A stretch of DNA of 64,000 nucleotides from Bacillota bacterium (lineage in GTDB: Bacteria > Bacillota > Sulfobacillia > Sulfobacillales > JAIMBI01): positions 22,927 through 86,926 of the forward strand of contig JAJZWS010000005.1 in NCBI GenBank assembly GCA_021846565.1. Direction: 5' to 3'. Positions 1 to 64,000 of the stretch are shown piece by piece (the stretch's first letter is position 1; every line of letters starts with the position of its first letter). Made by a program: the position numbers and the translations under genes. The notes beneath the pieces were generated by a model. It did no database searches and was not told the DNA's origin. It saw nothing but the letters and a program-made list of their open reading frames with translations.

Positions 1-97
1 CCCGCGATGGCGCGGGTCGCGAGCCGAGAGCCTATCCGAGCGGGCGTGTTTTGCGGGGTGCCACGACCGCCCTTGCACTGCGGCAACCGTCCCAACC

Positions 98-2056
98 TTA
101 CTGGGGGGTTCCCAGCTGGGTTCGCAGGCGGTCCAACACGTCTGGATCCTCCAGTCCCGTTATGTCGCCCGTAGCCGTGCCGGACACCACCAGTTCGCGC
201 AAGAGTCGCCGGACGATTTTTCCGCTCCGAGTTTTCGGCATGGCATCGATGACGTGAACCTGTGCCGGACGAGCAATGGGCGCAATGGTATCCGCAATGT
301 GCGCCTTGACGCGGTCGGCAAAGTCCACCCCCACCCGCGCGCCCGCTCGCACCGTGAGAAAGGCCACCGGCACCTGTCCCCGAATCGGGTCGGAGATCCC
401 GACGACGGCGGCTTCGGCGACTTCCGGCATGGTCAGGAGGGCACTTTCCATCTCCATCGTGGATAGACGGTGCGCCGCGACGTTGATCACGTCGTCAATT
501 CGTCCCAGAACCCATACGTGCCCGTCGCCGTCCAACACGGCGCTGTCGTACGAGCCGTAGAGGCCCGACTGGCGAAAGTACTCTCGGCGGTAGCGCTCAT
601 GGTCCTTCCAGATGGTGCGCGCCAAGGTCGGGAAAGGCTTGGTGATGACCAACTGTCCCACTTGGCCCGGGGCCACCGGCTGTCCCTGTTCATCCACGAC
701 GGCAAAGGCATGGCCCGGCAGCGCCATGCCGCATGAACCCGGCTTGGCGGGGGTGACTCCCACCGCCGAGGAGGTCCACGCACTACCCGTCTCGCTCTGC
801 CCGTAGGTGTTGTTGATCTCAATCCGCCCCTGGCCCATGTCCCGAAAGACCCACTCCCACGTAGTTTGGTCCAGGGGTTCACCCACCAGCGAAATGAGGC
901 GGAGCGAAGACAGGTCGTGCGGGGCGTACCATTCGGGTCCATAGCGGGCGAGCATGCGCAGGGCGGTTGGGGCCGTAAACACCTTGGTGACCCGGTGCTC
1001 GGCGACGATGCGGTAAAACCGATCGGGTTCCGGGAAGTCCAACGCTCCATCGTAAAAGACGTACGTGGCGCCGAATGGAAGGCCGCCCACCAGCTCAAAG
1101 ATCGGGAACGTCAACCAGCCCACGTCGGCCGTGCACCAGTACACGTCATCCGGTCCCAGGTCCAGGGCCCATTTCACATTGTGGTAAGCACCGGTCAGAA
1201 AGCCCAGTCCGGCGTGGACCAGTCCCTTGGGCTTTGACGTCGTGCCTGACGTGACGATGATGAAACCGGGGGCGTTGGCCTCGAGTGAGACCGGAGCCAA
1301 TTGTCCCGTCGTGGCCTTTAGTACGTCATCCCAGTACAGATCACGGCCCGGTGTCATCGGGACCTCCGCATCGGTGCGCCGCACCACCACCACGTGTTCG
1401 ACGCTCTCGACGCGTGCCACGGCTTGGTCCAGGGTGCGCTTGAGCGGCAGCCGCCGGCCGCGACGAACCGCCTCATTGGCGGTCACGACCACGCGTGGCT
1501 CTGTGTCGGCCAGGCGCTCATAGAGGGCGTCGACCGAGAAGCCGGAAAAGATGATGTTATACACAGCGCCCAGACGATAACACGCGTGGGTGGCGGCAAA
1601 CGTCTCCAGGAGATTCGGCAGGTAGATGGCCACCGTGTCCCCGGTGCGCACACCCATGTCATGGAGTGCCTGTGCAAAGGTGGCCGTCACCTGATGAAAT
1701 TCTCCCCACGACCACACCCGCTCGCCGCCCTCTTCCAGCACGTGTACGAGGGCGGGGCGGTCCCGCCGATTCGCCAGGTGGCGGTCAATGCAATTGACGC
1801 TGACATTGCCCCGGCCGCCCACAAAAAACTGGAACTCCGGGAAGCTTCCTGTTAAATCGTGCTGCCACGGCTCAAACCAGCTCAGCTCTCGTGCCACCTG
1901 CGCCCAATAGGCACCGGGATCCTTCTCGGACTGTCGGGACAGCGTCCGGAATCCGTCGAGTGTGTCGACCGGCAATCGCCCGGACGGCCGATTGGGGGGC
2001 GGGACCAGGTAACTCTGAGCGATGAGCGCCAACGCTTCTGCTTCTCCTTCAGGCAT
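98..2056 (-). CDS. acsA: acetyl-/acyl-CoA synthetase (AMP-forming, ACS family)
   Basis: 652 aa ORF; motifs FIIVTSGTTSKPKGLVH, YGQSETG, GRIDDVINVAAHRLSTMEMES, PKTRSGKIVRR. Confidence 0.9.
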   Translation of the reverse strand: MPEGEAEALALIAQSYLVPPPNRPSGRLPVDTLDGFRTLSRQSEKDPGAYWAQVARELSWFEPWQHDLTGSFPEFQFFVGGRGNVSVNCIDRHLANRRDRPALVHVLEEGGERVWSWGEFHQVTATFAQALHDMGVRTGDTVAIYLPNLLETFAATHACYRLGAVYNIIFSGFSVDALYERLADTEPRVVVTANEAVRRGRRLPLKRTLDQAVARVESVEHVVVVRRTDAEVPMTPGRDLYWDDVLKATTGQLAPVSLEANAPGFIIVTSGTTSKPKGLVHAGLGFLTGAYHNVKWALDLGPDDVYWCTADVGWLTFPIFELVGGLPFGATYVFYDGALDFPEPDRFYRIVAEHRVTKVFTAPTALRMLARYGPEWYAPHDLSSLRLISLVGEPLDQTTWEWVFRDMGQGRIEINNTYGQSETGSAWTSSAVGVTPAKPGSCGMALPGHAFAVVDEQGQPVAPGQVGQLVITKPFPTLARTIWKDHERYRREYFRQSGLYGSYDSAVLDGDGHVWVLGRIDDVINVAAHRLSTMEMESALLTMPEVAEAAVVGISDPIRGQVPVAFLTVRAGARVGVDFADRVKAHIADTIAPIARPAQVHVIDAMPKTRSGKIVRRLLRELVVSGTATGDITGLEDPDVLDRLRTQLGTPQ

Positions 2057-2786
2057 TGGGGAACCTCCTTCGCTTTCTTGTCTTGAGACGGCAACGGCCG
2101 CATATCGGACTCAGCCGCGATGCGGGCGTCTATTGAACCAAGCGACGGGTCGCAAAGATCTGCCGACGGCCACTCATCCGGGACGTTGTGTCACAACCGC
2201 GGACATTGAACCCGGGAGCGATCCCATGAGCTAAGAACCGGACCGATGGCTGGCATTAGAGTATCCTGGAAGGCGGAAAGATCCAAGCTTGGTCGAGAGC
2301 CACCCGGGACGGAGTTGAAATTCCGGCATCCGCACGGGTTGGCGGCGTCCTCGTCGGGCGTGGTGCCGGCGAGTCGTCTGCCCGTGCCCATGTCCATTGG
2401 GCTACGGGCAATCAACGGTGCCGCAAGGACAGTCTGGTCCGGAACAGATTTCGGGTCTCGACGCACGCTTGGCGTGCGGAGTTCCGTGGCGAACATGGGA
2501 ACGACACGACATCGCAGACGAGAACAAGCGCCGCTGGACCCATGGCCATGTCGAACCCCGCCGCTGCTCTTGGCCGAGCTGTCCGCACACGGCCCGAAGG
2601 AGAGAGGGCCGCTGGGCGCTCATTAAGTCCGCGGAAGCCACGATGATTCACCGGGCGAGAGCGGGAAGACGCCCGAGGGCACCAGCCAGGCGGTCGTAGT
2701 GTTCGGCGATGGGGCGACTCGCAGTCCGTCCGCCCCTTGGGGGGGGCGACCCCGTTCGGCCTGGCCCCGGCAGGGCGCGGCGGTAA

Positions 2787-2822
2787 GTGGGCAGGGGGCG
2801 GGAGAGCCCGCCCCCTGCCCAC
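2787..2822 (-). terminator. strong hairpin just downstream of the MerR gene
   Basis: perfect 16-bp stem GTGGGCAGGGGGCGGG / CCCGCCCCCTGCCCAC, AGAG loop, about 11 nt past the stop codon of the minus-strand gene; no clear U-tract. Confidence 0.5.
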
Positions 2823-2832
2823 CCGGGCCCAC

Positions 2833-3534
2833 TCACGATGCATCGTGATTATCGGGGTGCAGCCGGATCCGTTCCGCAATCTCGGCGATCTGGTCCTCCA
2901 GGTCTGCCCGTTGGGTTTCCAGATGCCTCTGCGCGCGGCGCAGCATCAGCAGACTGGCATCGTCCCGCGGCCGGTCCGCCTCCGGCCAGCCGGCGCCCTT
3001 CTCCTCTCGGCCAGGGCCTCCGCGCCCGCGTGGCCCACATCCGCACCGCTCCCGCATCATCGGCCCCATCGGCCTGTCCCCCTCTGTGCCGTGCGGCCCC
3101 GAGCCGCACCGCTCCATCATCATCCTCATCGGTTTGTCCTCCTTCTCCTGGACGTGCTGCGTCGGGTCCGCCACCGCCGGCGTGGTGCCGTAGATCTGGT
3201 GTTCTAGATCTATCAAGTCCTCCCAGGTCATCCGCGCGCCGGTGGTGGCCGCCCCGGTCTCGATCAGGTAGCGCGCCGACAACCCGAGATAGTAGGCGGC
3301 CATGTCCAGCGTGACCGGCACCGTAGTCTCCCACCGCGGTTCCGCCGCCAGGAATCGTCCCGTCCGTCGCGCCACGGCTTCGATGTCCGCGTACCGGAAA
3401 CGGCGGTGCGCGACCTGTCCGCGGCCAACCCGGTACGTGGGCAGCCAGCCCTGCCGGGAGTACCAACGGATGGTCACCGGGGACACCCCCAGCAGGGCCG
3501 CAGCTTCTTGGACCCGAAGATAACGACCAGCCAC
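2833..3534 (-). CDS. MerR-type HTH regulator with Met/Cys/Gly-rich segment and C-terminal coiled coil
   Basis: N-terminus LRVQEAAALLGVSPVTIRWYSRQGWLPTYRVGRGQVAHRRFRYADIEA; C-terminal region MRMMMERCGSGPHG...MGPMMRERCGCGPRGRGGPG then heptad-like tail. Confidence 0.75.
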   Translation of the reverse strand: MAGRYLRVQEAAALLGVSPVTIRWYSRQGWLPTYRVGRGQVAHRRFRYADIEAVARRTGRFLAAEPRWETTVPVTLDMAAYYLGLSARYLIETGAATTGARMTWEDLIDLEHQIYGTTPAVADPTQHVQEKEDKPMRMMMERCGSGPHGTEGDRPMGPMMRERCGCGPRGRGGPGREEKGAGWPEADRPRDDASLLMLRRAQRHLETQRADLEDQIAEIAERIRLHPDNHDAS

Positions 3535-3565
3535 ACCTCCACCTCCAGTTCATCGAGCACTAAAA

Positions 3566-3594
3566 GAATAACCTGTAGCAGATGCGTCTGTCAA
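3566..3594 (-). promoter_or_regulatory. sigma-A-like promoter for the MerR gene
   Basis: minus strand TTGACA-N17-TTATTC upstream of 3534. Confidence 0.6.
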
Positions 3595-3993
3595 GGGGGA
3601 GAAGGGGCGCCTCGGGCAGGGGTCCTGGATGACTGCGGCGTGAGGCGCCCAGGAGTTCACAAGATTAGACCGGAGGAGGGGTCCGCAGGAGTGGTTGACT
3701 TCCGCGCGGGGGGGGATGGGCGGTCATGGAGACCCTTCGGGTGCGTGACGCCTGCCCGAGCCATGGGTTCGGGTCACGGGATGGGCTGGCGTGGGTCGTT
3801 TTACGGTGCGCCGTGCGGGGTGGTGTGGAGGTCGCGGCAGGCATCCAGGCCGCGGACGTCCATGGCCCGAGTGCCTTCGGGCCCGACGCTGAGTGGGCCT
3901 ATCAGTCCTGCTAGTTCTGAGCGCTTAGGCAGGAAGCCCGCAAATAACCGCGAAGATTGCGCCGATCACACCGGAGAGGTCGTTCGGGAGGCG

Positions 3994-4626
3994 ATGGCAA
4001 TGGCTGATGCGACGACGCTGCGCACGAATTTGACGCCTCTCTTGGACGCCTTTGATTTCGATGTGGTGTACGCGAAGCGCCTGGGATCTGATGGCCGCTT
4101 CCGGATGATCGAGTGGGCGGGATTGCCCCCGAGAGGGCTGGATGAGCACATCATGGGATCAAGGGTGGGCCTGGGGGGGTACGTCTATGCCACCAGACGC
4201 ACGGCGGTCACGAACCGGTACCATGCCGACGGCCGTTTCGCACCCCAGGACCTGCTGGTGATGAGCGGGTTGGATCACCTGGTGTGCTGTCACCGGGAGG
4301 TGCACGGCAGCGTCACCCTGGTTTATGGCGGCAACTATCGCCGCGAGATCGCACCGGTGGCCGCCATGGGCTTCAGCCAGGTGGTGGCGAGAGCCCCCGA
4401 CATGCAGGCCATGGTGCCGGGCGGCACCGGCGCACGCGTATCGCCGCGCGAGCGAACGATTTTGTACCTGGTGTCGCACGGCTTCGAAGACCGCGAAATT
4501 GCCGAGATGCTGTTTGTGAGTCCTGCCACCATTCGCTTTCATCTACGCCACCTGCAAGCCAAATTTGGCTGCCGCAACCGAACGCATCTCGCTACAGAAG
4601 CATTGCGGCAGGGGCTGCTGTCGTAA
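3994..4626 (+). CDS. LuxR-family transcriptional regulator
   Basis: C-terminal HTH: VSPRERTILYLVSHGFEDREIAEMLFVSPATIRFHLRHLQAKFGCRNRTHLATEAL; start chosen at ATG 3994 inside the longer ORF. Confidence 0.8.
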   Translation: MAMADATTLRTNLTPLLDAFDFDVVYAKRLGSDGRFRMIEWAGLPPRGLDEHIMGSRVGLGGYVYATRRTAVTNRYHADGRFAPQDLLVMSGLDHLVCCHREVHGSVTLVYGGNYRREIAPVAAMGFSQVVARAPDMQAMVPGGTGARVSPRERTILYLVSHGFEDREIAEMLFVSPATIRFHLRHLQAKFGCRNRTHLATEALRQGLLS

Positions 4627-4689
4627 CCGCCTCCGTTTAGCGACGATCAACGAAACTAAAGTGAGCGAACCTACGAAGGAGGTAGCGCC

Positions 4690-5460
4690 GTGAGACTCGT
4701 GGACCTGAGCATCCCTATCGTCCACCAAGCCGACTTCGAGCCGTGGAAGCCGTCGATTCACTACATGACTCATGAGGCTGAGGGCTTGGACTGGGTCAAA
4801 GCCGAGTTCGGTGTAGCAGAATCGGACCTGGTGTGGTCGGAGGGCAAAGGCGCCGCCTTTGAAGAGGTGCACCTCATCACCCACACCGGCACGCACATCG
4901 ACGCGCCCTGGCACTACGGACCCACTTCCGGTGGCCAACCCGCGAGAACCATCGATCAGTGTCCGCTTGAGTGGTTCTTCGGCGATGGCGTGGTGATCGA
5001 CGTACGTCACAGGAAGCCAGGGGAGCTTGTCACCGTCGCCGATTTGGAGCAGGGGCTGGCCCGCATCGATTACCACGTAAAGCCGCTGGACATCGTCCTG
5101 ATTCAAACCGGATGCGATCACTGGCAGGAGGGGGCGAGCTACTTCGACCAGCCCGGCATGAGCCGAGAGGCCACGCTCTGGCTGACCACGCAGGGAGTCA
5201 AGGTGATCGGGATCGACGCATACGGCTTCGATCGCAAGTTTTCCGACATGCGTGAGGAATTTCTTTGTACGCACGACGGGCGCATCGTCTGGCAGGCGCA
5301 CTTTGCCGGCATCACCGCCGAGTACTGCCAGATCGAAAAGCTGGCCAACCTCGACGCCATCGGCGCGGCACACGGATTCAAGGTGTCCTGCCTGCCGGTC
5401 AAGGTGAGTGGGGCCAGCGGTGCTTGGTGCCGAGCGGCGGCCATCGTGGAGGAGGCCTAG
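4690..5460 (+). CDS. cyclase family protein (kynurenine formamidase-like)
   Basis: HTGTHIDAPWHY motif and family-like layout; RBS AAGGAGG upstream. Confidence 0.8.
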   Translation: MRLVDLSIPIVHQADFEPWKPSIHYMTHEAEGLDWVKAEFGVAESDLVWSEGKGAAFEEVHLITHTGTHIDAPWHYGPTSGGQPARTIDQCPLEWFFGDGVVIDVRHRKPGELVTVADLEQGLARIDYHVKPLDIVLIQTGCDHWQEGASYFDQPGMSREATLWLTTQGVKVIGIDAYGFDRKFSDMREEFLCTHDGRIVWQAHFAGITAEYCQIEKLANLDAIGAAHGFKVSCLPVKVSGASGAWCRAAAIVEEA

Positions 5461-5462
5461 CC

Positions 5463-6704
5463 GTGGCGCCCCAGATGAGACCTTCGGCGATGCGCTGGTG
5501 GATGTTGATGTTGTTGAGTTTGGGTTTTGTGGAGCTGACCCTGAACTGGTTCGACATCGCGGCGGCCTTTCCCCAGATTGGAGCTCAGTTTCGGCTTGGG
5601 GTTCCTGAGCTGGCGCTTCTGATCTCGCTATTCCTCGCCGGCTACGGCCTCTTTCACATTCCCACGGGATTCTTGGCAGCCCGGGTGGGGCTCCGGCGCA
5701 TCCTTCTGGCGGGACTGCTCCTGGAGTCCGTGTGTGGCGCGCTCAGCGGTCTCGCCCCCAACTATGCAGCGCTCGCCGTGCTGCGCCTCATCACCGGGAT
5801 TGGGGGTTCGTTGTTTGTCGGAACAGGTTTTGCTGGGGTGACTGCCTGGTTCCGCGGGCGCCAGCTGGCACTCGCTCAAGGCATCTCCGGCGGCGCCGGG
5901 TTTGCCATCGGCGCGGCCATCGGTCTCTATGTGTGGGTAGGTGTCATTCAGGCGCTGACGTGGCCCGGAGCCATGATGGCCGGGGGGGCCGTCGGCCTCC
6001 TGATCTGGCTCGTGAACGTTGTGTGGCTTCGGTTCCCAGCTGAGGAACGCGATCAATTGGCCGCGCAAAATTTGAACTGGACCTCGGTGGGCCGTGTGCT
6101 CAGAAACAGAAACCTCTGGCTGTATGGGCTGTCCACCCTGGGCGCTTATGGTGCCTACTTCACCGCGTCGCAACTGATGGCTGGGTACGCCGGCACCACG
6201 CTCAAGCTGGGCTCGGCGGCGGCGCTGCTGGCGGCCGTCATCGTTCTAGCCGGCATCCCGGGGTCGGTGGTCGGCGGCATTCTGTCGGATCGCGCTGGGA
6301 ACCGCAAGCTGTTCATCGTGGGTGCGGTGCTGCTGGTGGGGGTGAGTCTCTTGCTCGTGCCCGTGGCCGGTGTGGTTTTGATCTGGATTCTCGCCAGCGT
6401 CGTGGGCTTCTTCATGATATTCGGATTTGCCGCGTTCACGTCCGTGCCCGGCGATTTCCCGGACGCCATCCCCCCGCCGGACGTGGCCACCGCCGAGGGA
6501 CTGCTGCTGACCATCCTCGCCGTGGGCGGATTTCTGGTGCCCATTGGCTTTGGGCAGTTCGTGGCGGTCAGTGGGTACACCAGCGCCTGGCTGTTTTTGG
6601 GGGTGGTGACCGTCCTTTTTGGCTTGGTGGGTCTATTGGCTCGCGACCCCTTCAAGACTCTGCGAACGACGGGGCAGAGCACGGTGAAGGAGGTTCCCCG
6701 GTGA
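5463..6704 (+). CDS. MFS transporter
   Basis: 12-TM-like hydrophobic pattern, GTG start immediately after upstream stop. Confidence 0.8.
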   Translation: MAPQMRPSAMRWWMLMLLSLGFVELTLNWFDIAAAFPQIGAQFRLGVPELALLISLFLAGYGLFHIPTGFLAARVGLRRILLAGLLLESVCGALSGLAPNYAALAVLRLITGIGGSLFVGTGFAGVTAWFRGRQLALAQGISGGAGFAIGAAIGLYVWVGVIQALTWPGAMMAGGAVGLLIWLVNVVWLRFPAEERDQLAAQNLNWTSVGRVLRNRNLWLYGLSTLGAYGAYFTASQLMAGYAGTTLKLGSAAALLAAVIVLAGIPGSVVGGILSDRAGNRKLFIVGAVLLVGVSLLLVPVAGVVLIWILASVVGFFMIFGFAAFTSVPGDFPDAIPPPDVATAEGLLLTILAVGGFLVPIGFGQFVAVSGYTSAWLFLGVVTVLFGLVGLLARDPFKTLRTTGQSTVKEVPR

Positions 6705-7678
6705 AGCTTGTCACCTTTGAAGTCAAGACGGCTGTCGGACCCCTGGAACGCGTGGGCATCTGGCTGGACGACGGCCGGATCGCAGATGCCAATCTCGTGG
6801 TGGCCGACTATCTTCGGAGTACGGGCAGGTCGCTCTACCCCCAGGAGGAGGCCCAGCACCGCGCCCCGACTCGGATGATCGAGTTCATCCGCCAAGGTCC
6901 TTTGGCGCTGGATCTGGTGCGTCAGGCGCTGGACCAGGCGCTGCGCGTCGGCAAGACCACCGGGCCGCTGGGCGAGGTGCTGGTGCATGCGCCCGACGGC
7001 GTGAGGCTTCGGGCGCCGATTCCCCGCCCACACCGCGTGCACGACTTCATGGTGGTGGAGGAGCATGTATTCAACGCCATGAAAACCGTGCCGTCGGAGT
7101 GGTACAATATGCCGGTGTGCTACAAGGGCAATCCGGATGCCATCATCGGCCCCGGCGACATCGTGCGTTGGCCGCGCTACACCGAGCGGCTCGACTACGA
7201 GCTCGAGCTGTGCGCCGTGGTTGGACGTCCAGGGCGCGATATTGCTCGGGCGGATGCACCGTCCCATATCTACGGGTACACCATCTTCAACGACTTCTCC
7301 GCCCGCGACATTCAGCTGCGCGAGATGTCGGTCGGGTTGGGACCGTTCAAGGGAAAGGACTTCGCCACCGCGCTGGGACCCTGCATCGTGACCGCGGACG
7401 AGTTCGACCCCCAAACCTCCGTGCTGGTGGCCCGCGTGAACGGTGAGGAGTGGTCGCGGGGCTCCATAGGAGCGATGCGCTTTAGCTACCCCGAGATCGT
7501 CGAGTATCTTTCGAATGAGGAGGATATTTTCCCGGGCGATATTTTGGGGAGTGGAACCGTCGGACGGGGGTGCGGCCTGGAACTGGACAGATGGATTCAG
7601 CCCGGAGACGTGGTGGAGTTGGAATCCGAGGGCATCGGCGTGCTGTCAAACCCCGTCGGACCCAGGCAGAGCGGGTAG
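6701..7678 (+). CDS. fumarylacetoacetate hydrolase family protein
   Basis: DYELELCAVVGRPGRDI, YGYTIFNDFSARDIQ, overlapping start with MFS gene. Confidence 0.85.
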   Translation: MKLVTFEVKTAVGPLERVGIWLDDGRIADANLVVADYLRSTGRSLYPQEEAQHRAPTRMIEFIRQGPLALDLVRQALDQALRVGKTTGPLGEVLVHAPDGVRLRAPIPRPHRVHDFMVVEEHVFNAMKTVPSEWYNMPVCYKGNPDAIIGPGDIVRWPRYTERLDYELELCAVVGRPGRDIARADAPSHIYGYTIFNDFSARDIQLREMSVGLGPFKGKDFATALGPCIVTADEFDPQTSVLVARVNGEEWSRGSIGAMRFSYPEIVEYLSNEEDIFPGDILGSGTVGRGCGLELDRWIQPGDVVELESEGIGVLSNPVGPRQSG

Positions 7679-7970
7679 ATCCCCGGTCGTCATCCCGCGC
7701 GACAACGGCGCGTCTCCGCTGGGAGCGACGTGCGGCCGGGCATGTAGCGGCTTGCGCTCCCGCGGCTGCCCCAGGGCCGCGCCGCCGCCGGCCGTCCGTT
7801 GACCACTCCTCGCGAGGGCGCGTGGCGCACCCGCGGTCCGGGGCCGATGAATGGCTGGGGTCGCTTGGGTGGTACACTCGCGGGGGATGGGGCCAGGGCG
7901 AGCCCGGTGCCCCTAGGCGCGGTGGACCACACAGGGACGCCGCCGCCTCCCGGCCGGAGGTGAATGGTAG

Positions 7971-8531
7971 ATGGCCATGAGTGGCGAGAAGGCAGCGGCC
8001 CCGGTGGGCCACGGCTCGGGCAGACCGACACGTCCGCTGTGGCGGGAAATTGTGCAGACGGTCGTGTTGGCCGCCGTGCTGGCCTTTTTGATTCGGACGT
8101 TTGTGCTAGAGTCCTTTCAGGTTCAGGGCCATTCGATGTTTCCGACGCTCACGACCGGCGACCGGGTGTTGGTGGACAAGTTGCTGTATCGCATCGAGGG
8201 GCCGCGCACCGGGGAGATTGTCGTGTTCCAGTCACCGGTGAAGGAGAACCAGGACTGGATCAAGAGGGTCATCGGGGTGCCCGGCGACACGGTGAAGATT
8301 GTGGCGGGGCAGGTGTACATCAATGGCCACCGGTACGCCGAGCCGTTCGTCAAGCTCAACTACCGGTACAACTACGGGCCAGTCACGGTAACGCCGGGGC
8401 ATTTGTTCGTGCTGGGCGACAACCGCACGAACAGCTACGACAGCCGCTACTTCGGGCTCTTGGCCGAATGGCGGGTGAAGGGTGATGCGTTCGTGGTGTG
8501 GTGGCCGCCCAAGGTCATTGGCGGCATCTAA
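7971..8531 (+). CDS. lepB: signal peptidase I
   Basis: VQGHSMFPTLTTGDRVLVDKL, KRVIGVPGDTVKI, LGDNRTNSYDSRYFG. Confidence 0.95.
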   Translation: MAMSGEKAAAPVGHGSGRPTRPLWREIVQTVVLAAVLAFLIRTFVLESFQVQGHSMFPTLTTGDRVLVDKLLYRIEGPRTGEIVVFQSPVKENQDWIKRVIGVPGDTVKIVAGQVYINGHRYAEPFVKLNYRYNYGPVTVTPGHLFVLGDNRTNSYDSRYFGLLAEWRVKGDAFVVWWPPKVIGGI

Positions 8532-8551
8532 CCGGAAACGGGCCCGGGCAT

Positions 8552-8580
8552 TTGACACGCAGGGTCGCGCAGGGTAGCAT
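8552..8580 (+). promoter_or_regulatory. sigma-A-like promoter for Ehr cluster 1 leader
   Basis: TTGACA-N17-TAGCAT. Confidence 0.75.
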
Positions 8581-8597
8581 GCCAACGCAACCAATAC

Positions 8598-8660
8598 GGC
8601 GATGGAGACCGCCGGGGCTACGCCCGAACTGCCAGAGCATCTGGCTAATGACTCCTACCG
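8598..8660 (+). ncRNA. fluoride riboswitch aptamer (crcB motif)
   Basis: GGCGATGGAGACCGCC...CGAACTGCCAGAGCATCTGGCTAATGACTCCTACCG: P1 GGCG/CGCC, P3 GCCAGA/TCTGGC, pseudoknot GGAG/CTCC, conserved UAAUGACUCCUAC. Confidence 0.9.
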
Positions 8661-8697
8661 TGCACGTGACGTTGACGTGGCGGTAGGGGTATTTTTT
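8651..8697 (+). terminator. riboswitch expression-platform terminator
   Basis: ACTCCTACCG/CGGTAGGGGT stem plus inner CACGT/ACGTG, followed by ATTTTTT; 5' arm overlaps the aptamer 3' element. Confidence 0.85.
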
Positions 8698-8723
8698 GTG
8701 CCGAAGCGGGAGAGGAGTTGCAC

Positions 8724-9656
8724 ATGCCAATCGTGGCACAGGGGCTGCAAGTGTTGTTTGTTCTGGCATTCGCGCCACTTTTAAAGGGCATCATGGATCG
8801 GGTGAAGGCTCGCGGCATGCGGCGACAAGGCCCTCCGTGGGTTCAGCCCTATCGGAATCTGTGGAAGTGGGCTCACAAGTCCATCGTGCGCACCCCATAC
8901 ACCACGGGCCTCGCGGACTGGGTTCCCGTGTTATATTTCACGGCGCCCCTGATAGTGACTCTGTTAATCCCGGTGTTGACCACCATGCCGCTGCCGCTCG
9001 CGTTTATGGCGGACATTTTGGGCGGCGGACTCATTTTGGCCGGAGCCGGCTTTCTGCTGTTGTTCTACGCCCTGGACTCGGGCAGCGCCTACGCGGCCAT
9101 TGGGGTGAGCCGCATCCGGCTCATCGGCACCCTGGGGGAACCACTGACGGTGATGGCCGTGTTCACGGCCGCCGCCGTGGGACACTCGACGATTCCCTAC
9201 ACGGTCAATCAGGCGTTCTTCGCCCAAAGTTTCTTCGCCCCGGTGCACCTGTTGGTGCTCCTGGCCTGGTTGCTGCTGCTGCTGGCCGAGGCCGGCCGCC
9301 TACCGGTGGACAACCCCGATTCGTCCCAGGAGCTGTCGCTCATCGACCCCAACCGGGTGTTTGAAGCCAGCGGCCCGGATCTGGCGCTGCTGGAGTGGGG
9401 CGGGTGGATGAAGTACACCGTGCTGTCCATCATTCTGGTGAACGTGTTGGGCTGGCCCGTGGGATTGGCGGCGATGCTGACGCCCGGCGCGCTGGCGCTG
9501 GCGATTCTGACGACGGCCGCCAAGCTGGTGGTGGTGGGGCTCGTGGTGGTGGGCATTGAGCTGTCTTTCGCCAAGCTCCGGCTGATGCGCATTGCGGAGT
9601 ACCTGACGCTCTCGGTGGCCTTGGCCGCGCTGGCGGCCTTGGCCGCCGGGCTCTAG
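8724..9656 (+). CDS. HyfC/HycD/NuoH-like membrane subunit (Ehr cluster 1)
   Basis: LAEAGRLPVDNPDSSQELSLIDPNRVFEASGPDLALLEWGGWMK; RBS AGAGGAG before ATG. Confidence 0.85.
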   Translation: MPIVAQGLQVLFVLAFAPLLKGIMDRVKARGMRRQGPPWVQPYRNLWKWAHKSIVRTPYTTGLADWVPVLYFTAPLIVTLLIPVLTTMPLPLAFMADILGGGLILAGAGFLLLFYALDSGSAYAAIGVSRIRLIGTLGEPLTVMAVFTAAAVGHSTIPYTVNQAFFAQSFFAPVHLLVLLAWLLLLLAEAGRLPVDNPDSSQELSLIDPNRVFEASGPDLALLEWGGWMKYTVLSIILVNVLGWPVGLAAMLTPGALALAILTTAAKLVVVGLVVVGIELSFAKLRLMRIAEYLTLSVALAALAALAAGL

Positions 9657-9708
9657 CGGCGGATTGGCGCCGATCCGGTTGCAGACTTTGTGTTGAAGGA
9701 GGAGCGCC

Positions 9709-10329
9709 ATGCCGGTGTGGTTGGTGCATCCCACGCTGATGGCCGAAGCGGGGGCGGCGGTGGTGTGGCTCGCGGCGAATCTCATTGCGCTGGCCCGCCG
9801 GCCCGCCACGGCCATCAGTTGGTATGCGATCGCGGGACTGGTCGAGGGGGGGCTGGCCGTGTTATGGGGGCTGGCCCACCACCAGGCCGCCTGGTGGAGC
9901 ATGGGGATTTTGTGGATGGCCGCCAAGGGCGTCGTGGTGCCGCGGTGGCTGTTGGCGGCGCTGCCGCCGGACCGGTGGGAACTGGTCGCGTCCGGCACCC
10001 CGCGCCTGCTGCTGGGCAGCGCGGTGCTGGTGGTGGTGACCGTGGCCGCCGGAGGATCGGCGGGGGTGGCGGTGGCGGCGCTGTTGACCCCGTTTTGGCT
10101 TTTGACCCAGCGGCGCGAGCTGTGGGTGGCCGCCATCCTGCTGATGGAGGCGGAAGTGGCGCTCGGCTTTGTCGCGCTGGGCGCGCACGTCGCACCGGCG
10201 ACGGTCGATGTCCTGGACGTGGCCGAGGTCCTGTGGGCCGGGGCCCTGCTGGCGTGGCTGCTGCGGCGGGGCCGGCTGGATTGGGATGAGCCGATTCACA
10301 CGACGGCGCTTCGGCGTCTGAGGGGGTAG
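9709..10329 (+). CDS. HyfE-like small membrane subunit (Ehr cluster 1)
   Basis: hydrophobic ORF in the HyfE position between HyfC- and HyfF-like genes; WMAAKGVVVPRWL resembles HyfE K-V-I-P segment. Confidence 0.65.
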   Translation: MPVWLVHPTLMAEAGAAVVWLAANLIALARRPATAISWYAIAGLVEGGLAVLWGLAHHQAAWWSMGILWMAAKGVVVPRWLLAALPPDRWELVASGTPRLLLGSAVLVVVTVAAGGSAGVAVAALLTPFWLLTQRRELWVAAILLMEAEVALGFVALGAHVAPATVDVLDVAEVLWAGALLAWLLRRGRLDWDEPIHTTALRRLRG

Positions 10330-10334
10330 GCGAC

Positions 10335-11663
10335 GTGGCGGTATGGGTTCCCATCGCATGGGTGATCGGGATGGGAGCATTGGCGTCCGGGCGGGGCCGC
10401 TGGCCACTGGTGGCGGCCGCCGGCACGGCCTTGGCGGCGGCACTGGACGTGTCGCGCGCGCTGGCGCACCCGGCCTGGACGGCCGAATATGGGGCGTTGG
10501 TCCTGGTGCTGGCCACCTTTGCGCTCATCATGTCGCCCGCCTATTTCCTGGGGGCAGCGGTTCACCACCCGTGGCCCGCGGCCCGCGAGCGCTGGTACTA
10601 CGCTTGGCTCGGGGTGTTTGCGGCGGCGCTCCTGGCGCTGGCGGCGCCGTGGCCGCTGGTGGATCTGTGGGTGGCCGTGGAAGCCACGACGCTGTCATCG
10701 GTGCTGCTGGTGGCCCTGCCCCCCGGCGCCGGGCCGTTTGAGGCTTCGTGGAAGTACGTGACGCTGGCCATGCTGGGCGGACTGCTGGCGTTGGGCGGCA
10801 TCCTGCTGATGCAAAGTGGCGCGGCGGCCGACGTGGCCGTGGGGGCGCTGTTGATGCTGGTGGGCTTTGGGATCAAGGCGGGCTTGGTGCCGTTCCACAC
10901 CTGGCTGCCGGACGCGCATGCCGAGGCGCCCGCCCCGGTGTCGGGCCTGCTGTCAGGGGCCGAGCTGGGGGGGATTCTTATCGTGGCGTGGCGCGGACTC
11001 ACGCTGGCTCAGGGGCTCCTGCACCAGCACTGGCCACTTCTGGCGCTTTTGGCGCTGGGGCTCCTGTCCCTGCTGGTGGGGGTGGCTTTGATATCTCGCC
11101 AGCACAATCTGAAGCGTCTGTTGGCGTACTCGTCCGTCGAGCACATGGGGGTCATTGCGGTGGGGCTGGCTTTTGGGGGGCCGGCTCTCTTAGGGGCGTT
11201 TCTGCACGTGTTTACCCACGGGTTGGCCAAAAGCCAGGCGTTTTATCTCTCCGGGTCGGTGCAGGCGCACTACGGGACCGTGGACACGCGGCACATTCAC
11301 GGCCTGGGCCGCCGACTCCCGTGGACGGCCGGGGGTCTCATGGTGGCCATCGGAGCTCTGGCCGGCCTGCCGCCGCTGGGGCCGTTTTGGAGTGAGTGGC
11401 TGGTCATTCAGGGAGGGTTGGCGGACAAGGGGATGGCGGTGTGGGCGGCTCTGACGGCGCTGCTGCTGGCTGGCGGCTTCGTGGCGCTCATGTACCGGCT
11501 GCCGCGGCTCTGGCAGGGCTCTCGGCCTCCGGTGCCCCCCGAGGGGGCGGGGCCGCCGGAGTCCAAATTCCTTTCCCTGCCTGTACTGTTGATGTCCAGC
11601 CTCACGATGTCGGCCGGGGTGGTCGTGCCCTGGGTGTTCCTGGGGTTGGGACGGGGGGTGTAG
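10335..11663 (+). CDS. HyfF/NuoM-N-like antiporter-type subunit (Ehr cluster 1)
   Basis: GFGIKAGLVPFHTWLPDAHAEAPAPVSGLLSG, LLAYSSVEHMGV, FTHGLAKSQAFYLSGS. Confidence 0.85.
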   Translation: MAVWVPIAWVIGMGALASGRGRWPLVAAAGTALAAALDVSRALAHPAWTAEYGALVLVLATFALIMSPAYFLGAAVHHPWPAARERWYYAWLGVFAAALLALAAPWPLVDLWVAVEATTLSSVLLVALPPGAGPFEASWKYVTLAMLGGLLALGGILLMQSGAAADVAVGALLMLVGFGIKAGLVPFHTWLPDAHAEAPAPVSGLLSGAELGGILIVAWRGLTLAQGLLHQHWPLLALLALGLLSLLVGVALISRQHNLKRLLAYSSVEHMGVIAVGLAFGGPALLGAFLHVFTHGLAKSQAFYLSGSVQAHYGTVDTRHIHGLGRRLPWTAGGLMVAIGALAGLPPLGPFWSEWLVIQGGLADKGMAVWAALTALLLAGGFVALMYRLPRLWQGSRPPVPPEGAGPPESKFLSLPVLLMSSLTMSAGVVVPWVFLGLGRGV

Positions 11664-11664
11664 C

Positions 11665-13047
11665 ATGGCCGACCGCATGATCGTGGGAATTCCGGAGTCG
11701 CACGCAACCGATCCGCTGTCCGATGCGCTGGGACAGATGGCGCGCGACGGCGCCGCCCTGCTGCACGCGTTCCTGAGCGCGCGCGGGCTCACGTTGGTCA
11801 TCGCACCGGCAGCCCGGGGCGCGCCGGAGGAGATGGTCCTGGGGCCCGGTCCGTTCTCGCGGCCCACTCGCGCGGGCCATCAGCTGTTTTGGGGGATCGA
11901 GCACACGCTGCCCCCGATCGTGTGGCATCATGCCAGCCGGCGGCGCCCCGTACGGGGGCGGGGACTGCACCTCATGCCGCTCGGCCCGGTGCGCGGTGAC
12001 GTGTCCGAGTCGCTCGCGTACCAGCTGGTGGTGCTGGGCGACGAGATTCACCAGGTGCGGCTGCGTGCCGGGTACAAGCGGCGGCACGTGGCCGAGGCCA
12101 TGACGGGGGCGGATGTGTCGGCCGCCCTCCAGGTGGCCGAGCGGGTGACGGGGACCTCGCGGGTCGCGCACGCCCTGGCGTTTTCCCTGGCGGTGGAACA
12201 GGCGCTGGGCATCGGGGTGTCTGCCGCCGACCAAGAGGCCCGGGTGGTGCTGGCCGAGTTGGAGCGCATCACGAGCCACGTAGGGGATCTGGCGCTGTTG
12301 GCGGCGTCGACGGGCACCGTGGCGGCCGCTGCCGACTGGTTTCGCCTCAAAGAGACCCTGCTCAGGTTTCAGGCGGCGCTCACCGGGCACCGGTATCTCA
12401 TGGGGGTGGTGGGGCCGGGTGGGCACCGCCGGCCGCTGTCCCGCGAGCTGTCGGCGCTGCCCGCGCTGCTGGCCGCGGTCCGGGCGCAGGTGGACGCCGT
12501 CGCCAGTGCGCTGGACGTCACCAACAGCTATCTGGATCGGCTGCACGGTGCGGGCCGCCTGCCCGAATCCCCGGACGGCGGGGTGTACTGGACGGGGTTT
12601 GTGGGCAAAAGTGCCGGACTCATGCGGGACACGCGCTGGGATGCCCCGTATGCCGCGTATGGGGCCCTCACGGCCGGTCTGGCGCCCGTGTCCGTCAATC
12701 GGCCCGATGCTTACGGCCGCGCCTGGGTGCGTCTGGGCGAGGTGCGCCAGAGCTTGCAGATGCTGTCGCGGGTGATGGATTTTAGGTCTCCGGTCGAGAC
12801 CGCGGCGCCCCCCGAGAGGCAGGGTGGCGACCGGGGGGTGGGCTACGGGATGGTGGAGGCGCCCCGCGGCCGCCTGTGCTACCGCCTAGCGGTGCACGCG
12901 GGGCGCGTTCGCGCGGCGTCGCTCACCACGCCGTCCCAACTCAACTGGCCCGCGGTGCCGCTGGCGTTGGAGCAGCGAAACATCCTGCAGGATTTTCCCA
13001 TCATTGACGCGAGCTTCTCCCTGGCTGTGTCCGCGTTGGACTTGTAG
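11665..13047 (+). CDS. HyfG/NuoD-like large subunit lacking Ni-Fe cysteines (Ehr cluster 1)
   Basis: LMPLGPVRGDVSESLAYQL, AERVTGTSRVAHALAF, LERITSHVGDLALLA; terminal IIDASFSLAVSALDL; only one Cys in the protein. Confidence 0.8.
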   Translation: MADRMIVGIPESHATDPLSDALGQMARDGAALLHAFLSARGLTLVIAPAARGAPEEMVLGPGPFSRPTRAGHQLFWGIEHTLPPIVWHHASRRRPVRGRGLHLMPLGPVRGDVSESLAYQLVVLGDEIHQVRLRAGYKRRHVAEAMTGADVSAALQVAERVTGTSRVAHALAFSLAVEQALGIGVSAADQEARVVLAELERITSHVGDLALLAASTGTVAAAADWFRLKETLLRFQAALTGHRYLMGVVGPGGHRRPLSRELSALPALLAAVRAQVDAVASALDVTNSYLDRLHGAGRLPESPDGGVYWTGFVGKSAGLMRDTRWDAPYAAYGALTAGLAPVSVNRPDAYGRAWVRLGEVRQSLQMLSRVMDFRSPVETAAPPERQGGDRGVGYGMVEAPRGRLCYRLAVHAGRVRAASLTTPSQLNWPAVPLALEQRNILQDFPIIDASFSLAVSALDL

Positions 13048-13102
13048 CGCCCACACAGACGCAACGCCCGGGAGAAGTTGCCACACGAGAAGGGAGCGCC
13101 GC

Positions 13103-13639
13103 ATGTTTTATCGACGATGGCTTATGCACTATCTGAAGCGGCCGGTGGTGACCAGCTTTCCGGGTCAAGTCGACCCGGCCGCTCCCGCGCGCGCCCCGCT
13201 GGAGCCAGCCGCCCATCCGCTGTTTCGCCAATCGCTCACCCTGCGTCAGGTGGATGGGGGGTCGTGCAACGGCTGCGAGGCGGAGATCCAGCTGCTGGCG
13301 AGCCCGGTCTACGATCTGTCGCGCTTTGGCTTCGCGCTCTCTCCGTCGCCCCGCCATGCGGACCTGCTGCTCGTGACCGGCGTCATCACCGAGGCGATGG
13401 TGCCCGTCATCCGCACCGCCTACGACGCCATGCCTGAACCCCGCCTGGTGGTGGCGGTGGGCGCGTGTGCCACCGAGGACGGCGGCGGGTTTCACGGCAT
13501 GCCGGGGGTGGTGGGGCGGCTGGACGGGGTGGTCCCCGTGGCCGTGCGCATTCCCGGATGCCCACCCAGCCCCAACGACCTCCTGGCGGGACTGCTGGCA
13601 GCGGTCGGGCGCCCCGCACGCACCGCGGAGGCCCGCTGA
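13103..13639 (+). CDS. HyfI/NuoB-like small subunit (Ehr cluster 1)
   Basis: GGSCNGCEAEI, VGACATEDGG, PGCPPSPNDLLAGLL. Confidence 0.85.
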   Translation: MFYRRWLMHYLKRPVVTSFPGQVDPAAPARAPLEPAAHPLFRQSLTLRQVDGGSCNGCEAEIQLLASPVYDLSRFGFALSPSPRHADLLLVTGVITEAMVPVIRTAYDAMPEPRLVVAVGACATEDGGGFHGMPGVVGRLDGVVPVAVRIPGCPPSPNDLLAGLLAAVGRPARTAEAR

Positions 13640-15624
13640 TGCTCGCGGCCGCGCTCTTGGTGCTGCTGACCGCGATTGCCGCCGGGCTCGGCCTGCTGCA
13701 CGCGGGTCGGCCTCGGTCGCGCGCCGGGGCGCGCCTGGCGGTTGGCACCTGGTTCGCGCTGGCCATGGCGGGCGCGGTAGGGCTAATTTGGCGCAGTGGC
13801 ACGCTGCGTCTGGTCACGCCGGTGGGGTCGGTGGGATGGCACGTGGATCCGTGGGTGGCTGGCTGGCTCATGGTCGTGGGGCTGATGGGCGGTTTCGCCG
13901 TGAGTGCGCGGGCCGCGGCCGGGGCGGTGCCGGGAGAAATGATCGCGGTCAGCTGGCTGGCGGTGGGCGTGGCCGGCATCTTAACTGCTGCCGATGCCCT
14001 GACCCTGGTGCTGGCATGGGGTCTTTTGACCGCGTCCGCCTATGGGGCGGTGGTGGCCGGGGCGCACCGGGCACGGGTGCTGGCCGCGGGCTGGGTGCTC
14101 CTGGTGATGAATGAGCTGGGCACCGCCGCGCTCATCGTCGGCGCCATCCTGCTGACAACCCAAGTTGCGGTCGGCCCGGTGGCGGACGTCGCCGCGCTGT
14201 TGGGTCTGTTGGGCCTAGGTGCGAAGACGGGGCTGTTCCCCTTTCAGGTATGGCTGCCGGTGGCGGAACCCGAGGCGCCTGGGGTGGTGGCCGGTGTGTT
14301 GTCCGGGGTGACCACGGCGGTGGTGATGGTGGCACTGGGTCAGTGGTACGGCTGGACGCATCCGGACCTGACCGTGGGCTGGATCACGGTGGGGCTCGGG
14401 GTGGTGGGCGGCGCCCTGGGGGCGGTTCACGCGGCCCTGGACCATGACTTGAAGCGGGTGTTGGCGTACTCCACCGTCGAGTGGATGGGACTCGCCACCG
14501 CGCTGCTGGGCCTCTCCGTCGTCTTTCTCCGCACCGGTGCCCCCGCCCCCGCGGGTGTGGCGCTGGCCGCGTTTTATGCCGTGGCCCTCATGCATCTAGG
14601 CGCCAAGACGGCGGCCTTTGGCATTGCCGGGTGGGTAGAGCAGGCGGGCGCGGGGCGGCGGCTGGATGCCTTGGGAGGGCTGTATCGCCGAGCCGGGTGG
14701 CTCGCGCGGTGGGCGCTTTTGGCCGTGATTGCCCTGATGGCGCTGCCGCCCACCGGAGGGTATTTGGCGGAGTGGCTATCCCTGGAATCCGTCTTCATGG
14801 AAAGCGCCGGGCCGCTTAAGCCGCCGCTTCTGGTCGTGGGCATCCTGCTGGCGCTTTTGGCCGCCACGGGCGCCACCGCCATGCTGCGCTGGTATGGCGC
14901 CGTATTTCTGGGGCCTCCGCGCGGCCGCAAGCTGCCGCGCCGTCCCGACGCGGGGTCCGTCCGCCTGGTGGGGGCCGGTGCGGTGCTGGCCGCCGTGGCG
15001 GGTGTGGGGGTCGGGTGGTGGCTGCCATTTGCGGCGCGCTGGGCGCCCCCGCTCGTGGGTCAGCCCGTGCTGCGGCACCTGGTGGCCCGGACGTTTGGTG
15101 CGCATCCGGCCCCGGCGCTGCTGGTATCCCTGGGCGGGCGCGTGTTTGCCGGGCTGCCTGGCGCGCCGGGCGCCATCGTGTTTCCGGGTCCGGGATTCAC
15201 GGCCATCGCCCCTTGGTATCTGCTGTGGTTCGGCGGTGCGATGGTGCTCGGCGTGGCGTGGGCGCGCCGCGCGTGGATGCGGCGGCACCAACTGACCGTA
15301 CGCCGGGAGGCGCCTTGGTCCGGCGGGTCCCACTATCGGCGGGAACACGCGTGGACCGCCACCGCGCTGACGCACCCCTTGCGGCTGGCCTTTGCCCCCG
15401 TGATTCGTCTCACGCGCCGCCGGCAGGAGGGGGCGGTGGTGCGTGTGGACACGGACATCGCCGATCGCCTGCTGGAGCAGGGGATGCGGCCCGTGCAGCG
15501 ATGGGTCGGGCGCATAGCCGATGCGCTCGCCCAAACCGAGTCGGGGCTGGTGAGCCACTATGTCTTGTATGTGCTGGCGGCTCTTGCGGTGGGGCTTTTG
15601 GCGCTCGGCCTCCACGCCGGCTGA
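13639..15624 (+). CDS. HyfB/NuoL-like antiporter-type subunit (Ehr cluster 1)
   Basis: GLGAKTGLFPFQVWLPVAEPEAPGVVAGVLSG, VLAYSTVEWMGL; long hydrophilic C-terminus; start overlaps upstream stop. Confidence 0.85.
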   Translation: MLAAALLVLLTAIAAGLGLLHAGRPRSRAGARLAVGTWFALAMAGAVGLIWRSGTLRLVTPVGSVGWHVDPWVAGWLMVVGLMGGFAVSARAAAGAVPGEMIAVSWLAVGVAGILTAADALTLVLAWGLLTASAYGAVVAGAHRARVLAAGWVLLVMNELGTAALIVGAILLTTQVAVGPVADVAALLGLLGLGAKTGLFPFQVWLPVAEPEAPGVVAGVLSGVTTAVVMVALGQWYGWTHPDLTVGWITVGLGVVGGALGAVHAALDHDLKRVLAYSTVEWMGLATALLGLSVVFLRTGAPAPAGVALAAFYAVALMHLGAKTAAFGIAGWVEQAGAGRRLDALGGLYRRAGWLARWALLAVIALMALPPTGGYLAEWLSLESVFMESAGPLKPPLLVVGILLALLAATGATAMLRWYGAVFLGPPRGRKLPRRPDAGSVRLVGAGAVLAAVAGVGVGWWLPFAARWAPPLVGQPVLRHLVARTFGAHPAPALLVSLGGRVFAGLPGAPGAIVFPGPGFTAIAPWYLLWFGGAMVLGVAWARRAWMRRHQLTVRREAPWSGGSHYRREHAWTATALTHPLRLAFAPVIRLTRRRQEGAVVRVDTDIADRLLEQGMRPVQRWVGRIADALAQTESGLVSHYVLYVLAALAVGLLALGLHAG

Positions 15625-15679
15625 CCTCAAGGGGTCCTGCACGGAGCGATGACCAAGACGTGAAGAGGACCGAAGCGCG

Positions 15680-15706
15680 GACGGGCGGCCACAGCGCCCG
15701 TCTTTT
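15680..15706 (+). terminator. rho-independent terminator after Ehr cluster 1
   Basis: GACGGGCG-GCCACAG-CGCCCGTC followed by TTTT. Confidence 0.8.
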
Positions 15707-15811
15707 GCTTGGGTGGCGTCGCCGACGAAATACGGTGCAGAAGCGGGCTGACGGGAGATACCGCGAGGCGAAAGGACGACGGGACGGGAATCCCTCTGGT
15801 GCACGGCCCGT

Positions 15812-15840
15812 TTGACAGGCAGGGTGTGAAACCGTACACT
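15812..15840 (+). promoter_or_regulatory. sigma-A-like promoter
   Basis: TTGACA-N17-TACACT. Confidence 0.65.
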
Positions 15841-15903
15841 CTTGGTAGAAAGTTTATATAGCGAAATAAATCTGGCCGTTTCCACAAGCGAGGGAGGCGT
15901 CGC

Positions 15904-18201
15904 GTGTCACAGCGATCCATGAGCCCGGCCCAGTCATCCAACCGCATTGCTGACTCCAGGCGGTGGTGGGCGCTGGCCGCGGTGTTAATTACGATGTTTT
16001 TCTCGTCCATGGACCAGACGGCCGTGTCGACCGCCATGCCGTCCATCATCGGGCAGTTGCAGGGCCTGTCGCTGTACTCGTGGGTGTTCACGGCTTACAT
16101 GATGGCGTCGGCCGTCACCGTGCCCATCTACGGCAAGCTGTCCGACTCCTACGGCCGAAAGCCCTTTTACGTGTTTGGGCTCGTGGTGTTCATGGTGGGG
16201 TCGGCCATCTCGGGTCAAGCCTACAGCATGATGGACCTCATTATGGCCCGCGCGCTGCAGGGCATCGGGGCTGGTGCCATGCTTACTATGCCGCGCGCCA
16301 CCATCGGCGACATTTTCAACCCGCGGGAGCGCGGCCGCTGGATGGGCGTCATCGGGGCCGTGTTTGGGCTGGCGTCCATCGTCGGACCGACACTCGGGGG
16401 CTGGATCACCGACAGTTTTGGATGGCGTTGGGTGTTTTACGTCAACCTGCCCATCGCGGCAGTGGCGCTGGTGCTGGTGCTGGTAAGTCTGCCCACGGTG
16501 CGCGCAGCGCGGGCCGCGAGGGCCGACTGGCCGGGCATCGCGCTCCTGATTGTCGGGCTGCTGCCGATCCTCCTCGGGTTGACGTGGGCAGGATCTGAAT
16601 ACGCGTGGGGATCCTGGGTGGTGCTGTCGCTCTTTGGCCTGGGGGCGGTGGCGCTTGGGGCGTTTGTGCTGGTGGAGCTCCGGAGTCAGGATGCCGTGCT
16701 GGCGCCGGCGCTGTTCAAAAGCCGGACGTTTACCAGCTCGGTCGTGGTGCAGCTCCTGGTGTCGATGGCGATGTTCGGCGCCCTCATGTACCTCCCCCTG
16801 TATGCGCAGGGGGTCATTGGGCTGTCGGCGGCGGCCAGCGGCGCCATTATGACGCCCATGATGCTGGCCTTCATCGGGGCCAGCGTGGTGGCGGGACAAA
16901 TCATGACCAAGACCGGCCGCTACCGGTTGATGGCGCATGTCAGTGCCCTGGTGATGGCCGTAGGCATGTTTCTCTTGATGAGCATGACCGCGTCAACCAG
17001 CTACACGACCGCCATGCTGAACGTCGTGGTGATGGGGCTGGGCGTGGGTGGGGTGATGCCCATCCTGAATGTGGCCGTCCAAAACGCCTTTCCCTATGAG
17101 GTGATGGGCACGGTCAACGCGACGCAGCAGTTTGCGAGCTCGCTCGGCGGCGTGATTGCCGCACCGATTCTGGGCACCCTCATGACGCGCACATTTGCCG
17201 CCCGGCTGCCTGGGCTCATGCCGGTCCGCCTGACGGCGTTGCTGGCGCACCTGCCGGCGTCGGTGCGCAATGCCGTCACCAATCCGGCCAGCCTGACCAA
17301 CGCCGCCGCGCAAACGGCGCTGGGCCGAGAGTTTCGGACCCTGGGCCCGCTGGGCGGGCAGATGTATGGCAGCTTCCTGCACGCCGTGCGCGTGGCGCTG
17401 GCCGACGGCATGCACCAGCTGTTTTTAGCGGGGTTCGTGTTTGCGGTGGCGGCGCTCTTGGGCACGTTGGCTCTCCGAGAGGTTCCGCTCCGCACCAATG
17501 AGTACTTCACCGAGCCGACGGTGGCGGCGGACGAGGGACCAGACGTCGGCCGGCGGGTGGTGGTCACCCTGTCGGCCGCGTACGGCGCCGGTGGCAGTGC
17601 CGTGGGGCGGCAACTGGCCCAGGCACTGGAGTTGCCGTTTCTGGATCGCCTCATCTCCGAGGGGGCGCTGTTTGCCGACGAGGCGAGCCGCTGGCCGATG
17701 GCGGACAATCCGGCAGGCGCGCGGTGGGCGCGCCTCGCGCACCTGCTCACACTGGCCGGGGTCAATGTCCCGCTCGCGCCCGACGGCACATGGGAAGAGC
17801 AAAAGTTCCGGGCCGATACGGAAGCGGTCATGCGGGAGGCCGCCAGCGCGCGGGGGGCCGTGGTGGTGGGACGCGCGGCGGCCCTGGTGTTTGCCCGGGA
17901 CCCATCCGGCTTTCACGTGCGGCTGACGGGACCCGGGGAGGCGCGCTACGCCCGCGTGGCCAAGCGGCGGGCCGTGACCGCCGAGCAGTTTCGCGCAGTG
18001 GACCGCGCGCGCGAAGAGTATGTGCGTCACTTCTACCACGTGGATCCCACCGATCCGACGGGCTACGACCTCGTTGTCGACACCGGGAAGCTGTCGGAGG
18101 GCGAGGTGGTGGACCGCATTCGGGGCGCGCTGTCCGCCCACGCTCGCGACCCGCGCCGCACGGCACGCCCGGTGCCGCGACCCCTCACGGACCCCTGGTA
18201 G
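15904..18201 (+). CDS. MFS (DHA2/EmrB-type) transporter fused to C-terminal cytidylate-kinase-like domain
   Basis: MFS: FFSSMDQTAVSTAMPSIIGQL, YGKLSDSYGRKP, ALQGIGAGAM; from about 17557 VVVTLSAAYGAGGSAVGRQLAQALELPFLD...GAVVVGRAAALVF...YDLVVDTGKLS (Cytidylate_kin2-like). Confidence 0.85.
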   Translation: MSQRSMSPAQSSNRIADSRRWWALAAVLITMFFSSMDQTAVSTAMPSIIGQLQGLSLYSWVFTAYMMASAVTVPIYGKLSDSYGRKPFYVFGLVVFMVGSAISGQAYSMMDLIMARALQGIGAGAMLTMPRATIGDIFNPRERGRWMGVIGAVFGLASIVGPTLGGWITDSFGWRWVFYVNLPIAAVALVLVLVSLPTVRAARAARADWPGIALLIVGLLPILLGLTWAGSEYAWGSWVVLSLFGLGAVALGAFVLVELRSQDAVLAPALFKSRTFTSSVVVQLLVSMAMFGALMYLPLYAQGVIGLSAAASGAIMTPMMLAFIGASVVAGQIMTKTGRYRLMAHVSALVMAVGMFLLMSMTASTSYTTAMLNVVVMGLGVGGVMPILNVAVQNAFPYEVMGTVNATQQFASSLGGVIAAPILGTLMTRTFAARLPGLMPVRLTALLAHLPASVRNAVTNPASLTNAAAQTALGREFRTLGPLGGQMYGSFLHAVRVALADGMHQLFLAGFVFAVAALLGTLALREVPLRTNEYFTEPTVAADEGPDVGRRVVVTLSAAYGAGGSAVGRQLAQALELPFLDRLISEGALFADEASRWPMADNPAGARWARLAHLLTLAGVNVPLAPDGTWEEQKFRADTEAVMREAASARGAVVVGRAAALVFARDPSGFHVRLTGPGEARYARVAKRRAVTAEQFRAVDRAREEYVRHFYHVDPTDPTGYDLVVDTGKLSEGEVVDRIRGALSAHARDPRRTARPVPRPLTDPW

Positions 18202-18334
18202 CGGGCCGCCCACAGGATCCGCCAGCCGGTGGGTCTGTTTGCTTGCGGGCGACGCCAACCAATGGCGCCTCGGCACGTTCAAGAGGGGAAGGCCAAAGGA
18301 CGCTCTTGGGGAGGAAGACGACACGGTGGGGACG

Positions 18335-18826
18335 ATGCCGCCCGGCGATGAGGAGCTGGTCCGCTGGGTAAACGTGTGGGGCGATAGGCTGGTGGGGTTT
18401 GTCATGACCTACGTCCACGACGCCGAGGTGGCGCAGGACGTGGCGCAGGAGACGTTCTTGCGCCTCGTGGCCGCCAGGCGAGGGGCGCCGGCGCGCTCCC
18501 TGCACCCGGGCTGGCTGTTTACGGTGGCACGGCGGCTCGCCCTGGACCACCTCCGCCGCCGGCGGCGGGCCCCCCCGGACACCGCAGCCGACACGGCGGA
18601 CCCGCGGGCCGCAGGCGCCTTTCTTACGGTAGAGGTCGAAAGCGTGCTGCGGCAGCTGTCGCGGGCGGACCGGGAGTGCCTGTGGCTGTTTTACTACGGT
18701 GGGCTCACGCTCAGCGAAATCGCCGCCGAGCTGGAGGTGTCGCCGGACCGCGTCAAGGCGCGGCTGTTTCGGGCGCGCCGGCGCTTTGGCCAGCGGTGGC
18801 GGGATGACGAGGCGGCCCGAGGCTAG
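18335..18826 (+). CDS. ECF-type RNA polymerase sigma factor
   Basis: DAEVAQDVAQETFLRLVAAR, GWLFTVARRLALDHLRRRRR, YGGLTLSEIAAELEVSPDRVKARLFRARRRF. Confidence 0.85.
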   Translation: MPPGDEELVRWVNVWGDRLVGFVMTYVHDAEVAQDVAQETFLRLVAARRGAPARSLHPGWLFTVARRLALDHLRRRRRAPPDTAADTADPRAAGAFLTVEVESVLRQLSRADRECLWLFYYGGLTLSEIAAELEVSPDRVKARLFRARRRFGQRWRDDEAARG

Positions 18827-18863
18827 ATGACCTGACGGGCAAGATAGGGAAGGAGCGAGCGAC

Positions 18864-19856
18864 ATGGCGAAGCTAGGCCACCATGACCGAGAACCCGAAT
18901 GGACGGACGAACGCGAGCGCGCGTGGTTTTTCGCTCATGGGCTGCCCCCGGCGCCCGCCCCCGCGCCGTTTGACCGGAAGCGCTTTTTTTCGGCGGCGGC
19001 GCGACCGCAGGTCGGGCGACGTCCCGGTCAACGCGCAAACCTGGCGTGGAGCGTGGTCGCGGTCGCCGCCGCTGCCGTAGGGCTGCTCGTGGGCCCCCGC
19101 CTATTTGCGGGAGCAGGCACCACCACGCGGCCGGGTCCCGCGGAGGGGGTCGGGGGGAAGTATTTGGTGCCCCATTGGGGGGCCGCGACCCTTCTGAGCC
19201 TGACCAGCCAGGCGGCCCAGCAGGCCGGGAGCCTGGCGGCGCTGCACTACAGCTACGTGGCCACGACCGAGCGCCAGGCCCTCACCTGGGAGCCCAAGCT
19301 CGCCGTCAACCAAGACGGCGGCAGTCATCCGGTGTACGTGGCCGCCATCCCGGGCCACTTTCGGTACCGGACACTGCCCCCCAACGCGGCCGGGCGCCAG
19401 GGGCGCTGGCTGGTCGTGGTCGTGGGCCGCGTCAACGGGTCGGTGATTGCCACGGTCCTGCTGTCGCACCTGCCCGCGCCGCTGGCGCGCCTGGGGACGG
19501 TCACCCACGTGTATCTGCCTGCCGTTCGGTATCCACCGCTGACCGACGGCCCGGTCGTGTGTCCGGTGGCCTCCCATCTCAGCCCGCTGCCGCCGGGCGC
19601 CGGCGCGGCGGCACTCGCAACCTTGAACCAGTATCGGACGTCGATAAGCGATACCCCGCCGCTGGCCTCCCACAGCCTAGCCTACGATGGCCCGGCCGCG
19701 CAAAACCCCTACGGCGGGATTGTGGCGCGCACGTGCGGCGCGCCCGTGTTGGCCGATTCGTGGGCGATTACGTGGGGGAACGACCCTTCGCTGGCCACGA
19801 CGGCATTTTTGGCCGATCAGCAGGGCCACTGGCGGGCGTGGGCGTTCTATCCGTAA
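18864..19856 (+). CDS. single-TM protein, possible anti-sigma partner
   Basis: follows the ECF sigma gene; N-terminal cytosolic segment, one TM (LAWSVVAVAAAAVGLLVGPRLF), extracytoplasmic domain. Confidence 0.5.
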   Translation: MAKLGHHDREPEWTDERERAWFFAHGLPPAPAPAPFDRKRFFSAAARPQVGRRPGQRANLAWSVVAVAAAAVGLLVGPRLFAGAGTTTRPGPAEGVGGKYLVPHWGAATLLSLTSQAAQQAGSLAALHYSYVATTERQALTWEPKLAVNQDGGSHPVYVAAIPGHFRYRTLPPNAAGRQGRWLVVVVGRVNGSVIATVLLSHLPAPLARLGTVTHVYLPAVRYPPLTDGPVVCPVASHLSPLPPGAGAAALATLNQYRTSISDTPPLASHSLAYDGPAAQNPYGGIVARTCGAPVLADSWAITWGNDPSLATTAFLADQQGHWRAWAFYP

Positions 19857-19948
19857 GGGCCTGCGCATGACGGTTTCCCCCCCGGCGCACCTCTGGCACA
19901 ATCAAGACAGATTGAGCCCCACCGGTGCCACCGGGGAGGAGGAGCCGG

Positions 19949-20848
19949 ATGCCGCGCGCAAGCTTGGGGCTCTTGGTGGCGGTGACCGCCATTTGGGGCC
20001 TCACGTTTGTCATGGTGCAGGATGCGGTGCGGATCATCCCGGTCCTGAGCTTTTTGGCGTGGCGCTTTCTGATGGCCGGGCTGGTCATGAGCCTGTTGAC
20101 GGCCCGGGCGTGGCGCCAGGTGACCTGGGGCGCCCTTGGCCATGGGCTTGTGCTGGGGATCCTCATCGCGGCCGGCTACTGGCTCCAGACGTTTGGACTC
20201 CAGGCCACCACCGTCGACCTGGCGGGATTCCTCACGGGACTCGCGGTGGTCCTCACCCCAGTGCTGGCGTTTGTCCTGTGGCGGCGGCCCACCCCTCCCC
20301 TGGTGTGGGCGTGCGCGGCGGCGGCGCTCGGCGGACTCTGGCTGTTGGCCGGGTCCGGAGGGACGCTGTCTGTGGGCGACTGGCTTGTCGTTGGGGGAGC
20401 CGGGGCGTTTGCGTTGCAACTGTTGGCCACGGACGTCGCCGTCCGGCGCCACCCGCTCTCGGTGCTGGTGGCCGTGGAGCTGCTGGCGACCGGGCTCCTC
20501 TCACTCGCGGGCGCCGCGGTGACGGGCGGGGTCGCGTGGCCGGCGGGCACCGTGGTGTGGGGGGCGCTCATCGTCACGGCGCTGTTGGCGAGCGTGGCGG
20601 CGTTTTGGGCGCAGGGCTATGCGCAGCAGCGGGCGACGCCGCAGGCGACGGCCACGGTGCTGGCGGCCGAGCCGCTCTTTGCCGCTCTGTTTTCGTATGT
20701 CCTGCAGGGCGCCGCCCTGGTGGGGTGGCAGTGGGTCGGAGCGGGCCTCATCACCGGCAGCATCGTGGTCTTGGGACGCGTGGCCCCCGCCGATGAAGGG
20801 CCGCCCGGCCTCGGGACCGTTGTGGCGATGGGGCCGCCGCGCGAATGA
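19949..20848 (+). CDS. DMT/EamA family transporter
   Basis: duplicated EamA pattern: AIWGLTFVMVQDAV..., FLAWRFLMAGLVMSL, QATATVLAAEPLFAALFSYVLQGAALVGWQWVGAGLI. Confidence 0.85.
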   Translation: MPRASLGLLVAVTAIWGLTFVMVQDAVRIIPVLSFLAWRFLMAGLVMSLLTARAWRQVTWGALGHGLVLGILIAAGYWLQTFGLQATTVDLAGFLTGLAVVLTPVLAFVLWRRPTPPLVWACAAAALGGLWLLAGSGGTLSVGDWLVVGGAGAFALQLLATDVAVRRHPLSVLVAVELLATGLLSLAGAAVTGGVAWPAGTVVWGALIVTALLASVAAFWAQGYAQQRATPQATATVLAAEPLFAALFSYVLQGAALVGWQWVGAGLITGSIVVLGRVAPADEGPPGLGTVVAMGPPRE

Positions 20849-20972
20849 CGCGTGTCTCGGGCAGCCCGCCGGCGGGCGCTAAAGGGCTCTCCTCAGGTAT
20901 GACCACTTCCGGGTTCAGTGCTATGCTGGGAGGGAAGTGAGGGAGAGCAGGAGGGTCAAGGTGCAATATCGG

Positions 20973-21353
20973 ATGATGGCGGCCAAGATTCATCGTGCGA
21001 CTGTGACCGAGGCCGACTTGAACTATGTAGGGTCCATCACGTTGGACCGCGAGTTGCTGGATGCGTCGGGGCTGTTGCCCTATGAGATGGTCCAAATCAC
21101 GAACCTGTCCAATGGCATCCTGTGGCAGACTTATATTTTACCAGGGCCGGCGCACCGTGGCGACGTCTGCTTGAACGGCCCGCCCGCCCGCCACTTTCAT
21201 CCCGGCGATCTTATTGTGGTCCTGGGATTTCGTTGGGTGGACGACCGTGAGATGGAGACGTACCAGCCGCGGACCGTGTTTGTGGATCAGCACAACCACG
21301 TGACCAGTGTCGCCACCGCCGAGGAGCCGTTTACCCTGGCGCCCAACGCGTAG
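20973..21353 (+). CDS. panD: aspartate 1-decarboxylase
   Basis: AAKIHRATVTEADLNYVGSITLD (G-S self-cleavage site), RGDVCLNGPPARHFHPGDLIVVLGF. Confidence 0.9.
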   Translation: MMAAKIHRATVTEADLNYVGSITLDRELLDASGLLPYEMVQITNLSNGILWQTYILPGPAHRGDVCLNGPPARHFHPGDLIVVLGFRWVDDREMETYQPRTVFVDQHNHVTSVATAEEPFTLAPNA

Positions 21354-21404
21354 ACTCGCGCTGCCGGTGCCGCCACCCGTAGGACCATGCAAGGGAGGCG
21401 AGAC

Positions 21405-21671
21405 GTGAAGCTTGATCCGGTCGAGACGGAACCCGGTGGCGCCGTGGCCGCTGTGACTGTGGACGCCCGTGGCCTCAGCTGTCCGTTGCCGGTGATCCGC
21501 GCTAAGCGGGGCCTGTCGACGGTCGATAAGGGCGCCGTGGTCCATGTCCTGGCCACCGACCCCGGCTCGGTCGCCGACTTCACCGCGTGGACCAAAAGCA
21601 CGGGGCACGCGCTGGTGGCCGTGCGCCAGAATGCGGAGCTGTTTGAGTTTTGGATCCGCCGCACCCGCTGA
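21405..21671 (+). CDS. TusA-family sulfurtransferase
   Basis: DARGLSCPLPVIRAKRGL; DPGSVADFTAW. Confidence 0.85.
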   Translation: MKLDPVETEPGGAVAAVTVDARGLSCPLPVIRAKRGLSTVDKGAVVHVLATDPGSVADFTAWTKSTGHALVAVRQNAELFEFWIRRTR

Positions 21672-22252
21672 TGACCCCCGCGGCGGGTCCCGCGACAGCC
21701 TTGCGCCGTTGGGATCCCCTGGCCATCCTGGTGTTGGCGGCGGCCGCGGCAGGCTATGTGGTGGCCCCGTATCTGTCTTTCCCTCCGGCGGCGTCGGGCC
21801 CGGTGCCCGTGGGACTCCGGGCGGGGGATCGGCCGCCCAACTTTACCCTCACGACGGTGACGGGCCACCGGCTGACGCGGTGGGCCCGCACCGGACATGC
21901 GGTGTGGGTGAATTTCTGGGCCACATGGTGCGTGTGGTGCAAGGCCGAGATGCCGGCCGGGGAGTCTGTCTATCGCCAGGAGCACGGGCGCCTCGACGTC
22001 GGGAGCGTGGACGTCCAGGAGAGCCCGCCCGCCGTGGCGGCTTTTTTGGCAGCGCACCGCATCACCTATCCTGTGGTGCGGGATACGACCGGACTCGTGT
22101 CCACGCGCTACGACGTCACCGGGTTGCCGAAGTCGATCTTCATTGCGCCGGGCGGGCACATTACCGCCGTGGTGACCGGCTCGCTCCTCTCGGCCCGGGG
22201 TATGGAGCCGGACGTGCGCCCGGCGATCAGCGGTGGGACGCGCGGCCGGTGA
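21671..22252 (+). CDS. TlpA/ResA-like thioredoxin-fold protein
   Basis: N-terminal TM anchor; VWVNFWATWCVWCKAEMP; GLPKSIFIAPGG. Confidence 0.85.
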   Translation: MTPAAGPATALRRWDPLAILVLAAAAAGYVVAPYLSFPPAASGPVPVGLRAGDRPPNFTLTTVTGHRLTRWARTGHAVWVNFWATWCVWCKAEMPAGESVYRQEHGRLDVGSVDVQESPPAVAAFLAAHRITYPVVRDTTGLVSTRYDVTGLPKSIFIAPGGHITAVVTGSLLSARGMEPDVRPAISGGTRGR

Positions 22253-24566
22253 CGCGCAGCAACTCCGGCTGGGGCAGCGTGTTTGCGAGTGCCAAGCCGG
22301 CGGTGCGGGCGAGGTCTTCGGTCAGGCGCCGCAAGTCCTGATCCAAGTCGTCCGTCAATCCGTACACGGCGAGCACCATGAGCGTGCGGCCCCGGGCCCG
22401 CAGGGGCACCGCGAGAAGCCAGCGAAAGCCAAACAGGTTCCAGGATGGCTCGCGGGGACTGTCGTGCAAGTCAAAGCTGTCCGGCCAGCCCGGCCGAATC
22501 CAGGCGGTCTCGCCGGTGCGATACGCGTTGGACACCGGCAGACCCCCGTCCGGGTCGTCCGGGTCGATGGAAACGCGCCAGTCGTGAAAGTACCCGGATG
22601 CTTCACCCTGGGTGCCCACAACCCGAAAAACCTTGTCAGGGCCCGGTTCCAGCACGGCCGTGAGGCCCGACGACAGCAAGCGGTGGACGGATTCCAAGAG
22701 CACCTGCAGCACCCGCTCCCGCGAGGTGGCATCCACCAAGTCATGCTGGCCAGCCAGCACCACGGCCTGACGCCGTTCCGCCAGTTTTGCGCGCGAATCG
22801 GCCTCCGTACGCTGAATCAGGGCGGCCGCTAATGCCGCCAGCCCCTCCAGTCGCGAACGGCGGCTCGGGTCCGACAGCGCCCCCTCCGCCCCGTGATACA
22901 CCTTCAAGAGCCCCAACAATGTCCCCTGCGCCACCAGCGGGACCGCAGCCGCCGACAAAATGCCGTCAGTCAGCAGCTCCTCCCGCCACGGCCGCATGCG
23001 GGCGTCCGTGCGCACATCGTCGGAGATGGACAGGTCCAATAGGCGGATGGCCTCGCCGTTGCACGACCGGCCGTCGTCGGTGGCCGGATCCCTGAACGAC
23101 GCAAGGTCCAGCTGGAATGGCTCTTTGTCGGCATCGACACAGAACAGCCGCTCGCGGGCGGCATCCGTATACCCAATGAAGCCGGTGTGACCGCCCGTGA
23201 GGCTCAAGGCCGCCATGAGCACATGCTGGAGGGAGGCCACCAGGCTGTCTCCCTCCAGCTCCGGAGGGGGAGCCGCCGGCGGTACCAGGGCCCGGGCGGC
23301 CAACAGCAACCCCTCGCCCGACAGCTCGGTGGCCGTGGGCGGTAGTGCATCGGCATCGGTGAGCACCCCCACCAGGGCCGCCAGGCCCGTGAGGGTCTCC
23401 ACCACGACGGGTCGAATGCGATTCGGCTCACGATAGGCCGCGACCAGCGCACCCCACGGTCGGTCCAGAGAAAATATAGGGAGCGCCAACAGAGAGCGTG
23501 ACTTCCACGGGCCCTGGTCCGAAAGTTCCTGTAAGGCGAGGGGACGTAAACGGCGGAACAATTCCTCGCCCAACTTCCGGTCTGCTTGGGAAAAAGTTTT
23601 TGGCCCCGTGATGCCCTGCGTCGCCAACCAGCGCCACTCCACACCGGTGTCCTCCACGGTCCGCTGCAGGAGAGCGACGGTGTCGGCCCCGCTGGCCTGA
23701 GCCGCCACCGTGACCAGCGCCTCGGCGGCGCCCTCACCCCGGTGCATCCCGCGCGACGCGAAGCGCAACAGACGAACCAGCGAGGACACGAGCACCTCTG
23801 GGGGCTGGGTCTTCTGGATTGCGAGGGGCGGCAGGGCGATGGCCGGGTCGGGGTTGGGATCCCAGTCCGGTCGTCCCAACAAGTAGCCCTGGGCCAGCTC
23901 AATGCCCAGTTCGCGCAGCGTGTTGAGCTCGGCCGGCGTCTCCACCCCCTCGGCGATCAGTTGAATGCCGTTCATGTGGGCGAATCGAGCCGTGGCTTCC
24001 ACCAAACTGAACTTCACCGGGTCCACATCAATGTGGCGCACCAGCGCCAGGTCAATCTTGGCAAAATCCGGGCGCACTTCGACGAGGCGCGTCAGGCTGG
24101 AGTACCCCGCCCCCACATCGTCCACCGCAATGCGGTAGCCGTGGCGGCGAAGCCGTGAGAGCCAGCGGCTCAAATGCGGGCCGGCGGCGGTTTCCTCCAG
24201 CAGTTCCAGCACCAGGCGTCGGGGCGGCACGTGGGTTTGGTTTAGCAGCCAATCCGTCACGAGCGGCAGGGAGATCGGGAGCACATTCAGAAAGAACGGG
24301 GTGTCCCCCGGGGGCCGTGCCGCCAACTCCGACAGGATGCGGTCCAGAACAAACTGGTCCAGCGCGTCCGCTTCGCCGCTGGCCCGCGCCCACCGGAACA
24401 GCTCGTCGGGTCGAATGGGCTCCCCCGCGGCGGTCATGGGACGGGCCAGCGCTTCGTGGCCGAACGCCTGGCCCCGCAACAGCGATACAATGGGCTGGAA
24501 GGCGATGCGGAGGAGCCCCGGTTGAAAACGTGTCCAGACGGACAAAGCGTGGGGCGGTTCGCGCAA
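22227..24566 (-). CDS. EAL-domain c-di-GMP phosphodiesterase with GAF-like domains
   Basis: FGHEALAR, FFLNVLPISL, LVLELLEET, IAVDDVGAGYSS, FAKIDLALVR, IAEGVET, AQGYLLGRP; C-terminal GAF-like repeats. Confidence 0.85.
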   Translation of the reverse strand: MREPPHALSVWTRFQPGLLRIAFQPIVSLLRGQAFGHEALARPMTAAGEPIRPDELFRWARASGEADALDQFVLDRILSELAARPPGDTPFFLNVLPISLPLVTDWLLNQTHVPPRRLVLELLEETAAGPHLSRWLSRLRRHGYRIAVDDVGAGYSSLTRLVEVRPDFAKIDLALVRHIDVDPVKFSLVEATARFAHMNGIQLIAEGVETPAELNTLRELGIELAQGYLLGRPDWDPNPDPAIALPPLAIQKTQPPEVLVSSLVRLLRFASRGMHRGEGAAEALVTVAAQASGADTVALLQRTVEDTGVEWRWLATQGITGPKTFSQADRKLGEELFRRLRPLALQELSDQGPWKSRSLLALPIFSLDRPWGALVAAYREPNRIRPVVVETLTGLAALVGVLTDADALPPTATELSGEGLLLAARALVPPAAPPPELEGDSLVASLQHVLMAALSLTGGHTGFIGYTDAARERLFCVDADKEPFQLDLASFRDPATDDGRSCNGEAIRLLDLSISDDVRTDARMRPWREELLTDGILSAAAVPLVAQGTLLGLLKVYHGAEGALSDPSRRSRLEGLAALAAALIQRTEADSRAKLAERRQAVVLAGQHDLVDATSRERVLQVLLESVHRLLSSGLTAVLEPGPDKVFRVVGTQGEASGYFHDWRVSIDPDDPDGGLPVSNAYRTGETAWIRPGWPDSFDLHDSPREPSWNLFGFRWLLAVPLRARGRTLMVLAVYGLTDDLDQDLRRLTEDLARTAGLALANTLPQPELLRVTGRASHR

Positions 24567-24726
24567 CGGAGAATCCGTCGTGACCGCCTCCCTCCTTAGC
24601 CAAACTGGGTCGCGACATCCCGGGAAGTCGCGAGAATATTGTCAGCATAAGCGGGTTCGGCGGGATAGCCAAGCCCGCGTGTCGAATTCAGGGGACCGAG
24701 GTTCCCAGGACGCGGAGGGATCCATC

Positions 24727-25683
24727 GTGCTGGTGGAGTGCGTGGCCAATTTCAGCGAGGGGCGTCGGCCCGACGTGGTAGCCGCCATTGTCGAGGCGGC
24801 ACGCGGCCCGGCCGTTCAGGTGTTGGACGCGTCCGCCGACCAAGATCACCACCGCTTTGTGTTGACCCTGGCCGGGGAGGGCGAGGCGGTGGCCGCGAGC
24901 GCCTTTCGCGCCGTGGCGGCGGCGGTCGCTCGCATCAACCTGACCCAGCACCGGGGGACGCACCCGCGCATCGGGGCGGCGGATGTAGTGCCGTTTGTCC
25001 CACTGGGCAACACGCCCATGTCCTATTGTGTAGGGCTGGCGGAGTCCGTCGGGGAGCGCATCGGGTCCGAGTTGGGGGTGCCGGTGTTTCTCTACGGCGC
25101 CGCTGCCCGCCGACCCATGCGTCGGGATCTGGCGCGCGTGCGCCGGGGAGAGTTTGAAGGACTGGAGGCGCGCATGCGCGAGCCCTCGGGGGCGCCGGAC
25201 TTTGGCCCGAGGGCTCCGCACCCCACGGCCGGAGCGGTCGCGGTCGGCGCCCGCCCTGCCCTGGTGGCCTTCAATGCCTGGCTCAGCACCGGCGACTGGG
25301 CGGTGGCCGATGCCGTGGCGCGGGCGGTACGCGGGTCGAGCGGCGGCTTGGTGGGCGTGAAGGCGCTGGCCATGGACACCGCGACCCATGGTCAGATGCA
25401 GGTGTCGATGAACCTGGTGGACTTCCGTGCGACATCCCTGCCGGCAGCGTTGGAGCTGGTGCGGCGTGAGGCGGCGCGCTTTGGCGTGACGGTGACGGAG
25501 ACCGAAATCGTGGGCATGGTGCCGCTGGCTGCCCTGTTGGCGGCGGCACAGTACTATCTCCAGGCGCATCACTTCTCGGCGGGCCAGGTGCTGGAGCTGG
25601 GACTTCTCGACTGGGCCCGCTTACAGCCCGCCACGGGAAATCCGGACACGACCGAGACCGCGACCAGAGGACCACGGGGATGA
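24727..25683 (+). CDS. ftcD: glutamate formimidoyltransferase
   Basis: VECVANFSEGRRPDVVAAI, DHHRFVLTL, HPRIGAADVVPFVPLG. Confidence 0.9.
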   Translation: MLVECVANFSEGRRPDVVAAIVEAARGPAVQVLDASADQDHHRFVLTLAGEGEAVAASAFRAVAAAVARINLTQHRGTHPRIGAADVVPFVPLGNTPMSYCVGLAESVGERIGSELGVPVFLYGAAARRPMRRDLARVRRGEFEGLEARMREPSGAPDFGPRAPHPTAGAVAVGARPALVAFNAWLSTGDWAVADAVARAVRGSSGGLVGVKALAMDTATHGQMQVSMNLVDFRATSLPAALELVRREAARFGVTVTETEIVGMVPLAALLAAAQYYLQAHHFSAGQVLELGLLDWARLQPATGNPDTTETATRGPRG

Positions 25684-26918
25684 GCGTACCGACGGGAGGC
25701 TCGGCGGACATGGTGATCCGGCACATTGGCCAACTGCTCACGATGGCGGGCGGGGTGGGAGCCGAGTTTACTGCCTCGGCCGACGCGGCGGTGTGGATCG
25801 CGGACGGTCGCGTGCGCTACGCAGGACCCGAGAGCGGCTTGCCGCTCGAGGCGGACGGTTTCGTGGTGGACGCCGGGGGACGTCTGGCCACGCCCGGGCT
25901 GGTGGATGCGCACACCCATCTCCTGTATGCCGGCCAGCGGGCCCAAGAAGTCGCGCTCCGTGCTAAGGGGGCGAGCTATCTGGAGATGCTGGAGGCCGGC
26001 GGCGGCATTTTGGCCACGGTGTCCGCCACGACCGCGGCGTCTGACGAGGATGTGCTGGCCGCCACGCGGCGGCGGCTCGAGGAGGCACTGCGGGCAGGCA
26101 CCACGACCCTGGAGCTGAAAACCGGCTACGGGCTGACGCCGACGGCCGAACTGCGCCTCCTCGGTCTGGCGGAGGTGCTCCGGGCCGAGGGGCCCCAGCG
26201 CCTGGTGCTCACCTTTCTGGGCGCGCACGCGTTGCCGCCATCTCACCGAGGGGACGCGGAGCGCTTTTTGGCGGAGATGGCTGCCGTGCACCCGGCGCTG
26301 GTGGGCCGGGCCGACTTCGTCGACATCTTTTTGGAGCCGGGGGTGTTTCAGGCCGCAGCGGCCGACGACTATCTCGCCCGGGCCCAGCAGCAGGGACTGG
26401 CCCTCAAGGTGCACGTGGATGAGCTCCAGGACGGCGGCGGGGCGGCGGTGGCCGCGCGCCGGGGCGCCGTGTCGGCCGACCACTGTGCCTACACGTCGCC
26501 CGCAGGCATCGCCGCGCTGAAGGCGGCGGGCACCGTGGCGGTGCTGTTGCCGGGCACCGCGGGCTATCTGCACCCCGAGCACATGGCCCCCGCGCGACAA
26601 TTTCTGGACCAGGGGGTGCCGGTCGCGATTGCCTCCGACGGGAACCCCGGGTCGTCGCCTACCAGCTGTTTGGGTACGCTGCTGCCGTGGGCGGCCGCGT
26701 GGCTGCACCTCACGCCCGACGAGGTGTGGACGGCGGTCACGCGGGGCGGGGCGGCGGCGCTGGGCCGGGGCGACGTGGGACAGCTTGCCCCGGGCGCCTG
26801 GGGCGACCTGGTCGTGTGGGACACCGACGACTATCGCGTGCCGTGCCATCGGTACGGCACCAACCTCGTGCAGGCGGTGTACGTGGGCGGACAGCGGGTC
26901 GCACCCAGGTGCCGGTAG
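25680..26918 (+). CDS. hutI: imidazolonepropionase
   Basis: PGLVDAHTHLLYAGQRAQE, LELKTGYGL, VAIASDGNPGSSPTSCLGTLL. Confidence 0.92.
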   Translation: MSVPTGGSADMVIRHIGQLLTMAGGVGAEFTASADAAVWIADGRVRYAGPESGLPLEADGFVVDAGGRLATPGLVDAHTHLLYAGQRAQEVALRAKGASYLEMLEAGGGILATVSATTAASDEDVLAATRRRLEEALRAGTTTLELKTGYGLTPTAELRLLGLAEVLRAEGPQRLVLTFLGAHALPPSHRGDAERFLAEMAAVHPALVGRADFVDIFLEPGVFQAAAADDYLARAQQQGLALKVHVDELQDGGGAAVAARRGAVSADHCAYTSPAGIAALKAAGTVAVLLPGTAGYLHPEHMAPARQFLDQGVPVAIASDGNPGSSPTSCLGTLLPWAAAWLHLTPDEVWTAVTRGGAAALGRGDVGQLAPGAWGDLVVWDTDDYRVPCHRYGTNLVQAVYVGGQRVAPRCR

Positions 26919-26926
26919 ACGGCCCG

Positions 26927-27430
26927 CTACCGCGCGATCGACGGAGTGCCCGACGCCACCACCTTGAGCGTGTCCCACATCCCGAGTTGTTCGTGCCCGG
27001 GTACGAGGCACGCAATCCGATACGTCCCGGCTTTCGTGGGCGCAAACGTGAACGTGGCGGTCGATCCCGGAGCCACCCCCGAGGTTGCGTTGGGGCTCGG
27101 CACCGGGAAAGGCCCATGTGGTGCTGTTGGCCGCATTGGTTACAATGGCCGCAGAGTGGGGCAGGAGCCCCTGGTTGCTCAGGGTGACGGTCACCGTCTA
27201 CCCGGTGGGTGCGGTGATGACCGTGGCGCCCTTGCCCTCGCCGTTGTAGTTGTGTACCCAGCCACCAGCGTGATGGACACGGTTTTGGCGGCCGCCTGAC
27301 AGCTTAAAAACTTGCTGGGCGTGGCCAGGCCCGTCGCGGGTGCCGTGGTTTTGGGCAGGAGGCCCAGCGCGGCCGTCTCCTGTGCCTTGCCATTGCGCCC
27401 ATTGGCACTGAACAGGAATGCCGCCACGGT
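26927..27430 (-). pseudogene. sulfocyanin-like cupredoxin, degraded
   Basis: pieces in different frames: KTVSITLVAGY / NYNGEGKGATVITAPTG* / TVTVTLSNQGLLPHSAAIVTNAANSTTWAFP / SPNATSGVAPGSTATFTFAPTKAGTYRIACLVPGHEQLGMW. Confidence 0.7.
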
Positions 27431-27444
27431 TGCTGGCCTGCTTC

Positions 27445-27752
27445 TTAAGTCAGCGAGCCGGGGTTCCGCTTGGGCATGCATTTGTAGATGAATTGAGCTA
27501 GCTGGTTCTGGGTGGGGTTGAGCCCCTTTAAGCGAATGGACGACGTGGCGCTGATAAGGGGCAGGTATACGCCCGGCACGCCCAAGCCCGTAGCTCCGTG
27601 GCACACGGTGCAGGTCGTTTTGTGCAGGGAGGCCCCTGCACGATGTTCCCGGTCGGAAAACTGGGGGTCGAAAACGTAGGGCCCTGCCCACAGCCGGTCC
27701 CCACCAGCGCAACCAGCAGCATTCCGCTGGCAATCGTTCCCCGCCTGCGCAT
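27445..27752 (-). pseudogene. lipoprotein cytochrome c, frameshifted
   Basis: lipobox start MRRRGTIASGMLLVALVGTGC in one frame; TTCTVCHGATGLGVPGVYLPLI...QFIYKCMPKRNPGSLT* in another. Confidence 0.7.
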
Positions 27753-28071
27753 GCCTATTCCTCCTGCTGAGCGCTGGATGGATCAGGTCACGACGCAATC
27801 CCCACGGAATCCTCACCGCCATAGCGGTGCATTACGGGCGATATCTTCCTGACTTATAGTCACGCGAGAAGTGCGCGGCAACCGCTGGCCGCGATATTGT
27901 GCACGCGTGCGCGAGCGCGACTCCGCCCCACGTGAACGATCGGCGCGTTCGGTTCATCCTCGTCCCGGGCATCGTCGTCCCGAAAGTCCGTGGCGTTTGA
28001 TAGCATTGAGGTCCAGTGCCGGCCCCGCGGGACACCTCGGGCCGTACAGGGAACGCGAGGAGGGAGCATCC

Positions 28072-28686
28072 ATGAAAAACCCTTGGGACAACCGCGAGCG
28101 CCTGGAATGGCTGCTGGCACCCCGGCGCCAAACCTGGTTTCCGCGTGCGCCGATTGTGTTGGCGCTGGAGTTGGGCGAAGGGGCGGCCGTGGCGGATGTG
28201 GGGGCCGGCAGCGGATATCTGGTGGAGGAGCTGGCCGTGGCGGTGGGCTTAGCCGGACGGGTGTGGGCCGTGGATCCCAGCCCCCAGGCCCGAGCCCTCC
28301 TGACCGAGCGGTTTCAGGACGAGGCCCATCGCCAGGTGGTGGTGCGCGACGGCACAGCGGCTGCCACGGGGCTCGTGGACCGGTCGGCCGACGGCATGGT
28401 CTGGCTGGCCATTTATCATGAGCTGCTGCACGCGACACCCGACGGCGAGGAACTGCATCGGAGCTTTGCGGAGGCGCGGCGCGTCTTGAAACCGGGCGGT
28501 CGGCTGGTCATTGGCGACTGGCGGCCGGTGCCCACCGAGGTGGGCCCGCCGACCCGGGAGCGCGTGGATCCGGAGAGGGCGGGGCAGGCGCTGACGGCGG
28601 CCGGGTTCACCGTGGCGTCCTCCACCAACCTGAGTGAGGCGGTGTGGCTGCTAACGGTCACGACCCCGGACGACGAGCCACAGTGA
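28072..28686 (+). CDS. class I SAM-dependent methyltransferase
   Basis: VADVGAGSGYLVEELA, RRVLKPGGRLVIGDW. Confidence 0.85.
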   Translation: MKNPWDNRERLEWLLAPRRQTWFPRAPIVLALELGEGAAVADVGAGSGYLVEELAVAVGLAGRVWAVDPSPQARALLTERFQDEAHRQVVVRDGTAAATGLVDRSADGMVWLAIYHELLHATPDGEELHRSFAEARRVLKPGGRLVIGDWRPVPTEVGPPTRERVDPERAGQALTAAGFTVASSTNLSEAVWLLTVTTPDDEPQ

Positions 28687-29084
28687 CGGACGGGGGCGTG
28701 GGTCGCGTCTGGGGCGTCGGCGTGGATGCTGTGGACGTGGCGCGCTTTCAGGCCGCGGCGGAACGTCGGCCCCGTCTGGTGACGCACCTGTTCGACGACG
28801 ACGAGGTTCAATACGCGGGGGATGGGAGAAACCGGTGGGAGCGCCTGGCGGCGCGCTTTGCCGCCAAAGAGGCCATCGTCAAGGCCGCTGGGGGATTTCG
28901 GGGGTCCGCGTGGCGCCAGATCGTGGTGGGGGGCCGCCTGAATCAGCCGCCCCCGGTGGCGGTCGGCGGTCCTTTGGGCGAGTGGATCGAGGCCCACCAC
29001 CTCGTGGTCTTGGTGTCCCTGACCCATGAGCGCGCCGTCGCCATTGCGGTGGCGGTGTTGCAGACCGCGACAGGGGAGCCGTAG
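28683..29084 (+). CDS. acpS: holo-[acyl-carrier-protein] synthase
   Basis: GVGVDAVDVARF, RLAARFAAKEAIVKA, VSLTHERAVAIA. Confidence 0.88.
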   Translation: MTDGGVGRVWGVGVDAVDVARFQAAAERRPRLVTHLFDDDEVQYAGDGRNRWERLAARFAAKEAIVKAAGGFRGSAWRQIVVGGRLNQPPPVAVGGPLGEWIEAHHLVVLVSLTHERAVAIAVAVLQTATGEP

Positions 29085-29085
29085 C

Positions 29086-30567
29086 ATGCACGTACCGGTG
29101 TGGACCGCTGAAGAAGCACGGGCGGCGGATGCGGCCGCCGCCGCACTTGGGATCGACGGAGCCTGGCTGATGGAGGCCGCCGGCGCTTGCGTGGCGCGCC
29201 GCGTGCGAGCGTGGAGGGCCACCCGTCCCCTGATTCTCGTGGGACCCGGCCAGAATGGCGGCGATGGTCTGGTCGCGGCGCGCCGTCTGGCGCTGGCTGG
29301 GGTGGCGACTCGCGTCTTCATGCCGGCGACCCCGCGGTTTGCCGGGGCCGCCGCGGTCGTGGCCAGCGCTTGGGCCGCCGGGGCGCGGCGCGTGGCGGAC
29401 GACGACCTCGCGGATGCGCTGGCCGCGTCAGACCTGGTGGTGGACGCTGTGCTGGGCACCGGGCAGAATCGGGCGCTGGGACCACCCTGGTCCCCCCTGT
29501 GGCCTCATTTAGCCGCCGCGCGGGTCTTGGCTGTGGACCTGCCCACCGGGGTCGAGGCGGATACGGGCCGGTGCTGGACCGACGGGCCGGTCATGGTGGA
29601 AACCATGGCGGTCGGCGCGCTGAAGCCCGCGCATCTGCTGGAGCCGGCGGCGTCACGGGTGGGACGCTTGACGGTGGCCGACATCGGGTTGCCAATGCAG
29701 CTCGGCGCGCGCTTTCGACTGGACTGGCCGGAGGATCGGCCTCGGGAGCGGGAGGCGGGGGCAGATAAATATGCCCGAGGCACCCTGGTGGTGGTGGGGG
29801 GCTCCGCCCAGTACACTGGCGCCCCCGGCCTGGCGGCCGCCGGGGGGATGCGGGCCGGCATGGGGTATGTGGAAATTTGGTGCGCTGCGGCTGGGGCGGA
29901 GCGCATTCGCTTTCTTCCCGCCGTGGTGCGGGTGCTGCCGGAGCACGAGGGGGCACTGACGCTGGACGAGGCCGCGGCGCGTGCCCTGGGGCGCGCGCGG
30001 GCGGTCGTGCTGGGCCCCGGAGGTACCGTCGCGGTGTCATTGGTGGAGGCGGTGCGGGCCACCGGTCTGCCGGCGGTGGTGGACGCGGGCGCGGTCGCGG
30101 CGTACGTCGCGGCCGGGCGGCCCCCTTGGCCCAGCGCGGTGTTCACCCCGCACGCGGCCGAAGCGGCCCGCCTGCTGGATCGCGAGCCCGCTTGGGTAGC
30201 GGGCCATCGGGAGGCGGCGATGCGGGAGATGGGGGATGTCACCGGCGGCGTGGTGCTGTTGAAGGGGCGTCGTACGCTCGTGGGTCGCGGAGACGGTCCC
30301 GTGTTTGTCAACTGGCCCGGGGGTCCGGAGTTGGCTACCGCCGGGACGGGGGACGTGTTGGCGGGCGTCATCGGGGGACTGTTGGCGCGAGGCCTGGATT
30401 CCCTGGCGGCAGCGCGCCTCGGGGCGTGGTGGCACGGTCTGGCGGGGGAGCGGATGCGGTGGACGCACGGGCCGTCCGGGGGCTCGGCCGCGGATCTGCT
30501 GGATGCCTTGGCGGCCGTGCGCCCCGAGGCCGGTGCCCCCGCCGACTGGCCGGAGTGGCTGTGGTGA
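29086..30567 (+). CDS. nnr: bifunctional NAD(P)H-hydrate epimerase/dehydratase
   Basis: GPGQNGGDGLVAARRL; KYARGTLVVVGGSAQYTGAPGLAA; GGPELATAGTGDVLAGVIGGLLA. Confidence 0.92.
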   Translation: MHVPVWTAEEARAADAAAAALGIDGAWLMEAAGACVARRVRAWRATRPLILVGPGQNGGDGLVAARRLALAGVATRVFMPATPRFAGAAAVVASAWAAGARRVADDDLADALAASDLVVDAVLGTGQNRALGPPWSPLWPHLAAARVLAVDLPTGVEADTGRCWTDGPVMVETMAVGALKPAHLLEPAASRVGRLTVADIGLPMQLGARFRLDWPEDRPREREAGADKYARGTLVVVGGSAQYTGAPGLAAAGGMRAGMGYVEIWCAAAGAERIRFLPAVVRVLPEHEGALTLDEAAARALGRARAVVLGPGGTVAVSLVEAVRATGLPAVVDAGAVAAYVAAGRPPWPSAVFTPHAAEAARLLDREPAWVAGHREAAMREMGDVTGGVVLLKGRRTLVGRGDGPVFVNWPGGPELATAGTGDVLAGVIGGLLARGLDSLAAARLGAWWHGLAGERMRWTHGPSGGSAADLLDALAAVRPEAGAPADWPEWLW

Positions 30568-31724
30568 CCGGGCCCCTGCGGGCGACGCGCGCCCTGGTGC
30601 GGCTCGCCGCCATCCGGGCCAACGTGCAGGCGGTGCGCCGCGCGCTGGCACCCGCGACACGCCTTTGGGCCGTGGTCAAAGCCAACGCGTACGGACATGG
30701 GGCTGTGCCGGTGGCGACGACGGCGCTGGCGGCGGGTGCCGACGCCTTGGCCGTGGCGCTGCCGGAAGAAGGCTGGGAGCTTCGCCGAGCCGGCATCGCG
30801 AGCCGCATCCTGGTTTTGGGACCCATTCTGCCCGAGCAGGCGGTGTCCGTGGTGAGTGCGGACCTGGACGCCATCGTGTTCAGCCCAGCGGTGATCGAGG
30901 CGCTGGCGCGGGGCGCGGTAGACCTGGGCCGCCCGGCGCGGGTCCACCTGAAGGTGGACACCGGCATGGGGCGGGTGGGCGCACGACCCAACGAGGCGGC
31001 GGCCCTGGCCGAGCGCATTGTGGCCGAGCCATCGCTTCGGTGGGCCGGCCTCATGACCCACCTAGCGGATGCCGACCACGAAGATCCGGAGTGGACCCGC
31101 GGCCAGTACCGTCAGTTGGTGCGGGTGGTAGAGGATCTGCGCCGGCGGGGGTGGTCGCCGCCGGTGCATGCGGCCAATTCGGCCGGGGCGCTGCGGTTCC
31201 CCGGCCTGCAGGCCGACGGGGTGCGGGTGGGGCTGGCGCTCTATGGCGCGGCGCCGTGGGCGGGATGCTCGCCGCTGGAGCCCGCGCTCACGCTGGAGTC
31301 GGTGGTGACCATGGTGAAGCGGGTGCCCACTGGCTTTCGCGTCGGGTACGGGCACACCTATGAAACCCCCGGGCCGCTCACCATCGCCACGGTGGCCGCC
31401 GGGTACGCCGACGGCGTGCGGCGGGGCTTGTCGAATCGCGGGGCCGCCATCGTGGGGGGGCGTCGGGTCCCCATCGTGGGGCGGGTGTCCATGGATCAGC
31501 TGACGCTCGGCGTCCCGCCCGACGTGCCCGTGCACGTCGGCGACCCGGTGGTGTTGCTGGGCCGCGCGGGAGCCCTGGAGCTGTCGGCCCAGGACTGGGC
31601 CGGGTGGCTGGACACCATTCCCTATGAAGTGTTCTGTGGCATCGCGGCTCGGGTGCCGCGGCTGTACGCGCCCGGCAGTGACGCGTCGGGGCGGCCCACC
31701 GGGTTTTCGAGCTGGCCGACGTGA
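30564..31724 (+). CDS. alr: alanine racemase
   Basis: LWAVVKANAYGHGAVPVA, HLKVDTGMGRVG, GRVSMDQLTLGV. Confidence 0.93.
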   Translation: MTGPLRATRALVRLAAIRANVQAVRRALAPATRLWAVVKANAYGHGAVPVATTALAAGADALAVALPEEGWELRRAGIASRILVLGPILPEQAVSVVSADLDAIVFSPAVIEALARGAVDLGRPARVHLKVDTGMGRVGARPNEAAALAERIVAEPSLRWAGLMTHLADADHEDPEWTRGQYRQLVRVVEDLRRRGWSPPVHAANSAGALRFPGLQADGVRVGLALYGAAPWAGCSPLEPALTLESVVTMVKRVPTGFRVGYGHTYETPGPLTIATVAAGYADGVRRGLSNRGAAIVGGRRVPIVGRVSMDQLTLGVPPDVPVHVGDPVVLLGRAGALELSAQDWAGWLDTIPYEVFCGIAARVPRLYAPGSDASGRPTGFSSWPT

Positions 31725-31751
31725 TGGGAATGGACCGATGGATCGGCCCGG

Positions 31752-31780
31752 CTGACGGCTGCGCGCCGGAAGCCTATAAT
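31752..31780 (+). promoter_or_regulatory. sigma-A-like promoter for mazEF
   Basis: CTGACG-N17-TATAAT. Confidence 0.5.
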
Positions 31781-31864
31781 GGGCGGCGTCGAGAAATGTT
31801 CCATCGGGTTGGTGACCGAGCGAGCCGAGCCGAGCGACGATCGAAGTGGAAGAGGTGCATCCCC

Positions 31865-32146
31865 GTGGAACACGAGCATCGAGGGGACGTGGCCCGGTTG
31901 GTGGTGCGCATGCCGCGAGAACTGGTCGAAGCCTTGGATGACTTGGGGCGGGAGCAGCACCGCGGGCGCGCCGATTTGATTCGTGAAAGTGTGGCCCGCT
32001 ACGTGGACCAGCGGGCGCGCGAGCGGCTCCGCGATGAACTCATCGCCGGGTACCGCGAGTGGGGCGAGATGTACTGCCATTTGCGTGAGGAACAGTGGGA
32101 GCCGGAGGCATGCGAAGTGGACGCAGCGAGTCCCAACGACCAGTAG
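31865..32146 (+). CDS. ribbon-helix-helix antitoxin (MazE/EndoAI-type)
   Basis: RLVVRMPRELVEALDDLGREQHRGRADLIRESVARYV; located alr-antitoxin-mazF as in Bacilli. Confidence 0.8.
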   Translation: MEHEHRGDVARLVVRMPRELVEALDDLGREQHRGRADLIRESVARYVDQRARERLRDELIAGYREWGEMYCHLREEQWEPEACEVDAASPNDQ

Positions 32147-32499
32147 GCGGGCAGGTCCGCCGGGGGGACATTTTCTTTGCGGACTTGTCGCCGGTGGTGG
32201 GGTCGGAGCAGGGAGGGGTCCGTCCGGTGCTGGTGTTGCAGAACGACATCGGCAATCGGTACAGCCCCACGGTGATCGTGGCGGCCATCACGTCGCAGCA
32301 CAGCAAGGGCCGCCTGCCGATTCATGTCACGGTGGCCCGCGAAGACTCGCCGCTGGGGCGCGAGTGCCTCATCCTGTTGGAGCAGGTGCGCACCCTCGAC
32401 AAGCGTCGGCTGAAAGACCGTGTCGGTCAGCTGGCCCCGCATATCATGGATCGGGTGGACCGCGCTCTCTCAATTTCGCTGGGGCTGTTGGACCTTTAG
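32110..32499 (+). CDS. mazF: endoribonuclease toxin MazF/EndoA
   Basis: VRRGDIFFADLSPVVGSEQGGVRPVLVLQNDIGNRYSPTVIVAAIT. Confidence 0.92.
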   Translation: MRSGRSESQRPVGGQVRRGDIFFADLSPVVGSEQGGVRPVLVLQNDIGNRYSPTVIVAAITSQHSKGRLPIHVTVAREDSPLGRECLILLEQVRTLDKRRLKDRVGQLAPHIMDRVDRALSISLGLLDL

Positions 32500-32586
32500 C
32501 GCCCGGTGGGGCCCGGCAGGTGCGGTTGGGGCGATGGAGTGTGTGCGAGTGAGGCAAGAGTGAGACAGAGGGGAAGCGCAAGCGGG

Positions 32587-33333
32587 ATGAAACCGGTGGT
32601 GGGAATTACGACACGGCACGCGGCAGGCGGCGCGTTGCCGTCTGATGGGGTGGCGGTGACGTACATCGAGGCGCTGGCGCAAAGCGGCGCCGCCGTGGTG
32701 CTGTTGCCAAACGTGCCGAATCCTGATGTCGTGAGGGTGCTGGACGGCCTGCTGCTGACCGGCGGGGGCGACTTCGCCCCCACGTTGTTCGGCGCGGCAG
32801 ACGAAGGCACGGACTGGGCGGGGTACTCGCCGGAGCGGGACGCCGCCGAAATTCTGTACCTGCGGGCGCTGCCGCCCGATGTGCCCGTGCTGGGCATCTG
32901 CCGCGGCCTGCAGGCCCTAGCCGTCGCGTTTGGCGGCTCGCTGGTGCAGGACATTCCTCGATCGCAGCCGGAGGCTTTGAACCACACCCAAGCGGAGCCT
33001 CGCGAGGCCACCACGCACACGGTGCGGTTGGACTCTACGTCCCGGCTGGCCCACATCGTGGGGCCAGGCCCGCTGGCCGTAAATTCCTTCCACCATCAGG
33101 CGGTCGACCGCATCCCCGCCGGCTTTCGGGCGGTCGCCCAAGCCCCCGACGGCCTGATTGAGGCCATCGAGGGGATGGAGATCGAGGGAGCGGGCGGGCG
33201 GTTCGCCATCGGCGTGCAGTGGCACCCAGAGACGCTGATGGGGCGGCAGGCGCATGCCGACCGCCTGTTTTCAGCGTTTGTGGCTGCCTGCGCGGCGCGC
33301 TCGTCGCTGGCGGGAGCCCGGTTCGTTGGCTGA
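32587..33333 (+). CDS. gamma-glutamyl-gamma-aminobutyrate hydrolase family (class I glutamine amidotransferase-like)
   Basis: LLTGGGDFAPTLFG, VLGICRGLQALAVAFGGSLVQDI, GVQWHPE. Confidence 0.88.
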   Translation: MKPVVGITTRHAAGGALPSDGVAVTYIEALAQSGAAVVLLPNVPNPDVVRVLDGLLLTGGGDFAPTLFGAADEGTDWAGYSPERDAAEILYLRALPPDVPVLGICRGLQALAVAFGGSLVQDIPRSQPEALNHTQAEPREATTHTVRLDSTSRLAHIVGPGPLAVNSFHHQAVDRIPAGFRAVAQAPDGLIEAIEGMEIEGAGGRFAIGVQWHPETLMGRQAHADRLFSAFVAACAARSSLAGARFVG

Positions 33334-34342
33334 GGGTGTCGTGGAGATTCGGCGCGGAGGGCGGGTGGAAAGCGTCGTCCGCGCGGATGGGGTGGTGGTG
33401 GACAGTGCCGGCCGCGTGGTGGCGGGGTTCGGCCATCCTCACCGCGAAACATACTGGCGCTCAAGCGCCAAGCCGTTCCAAGCCGTGCCCGTGGTGCTGT
33501 CGGGGGCGGCGGCGCAGTTTCAGATGGACGCCCGGGACGTGGCCATGGTGGCGGCCTCTCACAGTGGCGAGCCCCGGCACACGACGCGCGTGGAGCGCCT
33601 GCTGCAGCGGGCCGGGCTGACCGCGGCGGATCTCGCGTGCGGCGTGCACTGGCCCAAGCATGCGGCTACGGCCCACGCGATGCGGCGCGCCGGTCTCAAA
33701 CCCTCGCCTCTGCATCACAACTGCTCGGGGAAGCACGCGGGTATGCTGCTCACGGCCGCCGCGCGCGGGGTGGCCACGGCCGGGTACCTCGAACCGGACC
33801 ATCCCGTGCAGCAGACCATCCGCGACGTCGTGGCCCACTTTACGGGCATAGCCGCCCCCCGCCTGGCCACAGGGGTGGACGGGTGCGGCGTGCCGACCTT
33901 TTATCTGCCCCTGTCGCGGATGGCCTGGGCCTATGCCCGCCTGTACGACGGGCGGGGGCTGCCCGACGACGAGGCGGCCGCGGGCCAGCTGGTGGCGGAG
34001 GCGATGCGGACCCACCCGGAGCTGGTGTCGGGCGAGGGACGCCTGGAAACGCGGCTGGCCGAGGCGACGGAGGGCCGCATCCTGTCCAAGGGCGGTGCCG
34101 AGGGCGTGTACTGCGGGGCGCTGCCGGAACGCGGCTGGGGTGTGGCCATCAAGATCGACGACGGGGGGACGCGCGCCCGCGGCTCGCTGGTGGCGGCGGT
34201 GCTGAGCCTCTTGCCGGTGCTGGCCGAGGAGACGCGGACGCGGCTGGCGACCCTGGCGGTGGAGCCCATCCACAACGACGCCGGCCGACCGGTCGGTGAG
34301 ATGATGCCGATAGTCGAATTGCAATGGGGGCAGGTGAGGTGA
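33326..34342 (+). CDS. asparaginase (AnsA/Rhizobium type II-like)
   Basis: YWRSSAKPFQAVPVVLSGAA, AASHSGEPRHT, HHNCSGKHAGML, VDGCGVPTFYLPL. Confidence 0.85.
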   Translation: MAEGVVEIRRGGRVESVVRADGVVVDSAGRVVAGFGHPHRETYWRSSAKPFQAVPVVLSGAAAQFQMDARDVAMVAASHSGEPRHTTRVERLLQRAGLTAADLACGVHWPKHAATAHAMRRAGLKPSPLHHNCSGKHAGMLLTAAARGVATAGYLEPDHPVQQTIRDVVAHFTGIAAPRLATGVDGCGVPTFYLPLSRMAWAYARLYDGRGLPDDEAAAGQLVAEAMRTHPELVSGEGRLETRLAEATEGRILSKGGAEGVYCGALPERGWGVAIKIDDGGTRARGSLVAAVLSLLPVLAEETRTRLATLAVEPIHNDAGRPVGEMMPIVELQWGQVR

Positions 34343-35505
34343 CAGAGACGACACCGTTTGCGGTGACGAATGTGAGGCTGTTGGACGGCGGAGATCTCGG
34401 ATATGTGGAGCGGGGAGGGTTCCTGGTCAATGCCGACGGCCGCATCGCGGCCATCGACGCCAACTACACCCCGGCTCCCGGCGTGAGGGTGGTGGATGGT
34501 CAGGGCTTGTGGTGCCTGCCGGGCTTTGTGGATGCCCACAGCCACATTGGCTTGTCGACGAAGGGCGAGTCCGGCGACTCGGCGGACGGCAACGAGGCCA
34601 CCGAGGCGGTGACGGCCGATGTGCGGGCACTGGATGGATTGAACCCGCGCGATCCGGCCATCCCGGAGACGCTGGCCGCGGGCGTGACCACCGCGTACGT
34701 GACCATGGGCTCCGCCAACGTGATTGGCGGGATTGGCTGCACCGTGCATCTCGCAGGACGTACGGTCGAAGAGATGGTCATGGTCCCGGCCGGGGGCATG
34801 AAGGCGGCCATGGGGGAGAACCCGCGCCGCGTGCACGGGGCCAACGCCAAGCGCCGCCCCGCGAGCCGCCCCGGGGTGGCCGCGGTGCTGCGCGAATGGC
34901 TGGAGCGGGCCCGTCGCTATGCCAACCAGCCCCCTTTGGGGGCGCGGGACTACAACCCGAAGCTGGAGGCGCTGGCCATGGTGGTGCGGGGGGATGTGCC
35001 CCTCCGCGTGCACTGTCACCGCGCCGATGATATCGCCACGGCGCATCGCATCGCCAGTGAGTTTGGGCTCAAGTGGGTTATGGACCACGCCACCGAGTCA
35101 CACTTTATTTTGGACGACGTGGTGGGTTGGGGCGTACCCGCCGTGGTGGGACCCTCGTTTGGGGCGGCCAACAAGGCCGAGACGCGCCACAAAAGCTTTG
35201 CCACGCCCGGCATCCTGGCTCGGGCGGGCGTGGCCACGGCCATCTGCTCCGACCATCCCGTGATTCCCTCGCAGTACCTGGCCATCTACGCAGGACTGGC
35301 GGTGCGGGCGGGCATGCCCGAGTCGCTGGCGCTGGCGGCCATCACCAGCGTGCCTGCCGACATCGTGGGGGTGGGGGACCGCGTCGGCAGCCTCCGTGTG
35401 GGACTCGAAGCGGACTTCTCGCTGTTTACCGACAACCCCATGTCCCATGTGCAGGCCACCACGCGGGCGGTGTACATCGGGGGACAGCAGGTGAGCGGTA
35501 CGTAG
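34339..35505 (+). CDS. amidohydrolase family protein
   Basis: PGFVDAHSHIGLST, LRVHCHRADDIATAHRIA, ATAICSDHPVIPSQYL. Confidence 0.88.
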   Translation: MTETTPFAVTNVRLLDGGDLGYVERGGFLVNADGRIAAIDANYTPAPGVRVVDGQGLWCLPGFVDAHSHIGLSTKGESGDSADGNEATEAVTADVRALDGLNPRDPAIPETLAAGVTTAYVTMGSANVIGGIGCTVHLAGRTVEEMVMVPAGGMKAAMGENPRRVHGANAKRRPASRPGVAAVLREWLERARRYANQPPLGARDYNPKLEALAMVVRGDVPLRVHCHRADDIATAHRIASEFGLKWVMDHATESHFILDDVVGWGVPAVVGPSFGAANKAETRHKSFATPGILARAGVATAICSDHPVIPSQYLAIYAGLAVRAGMPESLALAAITSVPADIVGVGDRVGSLRVGLEADFSLFTDNPMSHVQATTRAVYIGGQQVSGT

Positions 35506-35596
35506 CGGACCCGGGAGGGCGTAGACTCTTGTCCGGGTTGGCTCTACACTGAGAAAAATCGGTGGAAGCACGTGCCAAACCAAGGAGCGAAGCAGC

Positions 35597-36178
35597 ATGC
35601 CCGACGGAGTGGGACAAGTCCCAGCCGACTCGCTGGACGATGTCGCCCAGGAGGTGCGTCGCTGTGTGGCGTGCACCCTCTCTCAAGGCCGAACGCAGGC
35701 GGTCCCGGGCGAGGGCCCGGTCCATGCGCGCCTCATGGTCGTGGGCGAAGGGCCGGGCCAGCAGGAGGATGAGGCCGGCCGGCCGTTCGTGGGCCGGGCC
35801 GGCCAGCTGCTGACCGACATGCTGCGGGCCATTCACCTCGAGCGTCCCGAGGTGTTCATCGCCAACGTGGTGAAGTGCCGCCCCCCAGACAACCGCACCC
35901 CGACCCCGGCCGAGGCCGAGGCGTGTGCGCCGTTTCTGGCCCGTCAAATCGCGCTTGTGAATCCCGAGGTGATTCTGGTGCTGGGACGCACCGCAGCCGA
36001 AGCCCTGATGGGCCCGGGCGTGCGCATCACCGCCGTGCGCGGCGTGTGGACCACCCTCGGCACCCGAGCCCTCATGCCGACGTACCATCCGGCGTATCTC
36101 TTGCGCGACCCCAGAAAAAAGAAAGAAGCCTGGGAAGACTTGCAGCGCGTGGCGGAGCGGTTGGGCATTCCGGTTTAG
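35597..36178 (+). CDS. udg: type-4 uracil-DNA glycosylase (4Fe-4S)
   Basis: VVGEGPGQQEDEAGRPFVGRAGQLL, VFIANVVKCRPPDNRTPTPAEAEAC, PTYHPAYLLRDP. Confidence 0.92.
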   Translation: MPDGVGQVPADSLDDVAQEVRRCVACTLSQGRTQAVPGEGPVHARLMVVGEGPGQQEDEAGRPFVGRAGQLLTDMLRAIHLERPEVFIANVVKCRPPDNRTPTPAEAEACAPFLARQIALVNPEVILVLGRTAAEALMGPGVRITAVRGVWTTLGTRALMPTYHPAYLLRDPRKKKEAWEDLQRVAERLGIPV

Positions 36179-36504
36179 CCACGGTCCCGCTTGGCCCGTC
36201 CGGCAGAGGCCCCATCGCGGTTTGTCCGCGCGGGTCTTTCGGCCACGGGTCGTATCCAAGGCGCCAAGGCGGCGGCCCCTTGGACCATTGCGATTCGCAA
36301 CGAATTGCGAGGAACTCACGGCGTGCGGCGGAGCGACTGGACGCCCCGCTTGGAGCGGGCTCAAACACGCCCACGAGTTCTCTACGCTACAAACCGCCGG
36401 GACCGTAGCTCTATCCCCCGGGGCGTCCCAGAAAGGCTCGGCCGTCAGCGCGCCCTTGTCTTGTAGTACCGAATGTTCTACGTTCCACCCTGCGGAGGAC
36501 GGCG

Positions 36505-36763
36505 GTGGAACAGCAAGTCCCAGGATGGGAGCTCAACCAGCACACGAGTGCTGTGTTGGACCGGGTAGAGAAGGGCGTGGCGGTTGCGATTACCCGCGAC
36601 GGGCGACCGGTCGCACGCCGGTGCCCCTCTCTGAGCGGCTGGAGCCGGGTTTGCCTGCCCTGATCGCGATCGGTAGGGCTGTTGCGCCCACGGCTTTCGG
36701 GCCGTTGCCAGTGTCTCGGCCCGCGGGGACGCCGGAGGTCGATGTTGCGCTCTGCTCGTAAGG
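36505..36763 (+). pseudogene. Phd/VapB-type antitoxin with 1-nt frameshift
   Basis: VEQQVPGWELNQHTSAVLDRVEKGVAVAITRDGRPVAR then, in +1 frame, VPLSERLEPG... Confidence 0.65.
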
Positions 36764-36783
36764 GACCGCGAGCGGGAACGCTG

Positions 36784-37108
36784 GTGATTTACCTCGATTC
36801 GTCGGCCATTGTGAAGCGTCAGTCGGACAGCCTTCGAGCATGGGGCGAGGAACACCATACAGCCACGCTGACGCCGTGTTTGGTGGAGATCGAAGTTGTG
36901 CGTGCGCTCAGGCGATACGGGGCCCTGGCCGGCGCCGCTGGGCCTGCGGTGATGGCCCACCTGCTTCGCTTGGACATCGACGCCACGACATGGTCGGCTT
37001 GAGGACGTTGGATGCCATCCATCTGGCGACGGCTGAAGTGTGCTGCATGCGGACAGGTATGGCTTGGAGTCGTTTGTGGTCGAGCGGCGGCCGCGGCGGG
37101 TGGTTTGA
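36784..37108 (+). pseudogene. VapC/PIN-domain toxin remnant
   Basis: VIYLDSSAIVK...PCLVEIEVVRALRRYG in one frame; GLRTLDAIHLATAEV in another; YGLESFVVERR in a third. Confidence 0.65.
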
Positions 37109-37436
37109 CGACGGTATGCCCTGGCCTTGGGGACTCGAGATCCGACTGACAATTCATTCCCCCAAGGCCCGGACAGGGGCTGACGGCGCGGGGCCTCCCG
37201 ATGCACCGGAGACAAGTTTCGGACAGCAACGACCGGCCCAGTTGGCTGCAAGCCCGTGGTGATTTGGGTGGCGCCACCGAGAATGCTTTCGCACACGAAT
37301 CAGGGCCGCGCGGCGAAGTCGGCCCCCAGGAGCCGCCACCGAATCCTCCGTCAACGGGGACTTGGTCGACAGGGGCTGTGGGTGTTCAGTGCGGACTCAT
37401 CCCCTTGGGCGCGACCCCTCCCGCGTGCGGGGTCTG

Positions 37437-38846
37437 CTACCGCTTCATCACTTCGGCGACGCGGGACAACATTTCGGCGGTGGCCACGATCCCGCGGTAA
37501 AACAGATCCAGACGCATGTTCTCGTTGGGCGAGTGATTGGCCTCATCCTCGTTGGCATACGGAATGATGAACGATGGGATCCTCAGGATATGGGTGAAAA
37601 CGTAATCGGGCAGGCTTCCTCCCAGCGCCGGTTGGATGTATGGCGTGACCCCATGGGCGGCCGTCAGCCCATCGGCCAGGGCTTGTAATGCGGGGTGGTC
37701 GGGCGGTGTGCGCGACGGGCGCATGTGGCCATGGGACACGTACTCCACGTCGGGGGCCACGTCGGCCAGGTAGTCGCGGAGACGCTGGTCGATAACCACG
37801 GGATCCTGGTCGGCCACCAGGCGAACGTCGCATTTCACCGACGCGGTGGCGGGGATGATGGTTTTGTGTCCAGCGCCCTGGTAGCCAGCGGCCATCCCAT
37901 TGATCGAGAAACTGGGCGCGAGCATCAGGCGGCGATAGTAGTCTTCTTTGGGCCATGGCTCCACGGTCTCCAGCGGGAGTCCCAGGGTGCGCGCCACGAT
38001 GGCGGGGTCAAAGGGCAGGGAGGCGATGAGCCGATCCTCCAGCTCGCCGACAGGTCTGACTGCATCGTAGAACCCGGGAATCTTGATGTGTCCATGTTCA
38101 CCGCGGAGGGCCGACAGGGCGTGCACCAACGTCCAGGCGGGGTTGGGGACCAGGTTGCCCTTGTTTCCAGAGTGATTGTCAAAGAGGGCGCCCTGGGCGC
38201 GTAGCTCAAAGCTCAGGATGCCCCTAACGCCGAGGTTGATGACCGGATGGTCGCCAATCCCCATCGGGCCATCGGAGGTGATGGCCAGATCCGCGCGCAG
38301 GCGGTCCCGACAATTGGCGAACGTCTCCGCCAGATGGGGACTGCCGGACTCCTCTTCTCCTTCCAGCACCACCTTGACATGCAGCGGAAGGATGCCGTCC
38401 ACGGCACGGAGCGCCCCGATGCCCAGGATGTGGGCCAGGTGCTGCCCTTTGTTGTCGCCTGTACCCCGCCCGTAAAGTCGGCCGTCGCGAATGGTCGGCT
38501 CGAAAGGCGGGCTCTGCCAGGCATCCAGCGGATCCGCGGGCTGGACGTCGTAATGTCCATAAATCAGTACGGTGGGCACAGTGCCTTCAGGTCCGCCGGC
38601 TTCCGCCAGCAATACGGGGTAGCCCCGAGTGGGAAGCTTCGTGACGGAGAATCCGGTGTCATGGAGCATCCGGGTCACGAGGACTGCCGTTTCTTCGACC
38701 CGGGCGTGTTGGGCACTGATGCCCGCCTGCCGCACCTCGTCCATCCAGAGAGCCAAGAATGCATCCCGGTGCTGGTCGACATAGGGCCAAAAACGCGACG
38801 ACAAGTCAAAACCTCCGTTGGTTGAATGAAGAGCAGTCAGCAACAT
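37437..38846 (-). CDS. M20-family dipeptidase
   Basis: TVLIYGHYDVQPADPLDAWQSPPFEPTIRDGRLYGRGTGDNKGQHLA, VVLEGEEESGSPHLAE. Confidence 0.9.
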   Translation of the reverse strand: MLLTALHSTNGGFDLSSRFWPYVDQHRDAFLALWMDEVRQAGISAQHARVEETAVLVTRMLHDTGFSVTKLPTRGYPVLLAEAGGPEGTVPTVLIYGHYDVQPADPLDAWQSPPFEPTIRDGRLYGRGTGDNKGQHLAHILGIGALRAVDGILPLHVKVVLEGEEESGSPHLAETFANCRDRLRADLAITSDGPMGIGDHPVINLGVRGILSFELRAQGALFDNHSGNKGNLVPNPAWTLVHALSALRGEHGHIKIPGFYDAVRPVGELEDRLIASLPFDPAIVARTLGLPLETVEPWPKEDYYRRLMLAPSFSINGMAAGYQGAGHKTIIPATASVKCDVRLVADQDPVVIDQRLRDYLADVAPDVEYVSHGHMRPSRTPPDHPALQALADGLTAAHGVTPYIQPALGGSLPDYVFTHILRIPSFIIPYANEDEANHSPNENMRLDLFYRGIVATAEMLSRVAEVMKR

Positions 38847-39689
38847 CCGGACCGTGAACACCCGCAGGCATGAGTCACATCCCGCTTCGTTGCGAACAAC
38901 GAGGTCCAGCGGCTCCATGCGTCCACAGCGAGCGTAACCGACGCGCATGGCGGAAGGCAAGCGGCAAGGGGCCCGGGTTTCGTGGCGACGCTTCCGACGA
39001 GAAAGAACCGCGCCGGGTGGCGGTGAGCAGCGCACCGCGCGGACCAACGCCGGCCTGGCTTAGCGGGCAGCCGCTGACACTCGCCTTCGGGCGCCGGTTC
39101 TGATGCGTGGCGTCGCCACCGTGAGCGCCCCGGCTCACGGCCTGGCTCAGCATTGGGGTACCCCGCCACCTTTGGCGGGGCGCGGCAGTCTTTCCCCCCT
39201 ACTCGCGCCGGCTGCCGTCCTCACGGGAAGACGCGTGGCCAGCTGGCATCCGACCAGCGCCACAGGGCACTGACCCCTGACGGCGACGTCCCCCAAATCC
39301 CTGCCACGTGCGCGCTGGACATCACGACGGACCCCCGTGTGCACGCTCCATGGTCCTGAGGGGAGGCGCCTCGGATTGCGCGTAGGCAGGGTTTCGGGGC
39401 CGCTGGGTGCTTCGCGATGGGGGATGCTGGCCGCCATCCACGGGGCCCCCGCATCTTCGGTGAGGTACAACCGGGGGTCTGCGTCCCGGCTGGGTCCGCT
39501 GCTCGCCGTGTTGACCGTCATCCACCCGGCATCCGCCACGACCCAGACAATGCCGCACCGCCCTGGTGGACGGAGGAGATCGTGCCAGCGCGCGCGGGGC
39601 GCGGTTCTGGTGGAGGGTCCGAGCACCGAGAGCCATGCGCGGCCCGCCCCGCGTTGCGGGTGGGGCCAGGCAGGGCGGTGACGGCCTCG

Positions 39690-41798
39690 TCAGGTGATGC
39701 GGATCAGCAGCATAGCGACCAAGAGCGCCACGAAGGCGTAGCCCACGTACGCGTTGACACTGCCGCGATGCATCCGCGCGAACAGGTGGGCCAGCGCTCG
39801 CGCCCCACGGATGGAGGGATCCACGATGAGGCGGTCCACCACATAGCGCGAGCGATCTTCGCGCTGGACGCTGACCCGAAAGTGCTCGGCCACCACCTCC
39901 TCGCGATCCACCGTCTGTCCGGGGCTCAGCACGGCGCGAAACACCACCCAAATGGGGCGGGCCACGCCGGTGGCCGTGTAGGTGAGGCCCGCATCCACCG
40001 TGCGGGCACCACCGAGCCAGGGCCGTCCCCGGCGCACCCGCCCGTGACCCAAAAGCCTGGCCAGGGCAAACGCCAAGGCGAGCGCGATGCCGATGGCAAG
40101 GGCCAGATAGGTGGGCGACATCGCAAACACGACGCCCGCGTGCAGGCGGGTGCTGGGATGCATGAACACCACACCGGGCGCCGGCAGCACGTGCTGCCCG
40201 AGGGCCGCCCCCAGGGGATAGAACGCGGACGCGAGCGCGGGCGGGAGTGTGGCCGGCTGAAAGAACGTGGGGATGAAGGCCGCAAGGTCATGGCTCTGGG
40301 CCAGACTGGCCGCTACCCGAGCCAATCCGGTCGCCACGTACGTGGGGGCAATGCCTAAGCCCAGTGCCAGCGCCGCCAACAATCCCATGGCGATCCGCTG
40401 AGTGGCCGTCACGTCCCGGGCCTGCGCGGCGTGGTCGGATCGGTGCCGTCCCAGAAACGTCATGCCGTAGAATCGAATGAAAGCCGTGGCGGCCAGGCCC
40501 GCCGTCAAAGCCACGGTGACGCCGGCCAGCGCGAACGCTGTCTCCAGGGCCGGGTTGGCCATGGCGACGCTGCGCAGGAGGCTCTGCAGCAGCAGCCATT
40601 CACTGGCAAACCCGTTAAACGGGGGAATGGCCGCGATGGCCATCGTGCCCGCCAACAGAAACACCCCGGTCCACTTGAGCCGTCGCGCCAGTCCTCCGAG
40701 ATGGTCCATGTTAAGTTCGTCGGTCGCCTGGTCGATGGCGCCGGCACCCAAAAAGAGCAGGGTTTTGTACACCGAGTGATTCAGCAGCTGATACAGGGCC
40801 GCGATCCACGCCAGGAGGCCCAGGACCGGCAGGCCCACCCCATCGAACGTCATGGCGGCCCCAATCCCGATGGTGACCAGGCCCATGTTCTCGATCGAGC
40901 TATGAGCCAACAGGCGCTTGATGTGCGTGTCGGTGGCCGCATACAGAATCCCCAAAAACGCGGTCACAACGCCAATGCCCAGCACGATCACGCCGGCGGC
41001 CGGGCTTGGCGGCGGCAATAGCAGCACGTTGGTCAGAATGATGCCGTACAAACCCAGATTGAGGATAGCCCCCGACAAGACGGCCGACGCATGGGCCGGA
41101 GCGGCGGGATGGGCGCGGGGCAGCCAGCTCATCGCGGGAAACAGGCCCGCCTTGACGCCAAAGCCCAGGAACGAGAGGCCGAAGACGGCCCAGCGCACGC
41201 CGACCGTCAGCCGGTCGGGCCCCGCGGCCGCAATCGCGGAAAACCCGATGTTGTGGGCGGCCAGCACCAAAGGCAGCCATGCGGCCAGCACCATGAGGAA
41301 GCCCAGTTCACTGGCGCCCAGCATGGCGTAGGCGGCCCGGGGATTTTCGGGCGTCTCGTGGTCAAACACCACCGTGATGTACGACAGCACCGACATCAGC
41401 TCCCAGGCAATGAGAAAGGTGACGACATCGCCGGCCAACAGAATCAGCGCAATGGAACCAAGCAGGAGAGCCAGCGTGATGCCGAGCGGCCGCTGGTCGT
41501 ATCGGTCCTGGTATCGGGCCAGGTAGCCCGGGGAAAAGAGATAGACGGCCAGGAACACGACCGCCGTCACCATCAGCAGGAATCCGCCCAGGTCCGTGAA
41601 GGTAAGCCGCAGCATGCCCCAACCGGCGAGCGGCCACAGCAGCCACTCTTGTCCGGGATGCGTGAGAACGGTCCCGGCCAGCGCGAGCAGCGCCAGCGCC
41701 TGGGCCACCCCCGCCGGTGCGGTCCACCGACCGCGCCGGGAGAGCCCGGCCGCCGCCGCCACCAGGGTGAGCCCGAAAAACAACGGCAGCGCGATCAT
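39690..41798 (-). CDS. HyfB/NuoL-like antiporter-type subunit (Ehr cluster 2)
   Basis: GFGVKAGLFPAMSWLPRAHPAAPAHASAVLSGAILN, LLAHSSIENMGLV, NHSVYKTLLFLGAGAI. Confidence 0.88.
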   Translation of the reverse strand: MIALPLFFGLTLVAAAAGLSRRGRWTAPAGVAQALALLALAGTVLTHPGQEWLLWPLAGWGMLRLTFTDLGGFLLMVTAVVFLAVYLFSPGYLARYQDRYDQRPLGITLALLLGSIALILLAGDVVTFLIAWELMSVLSYITVVFDHETPENPRAAYAMLGASELGFLMVLAAWLPLVLAAHNIGFSAIAAAGPDRLTVGVRWAVFGLSFLGFGVKAGLFPAMSWLPRAHPAAPAHASAVLSGAILNLGLYGIILTNVLLLPPPSPAAGVIVLGIGVVTAFLGILYAATDTHIKRLLAHSSIENMGLVTIGIGAAMTFDGVGLPVLGLLAWIAALYQLLNHSVYKTLLFLGAGAIDQATDELNMDHLGGLARRLKWTGVFLLAGTMAIAAIPPFNGFASEWLLLQSLLRSVAMANPALETAFALAGVTVALTAGLAATAFIRFYGMTFLGRHRSDHAAQARDVTATQRIAMGLLAALALGLGIAPTYVATGLARVAASLAQSHDLAAFIPTFFQPATLPPALASAFYPLGAALGQHVLPAPGVVFMHPSTRLHAGVVFAMSPTYLALAIGIALALAFALARLLGHGRVRRGRPWLGGARTVDAGLTYTATGVARPIWVVFRAVLSPGQTVDREEVVAEHFRVSVQREDRSRYVVDRLIVDPSIRGARALAHLFARMHRGSVNAYVGYAFVALLVAMLLIRIT

Positions 41799-42508
41799 GA
41801 CTCAGCCACCTCCCGGGTTTCCCGGCTCAAGCCCGTGACCAGCTCCAGCGCATGCAGGATCGCCAGCGGCGGCGGGGGACACCCCGGGACGGTCACGTCC
41901 ACCGGCACCACGCGACTGGCGCCGCCCATCACCGCAAAGCTGTCGGCAAACAAGCCGCCGTTCAGCGCGCACACGCCGACGGCCACCACCCGCTTGGGGT
42001 CGGGCATCGCCGCGTACGTCTCCTCCAGCGCTACGCGCATGCCGACGGTTACGGGCCCCACAACCAAGAGGACGTCGGCATCACGAGGAGTTGGGGAGAC
42101 GTAGATGCCATAACGGTGCAGGCTGTAGACGGGGCCCAGCAGCTGCCGCAGTTCGCTCAGGCAGCCGCCGCAGTCGCCGGCGTCCACGATGCGCACATGG
42201 ATGGACCGCTGAAAGCGGTGAGGCAGTGGCGGCGCAGCGGCCTGAGCCCACCGGTAGTCGTTCTGCCAGTGAACCGGGGCTTTGGGAGGTTGACAGCGCA
42301 TGCAGTGGATGCAGTGGTCAAAGTCCACGGCGACGCCCGCATCGCGTCCTGCCAGTGCGCCGACCGGACAGATGTTGGCGTCGAAGCGGTCTCGCGCCGT
42401 CACGGCCGTCGTGGTGGGTCGACCCGGCGTGACCCCCGAGGGCAGTCGGACAGCCCCCGGTCGGAGTGTGCGGACACCAGTCTTGAGTCCTTCCCAGAAC
42501 CAGGGCAT
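41795..42508 (-). CDS. fused ferredoxin-like + HyfI/NuoB-like subunit (Ehr cluster 2)
   Basis: ANICPVGALAG...DFDHCIHCMRCQPP upstream of DAGDCGGCLSELRQLL...VGVCALNGG...PGCPPPPLAILHAL. Confidence 0.85.
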   Translation of the reverse strand: MPWFWEGLKTGVRTLRPGAVRLPSGVTPGRPTTTAVTARDRFDANICPVGALAGRDAGVAVDFDHCIHCMRCQPPKAPVHWQNDYRWAQAAAPPLPHRFQRSIHVRIVDAGDCGGCLSELRQLLGPVYSLHRYGIYVSPTPRDADVLLVVGPVTVGMRVALEETYAAMPDPKRVVAVGVCALNGGLFADSFAVMGGASRVVPVDVTVPGCPPPPLAILHALELVTGLSRETREVAES

Positions 42509-42560
42509 CGCGTCTCCTCCCTCCGTTTGCTCTTTCCTCGGCGGCGCGTCCGCGCGGAGG

Positions 42561-44108
42561 CTACCGATCCGCGTCGGCCACCGACAAACCCAAGGTGCTG
42601 ACGATAATGGGAAAGTCCTGAAAGGCGAAGTCGCGCACGGCGTCAGCCAGGCCGTGCCAGTTCAGAAAGGCCGGTGTCATGATGTGGCATCGGTCAACGG
42701 TTCCGGCGCTCCCGATCCGCACCCAGTACGCGAGCGCGCCCGATGGCGCCTCCACGGCGGCCAATCCCACTCCCGGGACCACCGGGACGGGAGTCTGGAC
42801 CGGGCCGGCGGGCAGGGAGGCGGCGCACCGCTGGATCAGGTCCACCGACGCCGCCACTTCCCGGCGAAACACACGGAACCGCGCGTACCCGTCGCCCTCC
42901 GACTCGATGACCGGCGTGACGGGATGCTGGTCGTACGCGGCATACGGGTGCCAGCAGCGCACGTCGGCCGGGGCCCCAGACGCTCGGCCCACCGGTCCCA
43001 CCAAACCCAGGGTGGCGGCCCGTGGGGGAGGCAGGATGCCCACCGCTTCCAGACGGTCCAAAAAGCTGTTGTCAAACGTTAGCCGATGGCAGACCGCCTG
43101 GACCGCCGCCACCGCCTCGACGCCGGCCTCGGCCAGGGCGTGGAGCGCGTCGTCTCCGGGATCCCGGGAGAGGCCACCCAGGGCCACCAGACCAAACAGG
43201 TAGCGATGCCCCAGGTACCGCGCCGACTGCTGCAGCAGGCGCTCCTCCACGGCGGCCAGGAGATTGGCGGGGACGGAGAGGCCGGTGGATTCCACGATGC
43301 CGGCGAGCGTGCCCACGTGGCTTCGCAGGCGCTCCCATTCGGCCAGCACGGTTCGGAGGGCACGCGCCCGGGGTGGGACGACGGCCGCGGCCACGGCCTC
43401 GACGGCTTGTGCGAAGGCGAGGCCATGGGCAAAGGCCTGCATGCCGTTTACGCGCTCGGCAACCAGCACCGCCCGGTTGGGCGTTTGCCGTTCCATGAGC
43501 TTCTCGAGTCCCCGGTACTTGTAAAACAGACGCACGTGCGCGTGCATGATTTCCTCGCCCACGGTCTCCAACAGGAACCGCACGGACTCCTGGGCCCCCG
43601 AAAACACGGGGCCGACCGGCATCACGAAGCGACCGGGCGCCTGCACGATGCGGGGCGGTTCGTACGGGTCCCGACCGCCGCCGTGGGCGGGAGGCTCCGG
43701 CCGCATGCGCATCGGTGCCAGACGTTCCGCCCAATCTTCATCGTGCAGGATGAAGTCGCCCAGTTGAGGGTGTCCCGCAAAATTGACGCCAAACAGGTCC
43801 TCAGCCTCCCGCTCGGCCCAGTCGGCGGCAAATACGGTGGGCGTAATGCTGGGCACGACCGCCCCGTCCATCGCGACGTCCACCAAAAGCCACCGCGCTT
43901 CAGGACCCATCCACACATACTGGAGGTGCGGCGGGGGCGACCCCGTCGGGTGTTCCACCACCAGCCCGATGAAGAGGGGATGGTTCTCTGCCATGAGCCG
44001 CCGCACCGTGTCCGGCAACGTGGCTTGGGAGGTGCTGACCATTTGCAGGGGCTCGCGGCCGGCGGGCGCGTCCGGCGCGCCCACTCTCGGCGCATCCGTG
44101 CGGTTCAT
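42561..44108 (-). CDS. HyfG/NuoCD-like large subunit lacking Ni-Fe cysteines (Ehr cluster 2)
   Basis: NuoC-like WAEREAEDLFGVNFAGHPQLGDFILHDEDW; NuoD-like MPVGPVFSGAQESVRFLLETVGEEI, AERVNGMQAFAHGLAF; terminal DFPIIVSTLGLSVADADR. Confidence 0.88.
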   Translation of the reverse strand: MNRTDAPRVGAPDAPAGREPLQMVSTSQATLPDTVRRLMAENHPLFIGLVVEHPTGSPPPHLQYVWMGPEARWLLVDVAMDGAVVPSITPTVFAADWAEREAEDLFGVNFAGHPQLGDFILHDEDWAERLAPMRMRPEPPAHGGGRDPYEPPRIVQAPGRFVMPVGPVFSGAQESVRFLLETVGEEIMHAHVRLFYKYRGLEKLMERQTPNRAVLVAERVNGMQAFAHGLAFAQAVEAVAAAVVPPRARALRTVLAEWERLRSHVGTLAGIVESTGLSVPANLLAAVEERLLQQSARYLGHRYLFGLVALGGLSRDPGDDALHALAEAGVEAVAAVQAVCHRLTFDNSFLDRLEAVGILPPPRAATLGLVGPVGRASGAPADVRCWHPYAAYDQHPVTPVIESEGDGYARFRVFRREVAASVDLIQRCAASLPAGPVQTPVPVVPGVGLAAVEAPSGALAYWVRIGSAGTVDRCHIMTPAFLNWHGLADAVRDFAFQDFPIIVSTLGLSVADADR

Positions 44109-44188
44109 CCTCGTTCTCCTCTCTCGGGCGAGCGTCTAATCACCGGGTCGCCCTGCTTTGGATGAGCATCGGCACCCCCGGCCCCCCA

Positions 44189-45634
44189 TCAGCGCAAGGT
44201 GGCGGCGGCCATGCCCAACAAGTGATAAAGTGGCAGGGGAAGGTAGATCCCCAGCACGACCACGGGAACAATCCCCACGAGCATCGCGGCCGCTACCGAC
44301 CGGGGGAGCCGTACTGGCCCGTGCGTGGGGTGGCCAAATATCATGCCCCCCGTTCGGCGCAGAATCCCCAGAAAGGCAATGGCCAGGAACACCAGCAGCA
44401 GCGCGAGCACCAAGTAATCCTGCGCGGTGGCGGCCGCACGGAAAATCGTCAGCTCGCTGAGAAACACCGCAAACGGGGGCGCCCCCGCAATGGCCAAGGC
44501 CCCCACGAACAGGGCCGCCGCCGCCACCGGAGCGCTTCGCAAGAGACCGCGGACGTCCCCGATGGTGCGGGTGCCGGTCGCCAACAGCACACTGCCGCTG
44601 CCATAAAAGGCGAGCGACTTGGTGAGGCCGTGGGTCGTCAGTTGGTAGACGCAGGCCAGCGCCCCCAATGGCCCCAAGCCCAGACACAACAGCAGCATGC
44701 CCATGTGTTCCACCGTTGAAAAGGCAAAGAGGCGCTTGTAGTCATGCACCTGGAGCAGCAGGAAGGCCGCCGTGCCCACCGACACCAGCCCCACGACCAG
44801 AGCCCACGACTGCGGCGACAATCCCGGCACGGCCGTGAACACTGGCCAAAGCCGCAGGATAACGTACAGCACCGTGCTCACCTCGACGCCCGACAGCAAG
44901 GCGCAGACCGGGGTGGGTGCTTGGGAGTGGGCGTCCGGCAGCCAGGTGTGCATCGGCACTAGGCCCACTTTGGCACCAAAGCCAATCAGGATAAGCACAA
45001 ACGCCAGCGCCACGACCCCCGCCGGCATGTGCGGTGCCGTCCGAATCAGCGCGCTCCACGTCTGAACCGTCACGTGGTTGCGCGTCAAGCCCCACAGCAG
45101 TAGGAAAATGCCGAACGCGGCCACCGTGGCCCCCATAATCGTGATGACCGCGTACTTCCATGCGGCCTCCAACGCTTCGCGGGTGTTGGCGAAGCTCACG
45201 AGAAAGATGGACAGGACGGTCGTGAGCTCGATGGCCACCCAGGTAAGTACGGGCTGCAGCAGCAGCGGCACCACAAACAGCGACGCTTGAAAGAGATTGA
45301 GGTTAAGAAAGTACCGCCGCTGACGCGCCGGGTCCCCCGGGGCGAGGTGAGGAATGTACCCCCAGGAGTAGGCGGCCGCGGTGAGGCCCACAAAGCCCTG
45401 CAACACCAGGATCAGGGCCGCAAGCGCGTTGACGCCGATCCATCCGGGCAGCAGCACCCCGCCGACGTGGCGCGTCACGTCGCTCGCGACCGCCAGCGAC
45501 GCGGCAAACGCCAGCAGGGCGGTTGCCAACGTGCTGAGCTTCGCCACCCGGACGTTCTTCACCACCAGGCAGAGCGCGGCGGACACCAGCGGGGCGGCCG
45601 GAATCACCCCCAGCAGCATGGCCGAAAGCCTCAT
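44189..45634 (-). CDS. HyfF/NuoM-like antiporter-type subunit (Ehr cluster 2)
   Basis: GFGAKVGLVPMHTWLPDAHSQAPTPVCALLSGVEVS, LFAFSTVEHMGML, THGLTKSLAFYGSGSV. Confidence 0.88.
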   Translation of the reverse strand: MRLSAMLLGVIPAAPLVSAALCLVVKNVRVAKLSTLATALLAFAASLAVASDVTRHVGGVLLPGWIGVNALAALILVLQGFVGLTAAAYSWGYIPHLAPGDPARQRRYFLNLNLFQASLFVVPLLLQPVLTWVAIELTTVLSIFLVSFANTREALEAAWKYAVITIMGATVAAFGIFLLLWGLTRNHVTVQTWSALIRTAPHMPAGVVALAFVLILIGFGAKVGLVPMHTWLPDAHSQAPTPVCALLSGVEVSTVLYVILRLWPVFTAVPGLSPQSWALVVGLVSVGTAAFLLLQVHDYKRLFAFSTVEHMGMLLLCLGLGPLGALACVYQLTTHGLTKSLAFYGSGSVLLATGTRTIGDVRGLLRSAPVAAAALFVGALAIAGAPPFAVFLSELTIFRAAATAQDYLVLALLLVFLAIAFLGILRRTGGMIFGHPTHGPVRLPRSVAAAMLVGIVPVVVLGIYLPLPLYHLLGMAAATLR

Positions 45635-46311
45635 CGCGGCACCCCCTCGCCCAGCTGCTGCAGGCTGCTCACTTCCGTGCTGCCGAGGTGCTGCGCGATG
45701 GTGCGCGTCAGGATGGCGACCACCAGCACCACCATCACCCCTTCGAGCCCCGCGGCGGCTTCGACGATGGCCGACGAGGTGGTGATGGCCACGCCGGCAA
45801 AGAAGACGCCGTTATCTATGGCCATGAGGCTCAGCACCTGTGCCACCGCCTCGCGGCGAATGGCGAGCGTGTACACGCCAATCAGGAGCGCCGCTAATCC
45901 AAGCGGCAGGTTCACTGCCGCCCGCGCCGCAGGGGGCCCCAGCAGTGGGGCCACCAGAAAAAACGCCAACACCGTCAAGCCCAGCATGAGCAGCAGGGAC
46001 ACCGGCACGTTGACGGCCGACTCGATTTCCCGTCGGGCACGCAGCTCCTGGCCCAGGGTGCGCGTGAGGACGCCCGGAATGACAATGACTTTGGCCGCGA
46101 CGGTGATGAGGGCCACCACCGCCAGCTCGGTCGAGTGGTGCAGCAGCGCGAGCAGCACAGTCGACAGCACCAGAAGCAGCGACTGTCCCACGAACGCGCG
46201 CAGCACGGACTGAATCTGCCGAGACACCATGAGCAAGAACGTCATCAGAATAAACAGGGCGCCTACGACGGTATTTAGACTTGCCAGTGCCGCCACGTTG
46301 TTGCCTCCCAC
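45631..46311 (-). CDS. HyfE-like membrane subunit (Ehr cluster 2)
   Basis: NuoK-like multi-TM; AVVALITVAAKVIVIPGVLTRTL; AIDNGVFFAG; GTG start inferred. Confidence 0.8.
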   Translation of the reverse strand: MGGNNVAALASLNTVVGALFILMTFLLMVSRQIQSVLRAFVGQSLLLVLSTVLLALLHHSTELAVVALITVAAKVIVIPGVLTRTLGQELRARREIESAVNVPVSLLLMLGLTVLAFFLVAPLLGPPAARAAVNLPLGLAALLIGVYTLAIRREAVAQVLSLMAIDNGVFFAGVAITTSSAIVEAAAGLEGVMVVLVVAILTRTIAQHLGSTEVSSLQQLGEGVPR

Positions 46312-46395
46312 GTCGTTAAAACCTTCGCCAGCGCCACATATCGTCCGAAGACCACGGGACGGCAAAACCGGGGAGCGGACCTCAAAGCAGAGAGC

Positions 46396-47346
46396 TCAAA
46401 GATGAAACGGCTGCACCATCATGGCCAGCACCGCCACCACAAAGGCCAACCCTAAGAAATTCTCGATGCGAAACAACCGCAGCTTCGCCAGCGATGTTTC
46501 GATGCCCGCCACCACGGCGAGGAACACCACGAGCTTCAGCGAAACCAGCAGGACGCCGAGTGCCACGGCGCCAGCCGCCGGCGAGGTGGCCAGGCCCCAT
46601 GGCGTGACCAGGACGTTCAGGAGGACGAGGCTCAGCACCATCAGTTTGATGTGGCCGCCCCACTTGACCAGCGCCGCCGAGCGCCCGGAAAACTCGAGCG
46701 TTTTGGCCTCATCGATCATGGCCAGTTCAAAATGGCCGGACGGGTTGTCGACCGGGATCCGGCCCGTCTCCGCCAGGATGATCATGACGAAGGCGGCGAC
46801 AATCAGCAGATGGGTCGGCGACACCAGCGCAGCCGTTGACGTCACCCAGTGAGCCTGCACCACATATGGGATGGTGGAATTGGCCGCAAAGGACACCGAG
46901 AAAAACACGATCATGAAGATGGGCTCCACCAGCGAGCTGACCATCCGGGTTCGGCTGGTCCCCATGGGACCGTACGGATTGCCTCCGTCAATGGCGGCCA
47001 GGGTCAGAAAGAAGCCACCCAGCCCCAGGATGAAGCCGGCCGCCACCATGTCGCCCATGAACGCCCAGAACAGCGGGAAGTCCGTGAGGGCGGGAATCAG
47101 CATCGTCACCAGCAGCGGCGCCACAAAGTACATGAACGGCGCGAACCGGAAGATCCAGGTGGAATCTTCTGGGATCACCTCATCTTTGTGAAAGAGCTTG
47201 CCGAGGTCAAAGTACGGCTGCCAGATGCTGGGCCCCAATCGGCCTTGCAAGCGCTCCTCGAAGCGGTTGAGTATGCCGCGAAACAAAGGAGCGGCCGCCA
47301 GGACGAAGGCGACCTGGACAAGGTTGAGCACGAGGCCCTGGATCAT
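46396..47346 (-). CDS. HyfC/NuoH-like membrane subunit (Ehr cluster 2)
   Basis: LQGRLGPSIWQPYFDLGKLFHKDEVIPE, LAETGRIPVDNPSGHFELAMIDEAKTLEFSGRSAALVKWG. Confidence 0.9.
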   Translation of the reverse strand: MIQGLVLNLVQVAFVLAAAPLFRGILNRFEERLQGRLGPSIWQPYFDLGKLFHKDEVIPEDSTWIFRFAPFMYFVAPLLVTMLIPALTDFPLFWAFMGDMVAAGFILGLGGFFLTLAAIDGGNPYGPMGTSRTRMVSSLVEPIFMIVFFSVSFAANSTIPYVVQAHWVTSTAALVSPTHLLIVAAFVMIILAETGRIPVDNPSGHFELAMIDEAKTLEFSGRSAALVKWGGHIKLMVLSLVLLNVLVTPWGLATSPAAGAVALGVLLVSLKLVVFLAVVAGIETSLAKLRLFRIENFLGLAFVVAVLAMMVQPFHL

Positions 47347-47378
47347 CTCCACCCGCCCCCCGTCCCAAAGTCCTCCGC

Positions 47379-47420
47379 AAAACAAAATGACCCCAGCAGC
47401 TTTAGTACTGCCAGGAGTCA
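47379..47420 (-). terminator. riboswitch expression-platform terminator
   Basis: minus strand TGACTCCTGGCAG-TACTAAAG-CTGCTGGGGTCA followed by TTTTGTTTT; 5' arm overlaps the aptamer. Confidence 0.8.
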
Positions 47421-47472
47421 TTAACCGCTGTGCGGTAATTTTGGACGATTGTCCGCGGCGGATTCCATCGCC
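47411..47472 (-). ncRNA. fluoride riboswitch aptamer (crcB motif)
   Basis: minus strand GGCGATGGAATCCGCCGCGGACAATCGTCCAAAATTACCGCACAGCGGTTAATGACTCCTGG: P1 GGCG..CGCC, hairpin GGAC/GTCC, P3 ACCGC/GCGGT, conserved UAAUGACUCCU. Confidence 0.85.
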
Positions 47473-47500
47473 GCTCAGCCTCCATATCGCGTCTCCGAAA

Positions 47501-47528
47501 AGTTTAGCACGACAGAACTCCGTGTCAA
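47501..47528 (-). promoter_or_regulatory. sigma-A-like promoter for Ehr cluster 2 leader
   Basis: minus strand TTGACA-N16-TAAACT. Confidence 0.65.
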
Positions 47529-47772
47529 TCGGATGTGGACTCTATAGGGAATCTTGGCCTGCGAGTGCCAGGGGTCAGGCATACGCGTGGCTCATGTTCG
47601 GGGGCTGCCCTTTCCCAACCCCCTTCGACGGTGTGGGCGATCCGCATGCAGAGGCGCGGCAACCAGGGAACCCTCCCCTTCTGATGCGAGGGGTGAGCTG
47701 CTACAGGATATGACGGCGAGATGCAGCAACCACCACCGGAGGCGACGCGGCCGCGCTCGCCCCCGGACGAAC

Positions 47773-48531
47773 TCAGGGTCGGACCGCCACCAGCAAGACC
47801 CGGTACTTCAAAAACGTGTCCTCGGGGAACAGCGCGTGACGAACGGCATCGGGCCACCGGTCCATCTGCTGGAAGGCGGCCTGCCCCTCTGAAGAGTTGG
47901 GGGTGACGGGGGCGAGCCACTCTTCGCGGGTCATCGGTTCCACGGTCAGCTCCATCCACTGCAGGCGCAAGTCCGCGCTCAGCAGATGGCCCACCCATTG
48001 GTCCACCGTCTGGGCGGCCACATGCGATCGGTCTCGGAGACGCTCTATCTCGTTGAGCGCGTCCATGCTGGCGGCCGGCGCGCTCAGGTCGGAGATGCCC
48101 AACCGCCCGCCGGGCTTCAGCACGCGTCGGCTTTCGCGCAGTACCTGTGGGAGGTCCGGAAAGTGGTGCGCGGCCCGCCGGCAGACGACCGCGTCAAACT
48201 GGCCGGCCTCGCACGGCAATCGCGCGGCATCGGCTTGGAGCCAGGTGATGGGATGCGGCAGCGCGCGCTCCTGCTCGGCCGCCCGGGCCACGGCCAGCAT
48301 TTCCGGGGTGAGGTCGGCCGCCGTCACCGTGAGCCCGCGATTCGCCAGCTGAAACGCGACGTGGCCAGGACCCGTCGCGAGGTCGAGGGCCTGCTGGCCC
48401 GGTGCCAGGTCGAGGGCGTCCAGGAGGCGCGCCAAGTCGGCTCCACGGGCATGGCGTTCACTGGTCGCATAGTCGCGGGCATGCTGCCCAAAGTACCGTT
48501 GCACATCCCGTCCGGTCCCGTTCGTGCTCAT
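47773..48531 (-). CDS. class I SAM-dependent methyltransferase (UbiE/MenG-like)
   Basis: ALDLATGPGHVAFQLANRG, RRAAHHFPDLPQVLRESRRVLKPGGRLGISDLSAP. Confidence 0.88.
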   Translation of the reverse strand: MSTNGTGRDVQRYFGQHARDYATSERHARGADLARLLDALDLAPGQQALDLATGPGHVAFQLANRGLTVTAADLTPEMLAVARAAEQERALPHPITWLQADAARLPCEAGQFDAVVCRRAAHHFPDLPQVLRESRRVLKPGGRLGISDLSAPAASMDALNEIERLRDRSHVAAQTVDQWVGHLLSADLRLQWMELTVEPMTREEWLAPVTPNSSEGQAAFQQMDRWPDAVRHALFPEDTFLKYRVLLVAVRP

Positions 48532-48655
48532 GCGGCGTCAGCCTCCGTTTCGTATGCCAGATCGCTTTCCGCCGCTCCACTATAAGGCAACGCCGCCGAC
48601 CATTGGCGTCGGGCATGCAAGTGTGGTTGCATAGATTGCAACACACCGAAGGGGG

Positions 48656-49558
48656 GTGGAGGTTCTGAAGCTCCCGGATCTCGACCTGAAAGACATGGTG
48701 CTGGCGACGGCGTTGGCAGACAGTCGGCACTTGGGGGCGGCCGCCCGGCATGTGGGGCTCTCCGTATCGGCGGCCAGTCATCGGCTGGCTCAGTTGGAGG
48801 GGCGCCTGGGCGTGCCGCTGTTTCATCGGACGCCAGCCGGCATGGAGCTGACAGGTCCGGGCACGCGCTTTGTGGCCGAGGCGCGGCGCGCGCTGGACGC
48901 GGCGGAAGCGGCGGCCGCGTCCGTACGCGGCGAGCACCCGGTCATCCGGGTGGGCTCGGCCTGGCTCATGGCCACCACCTGGCTGCCGCCGCTCTTAGCG
49001 GCGCTGGCCCACGCCCATGCCGATCAGATGGTAGAAGTGGCCACCGGACGGTCCCGAGAAGTGGCCCGCTGGGTGGAAGACGGTCGGGTGCGCGTGGGCT
49101 TGGTGCGAGCCACCGAGGCGCGGCCGGGAGTGCGGGCCTTTGTGGTGGGCGCCGATCCCGTGGTGTTGGTGGCGCCCGTCGGGCATCCCTGGCTACGAGA
49201 GGCCCCGCTGCCGGAACAACTGGATCGGGTGCCGTTTGTTGACGTGTCGCGTGACACCGGGTTCGGGCAGTTTGTCGCCGCGGCGCAGCGCGACCTGGGG
49301 ATCCACTGGCCCACCGCCGTTCGGGTGGACCACCTGGAGGCTGCGCTGGCGCTGGTGGAGGCGGGGGTGGGCCCGGCAGTGCTGCCGTTCTCGCTGGTGA
49401 ACCGACGGGCCGCGGCCGAGGTGGCACCCGTGGCCGTCTCGGGGCTCGTGTGGCCCCGACGGCCGCTGGCGCTCGTGATTCGGGCCGGGGATGCCCTGCC
49501 GCCCTGGGCCGCGGCGTGGCCGGCGCTGCTGCGCAGTTTGGTGCCGCGTCAGGGGTGA
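48656..49558 (+). CDS. LysR-family transcriptional regulator
   Basis: HLGAAARHVGLSVSAASHRLAQLEGRLGVPLFHRTPAGMELTGPG. Confidence 0.9.
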   Translation: MEVLKLPDLDLKDMVLATALADSRHLGAAARHVGLSVSAASHRLAQLEGRLGVPLFHRTPAGMELTGPGTRFVAEARRALDAAEAAAASVRGEHPVIRVGSAWLMATTWLPPLLAALAHAHADQMVEVATGRSREVARWVEDGRVRVGLVRATEARPGVRAFVVGADPVVLVAPVGHPWLREAPLPEQLDRVPFVDVSRDTGFGQFVAAAQRDLGIHWPTAVRVDHLEAALALVEAGVGPAVLPFSLVNRRAAAEVAPVAVSGLVWPRRPLALVIRAGDALPPWAAAWPALLRSLVPRQG

Positions 49559-49565
49559 CGGCGCC

Positions 49566-50387
49566 TCACGCCGGAGTGGGGTGGCGCTCCAGGAAGTCGA
49601 GCAGGAGATGGTTGACAATTCCCGGCGTTTCGATATGCGGCAGATGGCCCGCGTTCTCGATCACCGTTAGCTCTGCGGTGGGGACGCGCGCCGCCAGCAC
49701 GCGGCCGTATTCGACGGGGACAATCTGGTCGTGCCGGCCCCAGATGAGGAGAATCGGCATGGTGAGCCGCGGCAGCACTTCGGTGCGGTCCGGTCCCATG
49801 GGCGAGGCGCTCATGTACCGTCGGAAGGCGTCCCGGCCCCGGTTCAAGGCCTCGGCGTCTTCCATGGTCCGGTAGGGCGTCGTTCGCCGGTAGTGGTCGG
49901 GGTCGTGCACCAACTCCATCAGGTAGCGGTCGGGAGGAATGTCGAGCGGGTTCTTGGGGGCCAGCCCTTCGATGAGGACCGCCACGGCGTCCAACAAGAC
50001 CAGATGGGACAGACGGTCCGGACAGCGGATGGCAGCGGCCGTGGCCACCCGTCCGCCCATGGAGTTGCCGCCTAGCACTGCCCGCTCCAGTCCCACGCCT
50101 GCCATCCAGTCCAGCAGTACTGGGCCGAGATCGTCCACCGTCTCGACACCCGCCATCCACGCGGAACCGCCATGGCCCGGCAGGTCTGGCGCTAGCACCC
50201 GGAATTGGCTGGACAAGCCTTCGAGCTGGTACCAGAACGCCTTGCCGGTGCCACCGCCCCCGTGAAGCAGCACCAATGGGTACCCCGTGCCCGCCTCCAG
50301 GTGCGTCATCGGCACCCCGCGCACCGTGGTCGTGATTTGCCTGAGTTCACTTTGAGCTGTCCATGCATCCGTTGGATGTTTCGCCAC
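49566..50387 (-). CDS. alpha/beta hydrolase
   Basis: LVLLHGGGGTGKAFW, VLGGNSMGGRVA, ILLIWGRHDQIVPV, NAGHLPHIETP. Confidence 0.9.
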   Translation of the reverse strand: MAKHPTDAWTAQSELRQITTTVRGVPMTHLEAGTGYPLVLLHGGGGTGKAFWYQLEGLSSQFRVLAPDLPGHGGSAWMAGVETVDDLGPVLLDWMAGVGLERAVLGGNSMGGRVATAAAIRCPDRLSHLVLLDAVAVLIEGLAPKNPLDIPPDRYLMELVHDPDHYRRTTPYRTMEDAEALNRGRDAFRRYMSASPMGPDRTEVLPRLTMPILLIWGRHDQIVPVEYGRVLAARVPTAELTVIENAGHLPHIETPGIVNHLLLDFLERHPTPA

Positions 50388-50482
50388 GAGTCGGTCCCCC
50401 TCCCGTTGTGCCTCGTTGTCGTACAGTTGTCGGGTCTCCGTGCTGTCAATTGTACTGCATGAAGCGGCAGAGTGCGTGAAAA

Positions 50483-50509
50483 CGGCGGGCCGATCTTATC
50501 GGCCCGCCG
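50483..50509 (-). terminator. rho-independent terminator for hppA
   Basis: perfect 12-bp stem CGGCGGGCCGAT/ATCGGCCCGCCG, 3-nt loop, followed by TTTT on the minus strand, 20 nt after stop. Confidence 0.85.
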
Positions 50510-50529
50510 CTTCCGATGACGCCGGGCCC

Positions 50530-52557
<2,028 letters not shown>

Positions 52558-52597
52558 AATTTAGGAGATGTCCTCCTCTCATCGGATGCCGCGACCA

Positions 52598-52626
52598 ATT
52601 ATGCGGAAGGGTCCGGAAAGCGTCAA
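52598..52626 (-). promoter_or_regulatory. sigma-A-like promoter for hppA
   Basis: minus strand TTGACG-N17-CATAAT. Confidence 0.65.
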
Positions 52627-52750
52627 CAAGGATAAGGAATGGAAGGGACTCGGACAAAGATGGAGAGCGCGCGTCATGCGGCCCGGTGCCTTGGCGGTCG
52701 GGTGCGAGGGCTATACTGGAGTTGGGGAATCGGTCCGGCGGAGGTGGGAC

Positions 52751-53767
52751 ATGGCCACAGTGGCGGACGGGGGCGAAGCGTGGGTGATCGAGGCGGTGCG
52801 GCGCCGCATGGGGCCACCGCCGACCGGGGCCATCGGCATTGGGGACGATGCCGCCGTGCTCCCGGTGCCTCCGGGTGGTCGGATCTTGGCGTCGCAGGAC
52901 ATGCTGGTGGAGGGCATCCACTTTCGCCGCGACTGGATGCCCCCGGAGCGCATCGGTGCCAAGGCGGTGGCCGTGAACGTCAGCGACATGGCCGCGATGG
53001 GTGGTCGGCCGTTTGCCCTGCTGATGGCGCTCGCCCTGCCCGGGGCGCTGGATCGCGGGTGGGTGGGGCGCCTGCTGGACGGGGTCGCCGAGGCGGCAGC
53101 GGGGGCCGCGGCGCCAGTCGTGGGCGGGGACACCGTGGGCTCGCCCGCCGGAGTGGTGTTGGACATGGCCATCCTGGGCACGGCGGAGCGTCCCATCCTG
53201 CGAGCCGGTGCCCAGCCGGGGGACTGGCTGGTGGTGACTGGCCCGCTGGGTGGGTCCGCGGCGGGCCTAGCCTGCTTGGAAGGCGGTGCCGTCTGGCCGG
53301 GAGCCACCGCGCTGGAGACGGCCGCGCTGCGCCGACACGCCTGCCCGCCGGACAGACTGGACGCCGGCCGCGTGCTGGCCGGTTGCGCGCATGCCATGAC
53401 GGACATCTCTGACGGCTTCTGGACCGAGGTGGACGCCCTAGTGCAACCGATGGGCCTAGGAGCCGTCGTGGACCAGGAGCTCCTGCCGGTATGGCCCGAG
53501 GCGGCCGAGGTGGCGCGCCGGGTGGGCGCCCCGACTGACGCGCCGCTCCACTGGGCGCTCACCGGTGGAGAAGATTACGAACTGTTGGCGGCTGTGCCGG
53601 ACGAGCGGTGGCCGACCCTTCAGCGGGAGCTTTGGGCTATCGACGTCGAGGCGGTGGTGGTGGGGCGGGTCGAGCGAACCCCCGGGCTCCGGCTTGTGCG
53701 GGGAGGCCAGCGTGTGTCCTGGGACCCGGCGTCGCAGGGGGGGTTTGACCACTTTGGCCGGCGTTAG
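52751..53767 (+). CDS. thiL: thiamine-phosphate kinase
   Basis: IGIGDDAAVLPVPPG, DMLVEGIHFRRDW, AVNVSDMAAMGGRP, TGGEDYELLAAVP. Confidence 0.92.
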   Translation: MATVADGGEAWVIEAVRRRMGPPPTGAIGIGDDAAVLPVPPGGRILASQDMLVEGIHFRRDWMPPERIGAKAVAVNVSDMAAMGGRPFALLMALALPGALDRGWVGRLLDGVAEAAAGAAAPVVGGDTVGSPAGVVLDMAILGTAERPILRAGAQPGDWLVVTGPLGGSAAGLACLEGGAVWPGATALETAALRRHACPPDRLDAGRVLAGCAHAMTDISDGFWTEVDALVQPMGLGAVVDQELLPVWPEAAEVARRVGAPTDAPLHWALTGGEDYELLAAVPDERWPTLQRELWAIDVEAVVVGRVERTPGLRLVRGGQRVSWDPASQGGFDHFGRR

Positions 53768-54218
53768 CTCGAAAGGCGTGTGGTCCGCCGCGCCCCGCGA
53801 TGCCGCCGCGCTCTGGACGCTGGGAGCAGCTCTGGCGGAAAAATTCCCCCCGCCGCGCGTGGTGTTGCTGTCGGGTCCGCTGGGAGTGGGCAAGACCACC
53901 CTCGCCCAGGGCTGGCTTAGCGGGCTCGGGGTGCAGGACCGCGTGAAGTCGCCAACCTTTGACCTAGTGCATCCGCACGCGTGGCCAGGCGGCATGGCGT
54001 ATCACGTGGACCTTTATCGGCTGACGCCCGCGCCGCCGCCTGAGGAGCTGGACGTGCCGGTGCCGCCGAAGGGCGGGGTGGTGCTGGTGGAGTGGGGAGA
54101 GCCATGGCGCCGCTACGCGCCCTGCCGGGTGGAGGTGGAACTGTCCTGGCCGTCCCCTGAGGGGGAGGGGCGGTTGGTCGTGGTCCGGGAGGTCGGGGTC
54201 GAGGGAGGGTGGTCGTGA
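53745..54218 (+). CDS. tsaE: tRNA t6A synthesis ATPase TsaE
   Basis: VVLLSGPLGVGKTTLAQGWLSGLG, VKSPTFDLVHPH, YHVDLYRL, LVEWGEPW; start approximate (TTG/GTG). Confidence 0.88.
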   Translation: MTTLAGVSSKGVWSAAPRDAAALWTLGAALAEKFPPPRVVLLSGPLGVGKTTLAQGWLSGLGVQDRVKSPTFDLVHPHAWPGGMAYHVDLYRLTPAPPPEELDVPVPPKGGVVLVEWGEPWRRYAPCRVEVELSWPSPEGEGRLVVVREVGVEGGWS

Positions 54219-54892
54219 TGGGGGAGCGACCGCTGGTGTTGGCGCTGGATACGGCGTCTGGCCTGTCACTCGGTTTGACGCGGGGGTCGACCGTGGTAGT
54301 CCGCCACGGCAGTGGGGCCCCGCAGGCCGCGGACGTGGCGCTCCTGCCTACGGTGGCGGCCTGGGTGAACGCGTACGGGGTGCCGGATCGGCTGGTGGTC
54401 GGCACGGGCCCCGGCTCCTTCACCGGGACCCGCGTGGGCGTGGTGGCGGCGAAAACCCTGGCCTGGGCGTGGTCCGTGCCCTTGGTGGGCGTATCCAGTT
54501 TGGCCGCCGACGCGGCCGCCGCCGGGTGGCCCGGCGCGGTGGTGGTGGCCACGACCGAGCTTTTACGTGACGAACTCTATATTGGGGTCTATCGCTGTCG
54601 GCCGGACGGCGTGGATCCGGTGGTCGCGGACCAAGCGTGGCGGCTCGGGGACGTGCCCCGAGGGTGGGAGGGCGGAGGCCCGGTGCTGGTCACCGGGCCC
54701 CTGGCCGACCAGGCCCCCCTGATGGCGCAACTCGGCGCCACGCCCGTCCCGGCGGCGGCGGTGTTTCGCGCCGGGGGACTGGCGCAATTGGGCAGGACCG
54801 CCCCGCCGGTTGACCCGCTGGGACTGGCCCCGCAATATTTGAGGCCCGCGACGCGTGCGGCAGAAAGGAGCGTGGGGCATGGCCGTCTCTAA
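54218..54892 (+). CDS. tsaB: tRNA t6A synthesis protein TsaB
   Basis: LALDTASGLSLGL, VVGTGPGSFTGTRVGVVAAKTLAWA. Confidence 0.9.
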   Translation: MGERPLVLALDTASGLSLGLTRGSTVVVRHGSGAPQAADVALLPTVAAWVNAYGVPDRLVVGTGPGSFTGTRVGVVAAKTLAWAWSVPLVGVSSLAADAAAAGWPGAVVVATTELLRDELYIGVYRCRPDGVDPVVADQAWRLGDVPRGWEGGGPVLVTGPLADQAPLMAQLGATPVPAAAVFRAGGLAQLGRTAPPVDPLGLAPQYLRPATRAAERSVGHGRL

Positions 54893-55397
54893 TCAGGGGG
54901 ACCCGTCCCCCGCCATCCTCGTCCGGGAGATGTACCTGGCGGACCTGGATGACGTGCTGGTCATCGAGCGCAGTTCGTTTCCCACTCCCTGGTCCCGACA
55001 ATCTTTTCTGTCGGAGCTGGTGGATAATACGTTTGCGGTTTATCTGGTGTTGGAATTCTGCGGCCGTGTCGCGGCCTATGGCGGAATGTGGCTCATCTTA
55101 GACGAGGCGCATGTGACCAACGTGGCGGTCTTGCCGGAGTTTCGTGGGCACGGATTTGGGCAAGCCATGATGGACGGGCTCATCGCGCGAGCGGCCGAAC
55201 GGCAGGCACAGCGCATGACCCTGGAGGTGGCACGATCGAACGTGGTGGCGCAGAAGCTTTACGCCAAGCTGGGCTTTGTGCAGTTGGGCATTCGGCGGGG
55301 TTATTATTCCAATCCCGTCGAAGATGCGCTCATCATGTGGCGTGACCCGCTGGTGGCCACCGCTCACGACGCGCCCGCCGCCCCGTCCTCCGAATGA
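54879..55397 (+). CDS. rimI: ribosomal protein S18-alanine N-acetyltransferase
   Basis: VREMYLADLDDVLVIERSSFPTPWSRQSF, NVAVLPEFRGHGFGQAMM, YYSNPVEDALIM. Confidence 0.9.
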   Translation: MAVSNQGDPSPAILVREMYLADLDDVLVIERSSFPTPWSRQSFLSELVDNTFAVYLVLEFCGRVAAYGGMWLILDEAHVTNVAVLPEFRGHGFGQAMMDGLIARAAERQAQRMTLEVARSNVVAQKLYAKLGFVQLGIRRGYYSNPVEDALIMWRDPLVATAHDAPAAPSSE

Positions 55398-55852
55398 GCC
55401 TGGCGGACCGAGCGGCCGCCCCACCAGGCGGCCAGAAAGCCCACCCCGCCATAGAGAGCGGCGCCGCCGACGGCCGTGAGCACCACCCCGGCCACGAGGT
55501 TCAGGTGCAGGAGCGTGGTGGCGGCTTGAGGGGGTACGCCGCGCGGCGCGAGGTTGGCGACGAACGCGGCGGTGGCGCGGGGGGTGTGCATCAGCGCCTG
55601 GGTCCCGACGGCACCCAGCGCGCCGGTGGCAGCGCCGGCCCACAGGCCGGCGTGGGCGGCCCCGCGAGGCCGATGCCGACGCCATGCGCGACCCAGTGTC
55701 ACCAGCAGGAGGGTGGCCAGGACGAAGGCCGCCAGGTGGGCCAGCGACAGGTGGCTGTAGCCCAGGGGGGTGAGGGTCAGCAGCCCCGGAGCCGCCAAGA
55801 CTAGCACCAGGGCGAGGAGGATGCCCCCAAGCCGTCCGGTTGCTCTGGTCAC
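55364..55852 (-). CDS. small hydrophobic membrane protein
   Basis: about four hydrophobic segments; convergent with rimI; GTG start inferred. Confidence 0.5.
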   Translation of the reverse strand: MTRATGRLGGILLALVLVLAAPGLLTLTPLGYSHLSLAHLAAFVLATLLLVTLGRAWRRHRPRGAAHAGLWAGAATGALGAVGTQALMHTPRATAAFVANLAPRGVPPQAATTLLHLNLVAGVVLTAVGGAALYGGVGFLAAWWGGRSVRQAHSEDGAAGAS

Positions 55853-55898
55853 GCGATCATCCCCCGGCGCTAGGTTTCGGGGATGAGGAGGAAAGTAT

Positions 55899-56990
55899 GT
55901 GTCACAGCGAGGGTTGGACGCTCCCGCCGTGTCGTCGGCACCAGGGACAGCTGCGCGCACGGCGGAACACACCCTGATCCTGGGCATTGAGACATCCTGC
56001 GACGAGACGGCCGCTGCGGTGGTGGCCGACGGTCGGGTCGTGCGGGCGTCCCAGGTGGCGTCGTCGGCGGCGCTGCAGAGCCGCTATGGCGGGGTGGTGC
56101 CGGAGTTGGCCGCGCGGCAGCATGTGCGCGCCCTGCCGCTGGTGGTGGCGGCCGCGCTGGACGAGGCGGGCGTGGTCCCCGCTGCGCTCACCGCCATCGC
56201 GGTGACGCAGGGGCCGGGTCTCTTGGGGTCCCTGCTGCTGGGTCTGACAGCGGCCAAGGCGCTGGCGCTGGCGTGGGGCAAGCCACTCTGGGCCGTGAAC
56301 CACCTGGAGGCGCATCTGCACGCGAATGCCGTGGCCGGTCCGTTGCAGTTTCCCAGCCTGGCGCTGTTGGTGTCCGGGGGCCACACCGGCTTGTTTTGGT
56401 GGGAGGGCCCGGGGCGCATGCGCCGCCTGGCGGAGACACGGGATGATGCCGCGGGCGAGGCGTTTGACAAGGGTGCACGGGTCTTGGGCCTCGAGTACCC
56501 GGGGGGCCCCGCGGTGGAACGGGTGGCGGCGGCGGCAATACCGCCGTGGCCCCCGCTGCCGGTGGCACGCATGGGCGACGGCACACTGGATTTCAGTTTT
56601 TCTGGGTTGAAGTCGGCTCTGCAGCGCGCGGTCGCCGCCGAGCCTGTGCTGGCGGAGGCCGACCAGGCCCGCTGGGCCGCCGCCCTGCAGGACGCCGTCG
56701 CCGCCCAGATCACCGATCGCCTGACGCGTGCCTGGCAGGCGGCGCCGGCCCGCCACGTGTATGCGGCGGGCGGCGTCGTGGCGAACCGGGCCCTGCGCGC
56801 CCGGCTGGACGCTTGGGCCCGGGAGCGCGGCGTGGGGTTGCACGTGCCCCCGGTGGCCCTGTGTACGGATAATGCGGTGATGGTGGCGGCGGCCGCGGCG
56901 GCTCACGGACCCCGGGCGCGCATCGGACTGGAGGCGTCGCCGCGCATACCCTGGGAGTTGGCGTCCGGCCCGGTGGATCCGCATCGATAA
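55899..56990 (+). CDS. tsaD: tRNA N6-threonylcarbamoyladenosine transferase
   Basis: LGIETSCDETAAAVV, GVVPELAARQHVRAL, VNHLEAHLHAN, LLVSGGHTGLF. Confidence 0.95.
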   Translation: MSQRGLDAPAVSSAPGTAARTAEHTLILGIETSCDETAAAVVADGRVVRASQVASSAALQSRYGGVVPELAARQHVRALPLVVAAALDEAGVVPAALTAIAVTQGPGLLGSLLLGLTAAKALALAWGKPLWAVNHLEAHLHANAVAGPLQFPSLALLVSGGHTGLFWWEGPGRMRRLAETRDDAAGEAFDKGARVLGLEYPGGPAVERVAAAAIPPWPPLPVARMGDGTLDFSFSGLKSALQRAVAAEPVLAEADQARWAAALQDAVAAQITDRLTRAWQAAPARHVYAAGGVVANRALRARLDAWARERGVGLHVPPVALCTDNAVMVAAAAAAHGPRARIGLEASPRIPWELASGPVDPHR

Positions 56991-57048
56991 AGGACTGGAC
57001 GACCCAGGTGTTTTGGCGCATCGAACCGACTCAAGGAGGCGGCATAGC

Positions 57049-57558
57049 ATGTTGTTGCCCTATCGCGGGCGGGAGCCGGTGCTGGAGGGACCCTGTTTTT
57101 TGGCACCGGGTGCGTTTGTCATTGGAGATGTGGTGTTGGCGCGGGACGTGTCCATTTGGTTCAATGCCGTGCTGCGGGGCGACGAGGCGCCGGTGCGGGT
57201 GGGGGCGGGCTCGAATTTGCAGGATGGGGTGCTGGTGCATACCGACGTGGGCATTCCCGCCCAGGTGGGGGAGAATGTCACCGTGGGGCACGGGGCGATT
57301 TTGCATGGCGCCGTGTTGGAGGACGGCTGTCTCGTCGGCATGGGGGCCATCGTGCTGAATGGGGCGCGCATCGGCCGCGAAAGTTTGGTAGCGGCGGGCA
57401 CGCTCATTCCCGAAGGGCGGGTGATTCCGCCGTTCAGCATGGTGATGGGTTCGCCCGGCCGCGTGGTGCGCACTCTGCGGGAAGAAGAACTGCAACGCTT
57501 GCGTGAATCCGCACCGCAGTATGTGTCGTTGTGGAAAGAGAGCGGCTGGCGTCTGTAG
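57049..57558 (+). CDS. gamma-carbonic-anhydrase-like hexapeptide-repeat protein
   Basis: DVSIWFNAVLRGDEAPVRVGAGSNLQDGVLVHTD, VGHGAILHGAVLEDGCLVGMGAIVLNGA. Confidence 0.9.
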   Translation: MLLPYRGREPVLEGPCFLAPGAFVIGDVVLARDVSIWFNAVLRGDEAPVRVGAGSNLQDGVLVHTDVGIPAQVGENVTVGHGAILHGAVLEDGCLVGMGAIVLNGARIGRESLVAAGTLIPEGRVIPPFSMVMGSPGRVVRTLREEELQRLRESAPQYVSLWKESGWRL

Positions 57559-57568
57559 GCACCGTCTG

Positions 57569-59119
57569 ATGGCGGTCAGACTTGGGACGGAAGCGAGTGA
57601 CGACGTGGCAAGTACAAACGCCAGCGATGGCACCGACCGAAACGACGCCCCGCCGAGCCGGGAGCGGGAGGAACTCCTGCCGTCGCCGCGGGGCGGGCCG
57701 GTGCAGCACGTGCATTTCATCGGGGTCGGTGGGGTGTCCATGAGCGCCCTGGCGGTGGCCGCGCAGGCACGGGGACTGGTGGTGACGGGGTCGGACGCGC
57801 GGCGCTCCGCGCGATCCGAACGCCTGTCGGCCCATGGCATTGCCGTGCAGATCGGGCATCGTGTGGACAATGTCGGGGCGGCGGACACCGTCGTGTACAG
57901 CACCGATGTGCCGGCGGACAACCCGGAGCGCCGGGTGGCGGCGGCGCGCGGACTCCGACTCTGGCACCGCGCGGAGATGCTGGCCTGGGTGATGGCCGGG
58001 CGGCGCGCGCTGCTGGTGACGGGTACGCACGGCAAAACCACCACGACGGCCATGGTGGCCGCCATCTGGAAGGCGGCGCACGAAAGCCCAACCGTGCTGG
58101 TGGGGGGTGACGTGCCCACACTCGCCGGCGGCAACGTGGAGCTGGGGGATGGCGCGTTTCTGGTCGCGGAAGCCGATGAAAGCGACGGGTCCTTTCGCCA
58201 CTACCAGCCGGAATCTTTGGTGCTGACGAATTTGGAGCCGGAGCACTTGGAGCACTACGCGGGGTCGTTTGACAACGTCCAAGCGTCGGTCGCCGACTTC
58301 GCCGGCCGTGTCGCGGCCGACGGGCCCGGCGTGGTGGTATGGGGCGCGGACGACCCCGTCCTGGCCCGCATGATGCCCACCGTGCCGGCGGCGCAGTTGT
58401 CGTTTGGCTGGGCCCAGCCCGGCCGGCGGCTGGACTTTGCGGCCGACGATCTTGACTTGGCCGCGATGGAATCGCGCTTCAGCGTCATCGGCGGCGGACA
58501 GCGCCTAGCCACCGTGGCGCTGCGGGTCCCCGGGCGCCACAATGTCCTGAACGCCCTGGCCGCTTTCGCGCTCGCACAGCACTACGGCGTCGCGCCCTCC
58601 ACGGCGGCGGCCGCGCTGGCCCAGTTCTCCGGGGTGCGGCGTCGCTTTGACGTCCGTTCCCGGGCCCGGGGGATTTTGCTGGTGGACGACTACGCGGTGC
58701 ATCCCACCGAGGTGGCGGCGGTTCTGACCACCGCTCGCCACTCCGTGGCGGGACGCGTGCTGGCCATCCTCCAGCCGCACCGCTATGCGCGCACGGCACT
58801 GCTGTGGCCGGAGATGCTGACGGCGCTGGGTCATGCCGACGACGTCGCCATTTTGCCGGTCTATGCGCCGCCGGGGGAACGGCCGCGTCCCGAATTCACG
58901 GGGGAGCGTCTGGCAGCGGCCGCGGCGGCGGCGCACCCCGAGCGTCGCATCAGCTACGTGGCGACGCTCGAGGCGGCCGTGGCGTGGGCGGTGGCATCGG
59001 CTCGACCGGGCGATGTGGTGGCGACCCTGGGGGCGGGTGATGTGTGGCAGGTGGCCAGCCGGTTGGCGGCGGCGTGGGCGGACGAAGGCTCTACACCAGC
59101 CGCGGGCGAGGGACGCTGA
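57569..59119 (+). CDS. murC: UDP-N-acetylmuramate--L-alanine ligase
   Basis: HFIGVGGVSMSALA, VTGTHGKTTTTAM, EADESDGSF, VDDYAVHPTEV. Confidence 0.93.
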   Translation: MAVRLGTEASDDVASTNASDGTDRNDAPPSREREELLPSPRGGPVQHVHFIGVGGVSMSALAVAAQARGLVVTGSDARRSARSERLSAHGIAVQIGHRVDNVGAADTVVYSTDVPADNPERRVAAARGLRLWHRAEMLAWVMAGRRALLVTGTHGKTTTTAMVAAIWKAAHESPTVLVGGDVPTLAGGNVELGDGAFLVAEADESDGSFRHYQPESLVLTNLEPEHLEHYAGSFDNVQASVADFAGRVAADGPGVVVWGADDPVLARMMPTVPAAQLSFGWAQPGRRLDFAADDLDLAAMESRFSVIGGGQRLATVALRVPGRHNVLNALAAFALAQHYGVAPSTAAAALAQFSGVRRRFDVRSRARGILLVDDYAVHPTEVAAVLTTARHSVAGRVLAILQPHRYARTALLWPEMLTALGHADDVAILPVYAPPGERPRPEFTGERLAAAAAAAHPERRISYVATLEAAVAWAVASARPGDVVATLGAGDVWQVASRLAAAWADEGSTPAAGEGR

Positions 59120-59189
59120 AGAACGCACGCGCCACATCGTGGGCCACCGGCTGCCATTTGTAGATTCCCGCCGTGTGGCCAAGCCCGAT

Positions 59190-59267
59190 TGGTATGATAC
59201 TGTAGATCTAATCGCCCGAGGCGGTGCGCGGGCGGCTTGGGGGGCCGACGACAGCGGCCCCCCTTTT
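59190..59267 (+). promoter_or_regulatory. guaB promoter (extended -10) and leader with intrinsic terminator
   Basis: TGG-TATGAT extended -10 at 59190-59198; GGGGGGCCG-ACGACAG-CGGCCCCCC-TTTT at 59239-59267; RBS AGAAGGAGG before GTG 59291. Confidence 0.5.
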
Positions 59268-59290
59268 GGAATAGAAGGAGGTTGCCGTGA

Positions 59291-60763
<1,473 letters not shown>

Positions 60764-60834
60764 CGGACCGCAGAACGCCCGCAATGGGGCGGAGGCATGG
60801 GGCGTGAGAGGCTACGAGTGGAAGAGGGGCCGAC

Positions 60835-62109
60835 GTGGGAAAATTATTTATTGAAGGGCGCGTGCCCCTGTCTGGGACGGTGGCCGCCAGTGGGTCCAAA
60901 AACAGTGGGCTTGCCATTATCACGGCCGCCATTCTGGCCAGCGATGGCCGGGTCGTGTTGGAGAACGTAAACGCAGGCAGTGACTTGCAGGACTTGTGCG
61001 AAATTATATCGGCGCTCGGGGCCGACGTCCGATGGCTGGATGACACGACGCTGGAGATTGCCGCCGGAACGCTCAGCAGTTCTAAGGCGCCGTATGAATT
61101 GGCGCGCAAGCTGCGCGGGTCCACGTATATTGTTGGGGCGCTGTTGGCGCGTGTAGGGGAGGCGGACGTGGCGTTCCCCGGCGGGTGCCAGATCGGGTCG
61201 CGCCCGGTCGACTTTCACATTCGGGGCTTTCAGGCGCTGGGGGCCGACGTGGCGTTGGAGCACGGATCCATTCGGGCGCGCGCGAGCCGGCTCACCGGCT
61301 CGCGGATCTATGTGGAGCGGGCCTCAGTGGGTACGACGGTCAACCTCATGATCGCGGGTTCGCTGGCGGATGGCACCACGATTTTGGAAAACGCGGCGAT
61401 GGAGCCGGAGATTGTGGACCTCGCGAATTTCTTAAATGCCATGGGAGGCCGAGTGCGGGGGGCGGGCACCAACTTTGTGCGCATTGAGGGAGTCCCCTCC
61501 CTGCACGGCGTGCGGCATGAAATCATTCCGGATCGGATTGAGGCGTGCACCTATCTCATCGGAGGCGCCATCACGCGCGGCGAGGTGCAGGTGACCCACG
61601 TAATTCCGGAACACTTTCGCACGGTGTTGCTGAAACTGGAACAGACGGGGGCTGAAATCGCCGAGACGGATGACAGCGTGACGCTCCGAGCGTCGCGCCG
61701 TCCGGTGTCCGTCGACATTGAGACGATGCCGCATCCGGGCTTTCCGACCGACCTGCACCCGCCGATGGTGGCGCTCATGGCCGTGGCCGACGGGGTGTCG
61801 GTGGTGCAGGAGACGGTGTTTGACAATCGGTTCGCCTACACGCACGATTTGGCCCGGATGGGCGCCAGCGTGAAAGTCGACCGCGACACCGCGATTGTCC
61901 GGGGCACCGATGCCCTCACCGGCGCGCCGGTGGAAGCCCAGGACCTGCGCGGCGGTATGGCGCTGGTGCTGGCGGGGCTGGCTGCCGAGGGCACGACCGA
62001 ATTGGGCGGCCTGGAACATGTGGAGCGGGGTTACGTGGGGCTGGGTGACAAGCTCCGCGGGCTGGGCGCCCACGTGCGGGGCGGTGAGCGCCTGCCCATA
62101 CTCACGTAA
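60835..62109 (+). CDS. murA: UDP-N-acetylglucosamine 1-carboxyvinyltransferase
   Basis: VAASGSKNSGLAIITAAIL, FPGGCQIGSRPVDFHIRGF (active-site Cys), TMPHPGFPTDLHPP. Confidence 0.95.
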   Translation: MGKLFIEGRVPLSGTVAASGSKNSGLAIITAAILASDGRVVLENVNAGSDLQDLCEIISALGADVRWLDDTTLEIAAGTLSSSKAPYELARKLRGSTYIVGALLARVGEADVAFPGGCQIGSRPVDFHIRGFQALGADVALEHGSIRARASRLTGSRIYVERASVGTTVNLMIAGSLADGTTILENAAMEPEIVDLANFLNAMGGRVRGAGTNFVRIEGVPSLHGVRHEIIPDRIEACTYLIGGAITRGEVQVTHVIPEHFRTVLLKLEQTGAEIAETDDSVTLRASRRPVSVDIETMPHPGFPTDLHPPMVALMAVADGVSVVQETVFDNRFAYTHDLARMGASVKVDRDTAIVRGTDALTGAPVEAQDLRGGMALVLAGLAAEGTTELGGLEHVERGYVGLGDKLRGLGAHVRGGERLPILT

Positions 62110-62124
62110 GCAGGGGGCAAGGTC

Positions 62125-63324
62125 ATGACAGAGGCAGGCGGAGCGGCGACGGACACCGTGGTGGTGGGGTACAGCCGCACCCCGTTCGGCACATTTGGCG
62201 GCGGACTCAAAACCATCCCAGCGACCGAACTGGGTGCGCATGTGATTCGACACGCCTTGGACCGGTCGCGGGTGGCGGCGGGCGAGGTGGACTACGTGTA
62301 CATGGGCCAGGTGGTGCAGGCCGGAGCCGGGCAGATTCCGTCCCGCCAGGCCACGATGGCCGCCGGTCTGCCCGACACGGTGCCTTCGGATACGATTAAC
62401 AAAGTTTGTGCGTCCAGCCTGCGCGCCGTCAACCTGGCGGACATGGCCATTCGACTGGGCGAGTCCGCCGTGGTGGTGGCTGGCGGCATGGAAAGCATGT
62501 CGCAGGCCCCCTACCTGGTGCGGGGCGCGCGGTGGGGACTGCGGATGGGAGACGCGCCTTTGGTGGATGCCGTCGTGCACGATGGCCTTTGGTGCAGCTT
62601 CGGCAGCTGCCACATGGGCGTCTACGGCAGCCAGGTGGCGGCGGAGTACGGCATCGGCCGCGAGGCGCAGGACGACTGGGCCTACCGGAGCCATGTGCGC
62701 AGCGTGGCTGCCACCGACAGCGGTCGCTTCGCGGAGGAGATTGCCCCGTTCACGGTGCCCGAGAAAAAGGGCGCGCGCGTCGTGGAGCACGATGAGGGAC
62801 CGCGTCGCGACACGTCGCCCGAGAAGCTGGCCCAGCTGAAGCCCGTGTTTGTTTCCGACGGCACGGTGACCGCTGGCAATGCGCCGGGTCTCAACGACGG
62901 GGCCGCCGCCCTTGTCCTGATGAGCCGCGCCGAAGCCGTGCGCCGGGAGCTGCCGATTCTGGCGACGGTGGTGAGCCAGGGACAGGTCTCACAGGCGCCG
63001 CCGTACCTGCACACGGTGCCCGCGCTCGCGGGCCAAGCGGCCCTCAAAAAGGCCGGCCGGTCGGTGGACGATCTGGCGCTCCTGGAAATCAACGAAGCGT
63101 TCGCCGCCGTGACGCTGACCAGCATCCAGCTCTTGGGCGTGGACCCCGAGCGGGTCAACGTCAACGGGGGCGCGGTGGCGCTGGGACACCCCATCGGGGC
63201 ATCGGGCGCCCGCATCCTCATGACCCTGATTCAGGAGCTGACGCACCGCGGCGGGGGCTATGGGCTGGCTGCAATTTGCAGCGGGGGCGGGCAAGGCGAG
63301 GCCACCCTGGTGCGCGTCGGCTAA
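62125..63324 (+). CDS. acetyl-CoA C-acetyltransferase (thiolase)
   Basis: INKVCASSLRAVNLADM, NVNGGAVALGHPIGASGARI, AAICSGGGQGEA. Confidence 0.93.
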   Translation: MTEAGGAATDTVVVGYSRTPFGTFGGGLKTIPATELGAHVIRHALDRSRVAAGEVDYVYMGQVVQAGAGQIPSRQATMAAGLPDTVPSDTINKVCASSLRAVNLADMAIRLGESAVVVAGGMESMSQAPYLVRGARWGLRMGDAPLVDAVVHDGLWCSFGSCHMGVYGSQVAAEYGIGREAQDDWAYRSHVRSVAATDSGRFAEEIAPFTVPEKKGARVVEHDEGPRRDTSPEKLAQLKPVFVSDGTVTAGNAPGLNDGAAALVLMSRAEAVRRELPILATVVSQGQVSQAPPYLHTVPALAGQAALKKAGRSVDDLALLEINEAFAAVTLTSIQLLGVDPERVNVNGGAVALGHPIGASGARILMTLIQELTHRGGGYGLAAICSGGGQGEATLVRVG

Positions 63325-63408
63325 GGCCCCGTTGGGGCGACTGCCGGCCGCGCATGTCACCTTCGCAGCTCAACTGTGTGACCCCAGAGTTTGTGACCCA
63401 AGAGGGGG

Positions 63409-63800
63409 ATGGCTGTGATTGTCCGTGAATACTTTCAGCCCGGGGTCCCCGGGGCCGACCGCGTGGCGTTCGTGGACGAGTCAGGCGGCGAGGCGCGCAC
63501 CTACCTGGTGGACGCCCCGGTAGGCGATGTGGTGTTAAAGGTCCAGCGGCCGCAGCAGTTGCGCACCTGGACCAGCCTGCCTACAGACGTCGCCGTTTTT
63601 GGAGCACATCGCCAGGGTGGCCCCGAGCTTCCCGGTGCCGCGCGTGCTGAGCCACGGCCATGACAACGATGACGTCGAGTACACGGTCATGACGCGCGTC
63701 TTCGGCATGCGGTCGTGCGGGCCTGCCTGACGCCGCACGCCCCGCAACCCTGCGCGCGCTGGGGGCGGTGATTCGCCGGGTGCACGAGGTACCCCCGGGC
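63409..63800 (+). pseudogene. aminoglycoside phosphotransferase (APH)-fold kinase remnant, frameshifted
   Basis: GDVVLKVQRPQQLRTW then other frames FLEHIARVAPSFPVPRVLSHGHDNDDVEYTVMTRVFG and ATLRALGAVIRRVHEVPPG. Confidence 0.5.
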
Positions 63801-64000
63801 GGCGTTGGAGTCACCCGGGCTTTTTCCGCAAGAGTTCCCCATGCGGCTGAGCTGCACCCCGCCCCATGAAAACCAGGGCTCCGGGCCGTCGATGGCGAAG
63901 GAGGAGCGGCGCTCCCGTGAGGAGGTCGGTATCTCTGTGGTCTTGCGAGGCCGCGTAAGAGTGTGACCCGGAGCGCCGTGGGCACCTCGCCTGGTCGCGG

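Follow-up and report, generated by a model that had tools for sequence, protein, structure and literature searches.

Fluoride appears to switch on a membrane complex that resembles a hydrogenase but has lost the active site of one. In the window, by which we mean the whole 64,000-nucleotide stretch of contig JAJZWS010000005.1 analyzed here, a fluoride-ON riboswitch acting by transcription attenuation probably controls a hydrogenase-dead energy-converting hydrogenase-related (Ehr) complex that serves fluoride tolerance. Strong comparative evidence supports both the regulation and the identity of the complex, and orphan Ehr complexes without known function thereby gain a directly testable role. 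The term "formate hydrogenlyase" has stood on fluoride-riboswitch gene lists since 2010 without good reason. In the genomes that we examined, the fluoride-regulated complex is one Ehr clade, which occurs in seven phyla and many acidophiles and travels with fluoride-resistance genes.

RNAs of the RF01734 family are fluoride sensors. The RNA ahead of the first cluster shares with this family its sequence, P1 and P3, the pseudoknot and a terminator laid over the 3' strand (Table 1). The original prediction, made from the letters alone, had proposed a crcB-motif fluoride aptamer behind a TTGACA-N17-TAGCAT promoter and had named the covariance-model score as the check on it. Both elements are present: the promoter is the only sigma-70-like match in 281 bp, all the proposed pairings can be traced, and the aptamer scores above the gathering threshold (E = 3e-9 when the whole window is searched with 4227 Rfam families), so that the prediction survives the check it had named. 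A small additional hairpin between P1 and P3, which the prediction had not mentioned, distinguishes this copy from the typical RF01734 RNA and is common in Ehr-linked copies.

The proposed sharing of the 3' element of the aptamer with a terminator, the geometry of an ON switch, is borne out by sequence and fold. The 3' strand of the pseudoknot contains the start of the hairpin, the segment 8588-8700 folds at -49.5 kcal/mol (z = -4.2), and the terminator is plain in this fold, although an automatic terminator scan missed it. An overlap of pseudoknot and terminator has also been argued elsewhere to make an ON switch (PMC2864571). When fluoride is absent, the 3' strand of the pseudoknot would be drawn into the terminator and transcription would halt ahead of the cluster, while fluoride with Mg2+ would stabilize the pseudoknot, block the terminator and allow read-through into the genes of a six-subunit HyfC-E-F-G-I-B complex.

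An equivalent unit of riboswitch and cluster, absent from the original prediction, lies on the opposite strand at 47528-39690. Its aptamer is barely above the cut-off, and the orthologues of this aptamer in the genus score 32.4-37.2 bits. A third copy in the same genome, sub-threshold at 29.7 bits, precedes a dynamin-family GTPase gene. By a simple and crude scan, the terminator overlaps the pseudoknot in 33 of 50 riboswitches, versus 21 of 245 (8.6%) when the tails are shuffled; since the overlap was found in only this part of the set, some copies may use another platform.

Table 1. Features of the two riboswitch-led clusters and their neighbors in the window
Feature	Position	Strand	Remarks
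Promoter 1, sigma-70 type, TTGACA-N17-TAGCAT	8552..8580	+	TTGACA 8552-8557, 17-nt spacer, TAGCAT 8575-8580; 10/12 consensus positions, 0.1 expected
Fluoride riboswitch aptamer 1 (RF01734)	8589..8664	+	45.0 bits, gathering 34
P1 of aptamer 1	8598-8601 / 8610-8613	+	GGCG / CGCC
Pseudoknot of aptamer 1	8604-8607 / 8652-8655	+	GGAG / CUCC
Additional small hairpin of aptamer 1	8615-8618 / 8622-8625	+	GGGC / GCCC
P3 of aptamer 1	8631-8636 / 8640-8645	+	GCCAGA / UCUGGC
Intrinsic terminator 1, hairpin and T-run (expression platform)	8651..8697	+	Hairpin about 8651-8690, T6 8692-8697; 5' arm includes the pseudoknot CUCC strand
HyfC/NuoH-like, first gene of Ehr cluster 1 (type A)	8724..9656	+	PF00146, 77.5 bits; tree
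HyfE-position membrane protein, cluster 1	9709..10329	+	206 aa; position and family profile
HyfF-like proton-antiporter subunit, cluster 1	10335..11663	+	PF00361, 143.7 bits; ion-path Glu/Lys conserved
HyfG/NuoD-like large subunit, cluster 1	11665..13047	+	Without NiFe ligands; one Cys in all
HyfI/NuoB-like small subunit, cluster 1	13103..13639	+	Four Cys, the proximal [4Fe-4S] ligands
HyfB-like antiporter subunit, cluster 1	13639..15624	+	TM5 Glu to Gly in its lineage
MFS transporter fused to cytidylate-kinase-like domain	15904-18201		Just 3' of Ehr cluster 1
HyfB-like antiporter subunit, cluster 2	39690..41798	-	
HyfI-like small subunit, cluster 2	41795..42508	-	N-terminal CP...CxxCxxC cluster and four proximal-cluster Cys
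HyfG-like large subunit fused to NuoC-like (30 kDa) part, cluster 2	42561..44108	-	Without NiFe ligands
HyfF-like antiporter subunit, cluster 2	44189..45634	-	
HyfE-like (NuoK/4L type), cluster 2	45631..46365	-	Start codon uncertain
HyfC/NuoH-like, first gene of Ehr cluster 2 (type B)	46396..47346	-	PF00146, 112.6 bits
Terminator 2	47387..47418	-	Overlaps the pseudoknot strand of aptamer 2
Fluoride riboswitch aptamer 2 (RF01734)	47405..47481	-	34.4 bits, gathering 34
Promoter 2, TTGACA-N16-TAAACT	47501..47528	-	10/12 consensus, 0.1 expected
Membrane H+-pyrophosphatase	50530-52557	-	About 3 kb upstream of Ehr cluster 2; own riboswitch not found

Aptamer 1 also departs from the typical member of its family in what it heads, which is a membrane complex and no fluoride exporter. 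The original prediction had noticed this, placing a NuoH/HyfC-like gene and not crcB or CLC-F at the front of a six-gene cluster, and the annotation agrees: the first gene starts with ATG at 8724, the cluster extends to 15624 with Pfam matches along it, and no cluster product that was scanned matches PF02537 or PF00654. Both clusters follow the gene order HyfC, E, F, G, I, B, and NADHdh, Proton_antipo_M, Complex1_49kDa and Oxidored_q6 (the last scanned in cluster 1) are found above their Pfam cut-offs. Gene 2 of cluster 1 is placed by position and profile only, given that BLASTP of its product against the HyfE-position protein of cluster 2 returned no significant match; the Pfam scan found no match for it either. 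Both large subunits, whose sequences show a clear likeness to NuoD/HycE, have subunit 5 of the E. coli formate hydrogenlyase as their nearest solved structure.

This structural likeness agrees with what has been written about such genes. Weinberg called riboswitch-linked genes formate hydrogen lyase in 2010 (PMC2864571), as the original prediction had correctly remembered, and a 2024 review again has formate hydrogen lyase among fluoride-riboswitch genes and reads it as a shift to formate-based fermentation under fluoride (PMC11139923). The complex would then be a true formate hydrogenlyase, or another group 4 [NiFe] hydrogenase, and it does share core subunits with FHL-1 (PDB 7z0s), the best-matching solved structure and the enzyme that the literature names as riboswitch-linked. 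Unlike FHL-1, however, it lacks the NiFe ligands, a formate dehydrogenase and, in its own genome, the HypD maturase. Not one cysteine occupies any of the four NiFe-ligand columns in the 45 linked large subunits from relatives or the 65 from named loci (110/110 in two sets that overlap in organisms), and the His of the first NiFe motif is conserved in 45 of 45. Among unlinked large subunits, 18 of 19 keep Cys at three or four of these columns. An apparent NiFe motif in one linked large subunit (G037) proved to be out-of-gene sequence ahead of the start codon.

HypD is the maturase required for building the NiFe center. It was found neither in the window's own genome nor in 30 of the 37 genomes that carry a linked cluster; a check of the draft genomes G000-G004 and G006, which are 93-97% complete, gave none. 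None of the cluster genes was identified as a formate dehydrogenase, and neither were the neighbors of cluster 1, which encode a signal peptidase and an MFS protein. Lacking NiFe ligands in its large subunit, the complex cannot be a formate hydrogenlyase, and with neither a [NiFe] center nor a formate dehydrogenase it would make no hydrogen. The ligand and maturase tests led us to reject this identity, to which we give next to no credence. With ligands, HypD and formate dehydrogenase all missing, the published term does not fit these complexes; judging by its genes, what the published fluoride regulon lists as "formate hydrogenlyase" is a hydrogenase-dead Ehr complex, at least in this case.

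Ehr complexes are defined by a complex-I- or hydrogenase-like set of subunits whose large subunit has no NiFe ligands (PMC4378227), and this is what both clusters encode. The 2014 Sulfobacillus genome paper that assigned such clusters to Ehr, with function unknown and fluoride unmentioned, described syntenic HyfC/E/F/G/I/B-like genes free of NiFe motifs, as in the window, and contigs of its MAGs AMDSBA1 and AMDSBA4 are among our named loci, riboswitch included (PMC4378227). In addition, we set the fluoride-linked clade apart from a second, unlinked Ehr type, which retains three of the four Cys and has the gene order B-C-E-F-G-I. Literature searches that combined fluoride with "energy-converting hydrogenase-related" found nothing, and those that combined the crcB motif or fluoride riboswitch with hydrogenase found no paper on the point. 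The riboswitch family and its "FHL" association were known; the Ehr identity, the clade-wide linkage and the lost active site appear to be new, and the Ehr identity corrects the reading repeated in the 2024 review.

The linkage is systematic among relatives. We searched 61 genomes (own, genus, family, order and class), mostly MAGs or drafts, for RF01734, CrcB, CLC and NuoH. By score, the 131 NuoH-family places divide into 61 of canonical complex I and 70 of Ehr or hydrogenase type; a fluoride riboswitch lies no more than 400 nt upstream of 49 of the latter, at gaps of 74-233 nt, versus none of the 61 canonical NuoH genes. Among the unlinked HyfC genes, 20 of 21 were examined and most belong to the second Ehr type; in two of the 20 (G043 and G052) both CxxC motifs are retained. 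The unlinked cluster of G006 sits directly behind a riboswitch-led cluster on the same strand and can therefore be served by that switch. In an IQ-TREE phylogeny of HyfC, whose deep joins are unsure owing to long branches, the linked genes fall into a single group of 50, whose only unlinked member is this G006 gene, and the riboswitch label changes twice, against a mean of 17.7 for shuffled labels. The two clusters of the window fall into the two main subclades, which we named type A and type B.

The same association reaches further than the class. A1, a profile built from the linked HyfC, gave 80 named loci in GTDB genomes of seven phyla, with loci from Sulfobacillus and relatives, from MAGs of Eremiobacterota, Planctomycetota, Acidobacteria, Gemmatimonadota, Proteobacteria and Chloroflexi, and from Alicyclobacillus, Desulfotomaculum copahuensis, Lucifera butyrica, Desulfosporosinus and Sporolactobacillus. 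Going by their names, we take many of these hosts to come from acid habitats. A covariance model built from 36 riboswitches, which has few modelled base pairs and gives rough E-values, places the RNA with a score of at least 20 bits no more than 600 nt upstream of HyfC in 70 of the 80 loci; 74 have it on the same strand when the limit is set at 2.3 kb, and for random points in the same loci the figure is 6%. On ten of these loci the Rfam model itself was run as well; it found above-threshold copies in seven, and in L182 and L195 the copy concerned is the leader of the operon, further upstream.

A further check, independent of the linked family, looked for RF01734 and A1 in 250 genomes drawn evenly from the phylum. 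Members of the clade (at least 485 bits, n = 3) were riboswitch-led in 3 of 3 cases, and other HyfC-like genes (265 bits or less) in 0 of 56; by coordinate comparison, these 56 are on contigs without a riboswitch or more than 100 kb away from one. Nor was any [NiFe] large subunit among the matches listed behind a riboswitch by the same comparison, and the absence of riboswitches ahead of HyfC genes outside the clade also argues against a formate hydrogenlyase. Across phyla, a single clade of complexes is thus associated with the riboswitch almost without exception. We reject an accidental linkage of riboswitch and cluster on the counts among relatives, the tree, the 250-genome survey and the random points.

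The other genes under this RNA class point to the same signal. In these genomes, further riboswitches head CrcB, MutS-like, DUF190, Na+/H+ exchanger, MFS and dynamin genes, and, judged by the look of the sequences, pyrophosphatase and enolase genes as well. Some of these genes share a transcription unit or a neighborhood with the complex. A Planctomycetota operon runs riboswitch - phosphoesterase - enolase - Ehr (L182 2676-5788, L191 2944-6004, L193 1005-4065; in L182 both the phosphoesterase and the enolase, and in L193 the enolase, were identified by Pfam), and one in Desulfotomaculum copahuensis runs riboswitch - dynamin - Ehr. Ehr units also adjoin CrcB pairs and MutS-like genes that have riboswitches of their own (G032 C142, G037 C55, G034 C67). 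With CrcB, MutS-like, enolase and other genes behind it, the RNA class behaves as a fluoride regulon in these genomes. One could still suppose, given that the second copy in the window is only just above the cut-off, that the aptamer is a variant for another ligand or was placed by accident. The core letters (GAUG, GGAG/CUCC) nevertheless agree with the fluoride consensus, the same class heads CrcB and enolase-, pyrophosphatase- and MutS-like genes in the same genomes, and the linkage is clade-wide, which makes such a supposition most improbable.

The Fluc/CrcB and CLC-F fluoride exporters are unrelated to the subunits of the complex, with which they have the regulator in common and, in the case of CrcB, often the neighborhood. 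CrcB was not found in any of the seven genomes of the window's family, and the two CLC proteins of the own genome are not riboswitch-led and lack GNNLI/GMGLI, the signature of fluoride-type CLC (PMC11139923). We accordingly set CLC-F aside as the missing exporter of this genome, on a check of the signature that is no proof of absence. The complex might itself export fluoride, by F-/H+ exchange or by pumping, and so replace Fluc and CLC-F where they are absent. The inside-positive potential of acidophiles draws anions in and opposes their passive exit, so that a passive Fluc channel should fare badly there (PMC12831704). Export by the complex is possible but unlikely: these subunits have no known anion path, and CrcB is present in many host genomes, often beside the cluster. 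Linked complexes are also found in genomes with CrcB, so the complex is no mere replacement for that protein. We are equally doubtful that it acts as a fluoride-dedicated ion pump and the main fluoride defense of acidophiles without Fluc and CLC-F; if it did, bacteria would have a third class of fluoride-resistance transporter.

What the subunits conserve suggests a different role. The complex has the architecture of group 4 hydrogenases and complex I and retains the antiporter Glu/Lys ion path. In HyfF of types A and B, the TM5 Glu, the TM7 and TM8 Lys and the TM12 Glu are kept almost without exception; in HyfB the TM7 Lys and TM12 Glu are kept, and six type A members, cluster 1 of the window among them, have Gly in place of the TM5 Glu. 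We assigned these helix numbers by motif, following the layout of complex I. The electron path is less uniform. All four proximal-cluster Cys of HyfI are found in 32 of 34 type A, 10 of 10 readable type B and 23 of 34 other rows; one is lost in some members and all four in three related MAGs. Type A proteins have the proximal cluster only, with one exception, and type B proteins have an added N-terminal cluster. Taken together, the residues kept in HyfF and HyfB and the losses in HyfI indicate a stronger constraint on the ion path than on the redox chain, which favors ion translocation as the conserved function; at the same time, retention of the Fe-S ligands by most HyfI proteins suggests that redox chemistry is important to the majority of members. 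In the three HyfI genes without any of the four ligands (L179 12619-13344, L181 8342-9067, L183 12646-13371), the surrounding sequence is conserved.

The complex that we propose could take two forms, a redox-driven pump or a redox-independent ion exchanger. In the first, electrons from ferredoxin or another donor would pass through HyfI to a quinone or another acceptor in the former active-site cavity, and the resulting proton pump would be induced by fluoride to restore the pmf. The complex-I-like architecture, the wide retention of the proximal Cys and the second cluster of type B fit such a pump. It is harder to reconcile with type A, which has no conserved electron-input subunit, or with the three HyfI proteins that lost all four proximal ligands and the others that lost one; losses so varied imply a redox chain broken at different points in different lineages. 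We therefore hold the redox-driven pump to be a reasonable possibility, though not the one we would expect.

HF enters acidophiles and acidifies them, which is an acute problem for these organisms, and fluoride is a known poison in bioleaching. In either form, the Ehr complex is probably a machine for fluoride tolerance through ion or pH control: it would most likely move protons or cations across the membrane and so offset the acid load and the loss of pmf that HF causes. Na+/H+ antiporters and pH control are established parts of the fluoride response (PMC11139923). The complex bears on how acidophiles survive HF, for example in bioleaching.

The survey also brought up riboswitch-led genes outside the complex. 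Dynamin-family GTPase genes stand behind the RNA at L155 5926-7695 (own genome, contig C81), L106 300-2129, L047 1-514 and L195 6019-7830. In two genomes of the family, a riboswitch-led 306-aa protein is encoded divergently from the Ehr cluster (L035 10598-11518, L038 4200-5120), and in genomes of the Sulfobacillus group the RNA leads proteins of 163-168 aa (L051 13694-14185, with similar ones in L048, L107 and L167); neither the L035 nor the L051 protein has a Pfam match. Finally, two or three fluoride riboswitches stand in tandem before some Ehr clusters (L212 7620-7950, L224 7654-7919, L210 7615-7942, L207 2119-2407). Every copy in L212 comes with its own terminator, and the second is preceded by a TTGACA box; judged from such layouts, tandem riboswitches should give a steeper or gated response.
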